From contig NC_054701.1 of NCBI RefSeq assembly GCF_016097555.1, positions 60,589,481 to 60,653,480 on the forward strand: a stretch of 64,000 bases of DNA, read 5' to 3'. The position numbers and the translations under genes are program-made. Under the pieces are notes generated by a model. That model worked only from the letters and a program-made list of their open reading frames with translations. It was not told the DNA's origin and searched no databases. The stretch is from Gigantopelta aegis (lineage: Eukaryota; Mollusca; Gastropoda; Neomphalida; Peltospiridae). Positions 1 through 64,000 of the stretch are shown piece by piece (position 1 is the first letter of the stretch; each line of letters opens with the position of its first letter).

Positions 1-72
1 GACATGTGGTAATCAGTCTCATTTTATCCCTGAAAATACTTGCCATTCACTAATCACAATAACAAACTATAC

Positions 73-3000
73 CTCAAAGTCTTTAACAGCACTCTTCTTC
101 TCTTTGATATAGTCCCTTTCTACCATTTCAAGCTGAAACCAAATTAGTTTGTTAAAATAAAGAATACATAGGTGTATTAAAAAAATTCATTTTTTAAAAA
201 CCAAGAAGTGAAAAACTGCACTCCTAGAATGTTCACGAGTGGAATTTGCGCTATAACCCTATTAGAAATGTTCTTATACCAACTGCATCACTGTAAAGTT
301 ATTGTGCTCAACCAGACGCTTACATGTTAACATTTTAATGAGTGAGTATAACAATTAAATACACGGCTAATGTATTGGGGCACTACGAAGGTAAATCCAG
401 AAAACAATACGGGGGACAGACAGATAGACAAACCCTATAGTCCATTCTGTTCAGACTGGTAGGGAACTACTTAATACCAGTTTTTTGGGGGTTTTTTATT
501 GATTGATTGTTGTTTTTTGGGGGAGAGGGGTTGAACACACTCAAGCAAAGATTACAAAAGGTCACTGTCATCTGAATGGTTGTAATTGCTTTTATTTCTA
601 TTAACTAAAAAATGTAATTTATACACTTTCATCAGTATTGCCTAGTCACTAAGCCTTATTCCTCCATCACCCATCAAACAAGTTACAAGCTTCAATAAAT
701 ATTTACTTTAGTAAAATTTAAAAGGATACTTAATTTTTAAAAACAAAATTTACTTCACCAAATTTCAAACTTTCTACATAAATGAAGAGAAGCATTATAC
801 CTCTAAGTCTCGCCAAATTTCATTCATTCGTAACCGTTCTCTGTACTGTTGGTCAATTTTCTTATTTCGTTTGATATACTCTGGCAAAATTCCACTCTGC
901 AGCATCTGTAACTGTTTCTTCAAGTGGGCCAGCTTATCTTGATACATTCTGAAATCAGAATCAAAATATTTCTAAAATGAAGACTTGCTACAGTATACCC
1001 GATAACTCAAAAGTTCCAAAATGTTTATGTGGGTTACCCAGAAGGCTGACACTCACAGGTATATATCAGCTGTATAAGTAAATTCTTCTGTTGTTATTTA
1101 GATGGTATATATATCTCAGATGGGAAGACTGCATATAAAAAAAATTCTATTTGTCCATCACCATTAAGAATATTAAGTAGTAATGGTCACCTTGTTGGGT
1201 ACCTTTCTTTTCAATAATTCCTACTAAAACAATTAAAAAATAAATGCTACTATCCACACTTTTAAATGTTTTAAGTGTCATGAGTGCTTAATATATGGCA
1301 TATATATGGGTTGCTAGTCATGAATGTTTGCAACACTTTTTAAAGTTTTAATTAGAGAAGGGGTGCAAAAAGACACATTATCCATATTAGTTCTATGAAA
1401 ATCATTTGACTTGTACAGGTATCTTAAGTCTTTATTCTGTTCCAACTTACTGCTCTTTTATTTCTGTCCTGGGTTGATTTGAGGATACAGACTCTCGTTT
1501 CTCTTCAGTCTCACTGGCATCTTCAGTATCTAATTAAATAAAAAAAGATAAAAAGTATGAATTAAAATTATTTTTAGGCTAATTAAAAGGTCTTTTTTTA
1601 ATAGATCCCCATCCATCTTTTTAGCATTTGGTCTAAATAAATTTGTAATGATAGCAAGCCTGAAAATAAGTGACCAGTCACGGGTGTTGTCCAGTACAAA
1701 TTTCTAAGTGTACACTTTTTTTTTTACACATACTGAATTTCTTTTAATAAATCTGCACAAGGACATCAAAGAAAACAAGCTGTGATGTGTACAGAAACAC
1801 AACTGAGTTACAGTTATGTAATTTAAGAGTATTTTTAACAGCCTCTATTGTGTCCCACACTAGTATCCATAAATTTTATCTTTGAGGAAACAATAAAATT
1901 TATATTTTATTTTGAGCAATAAAAACATTTTATTTTTATTATTTCAGCAATCTCAGACTGAAAATCCCCCACTTATTTGGTGCCAAATTTGGCACGTGAT
2001 CAAAACTGTCATTGTGTCTTTTGTATCCATTGACTCTCATCTGATAATTTGTCCTCAATATATTGCAGATTTAATTGGTCATAACTGATGATTTTTAGTT
2101 ACCGTCAATTGTTTATTCAGCCATTCTTAATAAAATATTAGAAATGTTTCATTTTGTTAGTAGACACAATAACAAGGGATCGGTCTTTCCACAGTCGACT
2201 AACACACAAGAATATATGGTAACCAAGCTTTCCTTTTTTTTTAAAGGTGGGAATGAGGAAGGTCGTGCAGCCATCCCCCTCCAATTTCTAACCATCAAGA
2301 ACACTGAGGTTTCAGTATAATCACATTATTGGTTATTTTATGACCAAGCAGTACAAAAAAAAAAAATGGTTGTTTGCCTGAAATCACCAAATACAATTTA
2401 AAGTTGAATTTGGTAAGAGATATATGTCATTTCCAATTCAACAAAAAGCTAATTCGAAGACTGTGTTGTTTGTTGATATATCTAAACTATTTTAAAAAAC
2501 AATATCCTTAAGCTAAATATTACTTGAATTTGGCTACATTTGGGGGTTTTTGTTGTTGTTTTTTTATCAAATTTGCCAAATTTCTACTAATATTTGACTT
2601 TAAAAAAAAAACATCAGCAAGAAAAGATTTTTTTATAATAAACATTGTTAACAGCAGCCTTTGTGCTTGTGATATCATGAGAACTGAATATCAATTTTGC
2701 ATTCTGATGCATTTGTATGGATGTAAATCCCAATGCAAAAATAAAATAGATTGATATTTCCAAAATGCTCATAATCCATTGCATTGCCAAAGACTTCTAT
2801 GAGGGTATTTAGGGGCTATGTCTAACTAAACCAGACCTACTTAGCTACTAAGCCAAAAATTCCAATTGCTCAAAGAAAACATCATCAAATGATGAATTAT
2901 TCCTGTTTTATTTAGTTCTAATCAACCACACAGTATTTTATGGAAATTTAAGTAGTTAACACTACTTTAAAAACGTCTATTTTTCCTAGTAAACTTGACA

Positions 3001-3278
3001 ATTAGTACCTGTCATGATGAATGTCCCTAACTTATTGAAATGAAATTACAATCATATGATATTACGTAAGCACCCAAAAGCAGAAAGCGGAACACAATAA
3101 TTATCTCCCCTGGAAAAGAGAAAGTGCATCAAAACAACATAAATATAATGGGTAATGGACCTTCATCTGATGCATTTATAAATCCATCTCGGTCTTCTTC
3201 TAAATCTGAGCTGTCTACTTCATCATTATATATGTCATCTTCAGCAAAGGACCGTGGAGGTGATACTGAATTTGCCAT
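73..3278 (-). CDS. SUDS3: Sds3/SUDS3-like subunit of the Sin3 histone deacetylase complex, first four coding exons (3' end outside window)
   Basis: Coding exons on the minus strand are 3161-3278, 1451-1529, 801-948 and 73-132, giving 135 codons in one continuous frame; all junctions have AG acceptors and GT donors. The protein starts MANSVSPPRSFAEDD, then an acidic stretch with 'DTEDASET', then a long charged coiled coil containing 'MYQDKLAHLKKQLQ', 'EYIKRNKKIDQQYRERLR' and 'VERDYIKEKKSAVKDFE'. This order and wording match the N-terminal half of animal SUDS3, a nuclear scaffold that stabilises HDAC1/2 in the Sin3 corepressor; BRMS1 and BRMS1L are relatives but fit less well. The C-terminal Sin3-interaction part must lie beyond the left edge. 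It is divergent from Derlin-2 and probably shares its promoter. Introns (133-800, 949-1450, 1530-3160) are AT-rich and I recognise nothing firm in them. The family call is from remembered sequence, not a search. Confidence 0.88.
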
Positions 3279-3618
3279 TTCGTAACATTAATACAACTCA
3301 GTAAAACCAAAACATTGCAGTTGTGCGTCTGCTTCTTCTTCCGGTGGCAGGTCGCACGTCTTCGCAACCAATCGATATTTAGTTGTGAAGATTTAATCAT
3401 CAAATAAATACAATTTAAAAACAATATATCAAAATTGTATCGAACTGTTGCATTTATGTACAGATACATAATCGCTGCTTTATTTGTGTTTACTTTTATC
3501 AGTAATACTAATTGTAATTATAATTTTAATAAGTTAGACCTTTATCGATTGATGCTGAGAGTAGTTATTTCCGGAATTACACGCATGCGTATAACACGTG
3601 GCTTTAACAAAATTAACC
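3279..3618. promoter_or_regulatory. Probable bidirectional promoter between SUDS3 and DERL2
   Basis: The 340 bp between the two start codons must hold both 5' UTRs and both start sites. Visible candidate sites are ETS-like CCGGAA at 3571-3576, a palindromic NRF1-like CGCATGCGT at 3582-3590, an E-box CACGTG at 3595-3600, and an ETS-like CTTCCGGT near 3338. There is no clear TATA box. ETS and NRF1 sites are typical of bidirectional housekeeping promoters; their use here is inference. Confidence 0.6.
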
Positions 3619-6600
3619 ATGGCTGCACTAACAGTTCAACAAGAGTACATGCAGATGCCTCCAATAACTCGAGCATATACTACAGCTTGTGTTCTAACAA
3701 CTCTTGCAGTGGTAAGATATAAACGTGTTGGTAATACAGTACAACTGCTTCACTGACGTACTTTCAAAATTGAACTCGTCATTCATGTACTATGATGATG
3801 TAACTATGTAGTGTCTGGCTCTGGGGTAGTTCACCACGGTAAACATCTACGGTCCGTTTTTTTTTTTACATTTTGACATTTATTGGACCCGATGTTTACA
3901 AGTTTAACAGCAAAAACAAGCGTGCGTTTTCCGCCCAGATTTCAGGCGGAATCGATACAACCATGGAATTAAGTATTTCGTGGCGAAATATGAGATGTAC
4001 CAATAAATATAAAAAGTTACAGGTGATGCGCCAGTTCCGGATCACTTCAAACAAAATTGTGAATTTTGTCAACATGCGCGCGTATGACTTGAAAAGAAAT
4101 TCTTGGTAATAAAGATAATCAACCATATAAATAAACAGTGATATAAAATGTAAATTTAGGTAAACATTTGGCACCAAAAACAGTGTTGTTCGAGCTGGCG
4201 TACGCCAGTTGCGGATCACTTTGTCCAGTTCCGGATCACTTTCGAAAAATAGAGGCTTACGCCTTCAAAAACACTATTTCCAACATGTTAGCACTTTCAG
4301 CACGTTCATGGATCCTGCCGGACATATTTTATGATCATTTGCAACTCCATAGGGTTCCCACCCCCCTGATTACGCCCCTAATTAGCAATTTCTAAAATCG
4401 ATTAAAATCAACAATGGCGTCCCATGACGTCAGATATACGGGGCGTGTGTCAAAAGTAAAGGTGCGCGATCCTTATTATTTTCGTTGTGTACTTTCATTG
4501 TTTCAACAAGTTGAATTATATTTGATTTCTGGCATTCTAGTATATAATAATAATTAATATTATTATTACTAATAATAAATAATTGTTTTCATTTATTATC
4601 GTATATATCAATAATAATAATAATAATAATAATAAATATTATCATTATTATTATATTGATGACTTTTAAAACTGAAAGGAACAAAGGCTTGAAAATAGAA
4701 AGAAATGACATATCAGCAAAATATCAACTTTGGGACTGTTTAGTATTTATCATAATACAGGGGCGAATTATGCTTTAGGTGGGGGTCCGAAACAATATGT
4801 AAATGTTTATAATTTGAAATTATAATTTTTACAGGTTATCTACGTGGTGGAGGTGGGGTTTTTTTTTTTAGCCGGATATAGGCTAATCCGCCCCTGTTTA
4901 AATATTAAAATTAAACAAATAATTTTGAAGCAGGAGGGTTAGACCCCTTGTTAATAATGATACATCTTACAAAAGTGGATTATTAATTATTATTTTTGAC
5001 GTGTTGTTCCATTTGCCCGTTTCTGGTTAGTCTCCCACCCACCCGCAAAATAATTCCTGGATCTGCTCCTGAAAACAGAATTATTTTCAACGACAATCTA
5101 AAGGCTAGGGCTAGCTCAGATTGACCGTGTGAATACACAGCTCAGTGGCCGACTGACTCTCCTGCATCAGAATGCGATTGTGTAAAACAAAAATTCCACT
5201 GAAAAAAATAATCCACCCTATAGTGGTACAGACTGTTTAAATGCGAATTATAATTAAGCCGAATAAGAGATTTTCACTACAAAACCAAATAGAGGACCCC
5301 TTCCCCCTCTCTCCCAAAGTCGAGTAGTCGAGTATGCGAAAAGCACGTGCAATCATGTCAAACTTGTGCCGATTCTTTTCTTTGTACAGTAAACTTTTCT
5401 TTTTTCTCAATCAATCAAGCAATGGGGTGGACGGCTCTCACACTGAGGGGGGCAGGCAACATTACTGAATAGTCTTATGGGGCAAATACAAGACACGTGT
5501 GCAGCGATTTTAGCGATTCTAGACTGGCGATCTAACAGGTCATACGGGCTCCTATTTTTGTAGGGGGCAGGGCACACTAATTTTTGCCCGAATTAAACGA
5601 AAATGGAATTTTTAAAAACTACATTTGATTTATATTAGCCATATTTGTGAATGACTGCGGCTGGTATTTGTACGAATGGCTAATTACACGTAGGCCTACA
5701 AATACAACGTGAGAGACAAGTGGACGAACACTTAAAATCGTAGTTTCAGTTTATAAAATACGTGTCTTTACGTTATATACATATTGTCATTACCTGTAGA
5801 AAACAAAAATAATACAAGAAAAATAGGTGGAACTACAACAATTAATATAATATTTTGTAGAGGATGACTGGCCATGGGACGAACAGTCTAGGGCTACTAT
5901 GACATGAGCCCCGAAACATACAGAGTCGAATTATTATGAACTAGTGGTTAAAATGACGAATCAAGAGAGGTTTAAGAACAAAATAATAATAATTATTATT
6001 ATTATTATTATCATGGAGAAAAAAATTCCACCGTTTTTGAGTCTTGAGATAAACCCTGCGTTCATCGCCCTATCTAGCGGCAGTTACAATGTAAATACTT
6101 CCGTTTTGTGAGTGATCCGCAACTGGCGTATCAAGTGTGTCCCCTTTGAGGAGTTACAGTAAGTCGTTTACAGCATCACTTTTCATAAAACTAGTCATCC
6201 ACAATCTATATATGTTTCCCCTACGCGTACTATAAAATTTCAAAGGATATAAAAAGAAAAACATCAAAAACATCATCTCTTTTTAAACGTCTTCTTTTTT
6301 TCATGTCGTCTGCTCGTGTAAAGTTTTAATAGTGGTTATGTATCGCCATCCAAAATAAAACCAAGACTATATACTGTTACAGTTATTTTACGTACAATTT
6401 CAAGAAACATGTATTATTTGTTTGTTAGAATATTTGTTTAATGAAATTTACACAGAAATGACTAAAAATTTAATATACCGACAGACTGATCGGTAACTAC
6501 AGGTGATCCGGAACTGGCACATCACCTGTACCGTATAAAGAGTTACGTTTTACGTATAAATAGACATTTTGTCCAAACAGTAATCCTGCATTAATCCAAT

Positions 6601-9524
6601 TTTCAGTTACGAACAAAATCTCGAATATTCCCGCCGGCCATTGTGAGCATATTTAAAATGTGATTGAAAACTGTTGGCGGAATCGGATAATTTTTATTAT
6701 TATTCGTCTCGGGTTCACGAGTTTCTTCCACGATATTTAATGGAATATCATGTTTAATAATAATAATAATAAATAATAAATTAATTAATAACAACTAAAT
6801 AATATACTAAAAAAAATAATTAATACTTAATAAAAAAATAATTAATACTTAATAAATAAATAATTAATACTTAATAAATAATAATATAATAATAAATTGC
6901 TGAATAATGTTAGTAATTATAATAAATAAATAACATAATAAATAAATTATTGATTAAATAATAATAAATTAATTAATTAATTTAATTATTAACTAAATAA
7001 AAACGTGTTTTATTTTTAATTTATAAATGTTTCCATTACATACACACACACTTATATACACACAAGACAGAGGGGGGTTTGGGGAGACAGACATAGAGAG
7101 ATGAAACGGGGTAGCAAGAGATCACACATTTACTTGTTTCTTGTTGTTTTCTTGTTAATGTGCATCATTCGTAATTAATGTGCATTATTCATAATTTAGT
7201 GTGCTTACCCATGTTTAACACACATTGGTACAAGGCAGTTGTCTCAAGCAGCAGTTGTCACCAAGTCACACTTATGAATTAATTACATTCAACAGCACAG
7301 TTAATATTCAAATGGTTATGTATAAATGAATAATAAATAAATAAATAAACCCCTTAAAATAACTAATGACTTGCAATAATAATTAAACTAAGATTATGTT
7401 TTTTAAGAAAAAAAAGGATAAAAACCTTTGAATCACATGTAAGCAATGGCCTGTAATAATAATATTTAAAAAAAAAAAGACTCAAGGAAATAATTTTTTT
7501 AATCAACTTGCAGAAATCGCCTTAAAAGGCCTTAAAATAAGTAATGACCTGCACTGACAATCATTATTTTTTTAATAATAATATAAAATAATAATACACC
7601 CCAAAACTTTAATGTGATAATATTATTAATAATGCATATAATGCAACCTACACAAAGCACATATATAGAAACAAAAATAACAAAATAAATAATCAATTCC
7701 ATTCAGTTCCGCAATATTTCTTTTTATTGGGTGTACGTAAAATGCTTGATACGAATAATTCTCGTTCCGCAATATTTTCATTCCACAATAGCTTTCAAAT
7801 GTTTAAATGTGTCATCTTTAAACATCTAATCCTGGAAAGGTTACCAAAGGTATTGTACTTAATATTTTTGTCTAAAATTTATTAAAATATGTTGTTGTAC
7901 GTGTTGAGGCTCTTAAATAAAGCACATATGCCTGATTTTATTAAATCGTGATTGCAAATGGAAAATTCTATCCAATGGATAAACGTTACGGCACAGCAAT
8001 AAACATCATAATAATAAATATAGTGCCGGAGACGTTTATCTTGATGAACTATGTCTGGGGTTACTACTTACTAGTAATTTCGTACCATCCATTTCGTACC
8101 ATAGTTTATGATCATTTCGTATCTTAGTAATTTTGTACCATAGTCGTTTCATACCATAGTGCTTTGGTCATTTCGTACAACTGTCATTTCGTGCCTACTT
8201 TTTACCATCTTGTACCATAATGTTTGGTCATTTCATACCATAGTGTGATACTGATAGTCATTTCGTACTCAGTATCTTATTTTTGTCATGGTATGCCACT
8301 TCTTATTTTTATTGTTGACGAATAGAACGTTGATGTGTAAACATACCTTGTAACACACGGTCTTCATGGGTAATTAAGGTTTTTCTGAGATCGGCTTGTC
8401 TTAGAAGATCTTGATATGTTATTCTAACACAAGGTGCTTGTTGGTAATTAATATAATGATGAACGGAAACGTGAGGAGATGAAAGTAATATATCATCTTT
8501 TTCTTGTTCTTTTTTTCTTTATTAAGGGGTGGGGCTTCAATATAGTTGCATTAGCTTAATGTTTATTTTTTAAACCAGTCATGCGACATTTTACTCTCTA
8601 TCATTCAACTAAGCTGTTCAATAAATGATTAAGGTATGAAATGACTATGGTACGAAATAACCATGGTACGAAATGACCAAATAACTATGGTACGAAATGA
8701 CGTACGAAATGATAAACTTGGGTACGAAATGACTGTTACGAATTGACTGGTTACCATGTCTGGTCTGTCACTGGTTTGTGTTCCAGTCACATTTTGGTGT
8801 TTTAAAAGTTGATTATTATACAGCCAATTAAAGCATAGCAGCAATTTATTTAAGGTACTTACACAATGTCAGAGCGCTTAGTTACACAGTGGTCTGTTAC
8901 ACTATAAGCAGTGTTTATGGCAGAAAGAAATTTTTGGGTATGGTGCTATGGAATTGAATGCAACCACAGTCAACAGGGGATATGGGGTCCTCCTCTAGAA
9001 AGAAAATGAGCTGAGGTTAGGGTTAAGAAAATCATACAGTAATGATAAAAGTAATTCATTTTGTCAAAAGGTTAACTTTAAAAAAAATGCGCCCAAAAAT
9101 TTGGGTATGGCATCATACCCGTTTTATCCTCTGGTAGAAATCCTGCATGTCCTGTTTACATCAAAATTAAGTATAGTACTATAAAATATGACATTTATGA
9201 AAATGCAACTCGTGCAATTAAAAAAATGTCTATGGCTTAAAACATGCCATGAAAAAAGAATCAAATATTGGTGTGAATCAGTTGGAAGTTCATCATTGAT
9301 TATAATTGGTTTTGCACCAGTTGATCAACTTATAATGATAGAATCAGTTAAGTATATCCATATATGAACTTGAAAAAGATTTGAATTATTAAGGCCATTC
9401 ACCTATCGGGGTTTCTTCCAGAGGGTAAAACAGGTATGGTGCCATACCCAATTTTTAACAAAATTAAGTACCTTTATCATTACTGTATGATTTTCTTAAC
9501 CCTAACACTGAACGTAACCCATTT

Positions 9525-9562
<38 letters not shown>

Positions 9563-12500
9563 ATATTCCTCCTGTTGACTGTGGTTGCATTCAGTTCCAT
9601 AGCGCTATACCCAAAAATTTCTTTCTGGCAGAAACACTGACCTAATGTTATTTTTACTGAGATAGACCCAACAAAATTTGATAATATTACCTTTAATATC
9701 TATACCTTTAATACTTAAACTGCAGGTAACCCATTTCATTTTGTGTTACTCATTACTACCATGTATACACTGTCCTAAATTTAATGTACAAACAAACAAT
9801 AGATTATGGGAAAACTAGACTTGTGCAAGTGCAGAGAGTGTGAAACTACATATATCAATGTATAATTCTCACAATTTTCAAACACCTGAAACTTTTGATT
9901 AATTGTATAATCATTATACTATGGTACTCAAGTTTGCTTGAATTACAGAAATGTGTGGCGTATAATCACTTCTGTGTCAATGTTATTGGTCCCCTATCAG
10001 TTTAACTGGATGGGACTATGTAGGTTTTATCTCCTTCCATCTGTCTGTCCCACATTTATCATGTACTGGTACATATCATGTTTGACTTTTCATGGCAATT
10101 TACCAATTTTTCACTTTTATGACTTTTGAACTTAGGAGATAGGAAATTTGTTGGGCCTGGTAGTGGACATACTTGTATATTGCTTTAGCAGTACTTTAAG
10201 AATGCTTGTTAAAAATGTTTTCACCAAATAAATCATGTTTAGGAGCATTTAATTGAATTAATAAACTATTACTTTGTATTTCAGCAACTGGATATTGTAA
10301 CACCATTTCAGATCTACTTCAACCATGATTTAATACTTAGACAATACCAGGTAGGATTTATCTTTTGTACATTGTTACTGTGGACACAACAGGTTTTTTT
10401 GGTTTTGAGGGGTATCCGGTTTACAGAGGTTTCAGTATTGAGGTAAACCGTTTGTTGGTTGGTGTTCTCTACTGATATAGTAACTAATAAAACTGCAAAA
10501 AAAACACCCCAGGTACACTTTTGAACGTTTGAATTATTTTAAGTTTATTATCAAGCGATAACTCAACAAGGTGGTGTTTCGCTGGATGTTCCTACATGTC
10601 CAAAGTAAATACTAAAATGATTTTTTTTTTTCACCAAACCAAGCCAAACAATTTTACTCTTGGTTACTCTTTATTTTGTTAAATAAACTTTGCAAAGATT
10701 AAAAAAAAAAAAAAAAGGTTCCAAACAATTGAAAAAATTAATTAAATTCCTAGTCGCTTTGCCGTTCATTGCGGTAATCGTGAGACATACATGTAAGCTA
10801 TGAAAAGGAGCTCAATCAAACTCGTAAGTTAATCTAACTTTGTAACAATTGAGCTCAGAATAAAAGGAGTACATGTGTTTGCTCCAGTTATTTAAACATC
10901 CCAGCTGTTAATTAATCCATTAATTGATATTTGTCATCTGCACAACAGTGATACTGGAGCACGCGCACATGTAATTAGCTCTGCGTACGCAATCATGTTA
11001 TCGGCTGAGTAGGTATTCAAATTATAAGTAATGCAGTAATGATTGATGTCGGTGTGACCATCCAGTTTTCTGAGGTAAAATTTGCATTAAAGGAACACAA
11101 AGGGACCGAATAATTTCATCCGGTGCAGTTTAGAGAGGTTTCCATTTTAGAGGGGTAAATTTTAGTGCTTAAAAATATGCAAATCACGGGACCGTGTAAA
11201 ACGTCCGGTTTTGAGGGAATTCAGGTTTACTGAGGGTCCGGTTTTGAGGGGTTTCACTGTAATTAAAAGTCAATTTTCCAGTGGTTTCGAGATGAAATGT
11301 TTTGAAGTCAGCATGTTTGTACTTAGTTAGGGTATATTCATTTTAGACACAGTGTAGATCGCCTCGACTTTAGTGCAATATAAAGCCCTGTGTCAGTCTA
11401 ACCTGTATGATAAATGATCCCATCTGTAATTTAGAAATTTCAAAGGTACCTGTAAGTGGTCATTCACTCATTGCAGCTAGACATCATTTAAATTCATTGG
11501 TACATGTTAATATACCAGTAGAAACTTAATGCAAGTTAAAGGGACATTCCCGAGTTTGCTGTAATGTTTAAGATGTTATCGACTAACAGAGACTTTTTAA
11601 CAACTATAGTTACATATCAAATATATTTTTCTGCATAAACTATTAGTGGCTGTATATTAAATGTGTTTCTGATAGTTCTAATATTTGTACTAGGTTAAAT
11701 TTCATTTTATTTCCTAAAAAAGATTTTTTCGTACGTACAAAATTATTTGAAAACAAAATCCAGTTTGGGCTTCTTACAAATATTAAGAAGACCAGAATCA
11801 CATTGAATATACAGACACTGATATTCTAAACAAGAAAATATATTTAATATATAAGTTTAATCGTAGACATTTAGTCGGAAACATCTTACAATGCAGCAAA
11901 CTCGGGAATGTCTCTTTAATCTCTTGTTGTTAATTATTTATAGATGTGCCTGTTTGAACTAATAAGTTTGAATTTTTTTCAGTTTTGGAGACTGGTTACT
12001 AACTTCTTATACTTCGGTCCCATTGGTTTTAACTTCTTCTTCAACATGGTGTTTGCGTACCGGTACTGTCGGATGTTGGAGGAGGGATCATTTCGTGGAC
12101 GGACTGCCGATTTCTTTTTTATGTTTTTCTTTGGAGGAGCCTTGATGGTTGTATCCTTATCACACACAGCATATTTTATTTTATAATTTTATTAGAGATT
12201 CCAAGAAAAATCTATTTCTACATAACTTGTTGATGGATGGTTTAACAGTTTTATAACAAGCTTACCCATACAGTATATGGTGAGTTTTTCGCATTACGTT
12301 CTGAGTATAAAATTGTGATCAGTTGTGTTATTCAAATATAATACACATGTAAATATCAACACAAGAACAATGGTGTGAATGAGCAACAGAGTAATGTGAT
12401 ACCCAGTTAAAAATAAAAGCTATTTATAATCTTTAGAGCACAGCTGAATTTCTAGTCCAATGGGAGCTTCATATTTGGTCACGTGAAGTACATTTATATC

Positions 12501-15500
12501 CCGATAAAGTACTTCAGACATTCACTTTATAAGCGGTATTGCTGCACATGCAGTCATAACGATTTTGGCTGTGCTCTAAGACAGAGGACGAGTAACAATA
12601 CTTTATCGGCGTATAAAGGTAGTGTCGCACGAGAAAACGCGTGGCTAACGCCTCGCCTTTGTCTCGTGCGACGCTACCTTTATACGCTACCTTTATACGC
12701 TGATAAAGTATTGTTACTCGTCCTCTAACTATTACTTAAAACACGTAAATAAAACCCATTTGACAGCATTTCGGATGAAATCTGGTCTACTTTGGGAAAA
12801 TTAGTTAATGTAAAAAAAAAAAAAAAGCTGAAAGATCACATCTGTGTATTAGTTTATCTGTGACAGCATGTTATAGTACAGTGAAACCTGATTAAACTGG
12901 ACCCGATTTAGACAGGATCCAGTGTTTAGAGGGTCACTTTTTAGAATTTAGAAAATTTTGAATCATTAAACTTGGCCGGTTTTGACAGGATTCCGATTTG
13001 GACAGGTTTTACTGTACATGTATTAATAATGGCAAACTTTATGTAAACTTGATAAATTACCAGGTTCGTATTTTGTGATAACATGTTCATGGCTTACTAC
13101 ACTCGGTGCATATTTTAGTGCGTGGTGAAGTTCTCTTTGAAATTTAAGGTCAGGAATTGAATTTTGTCCCAAAGATATGTCAATATGAATTTACATTTAA
13201 CTTAATGTATCCGTCCTTAACTGGCTGTTAGATTGTTGCGGTATTTGTTAATTTAGTTTTCCTGGGCAGTGCATTCACTATTATGTTGGTGTATGTCTGG
13301 AGTAGGAGGAATCCATACATCAGAATGAACTTCTTCGGCCTGATGAACTTTCAGGCTCCCTATTTGCCATGGGTCCTCCTAGGATTTTCCCTTCTTCTTG
13401 GTAACTCTGTCATAGTTGATTTAATGGGTAAGTAGTTACTGTAGGAGTTTTTCACTTGCAATAACTTGTTCCTGTTTGTAACCGGCCTCGGTGGCGTCGT
13501 GGCAGGCCATCGGTCTACAGGCTGGTAGGTACTGGGTTCGGATCCCAGTCGAGGCATGGGATTTTTAATCGAGATACTGACTCCAAACCCCGAGTGAGTG
13601 CTCCGCAAGGCTCAATGGGTAGGTGTAAACCACTTGCACCGACCAGTGATCCATAACTGGTTCAACAAAGGCCATGGTTTGTGCTATCCTGCCTGTGGGA
13701 AGTGCAAATAAAAGATCCCTTGCTGCCTGTCGTAAAAAGAGTAGCCTATGTGGCGACAGCGGGTTTCCTCTAAAAACAGTGTCAGAATGACCATATGTTT
13801 GACGTCCAATAGCCGATGATAAGATAAAAAATCAATGTGCTCTAGCGGCATCGTTAAATAAAACAAACTTTACTTTTTTTTTGTTCCTGTTTTTTCTTTA
13901 TAAAACTGTACACACACTTGCAAACCTCTGGCATTCACTCCTCACTGTAAAGGCCTTATAGTGAATGTTACAACTTTTATAACTGTAACAACTTGACAGG
14001 GTAGTTGTCATTCATTACTGAACTTCAAACTCATGATCATCATGGAAACATTAGAAACCAGTCTTAACCATGAGTAAGATCAAGGCGAGCTAAAAATCAC
14101 TCCTGAAATGGTGCTAGATAAGCAATCTCGTGAAGTTTCAAATAAAATGTATTAAATTTTTTATTACTAGGGTCTTCGTAATTACTCGAGCATGGGCCGA
14201 GTCTAGCAAAACTTGAGTCTGTTCGCAGGACTCAAGTACCCGTGGAAGGAATTGCACCCTTATTTAATTATATTTTTCTATGTAATTTTGCCATATGCTT
14301 GCCGCCAGTTACATTATAGGGATATGATACATGCAGGAAAAACAAAGAGTCGAATGTGTGGAATGCAATACAATGGTATGATTTGGCATCCATGTTCAGC
14401 ACTGGAATTAAGATGCATAATACTATTTTAGTTTATTCCTTATTCTCATTATCATCTGGTGTAAATGTCAAGTACTCGGGTCTGGGTCGAGTTTAACCCT
14501 CGCGCACTCTACTCCAGTATTTTGGACTTATGGAGAGCCAATTTATTACATGGTGATCTATTTACCACTCTTCTAAAACTTTCTAGGAGAGTGTGGAGGG
14601 GAGCGGGAGTGATCACTCACCTTTCCTGGCAAAGACTGAGAAACTAAATTTGTTAGTGGTCAACATTTACTTTCTTACACTAGTTTATCACTATAAAATT
14701 TTAGATAAATATTCCTTGTTCTTATTGTTGTGTACTTTTATTGTAGGAATTGCAGTTGGGCACATCTACTACTTTCTGGAAGACGTGTTTCCTCAGAAAC
14801 CAGGAGGATTCAAATTATTGAAGACACCAAGATTTTTGTAAGAATTAAGTCTTTAAATGACCACCCCCCCAAATCACTGAAAGTTGTTCAAGGAATATAA
14901 TATTACAGTTTTCATTAATATTATGTAGGTCTAGTGTTCAATTGTAGGTGACAGATGGTAGATTTTGGCATAGAGTCTGGACAGTTATATACCTCATTGT
15001 GAGGTGGTTCTATACCATATGTCAGACACAGTGTTGGTGTCTGCTGAAATAATACCAGGCTATTATATAATTGTTGAAAGCAACAGAATCTGTATAGCTG
15101 GTAGCTTAAAACAGGTAACAATCAAATATTACTAAAGCTAAAGATTTTACATTTTGGTTTAAATATAAGCAACAATATTTTGTTTTGAGCTCTTAGTGAC
15201 AGTATGTGGATTTATTGCAACTAGTTTTTGTAACAGTTATGTCTATCATGCAGGTGCTTAAAGAGTCTATCAAATCGAGAATTAAATAGTTGCACTGTTT
15301 GGAAATATATTAAATGGCCTTTTTTTGTAATTCAAATGAAGAAACGAAAGAAACAGTTTAAAGGATTTGGTTGAGTATTCATAAATGTGCATATGAACAA
15401 GTAGAAACATTAGTATGATTGTGGTTTAAATACCTGTTCATATTTTCATTTCTTTTTCTTTTTCAGTAAATATTTATTTGATGCAGCACAAGAAGATCCT

Positions 15501-15602
15501 AATTATAATCCTTTGCCAGAAGAGCGTCCAGGTGGCTTTGACTGGGGACAGGGTGCGCAGGTGGGAGACGGAAATCAAGATCCTCCGAGGGATGAGAACT
15601 GA
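3619..15602 (+). CDS. DERL2: Derlin-2, rhomboid-like pseudoprotease of ER-associated degradation (six exons, 249 aa, complete)
   Basis: Exons are 3619-3711, 10285-10350, 11983-12150, 13232-13427, 14747-14837 and 15467-15602: 750 nt, 249 residues plus stop TGA. All junctions fit GT..AG and the frame is open throughout. The protein begins [20 protein letters not shown], as animal Derlin-2 does. It keeps the Derlin 'WR' motif (about residues 55-56), '[19 protein letters not shown]', '[17 protein letters not shown]', and the GxxxG of the last membrane helix (GIAVG, about 175-179). The tail '[10 protein letters not shown]' lines up with the p97/VCP-binding SHP box of human Derlin-2 (FAWGEGQRLG). 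It lacks rhomboid catalytic residues, as Derlins do, and acts in the ER membrane passing misfolded proteins to p97. It is 10 residues longer than the human protein, through an acidic tail ending PPRDEN. Intron 1 is 6.6 kb and full of mobile elements. Confidence 0.96.
4015..6555. mobile_element. Foldback-type DNA element with inverted CCAGTTSCGGATCACT motifs, in DERL2 intron 1
   Basis: A motif GCCAGTTCCGGATCACTT appears on the plus strand near 4030-4048, 4205-4222 and 4228-4245 and in reverse near 6112-6128 and 6506-6522. Outer (about 4018 and 6528) and inner (about 4200 and 6130) copies pair as inverted repeats, and 'gtaactc' occurs outside both right-hand copies. The interior is AT-rich with TAA runs and no credible transposase. 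It could be one element with subterminal repeats or two nested relatives. Exact ends and target duplication were not settled. Confidence 0.5.
6750..7010. repeat. TAA/TTAA-rich low-complexity tract
   Basis: The stretch is made of imperfect AATAAT and TTAATTAA runs with almost no G or C. The small reading frame nearby is low-complexity and is not taken as a gene. From 7011 to 8070 the DNA stays AT-rich intron without a recognised feature. Confidence 0.8.
8074..8745. mobile_element. Non-autonomous element with inverted arrays of a GGTACGAAATGAC motif
   Basis: Between 8074 and 8270 the motif TCATTTCGTACCATAG recurs about eight to ten times in imperfect form. Between 8634 and 8745 its reverse complement CTATGGTACGAAATGAC recurs about six times. 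The outermost bases are also inverted: ACTAGTAATTTCGTACC on the left pairs with ACCAGTCAATTCGTAAC on the right. About 360 bp of non-repetitive AT-rich DNA lies between. Arrays of short subterminal motifs are typical transposase-binding arrangements of hAT and Mutator-like elements; the superfamily is not fixed. Confidence 0.6.
8909..9639. mobile_element. Foldback element with long (about 240 bp) terminal inverted repeats, hAT-like ends
   Basis: The left arm, about 8909-9150, begins CAGTGTTTATGGCAGAAAG. The right arm, about 9405-9639, is its imperfect inverse and ends CAGAAACACTG. The arms share 'aatttttgggtatgg', 'gcaaccacagtcaacagg' and 'ttaagaaaatcatacagtaa' in opposite orientation. The right arm has gained a 37-base C run (9526-9562). 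CAGTG ends resemble hAT; no clean 8-bp target duplication is visible. Confidence 0.65.
9526..9562 (+). repeat. Homopolymer C(37)
   Basis: An uninterrupted run of C within the right arm of the foldback element. The left arm has ordinary sequence in that place, so the run expanded after insertion. From 9640 to 10284 only unremarkable intron is seen. Confidence 0.95.
10376..11265. repeat. Fragments of a 'GGTTTTGAGGGGT ... CAGTGAAACC' repeat in DERL2 intron 2
   Basis: Pieces at 10390-10450 and 11110-11265 carry 'ggttttgaggggt', 'tttagagaggtttc' and 'ggggtttcactgta', wording of the widespread repeat family with CAGTGAAACC ends. The DNA between is unassigned. Both pieces lie on the same strand, so they are not simple inverted ends of one element. 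Confidence 0.45.
11536..11919. mobile_element. 384-bp MITE with TTAA target duplication, TIR AAGGGACATTCCCGAGTTTG
   Basis: The element starts TTAAAGGGACATTCCCGAGT and ends with the inverse (ctcgggaatgtctctTTAA). It is flanked by TTAA at 11536-11539 and 11916-11919. The interior is itself partly inverted around a centre near 11725. TTAA targets are used by piggyBac and Kolobok superfamilies. A second copy lies at 57999-58390, and a fragment of the interior at about 33535-33590. Confidence 0.75.
12584..12725. repeat. Near-perfect 142-bp hairpin (snap-back repeat) in DERL2 intron 3
   Basis: The left arm, GAGGACGAGTAACAATAC onwards, is the exact inverse of the right arm ending GTATTGTTACTCGTCCTC. 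A second paired block, GTCGCACGAG / CTCGTGCGAC, flanks a loop of about 27 nt. The right arm carries one extra tandem copy of 'tacctttatacgc'. It is either a very young MITE or a foldback made by replication slippage. Confidence 0.85.
12878..13015. mobile_element. Short element with ACAGTGAAACCTG inverted ends
   Basis: The left end is ACAGTGAAACCTGATTAAAC and the right end is the inverse 'gacaggttttactgt', with TA on both sides. The interior repeats 'gacaggattcc' and 'acaggatcc'. Related pieces are at 45685-45835 and about 11110-11265. The family is common in invertebrates; the superfamily was not decided. Confidence 0.6.
13484..13875 (+). repeat. SINE, 'ggcctcggtgg' head type, in DERL2 intron 4
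   Basis: A full-length copy of about 390 bp: head 'ggcctcggtggcgtcgtgg' with a B-box-like 'ggttcggatccc', core 'aaaagatcccttgctgcc' and 'agcgggtttcctct', tail 'cgttaaataaaacaaac'. It lies 57 bp after exon 4. The same type recurs at 33990-34376. Confidence 0.85.
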
Positions 15603-15754
15603 ATCCATATTTACAAATCTCCTCAGCATTGGTGCATGGTGGTACAGATCTTGCGTGTGTGAGATCCAGAATTCACTCGGTCATAATCAACATACGCCAT
15701 TATCTTCCATTAATAATGAGGACAAGTGCAATAGAGATACAAGATGAAGTCCAT

Positions 15755-15895
15755 TCTGGTTGACTCATCTCAGTTCAAATGGCTTATTCTCTTATTTCAA
15801 CCACTCTTCTATGATTCGTATGCCAAAGGTCATGGTGTGTGCTATCCTGTCAGTGGAAAGGTTGCAAATGAAAGATGCACGTCTTTTCACGAAAC
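15755..15895 (+). repeat. Old SINE fragment within the DERL2 3' UTR
   Basis: 'tatgccaaaggtcatgg', 'tgtgctatcctgtcagtgg' and 'aaatgaaagat' match the SINE core in diverged form. It lies between the stop codon at 15602 and the poly(A) signal, so the SINE is part of the messenger. Two small reading frames here are SINE-derived and not genes. Confidence 0.55.
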
Positions 15896-16248
15896 TGTGG
15901 TTAGGTTGCCATATTGGGGCGAATGTAGAAATCCTTTGTTATGACTTGTTTGATGATAAAAAAACCTCTGTGGCTCCAGGAATAAAATTGGAGAATGAAA
16001 GAGTAGCATAGTGAGAATTATGTTTTTTATTATGTTGCTATGTAATGTGAATACAAGTATAAACAGTTCAGATTGAATTGTATGTTATGGTTGCCATTAT
16101 CAATGGGCCGTGTAGATATATTTTATACTATGCCTGCTACTGTGAATGAATGCTTATTAGTATGAATGGACAGTGAGTGTATGTGTCATATTTTCTTATT
16201 GATGGTTTATTTTTGAGAATGTGCAAATATATATTCTTAAAAATTATG

Positions 16249-16254
16249 AATAAA
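16249..16254 (+). terminator. Likely poly(A) signal of DERL2
   Basis: AATAAA lies about 650 nt after the stop codon at the end of an AT-rich 3' UTR. The following 400 bp show no recognised feature. Confidence 0.55.
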
Positions 16255-16674
16255 TAATGAGTATACAGACTTGTTATTTTATGTTCTGCTGTTTAATACT
16301 ACAGGTCTTAATATATTTCACTTCAGTATTTTACCCATGGTATGTCTGGCTCAAATTTAACATATTTGTTTGTTGTTATTGGTTTTTTTTAGAATACATT
16401 ACCAGTAGATTTCAATTGCAATTCTGTTTGTCATTTCAGAAATTACCACTCTATTTCTAACTACATACTGAAAATTGGAACTCTTGTGTCAACTGTCGCG
16501 AAGTCAAATAATTATATTGTCTGGAGATAATTGTTATGTATTACATTTCTGTTTTTTACTAAAACAGTGTCATAAAATGAGTGGAGGTACCTTAATAAAA
16601 TGGACTAAAACACAATTTTGCCACTCTGTTGGTGTGATTAACGAATTCATCTGGACAAACACACTACTTTAAAG

Positions 16675-18620
16675 GAAACATGTCACGTAAACCATATTTG
16701 GCACCAACCATGTACAATTAATTATAAATTGAATCACCTAAAAAAAAAAATTATACAAAATTAATTACTTAAAATATCTCCATAAAAGAACCCCAGATAC
16801 GAGCTCTTAGCGGAAATTGCCGATCTTTAATGAGCAGGGCAATCACGAGGTCCGTGACGTCAGAGATGCGTCGCTTGATCTGAAGCCTTACACTTAAAAG
16901 CATTAGTCCGTACCACTCATAAAGAATCTAAGACTTGCACAGCTTACCAAAACATTGAGTGTTCGTTCGCAAAACGTTTTGCCGTATCAATATGAGCTGT
17001 TAGTAAATGAAGAAAGACACACATTTACTTACAACAGTGATACTGATGAAAAAACGGATAGCTAGTCGGAGGGTGGAGAAACATGGTGCCAGACCAGACC
17101 GGTCGACCAATTTACAGCCCGGAGCCCGAAAGTAACCCGGAGACAAAACCAAAACTCGGATGCTAATGCCGAGGTGTATACTGTTCATATTTAGCATAAA
17201 GATACACCTCGATATGATGTATTTAAATATGTAAAAAATATAAATGTAGGACAAACATTTTTTGGTGGGGTTTTTTTTTTATAGAAAATATCGCATTTTT
17301 TATGTTCGGGCTGTACATAATGAAATCTGTATGCACAGTGTAAACAAACGCTCTAATTTACGACAAGGCGCTTAACCTGGCTTGTAAAACAACATAAATG
17401 ACTTGAGAGTATAATCAACTTTTAAACTAAATATATTTCTATTTGCATCAATAGAACGAAATGGGGTTATAGTATTTTTCTCTCATAAAAAAAGTAGCAT
17501 ATTATTAGGCCTATTGGTAGGGTGCGTTAGAGTAAAAACGACCACTCACGATACCCAAGTGATAATTTTCTTTTCTTTGGTACTACGTAATTGGTCAGTT
17601 TTGTAATTTTATATGGGAAAGTCTACTTAATCAAGGGTTTTACAGCATTATTTACAGTAATGAAGCAGGGCGGCTGATAATGTCCATTAACATTGTACTA
17701 TAGTCGCGATAGGTTACGCCACAATACCCTGTGATCTTAAAAAAACTGGTACGTATGTCTAGACCGTGGTAATCACTTACCTGGTCGATACCCTGCAATA
17801 TACACCTGCCAATCAGGAATCGCATGTGCAGGCCACGGAAAGAAAGGACCAATTAACTAAAACAACACTCCGATTCTCAAGTCAGCCCGTGGATGAAACA
17901 TAATAGTTATTTCGACACCGACAGTAGTGGTTTATTTTGTATTGAACTTCGTGTTGCTTTGTGGCTTCGGGCGATGAGGAACGTTTTTGTGACGTATTCC
18001 GCCCGAAGATTAAAAACATCATTTAAAATTATTATTGTTTTCTACACGTTTTTTAAAAACATATTTAAATACATCGTACTGAGATGTATCCTCATGCCAA
18101 ATCCCATGTTTGTATATGCCATATTTAATTACTTGTTGACGTTTCCTTCTTCGGACGGTGAATACAGATTTTGTTATGTAGGCCTACAGCCCTAACATGA
18201 AAAATCTTCTTTTTTTCCCAAAAAAATAAATAAATAAAACATTCTACATGCTGAGGTGTATCTTTGTGCCAAATATGTACAATGTACACCTCGGCATTCG
18301 CAACCGAGTACTGTTTTTGTCTCCGGGTAACGTTCGGGCTGTAAATAGGCTGACACCAAAGTACTATGCGGTGTTGGTGTCCAATCTTTTCTTTTGCGAT
18401 AAAATACACGCGTCTTTCTTCGGATACAATCCTTTGGAAAACCATAAAAAGACAATCCCGATCGTTTAAACTGTTTATTTTTACACCCAAAGGCCGCGCA
18501 GTACGGCACTGTTGGACTGAAAAGATCGTAAGCCCCTTACTCCATATATAAACAGTTAACAACAATGGAAGAGTACAGCGGCTCTGACGTCACTTCCCTT
18601 TTTTTCCGAACGCTCACGAA
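16675..18620. mobile_element. Rearranged THAP-domain transposon with partly inverted halves
   Basis: Plus-strand 17095-17250 and minus-strand 18370-18230 are diverged copies of the same segment, sharing 'acccggagacaaaa', 'aatgccgaggtgta' and 'aaagatacacctc'; a third partial minus copy lies at 18105-18040. The segment 17335-17880 also matches 24695-25250 in order (e.g. 'gtaaaacaacataaatgact', 'tacacctgccaatca', 'caggccacggaaagaaa'). TGACGTCA-like sites lie near both sides (16856 and 18588). Kolobok-like origin is possible because that superfamily carries THAP domains and uses TTAA targets, and 'TTTAAAGG' stands at the left side. Ends are uncertain. Confidence 0.5.
18192..18509 (-). pseudogene. 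Decayed THAP zinc-finger domain
   Basis: The 105-codon frame begins MPYCAAFGCKNKQFK and continues 'GLSFYGFPKD', 'RKDWTPTP' and 'AYLQPERYPE'. This follows the THAP order: N-terminal C-x4-C, a Phe/Pro block, then Trp. The usual second C-x2-H pair ('CSxHF') reads 'VSAY' instead, so zinc binding should be lost. About 80-90 residues is the normal THAP length; the rest of the frame is not recognised. THAP domains are the DNA-binding heads of P-element and Kolobok transposases and of host proteins descended from them. Here it sits inside repeat DNA and is best read as a transposon relic. Confidence 0.6.
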
Positions 18621-20216
18621 GAAATATGCATAAATCGTACTTTGATACTGATTAGCGTAATTTCTTCATTTTAAGTTAACTACACGTATTTTATTGTTAT
18701 AAAGTTATTTGTATATTATTTTTATATCATTTTTCTTTTAAAATGAGTTATAATATGGTCTCGTGTCATGTTTCCTTTAATAAATTCTTCTTCTAGATGA
18801 CACCCCACCCCATTTACCTCCAGATTAATAGCAGTGACACTGTCAAGTGAAACGGTAATGGTTATATTTCTTGTGAAAATGACAAAACTATAGGTTTCAA
18901 AGAAATGTAAATTTTTACAAAAAAAACCCACAAATCTCTAAGTTGGTGATGCACACCAAACCCACATGCTTTATTTTAGGTCTTTTTTTTTCTTTTTTTT
19001 TTAGATGACGCCCAATAGCCCATGTGTATTTTTGTGCTGGGGTGTTGTTAAACATTCATTCATTCATCTTTTTAGACGAAGTCAAATTGATGATATTTGG
19101 ATTTTTATATCTATATAAATATGTTGTTGAAACACAACGAATTATGTAAGAGTATTTAAAGTGAAGTACAATGTAATATAATAATAGGATGAAATAATAC
19201 TTCAGATGTAAAAAGTAGAAATCACAAATGATAAATAAAGCTAGAAATTTAAAAGATTAAACAAAAAAAGAAAGAAAAAAAAGAGCTTGAATTGAAAGGA
19301 AAAAAGTATAGACCGGCAACAGTTATAAAGGGTATTAAAAGATACAAAGAAAATGTTGATATCAAAGATGAAAATGTAAGGACAGATATCAAAGATGATA
19401 AAGCAAATAAATCTCACAGATAAAAATAAATAAATTTAAAGTCGCTGCAGGAGGACACCAAACTCTACAATATATGTCTCACCATGTAAGTAAGTTTTAT
19501 TGGTACAGGACGTTGATAGGGGAGTAGGTAAGTGTCGGTCATCAGTAAAAGTTGTCCTGTACAAGAGGGATTCGGTCTATCTCCACCAACATATCTTAAT
19601 ATTGGCATTCTCGCACAACTTTCCCCATGCTTGATGACGCTTCATATTCTCAACCTTGCTCACTGCCAGTCAGGTCATAAGGTGTAACGTGCACATTCAG
19701 AGCAAGCTGTTGTAGCGCACGCCTGTCGTGAGCACATGTGTCTGCTCCTCCGCCCAGGACAGGAAAAGGGTTTGAGGTGGGTTAGGGAGGGACATCCCGT
19801 GCTGGCCGGTGCAAGAGCACGAGCAGCCCGACCGGGACAGGTGTGTGTGTGTGGGGGGGGGGCTATTTTGGTGCTATTGAAATTTGAATGTCCCCGTAGG
19901 ATTAAGTAAAAATAATAAAAGGATTGCGGAATTTTGGGTAATTATGATTTAGTTTGCCGAATAATAGCCTGTGCAATACATACATTAATATATCGCATGA
20001 TACCATACATAAAAAGTACGTAAAGTATACAGTATTAATTCTAACAACACTGAACAAAAATAACACGTATAAAACATAATACCAGTTGTGTAACAAACCC
20101 TGTTTTTGGTAGCTGTTTGCTAGTAATACTAATATGATTAAACGCTAATATCCAGATTTGGGCATTTTCGTTTAATTCGTGTGTGTGGGCCGGGGGGGGG
20201 GGGGGGTTACAAACTG
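18621..20216. other. Intergenic stretch without recognised genes
   Basis: Mostly AT-rich. At 19003-19065 lies the 'gacgcccaatagcc ... ctggggtgttgttaaacatt' SINE tail with an ATTC repeat. The stretch 19440-19850 is less AT-rich ('gctcctccgcccaggacagg', 'cgtgctggccggtgcaag') and may be a degraded element, but I cannot name it. G runs occur at 19853-19862 and 20192-20206. Confidence 0.5.
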
Positions 20217-20220
20217 AAAT

Positions 20221-21041
20221 CAGACACTGGATTTAATTTAGGCATAATTTGTCAGTATAAGTTACTTATACTTATATATAAGATAAAGTAACAGGAGATT
20301 TCCAATACAAAATGAAATGTATGACTATCACATCGTTAAATGTTGCTTAGGGGTCCATACACGAAAATATGAAAATAGTCGGTAACAGGTCTTGAGCACC
20401 TTGGGCATAGCATGTTGACAGCGGTGCAACGTCGGCTTATGCTTCTGATGAGCCTGTGGATCTCTAGAATAGTGATGGAGATCTATTCACGAGTTAAAGC
20501 ATGTTTAAGGTTGTGGACGTTGTGAATATGTGCATGGTTCTCCCGCACCCTACGACCCCACAAATCCCATACCTGCACAATAAGGAAAGAAGTCGGGCGA
20601 TCGTGCAAGCCAGTTTAGTGTGTCAATATTGTTCCTCTGAAGAAGTCCAAATGTTAGTCTTGTTGAATGCTGGCGTGCAATGTTCTGTTGAAACAAAACG
20701 CCTGGATGCTGCTGCATGAACGGAATGACAACTGGTGTGATGATTTCGTCAATGTAATGCTGAGCATTCAGATTCCCATGAATGATGAAAATGAGGTTGT
20801 TTTTCCGATGCCATGAATTCCTGCCCACACCATGAAGTTACCACTACCACATCGGTCACGTTCAGTGCATGACGCAACATTGTACCACTGTCGATATCCA
20901 ATGCGCTCAGATACGTTTAAGATTTTCGTATATGGACCCCGTGCACCATTTAACTACGTGACAATCACACATTTCATTTTGTACTGAAAATCTCCTGCTA
21001 CTTACACTGACAAATGATACCTCAGTTAAATCCAGTGTCTG
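20221..21041 (-). mobile_element. Tc1/mariner element with long inverted repeats, degraded
   Basis: Inverted repeats of about 110-130 bp bound the element: the left one begins CAGACACTGGATTTAATTTA (20221 onwards) and the right one is the inverse, ending at 21041. Both contain 'aggagatttycaatacaaaa'-like and 'aaatgaaatgt' sequence. Just inside, 'ggggtccatacacgaaaat' at 20350 is mirrored by 'attttcgtatatggacccc' at about 20940. Only a transposase fragment remains between. Confidence 0.75.
20550..20828 (-). pseudogene. Tc1/mariner transposase fragment (DDE domain)
   Basis: The minus-strand frame of 92 codons reads 'NLIFIIHGNLNAQHYIDEII', 'PVVIPFMQQHPGVLFQQN', 'ARQHSTRLT' and 'NIDTLNWLARSPDFFPYCAG'. 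These match the central catalytic region of Tc1 transposases, where the consensus is 'FQQDNARPHxA' and 'WPARSPDLSPIEHVWD'. Here the catalytic Asp of 'QDNA' and the Glu of 'PIEH' are changed or lost and Pro positions have drifted, so it cannot be active. A full transposase is about 340 residues. It lies between the element's long inverted repeats. Confidence 0.85.
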
Positions 21042-21892
21042 ATTTTATTTTGTTAGTTTTAACAATTTAAATTAACAATGCATTATTTAGAGTTCTTGAG
21101 ACGAATATTATTTAATATTTTTGCGCATGTGTTGAGGGTGGATTCGGAGGTCGTTAACCGCTCCTACCCCGAGCCAGTTTTAGGATCCGCGGGGCCTGTA
21201 GCACAAATAACAGGGGGACCCCTTCCCAGGATATATATTTTGCAATCCCTGAAGCGCGGGGACCGTAGCACGTGCTACATGTGCTACTAGGATAAACCGG
21301 CTCTGCTATCCCACCCCACCCCTACCCCTGACAAAGCAAATTTGATTTTAATACATTTTCGGGTAGGGCATGTCTCTATAAACTTCGCTCACCACAGTCC
21401 AGACCCCCTCCCACGCTAAATTTCCGGTGTCGACAATTGGGTCGTTAAAAAATCGGGTCGTATGGGTATGGGAGTGCCCGAATTAAACAACAGTTCCCGA
21501 ATCTGCACAACATTTATTCATATTAGCATTACTACCAAACAGCTATATAGGATTGCAAACGAATCTCTACGCATTTTTACATGGATTACAACTAATTTTG
21601 AGGATAGCTTGATGGAAATACATGATAAAAAGGTCTCCGGTTAGCACATTTTGCCCGAATATTTTTATAATTTTTTTCCGAATTTTAGATTTTGCTCAGG
21701 GCACCATGGGGCAGTCTCCCCCCCCCCCCCCTTCCCCCCCGTCTCGTACGCTTATATGTACGATATCAATACCAAACCGGTCACCCTTTTTGCTGCATTC
21801 ATTTGTTATAAAGAAGTTGCATTTAGAGGTTCCCGCCAAAATTATTTATTCACATTTACTTTAAAACATTTCATAACATTTATTATGACGAG
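21042..21892. other. Intergenic, repeat debris
   Basis: No gene recognised. The part 21150-21460 is GC-richer than its surroundings; 21645-21720 ('ttttgcccgaat', 'tttccgaatttta') looks like a diverged copy of the type also seen at 5580. A mixed C run lies at 21718-21740. Confidence 0.4.
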
Positions 21893-22213
21893 CGGGATGT
21901 AGCTCAGTGGTACAGCGCTCGCTTTATGCGCAGTCAGTCTGGGATCGATCCCCGTTGGTGGGCCCATTGGGCTATTTCTTGTTCCAGGCAGTGCACTATG
22001 ACTGGCATATCAAAGGCCATGGTATGTACTACCTTGTCTGGGATGGTGCATATAAAAGATCCCTTGCTGCTAATCGAAAAGAGTAGGTCATGAAGTGGTG
22101 AAAGCAGGTTTCCTCTCTCAATATGTGTGTGGTCCTTAACCATATGTCCGACGCCATATAACCGTAAATAAAATGTGTTGAGTGCGTCGTTAAATGAAAT
22201 ATTTCATTTCATT
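21893..22213 (+). repeat. SINE, 'gggatgtagctcagtgg' (tRNA-like head) type
   Basis: The head 'gcgggatgtagctcagtgg' and 'tgggatcgatcccc' look like tRNA A and B boxes. The core is 'aaaagatcccttgctgc' and the tail 'gtgcgtcgttaaatgaaat'. About 320 bp, well preserved. Other copies are at 34598-34926, 35371-35697, 53399-53696(-), 54813-55124(-) and 62753-63028(-). Confidence 0.85.
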
Positions 22214-22429
22214 TGTTATGACGTGAATCCATCATCATGAACACGGCTCTTTATGTGAAGATTATGTATGATATTTATTAGATCGTTTAATTTGTAGTTA
22301 TTTATAGAATTTTAAAAAAAGAGGAAAACTAGCAAAACATGACATTTGTAACTACCATATGTAATGGGACTATTGTTTAAGATAAGTCTGTACATAGGCC
22401 TACACCTCCCATTGGTTTGTTAAAATCAC

Positions 22430-22530
22430 TGCGTGGGAGATGGTACCGGATGCGAACCCAGTACCTGCCAGTCGTAAGTCCGGATTTGCGGTACTGACTT
22501 AACCACTACATCACCGAGGCCGATTATAAT
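22430..22530 (-). repeat. SINE head fragment, 'gcctcggtgatg' type
   Basis: 'tgcgaacccagtacctgcc' to 'atcaccgaggcc' is the reverse complement of the head of the 'cctcggtgg' SINEs. Only about 100 bp is present. Confidence 0.65.
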
Positions 22531-22659
22531 AAAACATTAATTTAGTTCCGTAAGTAACCTTTTTTGTTTTATTGTTATAAAATTTTATTTGCTAAAGAGA
22601 GTTGTCTCCCGGCTGTTGTTTCCAGTAGATGTCGCCAAAAGCACGTGATATTTGCAAGT

Positions 22660-25600
22660 ATGGCAGCAACCAGGCGGCTACAAAAGGTAAATTATCGGCG
22701 TCTTGTTCACACAAAAAATACAAATTTAGAGATTTTACTTGCTATTTGTTTCAGTTGTTAGTCAAAATCACTTGGAGTAAATAATTTTAATAGTTAAAAT
22801 TATATGCATCATTCGTCTAAAGAATTAGGTTATTTTTCTATTTCAATCTTTAGATTTGATTGAAATGTGAAAGTAAAACGTAGAGACGGAAACAAAAACT
22901 GTTCCACAGTTATAAGCTTCGATCTGACGAATTAATTTGTTATGAATTACAAATGTTGCCAAAACCTTTCATCCGATCCTTCTATAGGCACCTATTTAAT
23001 AGCGAATTTACTTACTGCTTGGCTGTTTTTGAATGGTAATAATGGTTCCGAGAATACCCAAACTGCGTTCACCAAAGGTCGACGACAGTCACTTTTTGCA
23101 CCCTTGTTTTGGGTTCGTACACAATAAATATAGCATATCTTACCATAATTTCACTTGAAATCCATATTTTGTAAAAGGTACAATTTTTTAATCACAAGAT
23201 TTTCTTCAAACACATTCAGATGCATTTAAATTTTAAGCAGCATTGGTAATGTTCAAACAAATTTTTTTGGCATGAGTTCCTTATTTTCCCCATAACGATT
23301 TTAAAGAAATATTTGTTAGAATTAGTTTAAGGTTAGGGTTAGCGATAGTTATATACAATATCTTTTAAAACAATTTGTTCTATAAAACCAACATAATGTT
23401 TATATTTCGTAGTCCAGTAATTCAATACCCCAATAGTGGCGAAAATAAGGAACTCTTTCCGAAAAGTGACTTCTAGAATTTTTATAAAATCCACTAGTCC
23501 TGGGATCATTGATTTTTAAAATGTACTAGCCACAATTAAAAATTCTCTAGCCCTACTTTACTTTAAGTTAATACAATTTGACTAAATAATAGTTATAATC
23601 AGATATGTCGACTAAAGAGGGATATAGAGCTTAAAAACACAAACATTGGGGGGGTTGGGTTGGGGACAGGGTATTCATATTTACAAAGTAGACTTTTAAC
23701 TACAACATTTGACAAAAACAAAATTCACTAGCCGTCAGGCATGGCATTAGTAGTTATTTACTAGCCCAACATTGAATATCACTAGCCATTGGAGTTGGGC
23801 TACCATAATCTAGAAGCCCTGTCGACCTTAACCTTTAGACTACTGGATTAATTTTTAACAAAAAACACGTTGAGTGGGTACAAGTTTATAATTTTTACTT
23901 ACATATATTCACTTAAATGTTTTATAAATACATGAAATAAAGTTCATATATGAATCGGTAAGTATTATTTTCGTGTCTTTTTTTTTAAATTTTTATTATT
24001 TTAGATCGGCTAATGGTGATTAAAATTAGGCAAAAAATCGAAAAAGTTGCGTTTACTTACGGGCATTTGTGGCCAGCTGTCCAGTATTTATGTCCATTAT
24101 TCCCGATAACAGTGGTTTTGTGACCAGAATTTTTTTTTAAACCCGAACTACGATTCATATTGCAATATTTGGTAATTTGTCGTTGTTGGTAAATCAATCA
24201 AATTTAGTATCAAATTAGCTGTCACAATCAGCTATCGATCCCTAAAAATTACCGCGATGTGCCGCCATTGTTGTCAAGCAAAAATACTTGCCGAAAACCA
24301 CTTTTTGAACTCAACATTTCAAGGTATTTTCAATTGAAAAAATCAAAACAAAAACCACCATTTTGAAAAAAAAATCTGTGAATTGGGGAATGCACTGTAT
24401 ACAGTGTACAGTATATCGACTGATGTGACGTCGGGCGAGATATCTCGCCTGCAGTACTCAGAAGGTTAAAGGTAGACTAAACTCCAACAAGAGCCTTATG
24501 TGTTGGAAAGATGCATACCCGGACCACCAACACATACTGACACTTTAACAAATGAAAAACGTGCAGTTTTAGAATTAATAAAAAAACATGTTTATTCCTG
24601 CTAACTGGGGGCAGCCATTTTGTTTCGTTTTTGTGACGTACAGTGGTATAGCTTGGGGCGAAGTGACGTCAGCTCAGGTCCAACTTCTCTATTATGCACA
24701 GTGTAAACAAATGCTCTAATTTACAAGGCGCTTCGCTTTCATCAACCTGACTTGTAAAACAACATAAATGACTTGATAGTATAATAAACTATTTAACTAA
24801 ATAGATTTCAATTTGCATCAATATAACAAAATGGAATTATAGTATTTTTTTCTTTTAAAAAAATCCAAAGAAAAAATGCATATTATTAGGCCTATTGGTA
24901 GGATACGTTCGAGCAAAAATCGACCACTCACGATACCCAAGTGATAATTTTCTTTTCTCTGGGACTACTTAATTGGTCAGTTTTGTGATTTTAGATGGAA
25001 AAGTCTACTTAATCAAGGGTTTTACAGAACTACTTACAGTAATAAAGCTGGTAAAGTCCATTACGATTTGAAGTTATCACACATCTTAATAAAAGAGGCA
25101 CATCTTTTTAGTGTGTCTAGACACAGTGTCTAGGGACCGTCTAAATATACACCTGCCAATCAAGAACCACAGGTACAGGCCACGGAAAGAAAAGACCAAT
25201 TAACCAAGAAAACACTCCAACTATTATTTCAGTACGTGGGTTAATTTATATACAAATTATAATACATTTATTTCAACACTTTGACAATGGTGGTTTATTT
25301 TGTAATGAAAAATAAACCACATATACACGTTGCTGTGTTACTGGGATGGATATTATTATATAACGTTGCGATACATCTGCAAATATCAGGTATGTTTTGT
25401 TTCTTCAGTTCGAAGACTAATTCCTGGCGTGACACGTTAGGTATTACGTAACCACCAGCTCGCCAGGGGACGTATTCACTGGGATGGTACAAAATGGCTG
25501 CGCCCGTTATATATAATAGCCGTCACATTTAACAGTTTTATTAATTAACTATACGATTATACTTGTTGATATTAAGCAATAATGTGCATTATGTATCGTT

Positions 25601-28600
25601 GAATATGCACACCAGTCCAAAAGCCTTGCTTTAGCATTCCTTTAACAACAAAAACACCAATACTGAATACGATATATACGGAAATACTATACTACATTTT
25701 CCAGCTACAGTATACGTTAAAAAATAGATTGCAATCAATTAACATAAAACATCAACAATGTTGACGTAAAATGAATTCATTCTAGTAAATAAAAGTGAAA
25801 CACCCTCCGGTAAACGGTGCGATGTTTCTAACTAATTTTCCATTTTTACGGCCATTATTATGATTATATGAAAAAAATATATGTTTCTTAACTATACACA
25901 GTTGTGTTTAAACTATACGATTATACTTGTTGATATTAAGCAATAATGTGCATTATGTATCGTTGAATATGCACACCAGTCCAAAAGCCTTGCTTTAGCA
26001 TTCCTTTAACAACAAAAACACCAATACTGAATACGATATATACGGAAATACTATTCTACATTTTCCAGCTACAGTATACGTGAAAAAATAGATTGCAATC
26101 AATTAACATAAAACATCAACAATGTTGACGTAAAATGAATTCATTCTAGTAAATAAAAGTGAAACACCCTCCGGTAAACGGTGCGACGTTTCTAACTAAA
26201 TTTTCCATTTTTACGGCCATTATTATGATTATATGAAAAAAATATATGTTTCTTAACTATACACAGTTGACAAACACTTTGTTTAATATTTTTTTTAAAG
26301 GAAAAATTCAATTTCTCAAGCATTCTCATGATTCTGGTCCGGTGCACGTTTTAGCAACACCCACTGCTAACACTTGTTGTCAATACTGATAGACATTATG
26401 TTTATATCAGTAAATAGTTTGTAAAATTTTTTTTTTTTTATGAATTGATTCTTAATTAACACAATTTATACACTCAAAATTATATACAATTGTTCTGAAT
26501 GGACTATGAATACTATTCACTACAGGGGTGCACAAATCGGTTGTCCGAGCGCCCGGGACAACCAAAATATGTTGGGGGCAACCATTCTTTGTCAAACAGT
26601 TGCCCCGACGGGCAACCAAGAAAATCATAAAACAAGTGAAATGAAAAACAAAACTTTCCAACACTCGGACAGTCACGGGCAATTCAAAAGTATCGAAACT
26701 GATAACTTGACTGACAGGCAATATAAATATCCACCCTAACGCTGCCATCCACTCAGTGTCCACCGTGCATGATTTTGACGAGTTCAGTGCAGACAGATAC
26801 ATTTCAGAATGGTGGCTATTAGCAAAGGGCACAAGACATGTGAAAGGCCACAAACTACACCAACAAGCATCCAGTTCTGAGCTAAAAATTTGGCTAAGTC
26901 ATTTTCTATCTTCCAATGTGAACAATCGGTTACATAATCTATCCGACACCTAACATATAATAATAATAATACCAAATATTAACAGGGATCTCGCGACGTA
27001 AAACGAGAAGCGGTGTCATCAAGAATTCATCATAACAATGTTTGCTTATTTTAATAATCACAGTTATTAATGTTAACGGCAGCATGTATGCAAGAAAAGT
27101 CAGAAAAATCTGTAGCGTGTTATTTTAACTCTGTAAAGTTTTTGAGCCAAAGTAATAAAAACGGACCGAAATTGCGTGTCAGTTTCAATACACATGCTAG
27201 TTCAGGGTCAAAGACAAGTAAGCTAAGGCCGAGTTCAGGTAGATCGAGCAAAACAAAAACGTCCGCTAAACTGGTTTATGCGCTTCACGTTAAACCCAAT
27301 GTCCACGTCGGGAACCAATCGCATAGTTCGCGAATGTTTGGAAAACGTTCGTTGGCTGTTCTCAGTGTGCATATAGGTCACACTTGACAGTCAGCCGAGA
27401 TTTGCACGTGTCAAAAGACATTGTTGCAGACATTAAACAATATGATGTAAATTTGTGAGACAAAACCCCACCACCAAATAGTTGTTCGCATTAATGAATA
27501 CTTAATTGCTGTTTCGTTTGTTTATTTCCGTTGTCTTTGTTAATTTTGCACTCATGCATTTCGCGATCGCGGGAAAGGAACATGCAGTATTTATACAAAT
27601 TGCGGTTAAACATACACTGAATACAATTAGTTTACAATAATCATGATATTTGTTAGATAAAATATTATATAAATTTGTTGACTGTGAGGTGACATCTCAA
27701 AAGTTAGCTAGATTTTAAAAAGACTGTAAAATTGGAATTCATTATTTTTTTAATCAAAACCTTTTGACGTAAATGGATAGTTGTCATAACGTGAAGTCAG
27801 CATTCTTAGGCTACGTATTTTACAAGCTGAAATCAACAACAAGCATTTAACACGACGTGGAAATCAACAAAATGGCGCAAATTATGAAATTGTTGGGGTA
27901 TGGAATAGATGGGTTATTTTAAAATACAATTAAAAGCAGTTCAAACCAAAATAAAGATTGCTATTTTACAGAAATAATGAGCACTGTTTGAAAAAAGAAG
28001 AAGAGTATTGGCTCTCAGATTTTTATTAATGCCATATGCCTTAGAATTTTGGGTGTGTTTGCAGAGGGCATTGGCTTCCAACTCTGCATATCTCCCCTCA
28101 TCCACTGAAAAATCAAAGTAATATATTAACTGCCCCTACCCCCATTGCTGTCTTTGATTTTGATCGGGGATAATTTTGTTATTCAGATGTATTCCAGTTT
28201 GTACATAATTAGTTGAAAAAGATACAAGTTTCATATTCATATATAAATACTCTATACAGTACTACACAAAACAATTTTGGCTAAAACATTTTCATTATGG
28301 CAAATAAAAATCCCATTTGGCAATTTTTTTGGCAACATGTATTTTTAATCTTAGATGAGCCCTGAGTTCATCAAGTATTATGACTGACAGCCCAAGTGAG
28401 ATCGAACCACCTCTGTGGATCCATTCAGCTGATTGGGTTGTTTCTCGTTACAACCAGTGCACAACAACCGGACAACGGCTGTGGTATGTGCCTTCCTGTC
28501 TGTGGGAAAGTGCATCTAAAAGATCCCTTGCTGCATTAGGAAAAATGTAGTGGGTTTCCTCTGATGACTACAAGTCAGAATTACTAAATGTTTGACATCC

Positions 28601-31600
28601 AATAGCCGATGATTAATTAATCAGTGTGCTCCAGTGGTGTCCTTAAACAAAACAAACTTTTTTTCAGCCTAAACGAAGATGAGCTGTAGATAAATAATGT
28701 TAAAAAAGAAATAAAACTAAACTGATAAGTAATGATAATAATAAAAACATTTTAAATTTCAGTTTCATTTTAAAGACAGTTCAAAGTTATATTCATAAAA
28801 CGTTTTATGAAATATGTGGGCAACCAAGAGATGATGTTGGGCAACCAAACTTCAGCTACTGGTTGCCTACCGGGCAACTATCACAATTTCACATTTGTGC
28901 ACCCCTGTCACTACAGTAGAGGCACAAAACTGTAGCATACCTTTTGCAAATTAAATATAACAACTGAAAACAAATTCTAACAACAGGCGTGTTAAAAATT
29001 ATAAAAATTAAATTCTTTGGTCTTGTTGATCTGGCACGTGCCGAATGTTAATTCATCCTCCTCCATTTTAAGTAAATTTCTACGACTCGTGTAGATCCGA
29101 TATAGGTAATTTTAAGGAATAAACAAAAACAACTTAGTAATGGTTTTAGGGGTTTGTAAAGTTTTGTATTTAGATACTTACTTGTTTGAACTTTATTGTT
29201 AATGAAAATAAACGACAAGCCGACGACAACAAATCAGATGTTAAGTGCACGAACCGTGCACGAGAAAACAAAGTGAACAGAGTTAGAAGCATAATGCAGT
29301 TAGGGATGTTGACGATAGAGGATTCGTCTCAAGTGTTTTTTAATACGAAAAATATCAACCGAGCAGGCCCTAATCATGCCGGCGAAATGAGCATTTTTGT
29401 TTGCTGAAAGTCACCTCGGAAAGACTTCCGAACATTCCAGCATGTATGCTAATACATGCACTATCACTAACCCTAAACCTAAGCCTGAATGAACTGAATG
29501 CTGGAACATTTGGAAGTCTTGCCATCAGCGCAAGTCGCCAAGTTATTAGCAGTAGTGAGAAGTCGAAGTCGCTGTAATATTCTGGACCTAATCCGATTTG
29601 TTTATTCAAATTATTGTCATAGTCACTTGTCACCATATGTCGGACAGTGTTTTTACTTTGGCACAGACTGTATCCTCAAGTAACCTGAACCAGCCTATTA
29701 ACAGGAAATGGTTTATTTGCACACGCACTGTAATGTTTTACCTTGTTAAATTTATTATCAGAATCAATAAACAAATGTTAATACGCATGCCAGTTTCTGT
29801 TGTGAAGAGATTAAATACGTCGTAGTCAAATGTTGACATTCTTCAGATACATCATACACCTGTAAACCGGGTTATTGTTTCTCAAAGTGAAGCATATTGC
29901 GCCGTGTGCTGTGACCAATCAAGCGTTGTTAATCCTCGACCACATTCATTTCAGTAATGCCAGAAAATACTAATTAATACTTTTAATTTTAATATAACGG
30001 CACAGTATCAACTACTTAATCATATCACATTTTTAATAAAACGTATAACTTTTTTGTTTAAACTTTATTACCGGAAGTAGTATTTTATATCAAAATATTA
30101 TGATTAGAACCAAGTGTAAAATTCAGAAGTTTTCTGATTGAAGTCGAAAATTGGTGAAACATTACAAAATGTACTGATAAATGGTCACTTCTATTTTTAT
30201 CAAACATCTCCCCTTTCTTCTGTGAAGGGAGCAGTCACTTCTACTTTTTCAATTCTAGATTAGGGCCTGCTGAGTCTACGTTAATTGGTATTTGTCAAGG
30301 CTCTGACAAGACAAATACCGATTAACTAAACAAGGTTGATATTTTGCATATTAAAAAATAGGAGTAGCAAATTCTATTTATCCTATAATACTTCTAAAAT
30401 AACATTTTCATTCAATATTTAGTAAATTACAGTACAAAAGTCGCCTCCATCGGTAATATGACGTCACCACGATTAGCACAAATTAGTTTGACGTCATGCG
30501 TTTTAGCTAAATCTGATATAAACATTATACTAAGGTATACAGGTCTTGTTGGCTTGTAAACAAATGACAGTTATTACCTAGAGACTTTGCAAATTTGCAT
30601 ATACCTATAAATTTGCATACCATTATTAACCAGGTTAATACACTACATTATCACATGAGTTTATGACATGGATATCATGGTAAGTTATAGGATAAATATA
30701 GAATAGTACTAAACAAGCTTGTCTGTCATACCATTTTTATGAAACGAGTGGAAAGTTTTGGTATTTGACTCACTTTCGACACTATTCATGAGTTTCATAA
30801 AAACGGCATGACAGGCTGCAAAGAAGCCGCAATGCAGAAGTAAGCAGATGGTGAGACCTACTACACGTTATTTTTCTACGAATTGGGTCAGCAAGTGATC
30901 TACGTCACACATAAACGTAAACAACGTCACTTTGAGCAACGAGACGTCATGAATGTAGTTTAGATTTTGGCTCGAAGCTAGCAGTAAGTGTTAGTTAATG
31001 AGGTTTTGAAATTCACAATAATGACTGAATTGTTGATCGGACCAGCAAAGATTGAGCTGAGTGAATGGGATTGACTAGATGTGACGCTAACATTTTATAC
31101 ATAGGGCCGTTAAAAAAAGAGTAGCAGGTCGACATCGTTTTGGCTTCATACACAATAGGGCCAAATATAACTGCCCATGTTATCGCTATTTCAATTGATG
31201 GCTACACTTTTAAATTACACTAATTTGTACAAACCCTGTTAAATATGTTAATACTCTCTCAACAAAACATTTTCAACAGCAATTTTGCACTCAATGTTTT
31301 CTAGCATTCTGAAAAAGGACGCGTCATGCACCCAGTTTATTTTATTGCAGTGAGATGCATAGTGATGTCTTTCAAATAACGACGTCATTCAAATAAAAAA
31401 AACTTATCTCGCCAGTCTGCGTGTGCCAATATTACACTAGTTAGATATTGAGTAATTATGACATGAGTAATATCTTACACTGGTGTGTAATAAATTGCAG
31501 TATTGAATTAATCATGTTTAACCTTTAGATTACAGATATATACTGGATAAATTTTACAGTCAGAGTACTGACAAAAATCAATGGGCTATATAAGGATGTT

Positions 31601-31961
31601 AACCGCGTTACTGGCAGTCAGCCCCACAGTACTGACGATAGTACTAAACCAAATAACATCCGGCTGGGTCAAAGTTCGAGATGCATCGAACTTTTGATAA
31701 AGCAGTTAGTATCACAAGTCCTGCCATTGGTGATAAATGTGAGTGTTTCATCTGAGCAAAACATGTATGCAATTTTATTTCATCTAGTACCACTGTGTCA
31801 GTTAGCCTTGTGTTTAAAACATGTATGGGGTATCTGTAAAATGAAGTACTAAAATTGTGTGCGAAACTAAGGGTGTTGTAAAAACATCTGGTTACGCCAA
31901 ACGAAATAAATATCTGGTCTCTGGTTAGCGCGTGTGTCGATTTTGACCCTCGCTCGTCAAC

Positions 31962-32001
<40 letters not shown>

Positions 32002-32372
32002 TACCGCGGTATGACGTCGATTTTTGCCAGGCATTTCTTGCTAAGACGTAAAACCGCATTTGGAGCCAAAATGCCATCGCGCATGGACTAGGACGTGAAT
32101 TCTGATTTCAGTTTAAATATATCCCTTATTTCGGTAACGAACATACCCACCATTTCTGTGCAATCCATGCTTTAACAAAATAAAACAAAACTAAGCCGCG
32201 TCGCCAAATTTATTCTAGAACTTTGGTCTGAACGGGCATTCCAGTCTGTTGTTGTTGTTGGCCTTATACCGAAAATGAGTCATGAAAGGTGCCATTTTAT
32301 TCAGTTAATACTTTAAGGTAAGGGTTGTTGTTGTTTTTTATTTTTATTTTTTTTTTGTTTTGTTTTGTTTTT

Positions 32373-32411
<39 letters not shown>

Positions 32412-33276
32412 CAATCATTTCAGTTTGGCTTGATGTAAAAAAAAAACCCACCAAAACAACCGAAAACCTGATTTGAAATCAAAACAAAAGGTTCTACGTG
32501 TATTTTAAATTACAGTTTGTAAAAAAAAAAAAAAAAAAAAAAACCCAACAAAAACAACAACAACCCTATTGGTTATTACAATATTAATACCAAAAAATGG
32601 GATCACCTTATTTATTTATGTTTCTTTCAGCGTGGGCCGAAAGGCTGTACTAATGGGCGCTATGACAGGAAACATCGTTGGCTCAGTGTGTATCACGTGG
32701 TCGCCGTCTATTCCAGTCTTCTTTGTTCTAATATTCGTAGTATGTGGATCTTCAATGGCCGCATACCTTGCAGCGTATGTCTTTGGTGAGTTTACCCAAG
32801 ATCAAATTTAAAGGCGCAGACCCGATTTTTCTTTCCTGAAAATGTACACTAACGTTAGTTAATCTACAAACCTGCAACACATTTGGACAAGGATACAGCA
32901 GAGAGAAGCTAAAATATGTGATGTTTAAATGTGGAAATATCGTCTTAAAATATCTAGAGCGTGTGCCGATAACCATTATTTCTCAGACGAACGTGCGCTT
33001 TTAGAATTACGAAAAATGCATTTTGGGATATTGCAAACACCTGGATAACCAGAACCACTTGAGGTGTACGAAATTGAATATTCCAAATAATAAAATGTAA
33101 ATACTTCTGATTTAAAGTATCAAAAACGGCTTTAATAGTGAAAAATACGTCATAGTGTTTAAAAACTAGCGTCGGTCACTTTAAACTAAAATTACTTAAA
33201 TTAAATACATTTTCTAGTTTTGAATTATCAGTGTCTGCGTATTCAATGCTGTAGCTCAAACGTCATTTTACCCCCC

Positions 33277-33337
<61 letters not shown>

Positions 33338-36300
33338 CCTAATAATAAATTAATTAATTAATTAAAAAATGTGTTAATATTGGAGGTAAAGTCCAGGACC
33401 CATATTCACAAAACATCGTAAATCTAGTTTTACACGTAAACGTAAATCTACGGCAGACGTAACTTTACACTTTTTTGTGAATATTGGTCCAGTTTGGCTC
33501 ACTAAAATATTGGGATGACCACAGCATATTGTATAATATACAGACAGTGATGTTCTAAACAAGAAAATATATTCAGTATTTACTTTAACTCTTTTAAAAT
33601 GATCTATTACTTGAAAAGCACAGGGGCGGATTCAGGGTTTTGTAAAGGCGAGGGTAACAAAATTTAAAAAGGTCTACTCGAGTCTCACCGAATGCTGAAA
33701 GTCTTGGCAGTTCAAGACAATGAATGAACGGATGGATGTTTAATGACATCCCAGCACACCAATAACGATCACCCAATAGCCGATCGTTATTTGTGTGCTG
33801 GGGTGTCGTTAAACAGCCATCCATTCATTCATTCATTCATTCATTCATCGTCTTGAACTGCCAAGTCTTTCAGCATTCATGCGAGATGTGTGGGTCTGAA
33901 AGCAATTCGGATATGGTTTTTTGAAATCTTTCTTTGGTGATTACATGTAGGCTGACCTCTGTAGTATTTAAATAACCCATTGGTTTGACGGCCTCGGTAG
34001 CATAGTGGTTAGGCCATCGGTCAACAGGCTGGTAGGTACTGGGTTCGGATCCCAGTCGAGGCATGGGATTTTTAATCCAGATACCGACTCCAAAACCTGA
34101 GTGAGTGCTCCGCAAGGCTCAATGGATAGGTGTAAACCACTTGCACCGACCATTGATCCATAACTGGTTCAACAAAGGCCATGGTTTGTGCTATCCTGCC
34201 TGTGGGAAGCGCAAATAAAAGATCCCTTGCTGCTAATCGGAAAGAGTAGCCCATGTAGTGGCGACAGCGGGTTTCCTTTAAAAAAATATGTGTGGTCCTT
34301 AACCATATGTCTGACGCCATATAACCATAAATAAAATGTGTTGAGTGCGTCGTTAAATAAACATTTCTTTCTTTCCATTGGTTTCAAGTAACTTGTTATA
34401 TGTAGTACTAACTGATAACAACTGTGCAAGTGGTATAATAGCAACACGAGGCGGTACTCTGATATGAGGGTGGCTGAATGAAAAAATTCGTTATCGACAT
34501 ATGTTGATTTGTTTTACACAGTATTGTCAGTTGAGAGCACTCCCTAAAATCAGTAGTCACGTGACCCTCTCGATAGTGATTTATCTCTTTATAAAGGGGG
34601 CGGATGTAGCGCAGTGGTAAAGCGTTCGCTTGATGAGCGGTCGGTCTAGGATCGATCTCCGTCGGTCGACCCATTGGGCTATTTCTCGTTCCAGTCAGTG
34701 CTCCACGACTGGTGTAACAAAGGTCGTGGTATGTATTTTTCTGTCTCTGGGATGGTATATATAAAAGATCCCTTGATGCTAATCGAAAAGAGTAGCCCAT
34801 GAAGTGGCGACAGCGGGTTTCCTCTCTCAATATATGTGTGGTCCTTAACCATATGTCTGACGCCATATAACCGTAAATAAAATGTGTTGAGTACGTCGTT
34901 AAATAAAACATTTCCTTCTTTCCTTCTCTTTATACAGGAACGGAACTTGTTGGACCGTCTAAAAGAAGATTCACGGGCATCATCATGAACCTGTTCTGGA
35001 GCATAGGGAATCTGCTGGTGGCTGCAATTGTCTTCTTTGTCAGGGACTGGAAGTACAGACAGCTGGCATTTTCGCTGCCTGCCGTTATCTTCTGGTCATA
35101 TTTCTGGTATGTTCGTAGACTCAAAGTTAGCTAGTTTTTTTTTTACCGAAAACCTTTTTCGGGGGATTGTTCCACGAAGCGATCTTAGCGCTACGATTCC
35201 CTTAAGTGCATAATTATAAGGTACGTGTAGTTATGCACTTAAACTGATCTTAGTGCTAAGATAGCGTTGTGGAACGGGAACTCCTTTTTTTTTTAGATCT
35301 GTATATACACTCAGCAGAACTGAAAAAAAATATAATGGTTCACAGAACGGTGACCTATGTACATAATAAGGTGCAGGACATAGCCCAGTGGTAAATCGTT
35401 CGCTTGATGCGTGGTCGGTCTAGGATCGATCCCCGTCTGTAGACCTGTTGGGCTATATCTCGTTCCAGCCAGTGCACCACAACTGGTGTAACATTGGCCT
35501 TGATATGTAATATTCTGTCTATGGGATGGTACATATAAAAGATCCCTTGCTGCTGATCGAAAAGAGTAGCCCATTAAGTGGCGACAGCAGGTTTCTTCTC
35601 TCAATATGTGTGGTCCTTAACCATATGTCTGACGCCATATAACCGTAAATAAAATGTGTTCAGTGCGTCGTTAAAGAAAGCATTCCCTTTCTTCTTTATA
35701 TACGTAATAATATATGATACAGCAACATAAAAAGAATGTGATAAGTTGGATAAATTATCAAAGACTATCTCAGGAGAAGAAAAATAAGTTAAATTCTGAC
35801 AATATAATAACCCGCTTTTAAGAAAATATCAATGTTCACTTTCTAAAAATGGTGTATATTGTTTTAATCACCCGTAATTTTTTATTATACTGCTCATATT
35901 GTAATCAAATTTATCCCGAGTGAAACAATTTTAATTTGACACGAGTTTTAGCTGGCACCGAGTTTGTTATTCTATCTATTACCTCAGCTATTTTTTCTCT
36001 AAAAGCCTTTATTTTCGACGCACATGCACGAAGGCCAACCTGTATAGGAACGATGTAAACCACTTTACGCACTGTTCTGAGAATTACTATAACGTTGTAA
36101 TTTAATCACGTTTATAGATAATTTTTAAAAGTACAAGTTCTCTTTATTCTGCTTCCAAATCTATAATGAAATGCATTAAAATTACATTTTGTTATTAATG
36201 TAACACCAAAAACAGAGACCCGTAAAGGCAAACTCTTTAAACTACATGACGTCATTTTGTGTGTTTGTCAAATCGTGATGACGTCATATTTAGTACCGAC

Positions 36301-39300
36301 AAAGTCATTGGTTTGTAAGCGTCAAATTGTCCAATAGTATTGTTTGTTAGACCAATGCAGAATATTTCTCATTAAGAAAATATGGAAAATATTTTCCCTG
36401 TTATGAGTGACCGCTGGGGTAATAAATATATTTGAAATGGTAAGTATTATGTTTGTGGGTTTTTCTAATTTTTAGATCAGTTAATGTGGATTAAAATTAA
36501 GCAAATAATAAAAAAAAGTTGCATTTACTTAGGGGCAGCTGTGGCCACCTGTCCAGTATTTATGTCCATTATTCCCAATAACTGGTTTGCTGACCAGAAT
36601 CTTTTTTAAAAACGATTTACGATTCATATCCAATATTTGGTGATTTTATTATCAAATTAGCTGTCACAATCAGATGTCAATTCCTCAAAATGACTGCGAT
36701 GTTCCACCATTGTTGTCTAGTGAAAATACTTGCTGAAAATAACTTTTTTAACTAAAAATTGAAAAACAAAAAACTAAAACAGCCACACTCTAAAACTAAA
36801 CTGTTTCCTGTTACGTTATTAATATTTCCGGTGAAGGCCGTGTGCAAAATAGCGGGAAATGTGAATTTGGGAATGCACTGTCAACAGTGTACAGTATCCC
36901 ACCTGTACTAGTCAGAAGGTTAAAATGCAGTCTGCAGTAATAACTGATTGTATGTGTTCTGTTTGGCCGAACTTGTAGTTAGTAAAAAGTTACGTTTGTT
37001 TGTATATTATCATCCAATTGAATTAGCACCCAACTCCATCATATTCAAAGTTTTCCCATCAGTTCTATTCACACCATAATACTACTACTGGTCAGTTAAA
37101 GCAATACAAAAAGTAAGCAAGATAATATTCCCACCCACCCCTTTCAGATTGCCACCGGCTTAGTCCCATCTTGAGTTGTTTCCCAATAGTATAAATCCAA
37201 AGACACAAATAGGGTTGTTGTGAAGTAGTATCCATTTCAGGGCTATCCCTGGGTTGCTATTTTAGTTCGCCAAAAAATTCGCCAATCTTCAATTTCTTTC
37301 GCCAATCTAAATATATATTCGCCAGTAACATATTTGTATTTCAGTCAAAAGATTTTATTTTTAATATTGTTCTTTATGATAATATAGTATATGCTAAAAT
37401 GTACTTATTATTCAGTTTACGTCTTGTAATCTAATAATGAAATGCTGCTGATGTCTAGGGCTGGCTGTAGCCCAGTGGTAAAGCCACTTGTATGGTGTGC
37501 AGTCAGTCTTGGGTCGATCCCAGTCTATGGGCTCATTGAAGTCAGTGCATCATGAGTGGTATATCACAAAAGAGACAATTTTACTTTTTGTATGCATCAG
37601 AGAATGATATGAATTGTATGTTTCTCTGTAATTTGAAAGAATCAAGTGAACTTTAATCCAATATATATGTTCCCAAAAAGATTCACCAGAATTCGACAAA
37701 TCCGCTAGCCCGACGCCCGTGGCTAGTGGTTTTTAAGTTCGGGCTAGTGAGAAACGCAAAACCACTAGCCCACAGTGGTTTCCACCTCCATCCTTATCGC
37801 TCGATCGTGTTTTTTTTTTTTGTTGTATTTTTTCTCTCGGCTGAAATTTCGTTTAATAAATTTGATTGTGATGTTTGTCATCGAATAATATCAACAACGC
37901 AATCAGTATATAATAATAATCCACTTGAACTAGGTCTGCAAACTGCAGTAACATGCTATCTCTACATCGCCACAGTTACAGCATGCATTGTTTATTTTTC
38001 CCTTTCAAGTTTTCTGGCACAGGAAATAAGTCTAATGACATGCATGTTTTGATTGGTTGGACACGTCACGTGGTAGTTAATCTCGCACATATGTTTTAGG
38101 CCAAGAACATGAAAATCACCAATCACGACGACAGGTTAATCACAATCGAGTAAACCCCAGCCATGCTTTGAATTTCAGTTTGTTTTATTTACCTATTGTT
38201 TTCTAATTTAACACTTCTCTGACGTGGTTATTGGCAATCAGGAAAACAATTTACTTTAATGGTAACCGCACATGCAATGACTCTGCTTGGCCTATTACGT
38301 GTAGCGATCTGGATAATGCGTCGCAGCTGCCGATAAAAGATGATACCTTTTTTGTTCATCAATTAACAACGGATTAGATGTCGCCGTTATATTCTTTTGG
38401 TATCAGTTTGACACGGGATAATGCCCTGTATTTGAGCAATTGGCATCACCGTTCCTGGCGACATAAATAGTAGGGCCCTAAATGTATAACCCACTACCAA
38501 ATACACTGAACCATCTATTACCGCGTGTCACACTGTCGTACCCTCATTTAAATTTAATTATTTTGATAGTGGTTTTAGATATCAACCATGAGTTTGCTCA
38601 ATTATTTTTCCCCGGAAGGAGGGCAAAAGCGAAAACGGAACAATGACAATGGATCACACTTGACAAAAAACCAAACGTACAGCACGACAAAAAACTTTAA
38701 AGTTACAACATGGTTTAAGTGTTTGTTTTATTTTACTGTTATACTCGAAAATGTGTTATGTTACAAAAATTATATAAAAATCCAACTATAATTGATCAGG
38801 AATTTGGGCTAGTGCTTTTATCTTGGTGGGCTAGTGGTTTTCACAAACCCACTAGCCCTGTGGCTAGTGACTTTTAAAAATATTTGTCATACTCTGGATT
38901 CACTGGACTTAGATATACACTATACATATATTTTTGCACAAAAAATTCAGTATCTGAGCTTTTGAGATATGTGTGCGAAATGCTGGAATAATTGAGGTTT
39001 CAATGCCCTTTTGTTTTTATTAAATTTTTTAAAAATATGATGAGACATCAAAATAATTTCAAAATGACAAAAGAAGTTTATAAATGTCCAATTATGGAGA
39101 CGTTCAACAATTACATAATGTAAGATCTGACTTTTTTTGTAACCCTGCCCTCCACATCTTTGTGTTCCTTTGATGAGTATTGCAAAAACATTCTTACTCA
39201 AGGTTCGCACAGGCTTGAAAAGGCCTTGAATTTCAGGTGCAGTCTTGAAAAGGTCTTAAAACTGAAAATTGTCTTGAAAAAGCCTTGAATATTGTAGTTT

Positions 39301-42300
39301 GGCCTTGGAAAAACCCTTGAATTTAGCAGATAGTCATATGTAGTGAAGTATATATTTTAATAAACTTATTATTAATATTATTAGATATATTTAAACATAA
39401 TAATCCACAAATGAACTGTTTTTATATGTAACTTGTAAGTCTTAGGAGCCTTGAAAAAGGTTTTTGCTGACTTGAAAAAGCTTTAAAAAGGCCTTGAATT
39501 TTAGTGGTGAGTGGCTGTATGAACCATGTTACTGATCCATGTGTAGGGCATGACATAACCATTGGTTACGTGCTTACCTGATGCACAATTGGTCTAGGAT
39601 CGATTCCCATTGATGGGCCAATTGGCTGTTTCTTGTTCCAGCCAGTGCCCCACAACTGGTGTAAAATAAAGGCCATAGTACGTACTATCCTAGGGCTTTA
39701 GATTGCACCAATGTTGAGGGCAATAAAAAATAAGTATGCCCAAAATAAGCAAGTTCAAATAAATACAAACATGCAGGCCTTAAAACATGTCACCTTAAAA
39801 CCACTGAAATGATAAAGGCATATTGTCACAGACCACTGACCTATTTAATGATCTAACAAAGTATTACCTGAGCAAAAATAATTTGATTTGTCCCTAAATG
39901 TACTTTATTCAACCATCTTAATAAGGTCGGGGAAAAAAAATGACTTGTTTCCTATTACATGCTGGAAAAATATAGGGTAGGTAGGTAGGAAAAACATTTT
40001 ATTTTGGAAAATAATTTTATTTATGGATATTAAATAAAGGTGTTGACTACCGGTATCCAAAATAACCTCTGCATGTATAGAAATGCATTATGCAAACCAA
40101 CAATACCATTCATCACAGTGTTTTCCCTAGAAATGTAGTAAGGCATGGTAAAGTGACGTTTTGGGGGCATATTTTATGTGCAGTTTTAAATATAAGGGCT
40201 TTTTTTTTCCATTATACAATTTTTAAAAGGACAAAAACCTTATGGCCATTTTATTTTCTATATCTATTTCATAACTTAATTCAAAAAAGGAAATATGTAG
40301 TACTATCCACATAGGTGTGTTTAAAGGCTTCTTTTTACATGGGCAACTTATAAATTTATAAAAGGCAAGGCATTTTGATTTTGAGGGCAACATGGTGCTA
40401 ACCTATCTGTTGGAGAGTACATACAAAAGATCCCTTGCTGTTTAATAATAGGCAGAAGGTTTACTCTCATACTAACACTGAACTTCTGTACTGGTCCAGG
40501 ACAGACTTGGTTGAACCTTAATTGGATAGAAACCAGTAAATGAGTTATAACAATTTCTTTTAATGAAAACTGAAAAGAAGGGTTCTATATTTATTTGTTC
40601 AACAATAACATTTAAAATTTTTTTTATAAATATTATCTTTCCTAGTGTATCTAAGAAATGGTAGACTTACCAGTTTTATAAGTTGCAATGTTAGTTTTAT
40701 TCTGTATGCATCCAGTATTAAAGTACACACTTGGTTTGAAGCAGTCAATTGGTCCAATGAATAGAAATGCAGTACAAATGCTCAGGATGCTCAAACGAAT
40801 GTTGAAAAGTAAAGTTTGTTTTATTTAACGACGCCACTAGAGCACATTGATTTTTATCTTTAATATCATTGGCTATTGGACGTCAAACACATGGTCATTC
40901 TGACACTGTTTTTAGAGGAAACCCGCAAAGTTCCCAGTGACCACTTACAAAAAATAACGAAATGGATCGAGACCTTAAGGACATATTTAATCATTTGATT
41001 TGGCAGTAAACTCCATCGGTATCGGTAAACATTCCCTGCCCTCGTTTATCAGAAGGTCACTAAATTTCCACAAGGCCAGTTTGTCGCTGGAGTAAATCAT
41101 TAAATATAGTTATTATTATTATTAATCGGAACACCTCGCTACGCTAGATGGAAGAGTCTATCAGAAAAGATAGCATATAATATTCGTGAAAACAATTTTC
41201 CGACTCTTCGCCCGATATCTCACGAAAGTTACCGAACTTCAATTTGAAGGGAAGTAACTCCATCAATCAATTGTTAGAAAACATTTCGTGGCTAACGGGT
41301 CGCCAATAAAACTAAATTTGCGACAGTAAAACCACCGATATACGTCCGCAAATCAGAAAACACAGTAGGGTTATCCCCTAAATGACACCAAATTAGTGCT
41401 TGTGATAGTTTTGGAATGTTTTTGTGGAAATCGTTGTTATATTTTAAAAAAAAAGTTTTAGGGTCGGCAGGTTCAAATTAGGGTCGGTCGGGTAACCGGA
41501 AACAAACAATATTATATGATACGCCTAACCACCATACTCCATTTATTAATTTTCATGCTGGGGTGTCGTTAAACATTCATTCATTCATTCCATTTATTAA
41601 TGATATTTTGTAAAAATAATTGAATTATGGCAATGGTCCATAATTCAAAAACTAAAATTGCCGAGAGTGTTGACATGGGTTTCACTTTATTGTGGTTCAG
41701 TTAAGGTGATGCAATAGCTAGATTTGGTTTTCAACAATTAATGTAATTTCTATTTATTATCCATTTTTAGAGAAATAAGGTCATTAAATGTGTGACAGTA
41801 TGCCTTTAAGCTGTAATTAGATTAAAATAACTTTAAATGCATTTCTGAATATCTACAACTCTTCATCAGCTATTAATAACATTACTGCACTAAAAAGACC
41901 TCAGTGTGCTGAGAACAGACAAACAAATCTATTATGCCCAAATTATTTAGATCTAAAGCCATGTCCTCTCTCTTGAGCGCTGTGTATAAGCCCATTGAGT
42001 GACGGCATCCTCTTTAATTATCTCTCTGAGCCCCGTTCCATGAAGCGATCTTAGCCCTAAGATTACCGTAAGCGCATAGCTACCCTATGCACTTCAGTTG
42101 ATCTTAGAGTTAAGATCGCTTCGTGGAACGGGGCCCTGGTCTTTAACCATATGTCAAAGCAGTACATAATAACTATACTTTATAATGTGTGTATGTAATT
42201 AAATAAAATATTTCTTTCTTTCTTTGATCCATGTGCAAGATATTTACTAAATGGATACTCAGAAACAGAATGGTAATACAGAACCAGACATCATAGCTTA

Positions 42301-42604
42301 GTTCAAGATTACCAATCTATACTACATTGTATAACATAAATATCAGTAATATTGAAATAAAACTTAATAGCATGATACGGGTATAGAATTTTTTTTTTTT
42401 CTGTAAAATATTTAATTAATTTACTTTTGTCTAATTATTATTGTTTCAGTCATTCAAGCTCTCGTTGCATTAGTTCATGACCCAGAGCCAGAACATCCAC
42501 TTAGGGGAGAACTAGCTGAAGAATTTACGAAAGATAAAAAGAAATTCATGAAAAATGCTGAAGATTTCACCAAGAAACACAGTGAAAAGCGTCCCAGTGA
42601 TTGA
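22660..42604 (+). CDS. UBE2L3: UBE2L3/UbcH7-like E2 ubiquitin-conjugating enzyme: first and last coding exons only
   Basis: Exon 1 (22660-22686) encodes MAATRRLQK and ends at a GTAAAT donor. The last exon (42450-42604), after 'ttgtttcag', encodes '[20 protein letters not shown]' through '[12 protein letters not shown]' and stop TGA. Together these equal residues 1-9 and 104-154 of the 154-residue E2 that partners RBR and HECT ubiquitin ligases. Residues 10-103 hold the UBC fold core and catalytic Cys86, normally on two exons; I could not find them in the 19.8 kb between. Exon 1 ends in phase 0, while the last exon supplies two bases of its first codon, so the two cannot be spliced directly. 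An SLC22 fragment and many transposons fill the gap. This is either a rearranged locus, a misassembly, or exons I failed to see. The E-box CACGTG at 22642-22647 lies close upstream of the start. Confidence 0.8.
23480..23825. mobile_element. CTAGCC-motif element, fragment
   Basis: The motif ACTAGCC / CTAGCCC recurs at about 23527, 23552, 23731, 23762 and 23790 on the same strand, interleaved with AT-rich DNA and a G run at 23649. It belongs with the larger CTAGCC element at 37700-38880. Ends are not resolved. Confidence 0.4.
23828..24469. mobile_element. 642-bp TTAA-flanked MITE, TIR TTAACCTTYWGANTACTG
   Basis: The left end TTAACCTTTAGACTACTGGA (from 23828) mirrors the right end (inverse TTAACCTTCTGAGTACTGCA, TTAA at 24466-24469). 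An inner palindrome 'gggcgagatatctcgcc' lies near the right end. The TTAA target and TTAACC termini suggest piggyBac-like origin. A second copy without a clear left end is at 36420-36923. Confidence 0.7.
24470..25540. mobile_element. Relative of the THAP-type element, starting at the same TTAA
   Basis: It begins 'TTAAAGGTAGACTAAACTCC', sharing the TTAA that ends the neighbouring MITE. The segment 24695-25250 repeats 17335-17880 in the same order and orientation. A minus-strand frame at 25295-25492 ('[20 protein letters not shown]') is of unknown family. The right end is not found; the DNA runs into a tandem duplication at 25547. Confidence 0.5.
25547..26269 (+). repeat. Direct tandem duplication, unit about 364 bp
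   Basis: Units 25547-25904 and 25911-26269 differ at only a handful of positions by eye (for example 'actatact'/'actattct', 'gcgatg'/'gcgacg', one inserted A). Both start 'aactatacgattatacttg' and end 'actatacacagttg'. The near identity points to a recent event. No coding potential seen. Confidence 0.9.
26523..28907. mobile_element. hAT-like non-autonomous element with CAGGGGTGCACAAAT ends
   Basis: The left end CAGGGGTGCACAAAT (26523) and right end ATTTGTGCACCCCTG (28907) are perfect 15-bp inverses. Both are flanked by TCACTA, and 8-bp duplications differing at one base are possible one position inward. Subterminal motifs GGGCAACCA / TGGTTGCC occur several times near both ends. Reading frames inside (e.g. 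27070-27387, 105 codons) match nothing I know. A SINE sits inside at 28383-28665. Confidence 0.65.
28383..28665 (+). repeat. SINE inside the hAT-like element
   Basis: The core 'taaaagatcccttgctgc', 'gtgggtttcctctgatgact' and 'gacatccaatagccgatg', and a tail 'ccttaaacaaaacaaac', define a SINE lacking a well-kept head. It inserted after the host element. Confidence 0.75.
28914..29335. other. Intergenic/intronic, no feature
   Basis: AT-rich sequence. The 73-codon frame at 29186-29407 has no recognisable motif and overlaps the next inverted repeat. Confidence 0.5.
29336..30358. mobile_element. Element with asymmetric inverted ends (TTTTAATAYGMAAAATATCAACC)
   Basis: The left end at 29338-29376 ('tttaatacgaaaaatatcaa', 'gcaggccctaatca') is inverted at 30258-30358, where the two blocks are separated by an extra insert of about 50 bp. 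That insert contains a 17-bp-arm palindrome, GTTAATTGGTATTTGTC to GACAAATACCGATTAAC (30281-30327). Another hairpin lies at 29420-29522 (AGACTTCCGAACATTCCAGC and its inverse). The interior has no gene. Confidence 0.5.
30722..30817. repeat. Imperfect hairpin, arms about 23 bp
   Basis: CTGTCATACCATTTTTATGA at the left pairs with TCATAAAAACGGCATGACAG at the right across about 50 bp. It is perhaps a small MITE. Confidence 0.6.
30820..32328. other. Unassigned stretch
   Basis: No gene found. Several TGACGTCA-like words occur (30915-30960, 31380, 32010). The ATT microsatellite is listed separately. Confidence 0.4.
31964..32001 (+). repeat. (ATT)n microsatellite
   Basis: About twelve uninterrupted ATT units. 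Confidence 0.95.
32329..32411 (+). repeat. T-rich low-complexity tract ending in a long T run
   Basis: TTGTTTT repeats pass into about 42 consecutive T. A matching A run lies at 32521-32542. Such long runs are also assembly hazards. Confidence 0.9.
32631..35106 (+). CDS. SLC22 (organic cation transporter-like) gene fragment, two internal exons
   Basis: Exon A (32631-32785), after 'tttctttcag', encodes '[14 protein letters not shown]' and '[20 protein letters not shown]'. Exon B (34938-35106), after 'tatacag', encodes '[20 protein letters not shown]' and '[18 protein letters not shown]'. The joining G|GA keeps frame. These match helices 3-6 of the SLC22 branch of the major facilitator superfamily, including 'GRK/GRR' after helix 2 and 'TE.VGPSKR' and 'RDWRY.QLA', plasma-membrane carriers of organic cations, carnitine or anions. 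Exon B ends in phase 2 at GTATGT. No upstream exons (large extracellular loop) or downstream exons (PESPRWL, C-terminal helices) were found, so this is an isolated piece inside the UBE2L3 interval. Both exons are open with intact splice sites, so the fragment is recent or belongs to a gene broken by assembly. Confidence 0.75.
33272..33335 (+). repeat. C run followed by A run
   Basis: About 26 C then about 38 A, directly adjoining, in the intron between the SLC22 exons. Confidence 0.9.
33722..33850. repeat. Paired inverted SINE tails ('ctggggtgtcgttaaac' type)
   Basis: 'gtttaatgacatcccagcac' and, 40 bp on, its inverse 'tgtgctggggtgtcgttaaa' form a palindrome around 'cacccaatagccgatcg'. It is followed by an ATTC microsatellite (33824-33847). 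The same tail occurs singly at 19003, 41553, 52556(-) and 60640. Confidence 0.7.
33990..34376 (+). repeat. SINE, 'gcctcggtagc' head type
   Basis: Full-length copy: head 'gcctcggtagcatagtgg', 'gggttcggatccc', core 'aaaagatcccttgctgct', tail 'cgttaaataaacatttct'. It has the head of the 13484 copy joined to the 'ccatatgtctgacgccata' 3' half seen in the 'tagctcagtgg' SINEs, so the two types share a 3' module. Confidence 0.85.
34598..34926 (+). repeat. SINE whose pyrimidine tail abuts SLC22 exon B
   Basis: The head 'gcggatgtagcgcagtgg', core and tail 'cgttaaataaaacatttcct' are followed by 'tctttccttctctttatacag' and the exon at 34938. The CTTT-rich tail therefore supplies the polypyrimidine tract of the 3' splice site. 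Confidence 0.85.
35163..35282. mobile_element. Small palindromic MITE, TTCCACGAAGCGATCTTAGC family
   Basis: 'tgttccacgaagcgatctta' on the left mirrors 'ctaagatagcgttgtggaac' on the right, with a second inverted block 'aagtgcataa' / 'ttatgcactt' near the middle. A relative lies at 42031-42135. Confidence 0.75.
35371..35697 (+). repeat. SINE, tRNA-like head type
   Basis: 'ggacatagcccagtgg' head, 'aggatcgatccccg', core 'aaaagatcccttgctgctg', tail 'gtgcgtcgttaaag'. Full length. Confidence 0.85.
35698..36419. other. Unassigned stretch
   Basis: AT-rich, no gene recognised. It contains TGACGTCAT at about 36247 and 36279. No missing SLC22 or UBE2L3 exon could be read here. Confidence 0.4.
36420..36923. 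mobile_element. Second, 5'-incomplete copy of the TTAACCTTYTGA MITE
   Basis: From 'aatggtaagtatta' on it follows 23945-24469 in order ('cctgtccagtatttatgtcc', 'attagctgtcacaatcag', 'gggaatgcactgt') and ends at the same 'gtcagaaggTTAA' (36920-36923). The left inverted end was not found. Confidence 0.65.
37240..37699. repeat. 'TTCGCCAA' motif repeat with a partial SINE inside
   Basis: 'ttcgccaaaaaattcgccaa', 'ttcgccaatct' and 'ttcgccagt' lie within 80 bp at 37265-37330. At 37456-37570 there is the tRNA-like head of a SINE ('ggctgtagcccagtgg', 'gggtcgatccca'). It is a probable further element with subterminal motifs. Confidence 0.45.
37700..38880. mobile_element. CTAGCC-motif element, hAT-like, about 1.2 kb
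   Basis: The left part has CCGCTAGCCCGACGCCCG, 'gtggctagtggtttttaag', 'gggctagtg' and 'ccactagccca' within 80 bp. The right part has 'gggctagtgc', 'gggctagtggttttca', 'ccactagccctgtggctagt' and 'gacttttaaa', so the motif is arrayed in both orientations at both ends. An inner frame at 38588-38791 begins [17 protein letters not shown], which resembles the N-termini of some hAT-type transposases and is cut short. Host or transposon origin of that frame is undecided. Confidence 0.55.
39200..39527. mobile_element. hAT-like element with 'CTTGAAAAGGCCTTGAATTT' subterminal repeats
   Basis: It begins AGGTTCGCACAGGCTTGAAA and ends with the inverse form 'ggctgtatgaacc'. Inside, CTTGAAAA(R)GCCTTGAAT recurs about seven times. 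Flanks 'cttactca' and 'gttactga' could be a decayed 8-bp duplication. I know a widespread animal hAT type beginning AGGGTTCGTACGGTCCTTGA, which this resembles. Confidence 0.6.
39543..40545 (+). repeat. SINE split by a 705-bp element
   Basis: The left half 39543-39692 (tRNA-like head 'gggcatgacataaccattgg') and right half from 40398 ('acaaaagatcccttgctg') are separated by an insert. The right half ends with the 'ccttaattggata' tail typical of the 'tcctggac' SINE type. Confidence 0.7.
39693..40397. mobile_element. Insert with 8-bp target duplication (CTATCCTA/CTAACCTA), hAT-like
   Basis: CTATCCTA at 39685-39692 and CTAACCTA at 40398-40405 flank the insert inside a SINE. 'caccaatgttgagggcaa' near the left end mirrors 'ttgagggcaacatggtg' at the right only in part. 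No transposase seen. Confidence 0.6.
40808..40935 (-). repeat. SINE 3' half
   Basis: 'aaagtttgttttatttaacg', 'ggctattggacgtcaaac' and 'gaggaaacccgc' are the reverse complement of the SINE tail and core; the head is missing. Confidence 0.75.
40936..42030. other. Unassigned stretch in the UBE2L3 interval
   Basis: No exon readable on either strand. A SINE tail with ATTC repeat is at 41553-41592. 'gggtcggcaggttcaaatta' and 'gggtcggtcgggtaaccgg' (41462-41500) hint at a further motif element. Confidence 0.4.
42031..42135. mobile_element. Small palindromic MITE, CCCCGTTCCAYGAAGCGATC family, inside a SINE remnant
   Basis: 'ccccgttccatgaagcgatc' mirrors 'gatcgcttcgtggaacgggg' at the right. It is followed by a SINE tail (42138-42227, 'ccatatgtc', 'aattaaataaaatatttct'), so it probably inserted into a SINE. 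It is a relative of 35163-35282. Confidence 0.8.
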
Positions 42605-44460
42605 ATGCGTTCCACGGACTAACAAATACACCATAACATCATCCTGCCAAATTATGGACCAGTTGCATCAAGCTGTGCTATAATCATCAATAAAAAGGCC
42701 TCTTTACCAATGTTTACTTTCTCGGATACTACTGTATTAGCAAACCTATTTAAATAGCTTGATATTTAAGAAATGGATGTTCCATGTGATAACTAAAATA
42801 CTTTTTGACTAATTACTTCATGTTAATGATAACGACACACAATTCTGTCAAGCATCATTGGATCTGCACTAGTCCCCCCAAGAGTTATGGCCCTTTGGAC
42901 ACTTATTTCCAATTGCATGTTCAACATATTTTCTTGTCTTCTTTTTTTTACATAACTACTAACATGTTTTTTAAATTTAAAAAAAAGAAAGAAAAGTTTT
43001 TGAATTACTATTGGAAACTAAAGAGTCATGTAGGTGGTTCAAGTAACTGAATGTTCATTTTTGGATTCTGTCCTGTGATACCTTTGGTTCATTTATGCAT
43101 ACATGTATTTTAATGTTTTGTTTTGCAAGATAACCTTTTCAAGTGTTCTGGTTTTGTAATATACTTTAAAAATGCTTCTCGTGCTGAGCGTTTTGTAAAA
43201 TACATGATTTGTTTAATTGTAGAAATGTAAGAATGCACATTTATCCTAGATAAGCTGAATGATATGCAACTTAATTCTTTGGTGTATCACTTCACTGTAT
43301 AATTCTAATAAAAAGCCTGAGACTTATTATTTGTATACATGTTATGTTTGGTTGTTTTTTTCCCTGTGGAAAATGTTTTTAAATTCCAGTGACATTATCA
43401 AGGTATTGTCTTCACACTTAGAAGAGAATAAAAAGACAGTTTTTAAAATCCAGGAATTCAGTTATTTGTGTTTCACATTATTTGGAGGGTATCCAATAGC
43501 TAGCATTGAGGTGGTGTTAAAGTGACATTCATTCTTATCTAAATAGTAAGTTATTTAAGATACACGGATCAATGGTTGTATGCTCTGCTTCCAGAATAGG
43601 ACATTTGACAAAATGCTTAGTTGACCAGGAAGGCATACATTTTGACACTTAAGACAAGGACACAAGAATGATGAGTGACAAGTTATTTAAAAATTACAAA
43701 TGCCTTGTACATTGGGGCAGAATGTTTTCCATTTGTCTATATTTTAATTTTAGAAATTGCTCCATATCCTACTTCCTGATCTTAATCTGGTAAAAAAAAT
43801 CTTGCTGTAAATACATATGATAGTGTTAGAGATGTTTTTTTAATATATAAAAGTTTTGTATTTTCCTCGTGGCTGAGCAGGATTTTGGTGCAGGCCAAAG
43901 TGGCCATTTTGGGCAGTTGTGATGCAAAGGATGTGACCTTAATATTTATTTCTAAAAAGTGTGGTGCAATTTTTGTTAGACCGGTTTAGAAATACAGTAG
44001 ATAGTTTACTATTACCTCACCTTCTGTTCTGTTGTTTTTTCCCTCCAACTTCAAACTGTTTGAACAGAATGAAACGCCACTTCATCAAACATAATAAGCT
44101 AATAAGTTTTGTAAACAAATTTTTTTTTATGTGTTTGTGTCCAGTTTCATGTTGTGTGTTGCATTAGTTGGATCTTGTACAACTGACCTATTTATGCAAG
44201 GACAGCAACCAAAAATGAAAGTAGCATTTCTATTACAATTATGACCACCATTCAGTGCATTTAAAAAAAAAAAAAAATTACAGTAAGCCTGCCTTTCCAG
44301 ATACGAATATATAAAATTTCTGTATTTGATAAACAATTTCACCAAAGTGAAGTTCAGTGGCCCAGTGTGTGAAAATATTTACATGACAATATTTAATTCA
44401 TTGCTTGTCTTACATTTTGTACTTGAAATAAAAGTATATACATGAATGTTAAGAGTTTCT
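42605..44460 (+). other. UBE2L3 3' UTR and candidate poly(A) signals
   Basis: After the stop the DNA is AT-rich and nearly free of SINEs, as expected for a long 3' UTR. Candidate signals are AATAAA at about 43307 and 44427, with another at about 44856. Which is used cannot be told from sequence. Confidence 0.5.
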
Positions 44461-45322
44461 GTTTTCTACACATGTATTGTAGAATGATGAGAAATATCAA
44501 TAGTGACAGAACTATATTTTGACAAATGTTAGAGGAGTTTTAATTATACATGTATTAAAACATATTTCCCACATTGGGCAAAATAGAGATTTTACATGTA
44601 TATCAAGTTATGTTTGTCACATGTACACTATAGACCATATCAGTATATTGTAAATAGTCGTTTTCCTATTTGCATTCAAGTCAAAATTACCGTCGCACAA
44701 TACAAAGCATTGGGGTTTTTTCATGAAATACCTCTCATTTTATACGACGATGAGCTTTATGAACATGTACATAAAAAAAACAAGTTTTACTAGATAGCAA
44801 GAGTTTGCTCCTCCAGTAATAACTTGAGTATGTATCTGTGAACAAGGAGGATTAAATAAAGGTTTTTGTTTGTTTATAAATCTACCAAATAATATTGATT
44901 TTGTATAAAGACCGAAAATTTACATCGATTAAAATTTAATTGCCAAAACAATTTATATTGACGCGTTTTATTAGTACGATCGACACCAGGTCACTGTGGC
45001 ACAATTCCTTGTTTTTGTTTCATATACAGTAAAATTCATCTTACGGTGATAGTTGCATTTGACAGATGCTACAAATATTTAATCTTATTTTAAACTGAAG
45101 CTTTATATTGTCTGTACATTGGTGACAAAAAAAATAATAATGGGCATAAAAATTATGTGTGCACTGTATAAAAATGTCTGTTATTTTCATAGGTTGAAGA
45201 TAAATATGCATAAAATAACACACGTGTTGGGTCCAGATTAGAGTTTCTAGGTGTATAATTATTATTAGTACCAGTCAATGGAACACTCAAGTGTGCTATG
45301 CTATGTTGGTTCTTTTCCTATA

Positions 45323-45467
<145 letters not shown>

Positions 45468-45656
45468 CATAGCGTGCTTAAGTATTCCATGAATTGGTAC
45501 TAATTATACACTTAGAAAACTCCAACCAAGACCCGAATGCCCTTGATATTACTGTACTTGGCATTTTATAAAACCTGACATGATGTTCAATACTGCATGT
45601 ACTTGCTCGTATTAAAAAGTCTTAAATATTCAAATTATACCACAGTTCATATCCCT

Positions 45657-45855
45657 ATAATAATAATAATAATAATAATAATACAGTGAAACCTGTAAAT
45701 TGGCCAAGTTTGATGGTCCTGAATTTTATAAATTCTAAAACGTTGCCCTCTAAACATTGGATCCTGTCTAAATGTAATAAATATTATAATAGGCCCCAGG
45801 TATGATCTGGTTTAGACAAGCTTCCCTGTAATAATAATAATAATAATAATAAAAG
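45657..45855. mobile_element. CAGTGAAACC-type element bordered by TAA microsatellites
   Basis: 'acagtgaaacctgtaaattg' starts at about 45684 and 'ggtttagacaagcttccctg' ends at about 45827, with TAA repeats on both sides (45657-45682 and 45830-45852). The right end is diverged. Confidence 0.5.
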
Positions 45856-48800
45856 TCATCCATAAGACTTCTAATACTAAGATGCAGGAAAATGTTCAAT
45901 GTCCAATTATTAGTGAATATTTTGTTTGATTTTAAAAACATCTGACTGGAATTTTTAAATGTATATTTTAGGGGAAACGAAATTTATATTTACGAAACAT
46001 TAATAGGAAGTGAATTTATGGTCATATGTGTGACATTGTGCACAATGCCTTCAAATGTGTCTAATACGTTGTTACTTGTTACGGCAGTTGTAAATTTTAA
46101 TAGTTTTACAACACTGTGGGTAGTTTCTGATTTGATATTTTCTATCACTTTGTATGTTTTCTCAGTATGCCTTATGCAAATTAACTACTAACTTCTACTA
46201 CACGTGATTGGTCAATAATGCTGTGGGTTTTTTTGTTAATTTTTTTATGTTTGTAATTCTGGATTTGTAATCTAACCAGATATCTGGATAATGCTTGTGT
46301 TTTAACAACATTGTAATAGGTTTTTTGGTCTGTACACGGAACCGTTGTTTTTATATACCAGAAATGGTTATATGTGTACATAATCCAAGTATAGGATTAT
46401 GATCACCGTTATGGACAGAGATGCATTCACTTAACTTGATAATGTTCCTTTAAATATTTCTATGAATTTCTCATGTTTGTACAAGTGGTTTCACCTATTG
46501 ATAAGATTAGTTAAAAGCAACCTTTTTTCTTTCTTTCTTTTTTTCTTTTTTTTTTAAATTTTCTTTTGTGAACATAGTTTTCTCTGAATGAGTAAATATT
46601 TAGATTTTTGTTGTGGTCTTTGTGTTCATTGAGTGTAAATGATACATGTAATTTTAGACCTAGCTTGGGCATGTTACTTTGCATAAACCTTTCACAACTG
46701 TTTTAAAAACAAATATTTTAACCCATTTATCATTCAAATGTACATTGTACTTAAATTACTAACACTGAACAGAAATGTTGAATTTTCATTTCACGCTAAT
46801 TTAAAATCAGTAAAAAACACCCCTCAACATTTTGTCAAAAAAAGTGTACAAAAAATACAACAAATGAAAGGAAATAATTTCTATGGAGGTTGGGATAGGA
46901 GTTCATTTCACATCAGTAGATAATTAAAGTACTGTAATTGAAACCATAATATTTTATGTTTTTCTCTAGTAAAACTTTGGATACTATTTAAAGGCAGGGT
47001 AAATTTGGCAGTTGACTTACTATTAATGGCCAAACAGACTATTACCTGAAAATATATTTACTCATCAAACTACAGTGACTGATACGGCTTAAAAAGAATT
47101 GTGTGTTTCTCATATATGCCCAAAAAATTAGTTTGGGTAGGTTGGCTTTTTTTTTTCTTTGCTTTTTTTACTACTATCCTCCCAACAGGCTGAAATAAAA
47201 TGTATATACTTTTCATCTACATATTAAACTCTTCTTTTTTTTATCAGGAAATGATATTAATAATACATGTACATGGAGAAAAAAATGAGGGTCAAGCTTT
47301 TTTATATATATAAACGTAGGGTTAAGTTTCCAGAAAAAACCCACTACTGTTTTTAGGCCTAGCAAGCATTTTTTGAAGAGGAACATGCACAAAATGAGTC
47401 AAGTCGCATAATCCATGTGATTGCTTTTAGTCGGTCAATTTCAGTGTGACACAGCCTTTAAATTTATTGCCTGTAAATGAAGATATTCTTAGGGGATGGG
47501 CATCTTACTCTTCAGACCAGAGCACAGGCTAATGGCATTTCTTGTTGGCTATGTTGAGTAACCTGTACCAGACTTGATGGTGCAGTAATTGAGCCATCAG
47601 TTTTCAGACTGGCAGGTACTTAGTTTGTGCACAGCTAGTTGAATAGAGGAAACTGAAAGGCAACTGGGCAGCTCTACAACTAACCCTGGAAACCTTTCTA
47701 CAAACTGCTGCTGAAATGGCAATTTAGGGCTTAATGACTGGAATGGAGTTTCAAATATAAATATTGGTTTTGTCTGCTCGCTCTATTTGCGACTAACTCA
47801 TTTCATATTTGGCCCAACACAAACAATTTTTAAATAAATCTAATTGAAAATTTGATTATTATGATGCATTAAAAATAATTGCTTTTTTTGTTTTCTTCTT
47901 CTTTTATTCTAATTGAAATTGTAAATTCCATAGCCTTATTACCCCACCAACCCCCGTCTGTGTTGGATACATCCAGCGGGGAAGCTTTGAGAATGTGCCC
48001 AAGACAGTCGTGCTTGAACCTTCAGTGGATTAAGTATGAGTTGAATGATTGGTTTATTTCATATAACAATCCCATCCAGAATACAGTCTTTATTGAACAC
48101 AATTCGAGAATTAAAATAATGATCAAGCTTGTGTAATTTAGTAATTATTCCAATGCCTAGTGCTGTACATATACACCTTTTTATCTCTTATAAATAATTC
48201 AATATTTAGACATTTGCTCTTGATGATTGTATTATGGACGTGACAAAATTAAATGGTTTGACTATAATAACTAGCACTGACCTCTGCCTCTGTTCTGAAC
48301 AGACAACATGGTAGTTGAGATGTTTGTCCAGAACTACACTCTTGAAAAGTACACGGCACAGCAATACATGAAAAGTAAATAACTGCAAACATTGCATTGC
48401 TCACATCTGTTGTCTATGTGAAGGTTCATTTCATGGTTTAAGTTTTTTAATTTGATGAACAAACAATCGTCATTTCAGTTTCTTTTGAAGTTTATTTCCC
48501 ACTTAAAATACCATAATAGTAATCAATTTAATAAGTTGTGCTATATTTTTGTTGGCTGGATCATTTTTTAGGAACAGAATTACTTTCATGCTAAATGATT
48601 CCAAGGCATATTAAGTTTTTAAATATTATTATTTAATTTTATTGCAAACTACTTCTATGAGGGTTTTTTTTTAAAACAACTGATTTTATTTATATACTGT
48701 GGGTGATTTGCTTCCTTGAGACCACTAATCTGAGTCAGCCCCACCTGCAAATAATTGATCATTATCTTTTCACATTTATATTCCTGAGATAGTAGTTAGT

Positions 48801-49100
48801 AGTTAGTGAATGAATGGATGAATTGTCAGGCCATACTGGAACTACCACAATCAAGAAGACCTATTTGGCAGTGATATGATGTGTGTATGATAAAGTAAGG
48901 TTGGTTGTCATGTAATGTAATTTTATCGTAGTTAATTTGATGTACATTGACGACAATAAAAAATTATTTAACATATTTGGTAAGAAAAGTACCATGACGT
49001 GTATTTCCAATTTTAAAAAACAAAACAAACAACCACCACCAAGTAATAAGTTTAAATGTCACAAAGACTGTTTTTGAATAGGTACCAAATAGGGTATTTA
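45856..49100. other. Intergenic stretch, little recognised
   Basis: AT-rich and without credible exons on either strand. A decayed SINE of the 'cctcggtgg' type may lie at 47560-47690 ('gatggtgcagtaattgagcc', 'ggcaggtacttag'). Frames such as 46738-46923 and 47879-48136 have no motif. Confidence 0.45.
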
Positions 49101-50145
49101 GGGACCGTAACAAAAGTATATTGAAGCCAGAGAGTCACTTAGTCTTGATTCTGACCCCCCACCCCCCTCAAAAAGACTAAATGGGCAGTTGACTTTGGCT
49201 TCATCCAAATTGACGTTGCAGAACAAGGTTTGGAAAAGACCAAAGGAAGACAGTAGTAATATAAAAGATACAAACAGTATTTATTCATGAATGCACATAG
49301 TGAAACAATGTTTTAAACAGTGATACGAGGCCAACCAAGGCACTCTGAAAGGCTTTGTAACTATTAAACTATACATCCAATGGCAATATGCCCATTGGTA
49401 TCTTTCATCAGACGCCAATGACATAAGCTCCAAGTTGGCCTATTTCAAGTCATATTTTCCAGCAATTTAAGATAATTTATGCTTCTTTTCTCTTCTTTTT
49501 TGCTGTTGCAATTGCCGTTTTTCGGCTCTATTCCAGCGCTTGATGTGTAAGGTAGAGATTTTTTAAACAACGTGTATTGTTGTTAATATCTTGATGCAGA
49601 GTTGAGTTGAGTTGTTCCTGTCAAGTCTCTTTTTGTTAATTAGAAGTTACAATATATCGTGAAATGTTTTAATGCGCTGTTTATTGGGAGAAAATATCAC
49701 ACCCACCCGCGACACGACGCCACACGCAAATTGCGATAAGTGAAAAAAGAGAAGTGACTCTTATTAAAGAAAATCATCCTAAACACGCTCAAGATGTATA
49801 ACAACAATTGTTTGTTTGTTTTTTGTTTTGTTTGTTTCATTACTTTATTATTTATTAGTGTTACACATGATTGCCAAACCACTTGTCATACTAAGAGAGC
49901 TAACTCTTTACGATCGTTACAACGGCAAGACCTGTGTGGTACCAACATGGCCGTTATAACGAGAGTTGACTGTAATACATACCTAGCCACCTTGATATCC
50001 TGGTTTGCATGGGCAGTAGGTCGACAATAAATACCTTGGCCAGTGTTTTGAAGCCTTTTGGGTTGTGTTTGTATGATGATTTTCAAGTTCAAAGCGAGTG
50101 AAGCCAAAAGTGATAAAAAGACTAAATGGAGATGTTGAAATCATA

Positions 50146-50177
<32 letters not shown>

Positions 50178-50228
50178 AGACTAAGTGACTTAGTCTCTCT
50201 GGCTTCAATATACTTTTGTTACGGTCCC
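49101..50228. mobile_element. 1.13-kb element with GGGACCGTAACAAAAGTATA inverted ends and TTA target duplication
   Basis: The first 34 bases (GGGACCGTAACAAAAGTATA...) are exactly inverted at the right end, extending to ACTTAGTC with small differences, and both sides carry TTA. A 3-bp TWA duplication suggests PIF/Harbinger. A C run lies at 50151-50177 in the right end. There is no transposase; a minus-strand basic 31-codon frame near 49484-49560 is probably chance. Confidence 0.7.
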
Positions 50229-50678
50229 TTAAGGAAACAACAATTTAATCAGTTATCAGAAAAGTGTTTTATAGAATCTGAACAAACGGATCTCTATCTT
50301 TATACACATTTTGAACATGTCACAGTGTATACAGTAAACGGTCATCGTTTTGTTTATTTTGCAATAAATATTTATCTATTACATTTCTGATTGCCAGAGT
50401 TCTGTTTTTTTTATTGGGTTCTAATTAATACGAATACAGAGTTTGTAATGAAATGAATTACATTTCTGATTGCCAGTTAACAAATCCTGTTTACTTTATA
50501 CGGTTATTTAAAAACGTAAAAACAACACAAATAACAAATATCTAAAAAACAACAAAAAAAACCTCACAAAAAACATCAAGAACCCCTCACCCCAAAACAC
50601 CACCACCATCAAAACCCCCCACAACAACAAACAAACCCAACAACAAAACCCTCACACTTTCCGAATAACAACTATAAA
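50229..50678. other. Intergenic stretch
   Basis: Nothing recognised; 50515-50650 is an A/C-rich low-complexity stretch just beyond the 3' end of the Kazal gene. Confidence 0.5.
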
Positions 50679-50684
50679 TTTATT
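50679..50684 (-). terminator. Poly(A) signal of the downstream Kazal gene
   Basis: AATAAA on the minus strand, 60 nt after the stop codon at 50744-50746. Confidence 0.7.
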
Positions 50685-50743
50685 TTGCCATTTGGTAACA
50701 AGTACAGATACACCAACATGTTTGCTCAATGTCCGTCTGTCCT

Positions 50744-53700
50744 TCAAGGGCATGCATTGTATTCTTTTATAAACAGCTTTCTGTTGATGCACCGGGCTTT
50801 CTCAAACAGACAACTGTTAAAAAAAAATGATGTACGCATAATTATAATAAATAAATTGTCCACCAGTATCCATACATTCCATAAAAATATAATTGTTATT
50901 GTTGTCGTCATTGTTAATTAATTTAATCATACACTCTCAATTAAGCACACCCAGTTTTTGTTTTACCATGACTGTCAAGCAAAATGTTCTTACTTGCGCC
51001 CAATGTGAAATATTTGGGAAAATTAAGGTTATCCGAAAGATGAGTTTTTTTAACTAACAAAACCACAAATAATAATAACAATGTTTAATATTGTAATTGC
51101 TTTAATTACGGTTTTGATAGTGTTGTGTTGGAGGCGAATTGGGAGCCAATATGACTGGATCTGGTATAATTTACTATTTCTGTCCAAACCCCCCCCCCCC
51201 CCCCCCCCCCCCCCCAAACAACTGTACTTCACTGTAATCTGGTAAGGACAACCCCAGTCCATGAAATCAGTAGCGAATGGAACAGCCATGTGCCCGGATG
51301 ACAGCCTCTACCCTTTTTCTCCTTACCCACTGTCATCTGATACGATTACGTGATAACTGCTGCCATGCTGGATGAAATGCTGCCCCCTAAGGCCCAAAAC
51401 ACACCGGGTCTGGGTCTGGCGAGTGTTGCAAAGATGCCATGTGTGGTATATTTTGGAGTGTGTGGCAAATATGGCATGCCTGGTGTATTTTGGCGTCTGG
51501 GTCTGTGACGGTTACTTGTTTTCAGTATACATGTATGTTAATGGATTCATATCTTTAGATAAATTTACTTCTATAAACATCAATAATAATAAGTATGAGA
51601 AATCCACATTGATTAATATATACTTTTCCTGTTGTTTATTAAGAAAAATTAATGAGTAAGGTTCGAACATTGTGCAGCTACCAGTCCGGCAGTGTTAAAA
51701 TATAGCACATCTTCTGTGAAGTCTGTTGCCATGGGCCTAATTCACTGAACTCTCGCAATTTTGCGATCTCGCAGTGCAATGCTAAAAGACTTGCAAAGAG
51801 TATGCTTTGTTGTCTAGCAGAGCCTAAGACATCTTTGTGAATTAGGCCCTAGATCTCTGTAGTTCGCGCCAGCACAGACGCAGTGTTTTGTCACATTGGT
51901 TCAATGCGTTTCATTTTCGACTGGTACCATAGTCGCCAAACCCAGATCCAGATCCGGTGTGTTTTGGGCCGTACGCAGATAAAATATACTCTACATGAAA
52001 GGCCCTTTTTTAAGGAAAAAATTATTAAAAGTTGCATTTTTATCAAACGGTCCTTGATTATTTATTCATTTATCTGTGTATATTTGTTTATCCTAAGTGC
52101 ACTTACAAGTTGTTGTAAGTCGTGGCATCTGAACCACATACTATCTCTACGTCGGTGCCGCAGTGACTGTAATGAAGATTTCTGCAGAAGAATTCGTAGG
52201 TAGCTTCACTCCCATGACTCCCTGAATTTCCAGTGAAGCACGTGCCGTTGTGAATCATGTGGATGTCGCGATCGTGGCAGTGAGCTTTGGAAAACAAACA
52301 GCTGAAAAACGCACACAAATATTTTAAAAACTAAACCCACACATTTGTGCAGTACCTGGTCATCTTATTAAGCCATTATTAAAATACAAGCATCAACTGT
52401 TTTGTAATTGACTGGATTTCATTTTCTTATACACCCCGTTGGTGAGAACACCATGCGTTATTTTTGATAACACATGGTTGTTTACACAAGTACGTGTGTT
52501 AACAATTTCAAGACATACGACTGGCTGCTAATAGGTGATGACCAGGTCACCAAAACGAATGAATGAATGTTTACCGACACCCCAGCACGAAAAATACATC
52601 GGCTATTGGGTGTCAAACTATGGTACTGCAAACAAATAAGGTGATGATCAACATCAATATAAAAATTCAAGAGGGGCATGGCTAACCATTATATCTCGAC
52701 TGAATGTAAAAGTTGTAGCGAGACTAACGGATCGAGATTAACAGTAACGGGCAAATAACCTTTGAATCATGCCCCCGGATACAACAAATAACTCGCGCCT
52801 TCGGCGCTCCTTCAAATGCCGCCCCCCCCCCCCCCCCCACACACACACAATAATGTTCACCATGCTACTGGCCTGTATAGTCACTTGATATCTGTACAAA
52901 GTTATCGGTATAGTCATTTGGTAGATATTTTGGTTTTGCTTTGTCATGTGAATCAAATAGTTTAGCTACTAAATTAAAACTAAATTATTTTTAAACATGG
53001 GCACAACAATACTGTATCTTCTACAGCTACTCACTGGTTATCATACGTGACGTGGTTGCTCCCACATACATGATGATTGGCAAACAGGCTGCAGTCAAGT
53101 ATGGATACGTACTTACAAACAATGGTTAAATCTATCCGACTTTGACCGAGGCTCACTGAAAAATAAACAAACATTCGAATAATACGTTATGAAACAGCCA
53201 TTTTCTGTTTTAAAAACTGGGGTAAGCCCTAAATAACACACGTGCGTTAATTAAACACATTATCTTCGACATTGACTGCTGTGTAATTTCCGCTGATTCA
53301 AATAGTCTCCTGCTTGCAGGCAATAAAAAACGTTAAATTTGTTTTAAAACAATAATAAACAAAAACAAAAACAACAACAGCGAACAAAAGTTTATTTGTT
53401 AAAGTTTGGTTTGTTCAACGACACCACTAGAGGACATTGATTTATTAATCATCGGTTATTGGATGTCAAACATAGATATAGAGAGGAAACCCGCTAAATT
53501 TTTCCATTTGTAGCAAGGGATCTTTTATATGCACTATCCCATAGACACAGCAGGACATACCACGGCCTTTGATATACCAGTCGTGGTGCACTGGCTGGAA
53601 CGAGAAATTGCCCAATGGGCCACCGACGGACATCGATCCCAGACCGACCGCACATCAAGCGAGTGCTTTACCACTGGGCTACGTCCCGCCCGCAACAGCG

Positions 53701-54563
53701 AACAGGCAGATCTATAGACTAACACACCCTCATTGTTAGATTCGCATTCACAGCACAGCAGCTCTAAGGATTGTATCCCCTCGGTGGATCCATTCTCTGA
53801 TAGTTTTTCCCTGTTTCAACTAGTGACCCATGATTGGTATATCAAAAGCTGTGGTATGTGCTGTCCTAAGGCAAATGTTTGACATCCAATCGCTTTAAAT
53901 GCAAAGACATGTAAGATCGATTCCTATCAGTGAACTCCGGATTTTATACAGTGCCCCTGAGTGGTACACCAAAAGCTGTAATTCGTGTGCCGTTCTGTCT
54001 ATAGAAAAGTGCATGCAAAAAAAGATCAGCTGTTGTTGTCCGATATGAGTAGTCTATGTGACGACATGGGGTTTCCTCTCTAGACCAAATATCGAAATAA
54101 CCTTATATTAAAACCAAATTGCCATAGTTGAAAATGTGCCGAGGTGTCGTTAAATAAAATATTATTTTTCTTAGCTTTAGTTTACTTTGTAAACCAAAGA
54201 TGATTGACTTACAAATTAAAACCCTCTTCGGCGGGCCCACTGAGGTTTTGTCGTCTCGGCCAGTGCTCCACGACTGGTATATCAAAAGCTATGATGTATG
54301 CTGTCCTGTCATTGGGAAAATATATCTAAAAGATCTCTTGCCCGTTCTGGTAAATTGTGATGGGGTTTCCTCTGAATACTGCATGTCAGAATTATCAAAT
54401 GTTTGAAATCCAATTAGCCGATGGTTAATTAATCAATGTGTTAATCAGTGGTATCATCAAACAAAACAAACTTTAAATTTTAACTTTACACATTATAAAT
54501 ATAATCGTAGGTATTAGTACATATACCTGCCACAAGGCAGCATAAAGTAATGAACCTCCACAT
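50744..54563 (-). CDS. Secreted two-Kazal-domain protein, complete (four exons, 140 aa)
   Basis: Exons on the minus strand are 54527-54563, 53035-53155, 52107-52301 and 50744-50813: 423 nt with stop TGA. Junctions are GT..AG with phases 1, 2, 2 and the frame is open. The first exon gives MWRFITLCCLVA, a short signal peptide probably cut soon after. Twelve cysteines follow in two sets of six: C-x7-C-x8-C-x10-C-x6-C-x12-C, with 'VCGSNHVTYDNHC', and C-x7-C-x7-C-x10-C-x6-C-x12-C, with 'VCGSDATTYNNFC'. 'VCGSD..TYNN' is the Kazal signature, and x6 between Cys4 and Cys5 is the follistatin/agrin-like form. By Kazal geometry the reactive P1 residues would be Leu (domain 1) and Thr (domain 2). The protein should be extracellular; protease inhibition is inferred, not shown. 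Each Kazal domain is split by an intron after Cys3. A paralogue lies upstream on the same strand. Confidence 0.85.
51189..51215 (+). repeat. C homopolymer
   Basis: About 27 C in the last intron of the Kazal gene. Confidence 0.95.
51391..51970. mobile_element. 580-bp MITE with GGCCCAAAACACACCGG ends, host to a smaller MITE
   Basis: The left end GGCCCAAAACACACCGGGTC and right end GATCCGGTGTGTTTTGGGCC are inverse over about 33 bp with few mismatches. It lies in the last intron of the Kazal gene. No clear target duplication. Confidence 0.75.
51733..51849. mobile_element. 117-bp nested MITE with GGGCCTAATTCAC ends
   Basis: GGGCCTAATTCAC at 51733 mirrors GTGAATTAGGCCC ending at 51849, with an inner hairpin 'ctcgcaattttgcgatctcg'. 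It sits within the 51391-51970 element and so is younger. Confidence 0.75.
52556..52622 (-). repeat. SINE tail with ATTC repeat
   Basis: Reverse complement of 'gacacccaatagccgatg ... ctggggtgtcg ... cattcattcattcg'. Intron 2 of the Kazal gene. Confidence 0.7.
52818..52850 (+). repeat. C run followed by (CA)n
   Basis: About 20 C, then a short CA repeat, in intron 2 of the Kazal gene. Confidence 0.9.
53399..53696 (-). repeat. SINE, tRNA-like head type, in Kazal intron 1
   Basis: It runs from tail 'aaagtttggtttgttcaacg' to head 'ccactgggctacgtcccgcc'. The head is of the 'tagctcagtgg' type and the tail of the 'aacaaac' type. Full length. Confidence 0.85.
53760..54475 (+). repeat. Three old SINE pieces in a row in Kazal intron 1
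   Basis: Diverged SINE cores lie at about 53765-53895 ('ggtggatccattctctgat', 'gctgtggtatgtgctgtcct'), 53935-54160 ('gatcgattcctatcagtg', 'gtgtcgttaaataaaat') and 54230-54475 ('gccagtgctccacgactgg', 'gggtttcctctgaatactg', 'caaacaaaacaaac'). All are on the plus strand. Confidence 0.6.
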
Positions 54564-54606
54564 TTTCCTAACTTCTTGGCCAAGAAAGGGAGATCAGTTA
54601 TTTTCG

Positions 54607-54615
54607 TATTTTATC
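54607..54615 (-). promoter_or_regulatory. TATA-like box upstream of the downstream Kazal gene
   Basis: GATAAAATA on the minus strand begins about 50 nt before the ATG at 54563-54561. It would allow a 5' UTR of roughly 20 nt. The spacing is plausible; in AT-rich DNA a chance match is quite possible. Confidence 0.3.
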
Positions 54616-54812
54616 AGCGGTCGTGGTTTTATCTCACTCGAACTTCATAACATAGAAAGTGCCGTGACAGCTGTTGTTAGTGTAAGAGACATAGTTGGAT
54701 TGTCTAAAAATAACGACGAACAATATTCTAGCTATTGAGATCGTCAGTCATCCAAAGCCCACTGGACTATCGTTTAGAAACTTAAACACAAAGAAACCAA
54801 TACACCACAACT

Positions 54813-55124
54813 CGTTAAAGTTTGTTTTGTTTAGCAATACCACTAGAGCATTTTGATTAATAATCATCGACTACTGGATTTCAAATATTGGTAATTTTCA
54901 TTTTAGATAAGAAACCCATTACATTTTTTCCATTGATAGCAAGGGATCTTTTATATGTGCACCATCCTCCCACAGACAGGATAACACATAATATGACCCT
55001 TGATATACCAGTCGTAGTGCACTGGCTGGAACGAGAAATAGCCCAGTGGGTCCACCGACAGGGATCGATCCTAAAGCGACCGCGTACCAAGCGAGCGCTT
55101 TACCACTGGACTACGTCTCGTCCT
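54813..55124 (-). repeat. SINE, tRNA-like head type
   Basis: Tail 'aaagtttgttttgtttagca', core 'gcaagggatcttttatatg', head 'actggactacgtctcgtcct'. It lies 250 bp upstream of the Kazal gene start. Confidence 0.85.
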
Positions 55125-55690
55125 ACGAGAGTGGAAACCCGTGATGCACTGACTAGAAGGAGAAATTCGAATTTACGAAGCCTGGTTTTCTTCAACGGAG
55201 ATGTTTAAACATCGTAAATGTAAGGCGAAAACGGGCTTTGTAAAGTTGGCCCTATATTTTAGCCAAAGATCTAAACTAACAGTATGATAAGCCCAGGGCC
55301 TTGCTAACCCGTAGGGTTGAATGTTTAATGAACCTCATAACTGTATGCTATTATTCGATGTCCTTGAATATTATCTTGTCGGTTTAATTTAGTAGCTGTA
55401 TTTCAGGCAAAACTGGAATACTGAAAATCCCGTTTCTTATCTTGATCTTTCCAATTAGCCTCAGGTACACCACACCACTACCATTACATATCTGCATTGT
55501 TGTTAACAGCGCTCTGCGGAAACAGGAATTCCCTCATTGCGGTGTGAATGGATGTCAGTAAATGTAGTATACATGCAATACCAATATTACTTGGAGTGTC
55601 TTCAAATTATGGATGTACACGAAATGTTTTTAATGTCTTTTATCATCATAATTTCTTTTATCATCTGTTTGTATTTCACTGTGTCTGTCT
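55125..55690. other. Unassigned stretch
   Basis: No gene or named repeat seen between the SINE and the microsatellite cluster. Confidence 0.45.
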
Positions 55691-55834
55691 GTCTGTCTTT
55701 TTGTCTGTGTCTCTCTCTCTCTCTTCCTCTCTCTTTCCCTCCCTCTCTCTCCCCCCCCCTCTCTCTCTCTATCATATCTCTCTGTCTGTCTCTGTCTCTG
55801 TGTGTGTCTGTATATATATCATGTAATGTATGTA

Positions 55835-55880
<46 letters not shown>
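55691..55880 (+). repeat. Microsatellite cluster (TC)n, (GT)n
   Basis: Imperfect TC/TGTC repeats (55685-55800), (GT)n at about 55838-55874, then TA repeats. The 162-codon frame through it is an artefact. Confidence 0.9.
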
Positions 55881-55885
<5 letters not shown>

Positions 55886-56309
55886 TGATATACTATTCTA
55901 GTATAATATTTATATTTTATGACGAACAGTGTGACGAGTGCCAATGTTGGACATTTCGATCCCTGTGTAGTATGGTTGTGAAGTATTTGTGTTGTATTAC
56001 GTGGATGAAGAATGCTTATATTTAAACAACTAGCTGTGGGCGGAAAGAACGTAATAAATATTGGAAGACAGCATTTGGAAAATAAATTGCCAATATGTTG
56101 CTGTTGCTGAATGAAAAGGTAACTCTTTATTTGTGTTTACCTCAGAATACTGTTTTAGTAAAGGAAAAAAGCATCCATATACAGTCTGAGATTTCTGAAA
56201 TGATTTCATTGGTTTATATATCAAATCTCATGACTGATTATGCAGATATTAGACGGTAAAGGTCAAATATCCTATTGATATAAAATGCGGGTAGGAGCGT
56301 TCGTCCCCA

Positions 56310-56540
56310 CGATCCGCCTCGGTGGTGTGTATATATAGTAAAGCCACCGGACAAAAGACTGGTAGACTCCCACCCAGAGAGAGTTTAACGTGTCAATGAG
56401 TAGCTGTAAGGCCACCACGCAGACTTCTCTCTAACTAACCACTAACCATCTGTCCTGGACACAGTACAGATAGTGGAGGGTGCATGTCCTGGATAGCTTG
56501 TTTGAACCTTAACTGAATATATGCACGAAATTCAGTATCA
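56310..56540 (+). repeat. SINE of the 'tcctggac...cttaattggata' type, diverged
   Basis: 'gatccgcctcggtggtg' head, 'tcccacccagagagag', 'actaaccatctgtcctggac' and 'tttgaaccttaactgaata'. The same type is at 58574-58835 and 63121-63385. Confidence 0.7.
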
Positions 56541-56825
56541 ATTAAATGTTTGGTCAAACATTCAGCGACAGTTCAGGATTCAAAATCTCATTTTGCCTTT
56601 TCTTCTGCGGGCCAGTATCAAAGTTTATCTTACTTTTTAAAAATTAAATTTTGTTGTTGTTTAGGAGCGGTGACGTGTAATAAAAAGTAGGTTACAGACG
56701 TGGTTAAAGCATTGCAAATTGCATGTACAACAGCCTTTTAATCAGCTTGTTCGGTTGCCAGTAGACACCGTGTGGCAAATGCATAAACCACATTTTTGAC
56801 AAAGCAGGACATCTACATTGCAACC

Positions 56826-56861
56826 CCCCCCCCCCCACACACACACACACACAACACACAC

Positions 56862-56893
<32 letters not shown>

Positions 56894-56911
56894 ACAAGCA
56901 CACAAAAAAAA
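56826..56911 (+). repeat. C run and (CA)n microsatellite
   Basis: About 11 C, then interrupted CA repeats to about 56892 and an A run. The minus-strand Cys/Val-rich frame here is an artefact. Confidence 0.95.
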
Positions 56912-57282
56912 AAAAATGAAAGAAAGAAAAAACTCCTTTTTAAGTTAACACTTCTCATGTCTGATTAGGGTTGGGAGGGTATAAATTTCTTTGAATCTGG
57001 TTTTGGATAACCATGCAACCAGGACGTAAACCGAGCATTTTGAACTGTGGCTAAGCCCTGGCATGACTGAATGATGGCGTATCCATGAGACAAGTAGCGA
57101 GACACCTTCAAATTAGCCATTCCGTCATCCAACGGCTACAATAGCGTTTCTGCACCACTAGCATCTAGCAAAGGAGCCATACCACCTCAGGTGCAGTGAT
57201 TAGTGGCCCTTAACGTTTTGTGACTACTATAGTTACTACATTAAATGCTATTTTGATATATTAATGTCGTAAACATTCAGTA

Positions 57283-57283
<1 letters not shown>

Positions 57284-57371
<88 letters not shown>
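57284..57371 (+). repeat. (TC)n microsatellite
   Basis: About 43 uninterrupted TC units, followed by 'tttcaaagg' tandem copies to 57440 (six imperfect units of about 10-14 bp). Confidence 0.97.
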
Positions 57372-57373
<2 letters not shown>

Positions 57374-57544
57374 TGAAGGATTTCAAAGTTTCAAAGGACT
57401 TTCAAAGGCTTTCAAAGGACTCTTGAAGGCTTTCAAAGTTTTATGGTAGACATTCCAATACGAATCATCACTGATTAACATGATATCTGTTGCTATATTC
57501 TATTTTGTTTATGTGCATATTTTCAACTATCTGGTCAAAATAAT

Positions 57545-57900
57545 AAAGGGTGCCACCTGTGGGCAAAATTGCGAACACCTGATTTCATCACCGTTTTGAC
57601 GGTCATTCACAAATACGCGACACAACAATTGTCTAAATACCCTTTTAACTGTCTTGTGCAAATTTAGATTTATTATTTAGCAGTGTTATGAGTGGCAGGT
57701 CTCTTTACAGAGTAAAAAAAAGATGGTGTCGTCCTAGGGAGTGGCAGACCTCTCGTAGACGAGCCATCTGACAGTGATTCAGTGGAGCATCCAGACATTG
57801 TTAAAAAAAGATGGTGTCGTCCTAGGGAGTGGCAGACCTCTCGTAGACGAGCCATCTGACAGTGATTCAGTGGAGCATCCAGACATTGTTAAAACGTCAT
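57545..57900 (+). repeat. Dispersed repeat with an exact 88-bp tandem duplication
   Basis: Units at about 57714-57801 and 57802-57889 look identical ('agatggtgtcgtcctaggga', 'cctctcgtagacgagccatc'). The flank 57550-57625 ('gggtgccacctgtgggcaaa', 'cgttttgacggtcattcac') recurs in diverged form at 62625-62700, and 'gagtggcag' with 'tgtcctcg' at 63053-63115. This appears to be one dispersed repeat family lying near both Kazal genes. Confidence 0.65.
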
Positions 57901-57998
57901 TTTTAACTGTCGTGTACAGAAATACGAGCTATAATATGTTAATAATTTTGTCGTTCAGGTACACTTCTTGTTTTACTTTACCCGTTCAGCCTATTACA

Positions 57999-58390
57999 TT
58001 GAAGGGACATTCCTGAGTTTGCTCCATTATAAGATGTTTCTGACTAATAAAATATTTCTACGATTAAACTTACATCTTAAACACATTTTCTTGTTTAGAA
58101 TATCAGTGTCTGTATATTCAATGTGTTTCTGGTCGTCTTAATATTTCTCAGAAACCCAAACTGGCTATTGTCTTCAAATAATTTCGTACGTACGAAAAAG
58201 CAATATTTTAGGAAATATATATTTTTTTAACCTAGTACAAATATTACAACGATAAGAAACACGTTTAATATACAGCCACTAATATTTTATGCAAAAAAAT
58301 ATATTTGATATGTAATTACAATCGTTAAAAAAGTTTCTGTTAGTCGATAACATCTTAAAAATTTCAGCAAACTCAGGAATGTCCCTTTAA
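57999..58390. mobile_element. Second copy of the AAGGGACATTCCYGAGTTTG MITE
   Basis: Left end 'gaagggacattcctgagttt' and right end 'aactcaggaatgtcccTTAA' (TTAA 58387-58390; the left one is decayed to TTGA). It shares interior 'ttgtttagaatatcagtgtc' in opposite orientation to the 11536 copy. Confidence 0.75.
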
Positions 58391-58573
58391 TTAAATTTCA
58401 GCCGCTAACAATTAGCGTTTAAATTAATTAAAACAAGGCACAAAACCCCAACTCTGTATTGTATTTATTGCTGTTTGTAGCAGTACAAATTTGATACTGT
58501 CTTGGTATAAGTATCTGAACTCCCAACTCTGCTGCACAGTCAGCTGAAAGAAGAAATAATACACTTGGAAATG

Positions 58574-58835
58574 ACCGGCCTCGGTGGTGTCGTGATTAAG
58601 CCATCGGACATAGGGCTGGTAGGTACTGAGTTCGCAGCCCGGTACCGGCTCCCACCCAGAGCGAGTTTTAACGACTCATTGAGTAGGTGTAAGACCACTA
58701 CACCCTCTTCTCTCTCACTAATCACAAACAACTAACCCACTGTCCTGGACAGACAGCTCAGATAGCTGAGGTGTGTGCCCATGACAATGTGCTTGAACCT
58801 TAATTGGATATAAGCACAAAAATATATTGAAATGA
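58574..58835 (+). repeat. SINE of the 'tcctggac...cttaattggata' type, full length
   Basis: 'ccggcctcggtggtgtcgtg' head, 'ttcgcagcccggtaccggct', 'aactaacccactgtcctgga', tail 'taattggatataagcac'. Its head resembles the 13484 SINE, but the body differs. Confidence 0.85.
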
Positions 58836-59029
58836 AAAACTTGGAAATGAGAGACGATTCTGAACATTTCACTGTCTAGGGATGTTTTCATAATGCAAAT
58901 CAGTAACGTAAAAATACAACATATACTAATTTAAAATTGTAAGATAATATTTCAAAAGGATTTATTGCTGATGGTCACATTTGGTTGAACTAACACTGGT
59001 AACAGATTTTATTGTTTATGTCCCACTGT

Positions 59030-59175
59030 TCCCAGCCAGTGCAATGCGACTGGTATACCAATGGCCATGGAATACACCGTCTTGTCTATGGAAAAGTGCA
59101 TATAAAAGATCTTTTGTGTGTTTGTTCGTTTAAATGTATTCAGGTTTCGTCAAATAAATATTTCTTTCTTTTTAT
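59030..59175 (+). repeat. SINE core fragment
   Basis: 'cccagccagtgcaatgcgac', 'gtgcatataaaagatctttt' and 'gtcaaataaatatttctttc' without a head. Confidence 0.65.
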
Positions 59176-59264
59176 TTCAATGGATAGTCTATGTTACTAT
59201 ATTATCAACGTTCTTATTTGTACACAAAATACAGTTTTTGATATATAAATAATTTTGTACTTTT

Positions 59265-60170
59265 GGTAAGACGCAATGCCTATTTGGGTGTAGGTCTATA
59301 TTGCGAACATCTGGATAGATTACTTACCAAGTAATGTGTGTTTGAGTGTAGGTCTATATTGCGGACATCTGGATAGATTACTTACCAAGTAATGTGTGTT
59401 TGAATGTAGGTCTATATTGCGGACATCTGGATAGATTACTTACCAAGTAATGTGTGTTTGAGTGTAGGTCTGTATTGCGGACACCTGGATAGATTACTTA
59501 CTAAGTAATGTGTGTTTGAGTGTAGGACTGTATTGCGGACACCTGGATAGATTACTTACCATGTAATGTGTGTTTGAATGTAGGTCTATATTGCGGTCAT
59601 CTGGATAGATTACTTACCAAGTAATGTGTGTTTGAGTGTAAGTCTGTATTGCGGACATCTGGATGTGTTTGAATGTAGGTCTGTATTGCGGACAGCTGGA
59701 TAGATTACTTACCAAGTAATGTGTGTTTGAATGTAGGTCTGTATTGCGGACATCTGGATAGATTACTTACCAAGTAATGTATGTTTGAGTGTAGGTCTGT
59801 ATTGCGGACATCTGGATAGATTATTTACCAAGTAATGTGTGTTTGAATGTAGGTCTGTATTGCGGACATCTGGATAGATTACTTACCAAGTAATGTGTGT
59901 TTGAATGTAGGTCTGTATTGCGGACATCTGGATAGATTACTTACTAAGTAATGTGTGTTTGAATGTAGGTCTGTATTGCGGACATCTGGATGTGTTTGAA
60001 TGTAGGTCTGTATTGCGGACATCTGGATAGATTACTTACTAAGTAATGTGTGTTTGAGTGTAGGTCTGTATTGCGGACATCTGGATAGATTACTTACTAA
60101 GTAATGTGTGTTGGAGTGTAGGTCTATACTGTGGACATTGGGACAGATTACTTACCAACGAACGTGTGTT
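59265..60170 (-). repeat. 58-bp minisatellite (about 15 units) at the 3' end of the upstream Kazal gene
   Basis: The unit, on the plus strand, contains 'tgtaggtctatattgcggac', 'atctggatagattacttacc' and 'aagtaatgtgtgtttga'. The period is 58 bp (starts at 59291, 59349, 59407 and so on). Two units, near 59660 and 59990, lack the same stretch of about 23 bp. On the gene strand each full unit reads TTG|GTAAGTAATC, a good 5' splice-site match. The last unit joins directly to the end of the Kazal terminal exon. Confidence 0.95.
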
Positions 60171-60179
60171 TTTCTTTCT

Positions 60180-63100
60180 TTACGCACATGCGTTGTATTC
60201 TTTTATAAATATGTTTCTGTCGTTACAACGTGCCTTCTCAAAGAGACAGCTGTATAATAAAAATCAAGCATAAACAGTTGAAATATTCGAAATTAATAAG
60301 AAAACAATGTGTTAAAAACGTCTTTAGAATTTCGTTCTGAAACATCACCATCATATTAAAACGCAGTCACGTACACACACGTGCGTTCATACTTATACGC
60401 AAACGCGCATTTATCAGACGTCCCCTGCGCGTGCTGTAACCTCACCGTGGTGCAGGGGTGTAACATTCTCTTTGAGAATGGCCAATACAGCACACTTGAT
60501 ACAATTGTAATTTTGAGTAAAAGTCATTATCTATCTGTGATATTTGTATTTTTGCACAGTTCTTTACAATGCTTTTATTTAAATCTTGAATTTTTATATT
60601 GACGTTGATCATCACTTTATTTATTTGCATTACCATAGATTGACACCCAATAGTCAATGTATTTTTCGTGCTGGGGTGTCGTTAAACATTCATTCATTCA
60701 TTCATTATCAAACGTACTTAAAACAACTTTTAACGAAAAAATAGCTTTTACACTGAACTCCCAATTTAAACTTGCAAGTACCTAAATGAAACAAAATATT
60801 TTAATTTTTAACCTGTTGTTAAAAAGATTTTTTTGTGTTATGTAGGAGAGCACCTGGCCATCTAAAATGTTATCACACCCAATCATATTATATACTGTGT
60901 AACAAGTGTTTAACCGCCTAAAGATTCATCCAACATTCAATAACTAAAAATGTTAAAATCTTATCTGAAGACAGGAACATGCTGATATTCATGATGATTT
61001 GATACGTTCTGAATCATCACATATCCTAAAGATGCAATAGGATACATGTCCTTACAAAATGTTTTTTCTCTCTTTTTCTTCAAACACCCATGGCCGAATG
61101 TGCCTTAAGCTGCGATTAGGCACCTCCCTACAACCCTGCAAATAATTTAGCCCTGCTCACCCATCTTCGGGAGTGATCCATGTTTATAGTCTGTACCCTC
61201 TATACCCTTTGACCAATCCAGCTTGAGTGACCCTACCAGGAGCTGAAGTTCCCGCTAATACAGCTATATTGGTCAAGGAATGAACCATGCTGTACAGCAA
61301 AACACAACTATGAATGTCTTCAAGAGGCATGACGAATAATTCTGAAATTATAATTCTGAATAAAAAATACTATTGGTAGTAAATCTTAAGGCAGAGATGA
61401 ATTTTACTTGTAGAAAGCAGGGAATTGCATTTCAGTAAATCTAGTTTTCAAAAATGTACGGGGGAGCATATCCCCTCAGTGTCTACTTGCTTCCGCCGTA
61501 CCTGATCAAACTTCTGACGCCTGCCCAACAGTCACATTATCTTGAGCTTCCTAGGACACCAGAACAACCAAGAACACACACGTTATACAGACATAAATTC
61601 TCTTAGGAACAAACTGAAGTTTTAACCAGAAGTATCACACAGTGCTTTAAGAGGACTGCGTTACCTTTAATTAACAGTTTACTTACAAGTTATTGTATGT
61701 CTTCCCGTCGGACGCACAGACTATCTCCATGTCGGTGCCACAGTGTGTGTGTAGAAGATTTCTGCAGAAGAACTCATACGTGGTCTGGCTGCCGTGGCTC
61801 CCCCCATCCTTGTGTCCGGCATCACTGCATGACGTGTTGTAAGTCAGGTGCAAATTTCTGTCCTGGCAATGTGCTTTGGAAAACATACAGCTGAAAGAAA
61901 ATAATTATTAAAATCTTTAATCGTTTTTCTTTTTTCTTGTATACTTAACCTGACCTAACACTAATGGCATTTCCCACTGGAACAGGTTGAGTTGAAAAGA
62001 GATGATTTATTTAACGACCTGGCAATGTGCTTTGGAAAACATGCTGAAACAAATAACTGTAGAAAATTTGGATCGTTTTCGAGTGCTTGCTTGAGGTGCG
62101 TGCGTCGCAGGATCGATCCACCTCGATGGATCCATTCAGCTGATTTTTTTTTTTTTGATTTTTTTCCAGTCAGTGCACCACAACTGGTCAAAGGTAGTGA
62201 TATGTGCTTTCCTGTCTGTGGGAAAATGTACGTATAAATGATCCCTTGCTGCATTAGAAAAAATGTAGCGGGTTTCCTCTGATGACTACGAGTCAGAATG
62301 ACCAAATGTTTGACATCCAATAGCCGATGATTAATTAATCATTGTGCTCCAGTGGTGTCGTTAAACAAACCAAACTTCTTCTTTTCTTCCATCAGGCTTA
62401 TAATGTCTACGGACGTCTGAGGGCATTCAAAATGTTTTATGGCAGACATTTGGAGGCTATATCTACTAAATACGATGCATCACTGACCAAAATGATGACT
62501 GATGCTATTCCATACCTTTTCATCTCTTGGGTGAAACTCTTGCACGCTTAATACATTTTTTTGTCCTCGTTTTAGATGAAGTTATGGACTTAGTAGCTGT
62601 GGTGAATCATGACTGGTGCCACCGGTAGGGCAGGGTATGCCTACCTTTCGTGAACACTTGATATCATTACTGTTTTGACAGTGATTCATAAGTGCATGTC
62701 ATCACAGCTATATGTATTCCAATGAGCTCTGTCCTGCGCTAGTTTTGATTGAAGGAAATGTTTTATTTAACGACGCACTCAATACATTGTAAGGACCACA
62801 CAGATATTGAGAGAGGAAACCCGCTGTCGCCACTTCATGGGCTACTCTTTTCGATTAGCAGCAAGGTATCTTTTATATGCACCATCCCACAGACATGGTA
62901 GTACATACCACGGCCTTTGATATGCTAGCCGTGGTGCACTGGCTGGAACGAGAAATAGCCCAATGGGCCCACTGACGAGGATCAATCCCAGACCGACCGC
63001 TTTACCACTGGGCTACGTTTCGCCCTAGTTTTGATTGAGTAAACAAGTCTCAGAGTGGCAGTCCTCTTTGTGGCGTTGCAAGAAAGATGTATTGTCCTCG

Positions 63101-63681
63101 AGAGAGGCTGTCCTCTTACATCGGCCACGGTGGCGCAGTGGTTAAGTCATCGAACTACAGGCTGGTAGTTACAGGGTTCGCAGCCCGGTACCGGCTCCAA
63201 CCAGAGTGAGTTCTTTAGGGCTCAGTGGGTAAGACCACTACACCATCTTCTCTCTCACTAACCACTAACCAACCAACTAACCCACTGTCCTGGACTGACT
63301 GCCCAGATAGCGGAGATGTGTGCCCAGGACAGCATGCTTGAACTTAATTGGATATAAGCACGAAAATAAGTTGAAATGAAATGTCATCTTACAGACGAGG
63401 TACTAGGTAGATAGTAGTTTTAAAAAAAGAAGTAAATATAAGCCTATTCGTTTAAAAAAAAACCCACACAAAATTTTTTTGGGTCGTCATCTCATTAATA
63501 TACATAATATGACAAAAGACTAACTACATATATTTTCTTATTATAGATTACTATACTTACTGGCTGTCATATGTGATGTTGTTGCTAGCACAGACTTCGT
63601 GGTTTGCAAACAGGTTGCAGTTGAGTATAGAGACATACTTGCAAATGATGGTCAAATCCACTGCAGTTTGGCTGAGGCACA
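60180..63681 (-). CDS. Secreted two-Kazal-domain protein, upstream paralogue (exon 1 outside window)
   Basis: Exons on the minus strand are 63561-63681, 61687-61890 and 60180-60249 (stop TAA). They have the same phases as the downstream paralogue and identical lengths for the first and last (121 and 70 nt); the middle one is 9 nt longer. Domain 1 reads 'CKYVSILNCNLFANHEVC', 'ASNNITYDSHC' and 'MFSKAHC'; domain 2 reads 'FFCRNLLHTHCGTDMEIVC', 'ASDGKTYNNFC' and 'LFEKARC', ending 'IKEYNACA'. Twelve cysteines fit two Kazal units; the exon-2 peptide is about two thirds identical to its partner by eye. The Gly after Cys3 is Ala in both domains. P1 would again be Leu and Thr. The signal-peptide exon should lie right of 64000; nothing suitable was seen at 63682-64000. 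An extra Cys encoded at the start of exon 2 is probably in or near the signal peptide. Confidence 0.82.
60640..60712 (+). repeat. SINE tail with ATTC repeat
   Basis: 'gacacccaatagtcaatg', 'gtgctggggtgtcgttaaac', then (ATTC)n. It is in the last intron of the upstream Kazal gene. Confidence 0.75.
60713..61686. other. Intron of the upstream Kazal gene, unassigned
   Basis: No exon seen. The part 61085-61300 has unusually high GC ('gccctgctcacccatcttcg', 'gaccctaccaggagctgaag') and may be an old element of unknown type. Confidence 0.4.
62085..62385 (+). repeat. SINE in intron 2 of the upstream Kazal gene
   Basis: 'cgcaggatcgatccacctcg', a T run, core 'aaatgatcccttgctgc', 'agcgggtttcctctgatgac', tail 'gtgtcgttaaacaaacc'. 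The head is poor; the same type is at 28383. Confidence 0.8.
62390..62740 (+). repeat. Dispersed repeat fragment shared with 57400-57625
   Basis: 'attcaaaatgttttatggca' and 'cagacatttggaggct' parallel 57424-57455, and 'ggtgccaccggtagggcagg' with 'cactgttttgacagtgattca'-like wording parallels 57550-57610. Confidence 0.5.
62753..63028 (-). repeat. SINE, tRNA-like head type
   Basis: Tail 'aaatgttttatttaacgacg', core 'gcagcaaggtatcttttata', head 'accactgggctacgtttcgc'. Confidence 0.85.
63121..63385 (+). repeat. SINE of the 'tcctggac...ttaattggata' type
   Basis: 'tcggccacggtggcgcagtgg'-like head, 'ttcgcagcccggtaccggct', 'actaacccactgtcctggac', 'ttaattggatataagcac'. Full length; 175 bp from Kazal exon 2. 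Confidence 0.85.
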
Positions 63682-63807
63682 CTGAAACGTGAGAATGAAA
63701 AGCAAACCAAACAAAACAACAGCAAAATAAAAATAGAATAGAATATTGCTGATATTATCTTAGAGTAACGATTACAGTCTAAATGTGGGTTAGTCATTAA
63801 AACTCGT

Positions 63808-63893
63808 TCTGGGTGGAAGCCGGTACCGAGATGCGAACCCTGTACCTATCAGCCTTATGTCCGATGGCTTTACCACGACGCCACTGAGGCCGG
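63808..63893 (-). repeat. SINE head fragment
   Basis: 'ggaagccggtaccgagatgc' to 'gacgccactgaggccgg' is the inverse head of the 'cctcggtgg' type SINE. Nothing else is seen up to 64000. Confidence 0.75.
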
Positions 63894-64000
63894 TCACCAA
63901 TGCTTAAAATATCACACACCATTTCAAGCATAGTAAAATTATGGAAATCCCAACACACCATGTGTAGAAAAATACCGGTGAATAAAACAAATCATTCAGA

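Follow-up and report, generated by a model that had tools for sequence, protein, structure and literature searches.

A six-gene Kazal cluster of Gigantopelta aegis in which each domain is split before its fourth cysteine

Results

Organisation of the locus

The window analysed here is a stretch of 64,000 nucleotides (C3:60589481-60653480, part of contig C3 in an assembly of 1.149 Gb). A mollusc-type haemocyanin domain was matched five times in this assembly, on two small unplaced contigs (best E 5.8e-33). The 377-aa frame from one of these contigs matches 14 distinct haemocyanin chains with known structures at E up to 1e-20, including KLH1 of the keyhole limpet, which makes a molluscan host most likely if the two contigs belong to it. 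Two genes on the minus strand, A and B, are the leftmost of six Kazal genes (A to F) that are related and stand in a row, with at least 15 Kazal domains within 84 kb (window coordinates 50744-134497, C3:60640224-60723977); genes C to F lie on the plus strand (Table 1). The preliminary description of the window had spoken of a tandem pair. Two separate double-Kazal genes are indeed present, but the pair was an undercount of the six related genes in the row. The same description had proposed to look further right for the signal exon and for more copies, and both were found there, the latter as genes C to F.

Table 1. Features of the Kazal locus and other annotated stretches (window coordinates, continued beyond the right end of the window where needed).
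Gene or region	Feature	Position	Strand	Length	Content
A	exon 1	54527-54563	minus	37 nt	signal peptide start MWRFITLCCLVA; donor gtatat, phase 1
A	exon 2	53035-53155	minus	121 nt	signal end, N-terminal extension, domain 1 Cys1-Cys3; donor gtgagt, phase 2
A	exon 3	52107-52301	minus	195 nt	domain 1 Cys4-Cys6, linker, domain 2 Cys1-Cys3; symmetric, phase 2-2
A	exon 4	50744-50813	minus	70 nt	domain 2 Cys4-Cys6 and stop
B	exon 1	65494-65530 (C3:60654974-60655010)	minus	37 nt	signal; 1.5 kb beyond the window
B	exon 2	63561-63681	minus	121 nt	domain 1 Cys1-Cys3
B	exon 3	61687-61890	minus	204 nt	domain 1 Cys4-Cys6, linker, domain 2 Cys1-Cys3; symmetric, phase 2-2
B	exon 4	60180-60249	minus	70 nt	domain 2 Cys4-Cys6 and stop
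B	exon 3 fragment	62018-62053	minus		intron 2; truncated copy of the exon 3 acceptor and first bases
C	gene	67226-73021	plus		right of B
D	gene	87831-94912	plus	151 aa	two domains, four-exon plan as in A and B
E	gene	99352-108011	plus	217 aa	three domains
F	gene	120396-134497	plus	548 aa	five domains and a long Thr-rich linker
F	linker exon	130742-131524 (C3:60720222-60721004)	plus	783 nt	Thr-rich, repeat-like, mucin-like linker separating Kazal domains 3 and 4
A/B introns and flanks	dispersed repeat	53398-53691, 54814-55123, 62848-63025, 64779-65093 (last beyond the window)		up to ~300 bp
Window	tandem duplication	57715-57894		88-bp unit	2.0 copies, perfect (100%)
Window	minisatellite	59283-60171		58-bp unit	~15 copies
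Window	open frame	18192-18536	minus	114 aa	weak THAP-domain match

Genes A and B each consist of four exons with intron phases 1, 2 and 2, and encode proteins of 140 and 143 residues respectively. The four-exon plan with a terminal exon of 70 nt, as first described, was re-derived for both genes, and in both models the introns lie directly before Cys4 and in phase 2, except for the first one (phase 1), exactly as had been reported. The two had also been taken as separate genes rather than one fused multi-Kazal gene. Because each has its own signal exon and its own stop, such a fusion is unlikely at the DNA level. Two stretches of Pfam Kazal_2 were detected in protein A (E = 7.5e-12, 45.6 bits) and in protein B (E = 1e-12, 48.4 bits; cut-off 22.8 in both cases), which agrees with the two domains per protein proposed earlier. 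The proteins start with hydrophobic stretches (MWRFITLCCLVAVSLG, MWKLIVFCCLVAVCLS) begun by a separate exon, and judging from this signal-like start A and B are probably secreted. Protein B has one extra cysteine, at residue 14, which probably falls within its signal peptide. Downstream of the coding sequence, the first AATAAA lies 60 nt beyond the stop of gene A and 1004 nt beyond that of gene B. The minisatellite of Table 1 ends 8 nt from the gene B stop codon, so that the 3' UTR of B probably either crosses this array or terminates within it.

The proteins encoded by C, D, E and F reached 38.6, 60.8, 79.3 and 98.7 bits with Kazal_2 (cut-off 22.8), with 2, 3 and 5 stretches in D, E and F. 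From A to F, the number of domains per protein is 2, 2, 1 or 2, 2, 3 and 5. Protein F in addition exceeds the threshold that Pfam sets for the Kazal family of complement factor I (39.5 versus 27.7 bits). Signal exons of 37 nt and of equal phase are found in A, B, C and D; those of D, E and F were picked among several candidates or on weak similarity. All 22 introns of the six models are GT-AG, the first intron is in phase 1 in each model, and all 15 intradomain introns are in phase 2 and cut the codon before Cys4. Because exons with splice sites and fitting phases were selected when the models were built, these counts describe the models and do not test them independently. One further intron, between domains and in phase 1, occurs in gene E. 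Independent support for the models comes from sequence comparison, in which conservation between genes A, B and C is limited to the exons.

In gene C, exons 1, 2 and 4 were found, and they join in frame into a one-Kazal protein of 72 aa that is scored by Pfam. Exon 3 was searched for in the intron between exons 2 and 4, where it would lie, and none was found. This intron contains a run of 200 N inside a tandem-repeat array, so gene C may have one domain or two, and C as a settled single-Kazal gene was set aside. That C is a hybrid without exon 3, in which the loop half of domain 1 is joined to the back half of domain 2, is a possible reading, though less likely than not: the in-frame join, the product scored by Pfam and the fruitless search for exon 3 are all consistent with it, but the exon may simply be missing from the sequence.

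Searches for related sequences

Protein A was used as a query against the whole assembly. Among the 21 matches listed (best candidates only), 11 fall in the cluster, including the nine best, and the best of all is exon 3 of gene A itself. The ten others lie on other contigs (best E 0.02). Two of these are Kazal domains of other genes, on C841 and C15, that were also found in the Kazal_2 scan. Four of the other eight (E 0.02-0.12) were rejected as relatives: among themselves they are 88-95% alike, their match to A lies only in a frame interrupted by a stop, and another frame resembles a retroelement. On C3, none of the best candidates scored (E up to 1) lies to the left of A, and a pattern search across the leftmost 50 kb of the window revealed no exon judged Kazal-like by eye. 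Looser matches to the front-half or back-half pattern outside the genes, four of them left of A in the window, were without a Kazal framework and were discarded by eye. The open frame with a THAP match in this part of the window (E 0.0012) reached 20 bits, under the cut-off of 23.9.

A six-frame scan of the genome with Kazal_2 gave 30 places at E up to 0.001, none of which lies within the A-F cluster; the splitting of every domain into two parts presumably accounts for this. The same scan revealed another dense Kazal_2 group (C15:19995714-20094483), with 9 of the 30 matches listed. In five of these nine, nearly the whole domain stands in one stop-free frame, and for this reason we regard the C15 group as a different type of gene.

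The split domains were also sought as halves, with patterns written after the cluster had been seen and thus not blind. Over a stretch of 293 kb, the front-half Kazal pattern followed by a phase-2 donor was found 15 times, compared with a mean of 0.13 (maximum 1) in 30 first-order resamples, and the back-half pattern preceded by an acceptor was found 15 times, compared with a mean of 1.27 (maximum 5). All 15 front and all 15 back matches lie inside model exons of the cluster.

Conservation of A and B

Of 140 aligned residues, 95 are common to the two proteins A and B. For this pair, dN and dS were 0.19 and 2.08 with NG86, and 0.21 and 1.25 with YN00. The resulting dN/dS of 0.09 or 0.17, depending on the method, is rough because dS is saturated. 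Over 72 codons, NG86 gave dN 0.19 and dS 2.23 for A-C, and dN 0.155 and dS 0.61 for B-C; the comparisons with D were saturated in all three pairs, and the YN00 value applies to A-B only. The direction is clear for A versus B, amino-acid changes being estimated as few relative to silent ones. Outside apparent repeats, the DNA similarity of A and B reaches no further than 15 nt past the four exons (6-7 nt for exon 2 of A), the sole exception being a short copy, within intron 2 of B, of the beginning of exon 3. The copies of the dispersed repeat found in the introns and flanks of A and B are 75-83% alike in pairs, and the window also contains a perfect tandem duplication (Table 1).

These data make it very improbable that the two genes are in decay or go unexpressed. 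The 3' end of B, running into the minisatellite with its first AATAAA so far from the stop, could be taken as a sign of decay, but both genes have kept open frames, intact splice sites and all Kazal cysteines, their amino-acid changes are few relative to silent ones, and conservation is limited to the exons.

Features of the Kazal domains

By pattern, all 15 domains have six cysteines in Kazal order and spacing, and these are invariant in the 14 domains that were aligned (C left out). Eight residues separate Cys2 from Cys3 (x8) in 8 of the 15 domains, among them the first domain of all six genes, and seven (x7) in the remaining 7. As first noted, the spacing is x8 in domain 1 and x7 in domain 2 of both A and B. 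The predicted P1 residues named in the preliminary description were likewise recovered at Cys2+2, with Leu in domain 1 and Thr in domain 2 of both proteins; P1 is assigned by position only in the x8 loops. Over the cluster, this position is occupied by Thr (4), Leu (3), Asp (2), Ser (2), Glu, Gly, His and Lys (1 each). The Cys3-Cys4 spacing is x10 in 14 domains and x9 in one, and Cys4-Cys5 is x6 in all 15. The residue two before Cys4 is Asn in 9 domains, Thr in 4 and Ser in 2; Asn is present in both domains of A and in domain 2 of B, and Ser in domain 1 of B.

Mean pairwise identity among the 14 aligned domains is 12% for Cys1-Cys2, 14% for the loop, 38% for Cys3-Cys4, 45% for Cys4-Cys5 and 19% for Cys5-Cys6. 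Since the loop is as variable as the Cys1-Cys2 segment, its variation across the cluster is, on this alignment, no special sign of inhibitor evolution. Leaving aside the C-terminal residue, A and B are identical at 12 of 15 positions of the reactive loop, versus 69 of 110 non-Cys positions elsewhere. In a tree of the 15 domains, one branch separates the first domains from the last ones (support 50/96), a hint that the two-domain plan may be older than the gene copies; the branches of this tree are long, 5 and 7 of 500 label shuffles were as low, and one of its 12 inner branches is well supported.

Exon modules and domain number

In this plan an internal exon starts with the back half of one domain and, after a linker, ends with the front half of the following one. 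Copying or dropping such a symmetric 2-2 exon would add or remove one Kazal domain with frame and fold intact, and this would explain how proteins with 2, 2, 1 or 2, 2, 3 and 5 domains came to stand in one cluster. Exon duplication thus seems to be the route by which domain number changed. Within gene B, the start of exon 3 has been copied: the fragment in intron 2 matches positions 61862-61900 at 35 of 36 aligned bases, plus a 3-nt gap. The likeness to exon 3 stops afterwards, the fragment is too short for half a domain, and a weaker trace is seen also to exon 3 of A.

A broader reading can be put forward tentatively. The phase 2-2 exon, a circularly shifted Kazal unit, might be acquired, lost or skipped as a whole, and genes, perhaps also transcripts, could in this way switch domain number and pair the loop of one domain with the scaffold of another; gene C would be a natural hybrid and the fragment in B a failed copy. 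The fragment makes this reading slightly more probable, though it stays well below even odds. The cluster is a clear case of intron phase and position making domain number easy to change. Among the open-licence literature matches listed, we noticed neither a mollusc Kazal cluster of this plan nor a Kazal intron before Cys4, each of which is a weak negative. A suspected pair has become a defined family of six genes with detailed exon models, one that a plain six-frame domain scan misses; its proteins belong to a well-known kind, and its exon logic is neat.

Putative function of A and B

We favour, by a modest margin over even chance, the reading that A and B are separate and functional, each encoding a small secreted two-Kazal protein, and that these proteins are most likely extracellular, substrate-like inhibitors of serine proteases. 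The gene structure, the cluster and the low share of amino-acid changes were read from the DNA, and inhibition and its targets are assumed from the family; protease inhibition as such we would put at slightly better than evens. For a short secreted Kazal protein, inhibition is the role assumed by default, and inhibition as suggested in the preliminary description is plausible. In classical Kazal inhibitors (MEROPS I1), the reactive loop is Cys2-x7-Cys3 with P1 at Cys2+2, and the Cys4-Cys5 spacing is x2. This short spacing is not found here, where it is x6 in 15 of 15 domains. A Leu at P1 suits chymotrypsin-, elastase- or subtilisin-like proteases, and domain 1 would be directed at such enzymes, while the target of domain 2 would be a different one or one bound more weakly. 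Strong inhibitors do not typically have Gly-Thr-Asp at P2-P1-P1', as domain 2 does, or an x8 loop like that of domain 1. Should the proteins prove to be inhibitors, the cluster would offer a ready-made range of specificities through its varied P1 residues.

Alternatively, A and B could be secreted Kazal proteins without inhibitory activity towards proteases, whose partner would be a growth factor, a matrix or mucus component or a channel, in the manner of the modules of agrin and follistatin, these being mainly binding proteins. We consider this a real possibility, somewhat short of an even one. The invariable x6 spacing and the mixed residues at Cys2+2 point in this direction, as does the whole-sequence ranking, which agrin and follistatin lead in both searches. 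With a profile of 14 domains, agrin was found at 4.3e-55, follistatin at 7.5e-22, rhodniin at 5.1e-12, and ovomucoids at 9.5e-10 and weaker. However, this ranking is inflated, the lead of agrin and follistatin being largely due to their repeated domains: single-stretch scores are alike (38.8 bits for a follistatin-related chain, 37.5 for an anemone elastase inhibitor), and with gene A alone follistatin (2.5e-6) and rhodniin (3.5e-6) are level. A follistatin module is an EGF-like N-lobe fused to a Kazal domain, and this EGF-like half was not reported in A-F, where Pfam (A and B to E = 1, C-F to E = 0.1) listed Kazal families only, plus two weak, unrelated matches below cut-off. Moreover, the loop conservation between A and B and the Asn before Cys4 suit an inhibitor, and P1 Glu and His occur in the active inhibitor CrSPI-1, according to excerpts of PMC3082530.

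Comparison with known Kazal proteins

Avian ovomucoids and SPINK proteins share with A and B the Kazal fold and P1 at Cys2+2, and the third domain of turkey ovomucoid has Leu at P1. Their Cys4-Cys5 spacing is x2, and the intradomain intron of SPINK1 lies after Cys5, that of the A-F cluster before Cys4. With the 14-domain profile, 1yu6 was matched at 9.5e-10 (two stretches), OMTKY3 at 2.3e-5 and SPINK1 at 1.5e-4. Agrin and follistatin, which head the whole-sequence ranking, have Kazal modules with the same Cys4-x6-Cys5 spacing, but they are large multi-domain proteins with several Kazal stretches, whereas the proteins described here are short and stand-alone, with the x8 loop in 8 of 15 domains.

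Among gastropods, Kazal domains are contained in adhesive mucus proteins of limpets (excerpts of PMC7333891) and a Kazal signature is carried by turripeptides (excerpts of PMC4460706). Kazal domains in gastropod secretions are therefore on record; a role of A-F in such secretions is not implied by these cases.

Two-domain Kazal inhibitors are known, and excerpts of PMC3082530 name rhodniin and CrSPI-1. Rhodniin (PDB 1tbq), whose target is thrombin according to the same excerpts, is like A a small two-Kazal protein and is matched by protein A at 3.5e-6. It differs from A in length (103 versus 140 residues) and in its Cys4-x3-Cys5 spacing, versus x6 here; x3 is the spacing given for group II Kazal inhibitors in PMC3082530 (excerpts). 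CrSPI-1 of the horseshoe crab, a weak match to the 14-domain profile (3pis, 4.9e-4), is described there as a non-classical group I inhibitor with P1 His and Glu, and its domain 1 has two disulfides only, unlike the domains of the cluster. As in A and B, it has two Kazal domains with differing P1 residues, and each of them binds one subtilisin molecule. In its domain 2, an Asn two before Cys4 helps to keep the loop rigid (PMC3082530, excerpts), and an Asn stands at the same place in 9 of the 15 domains described here.
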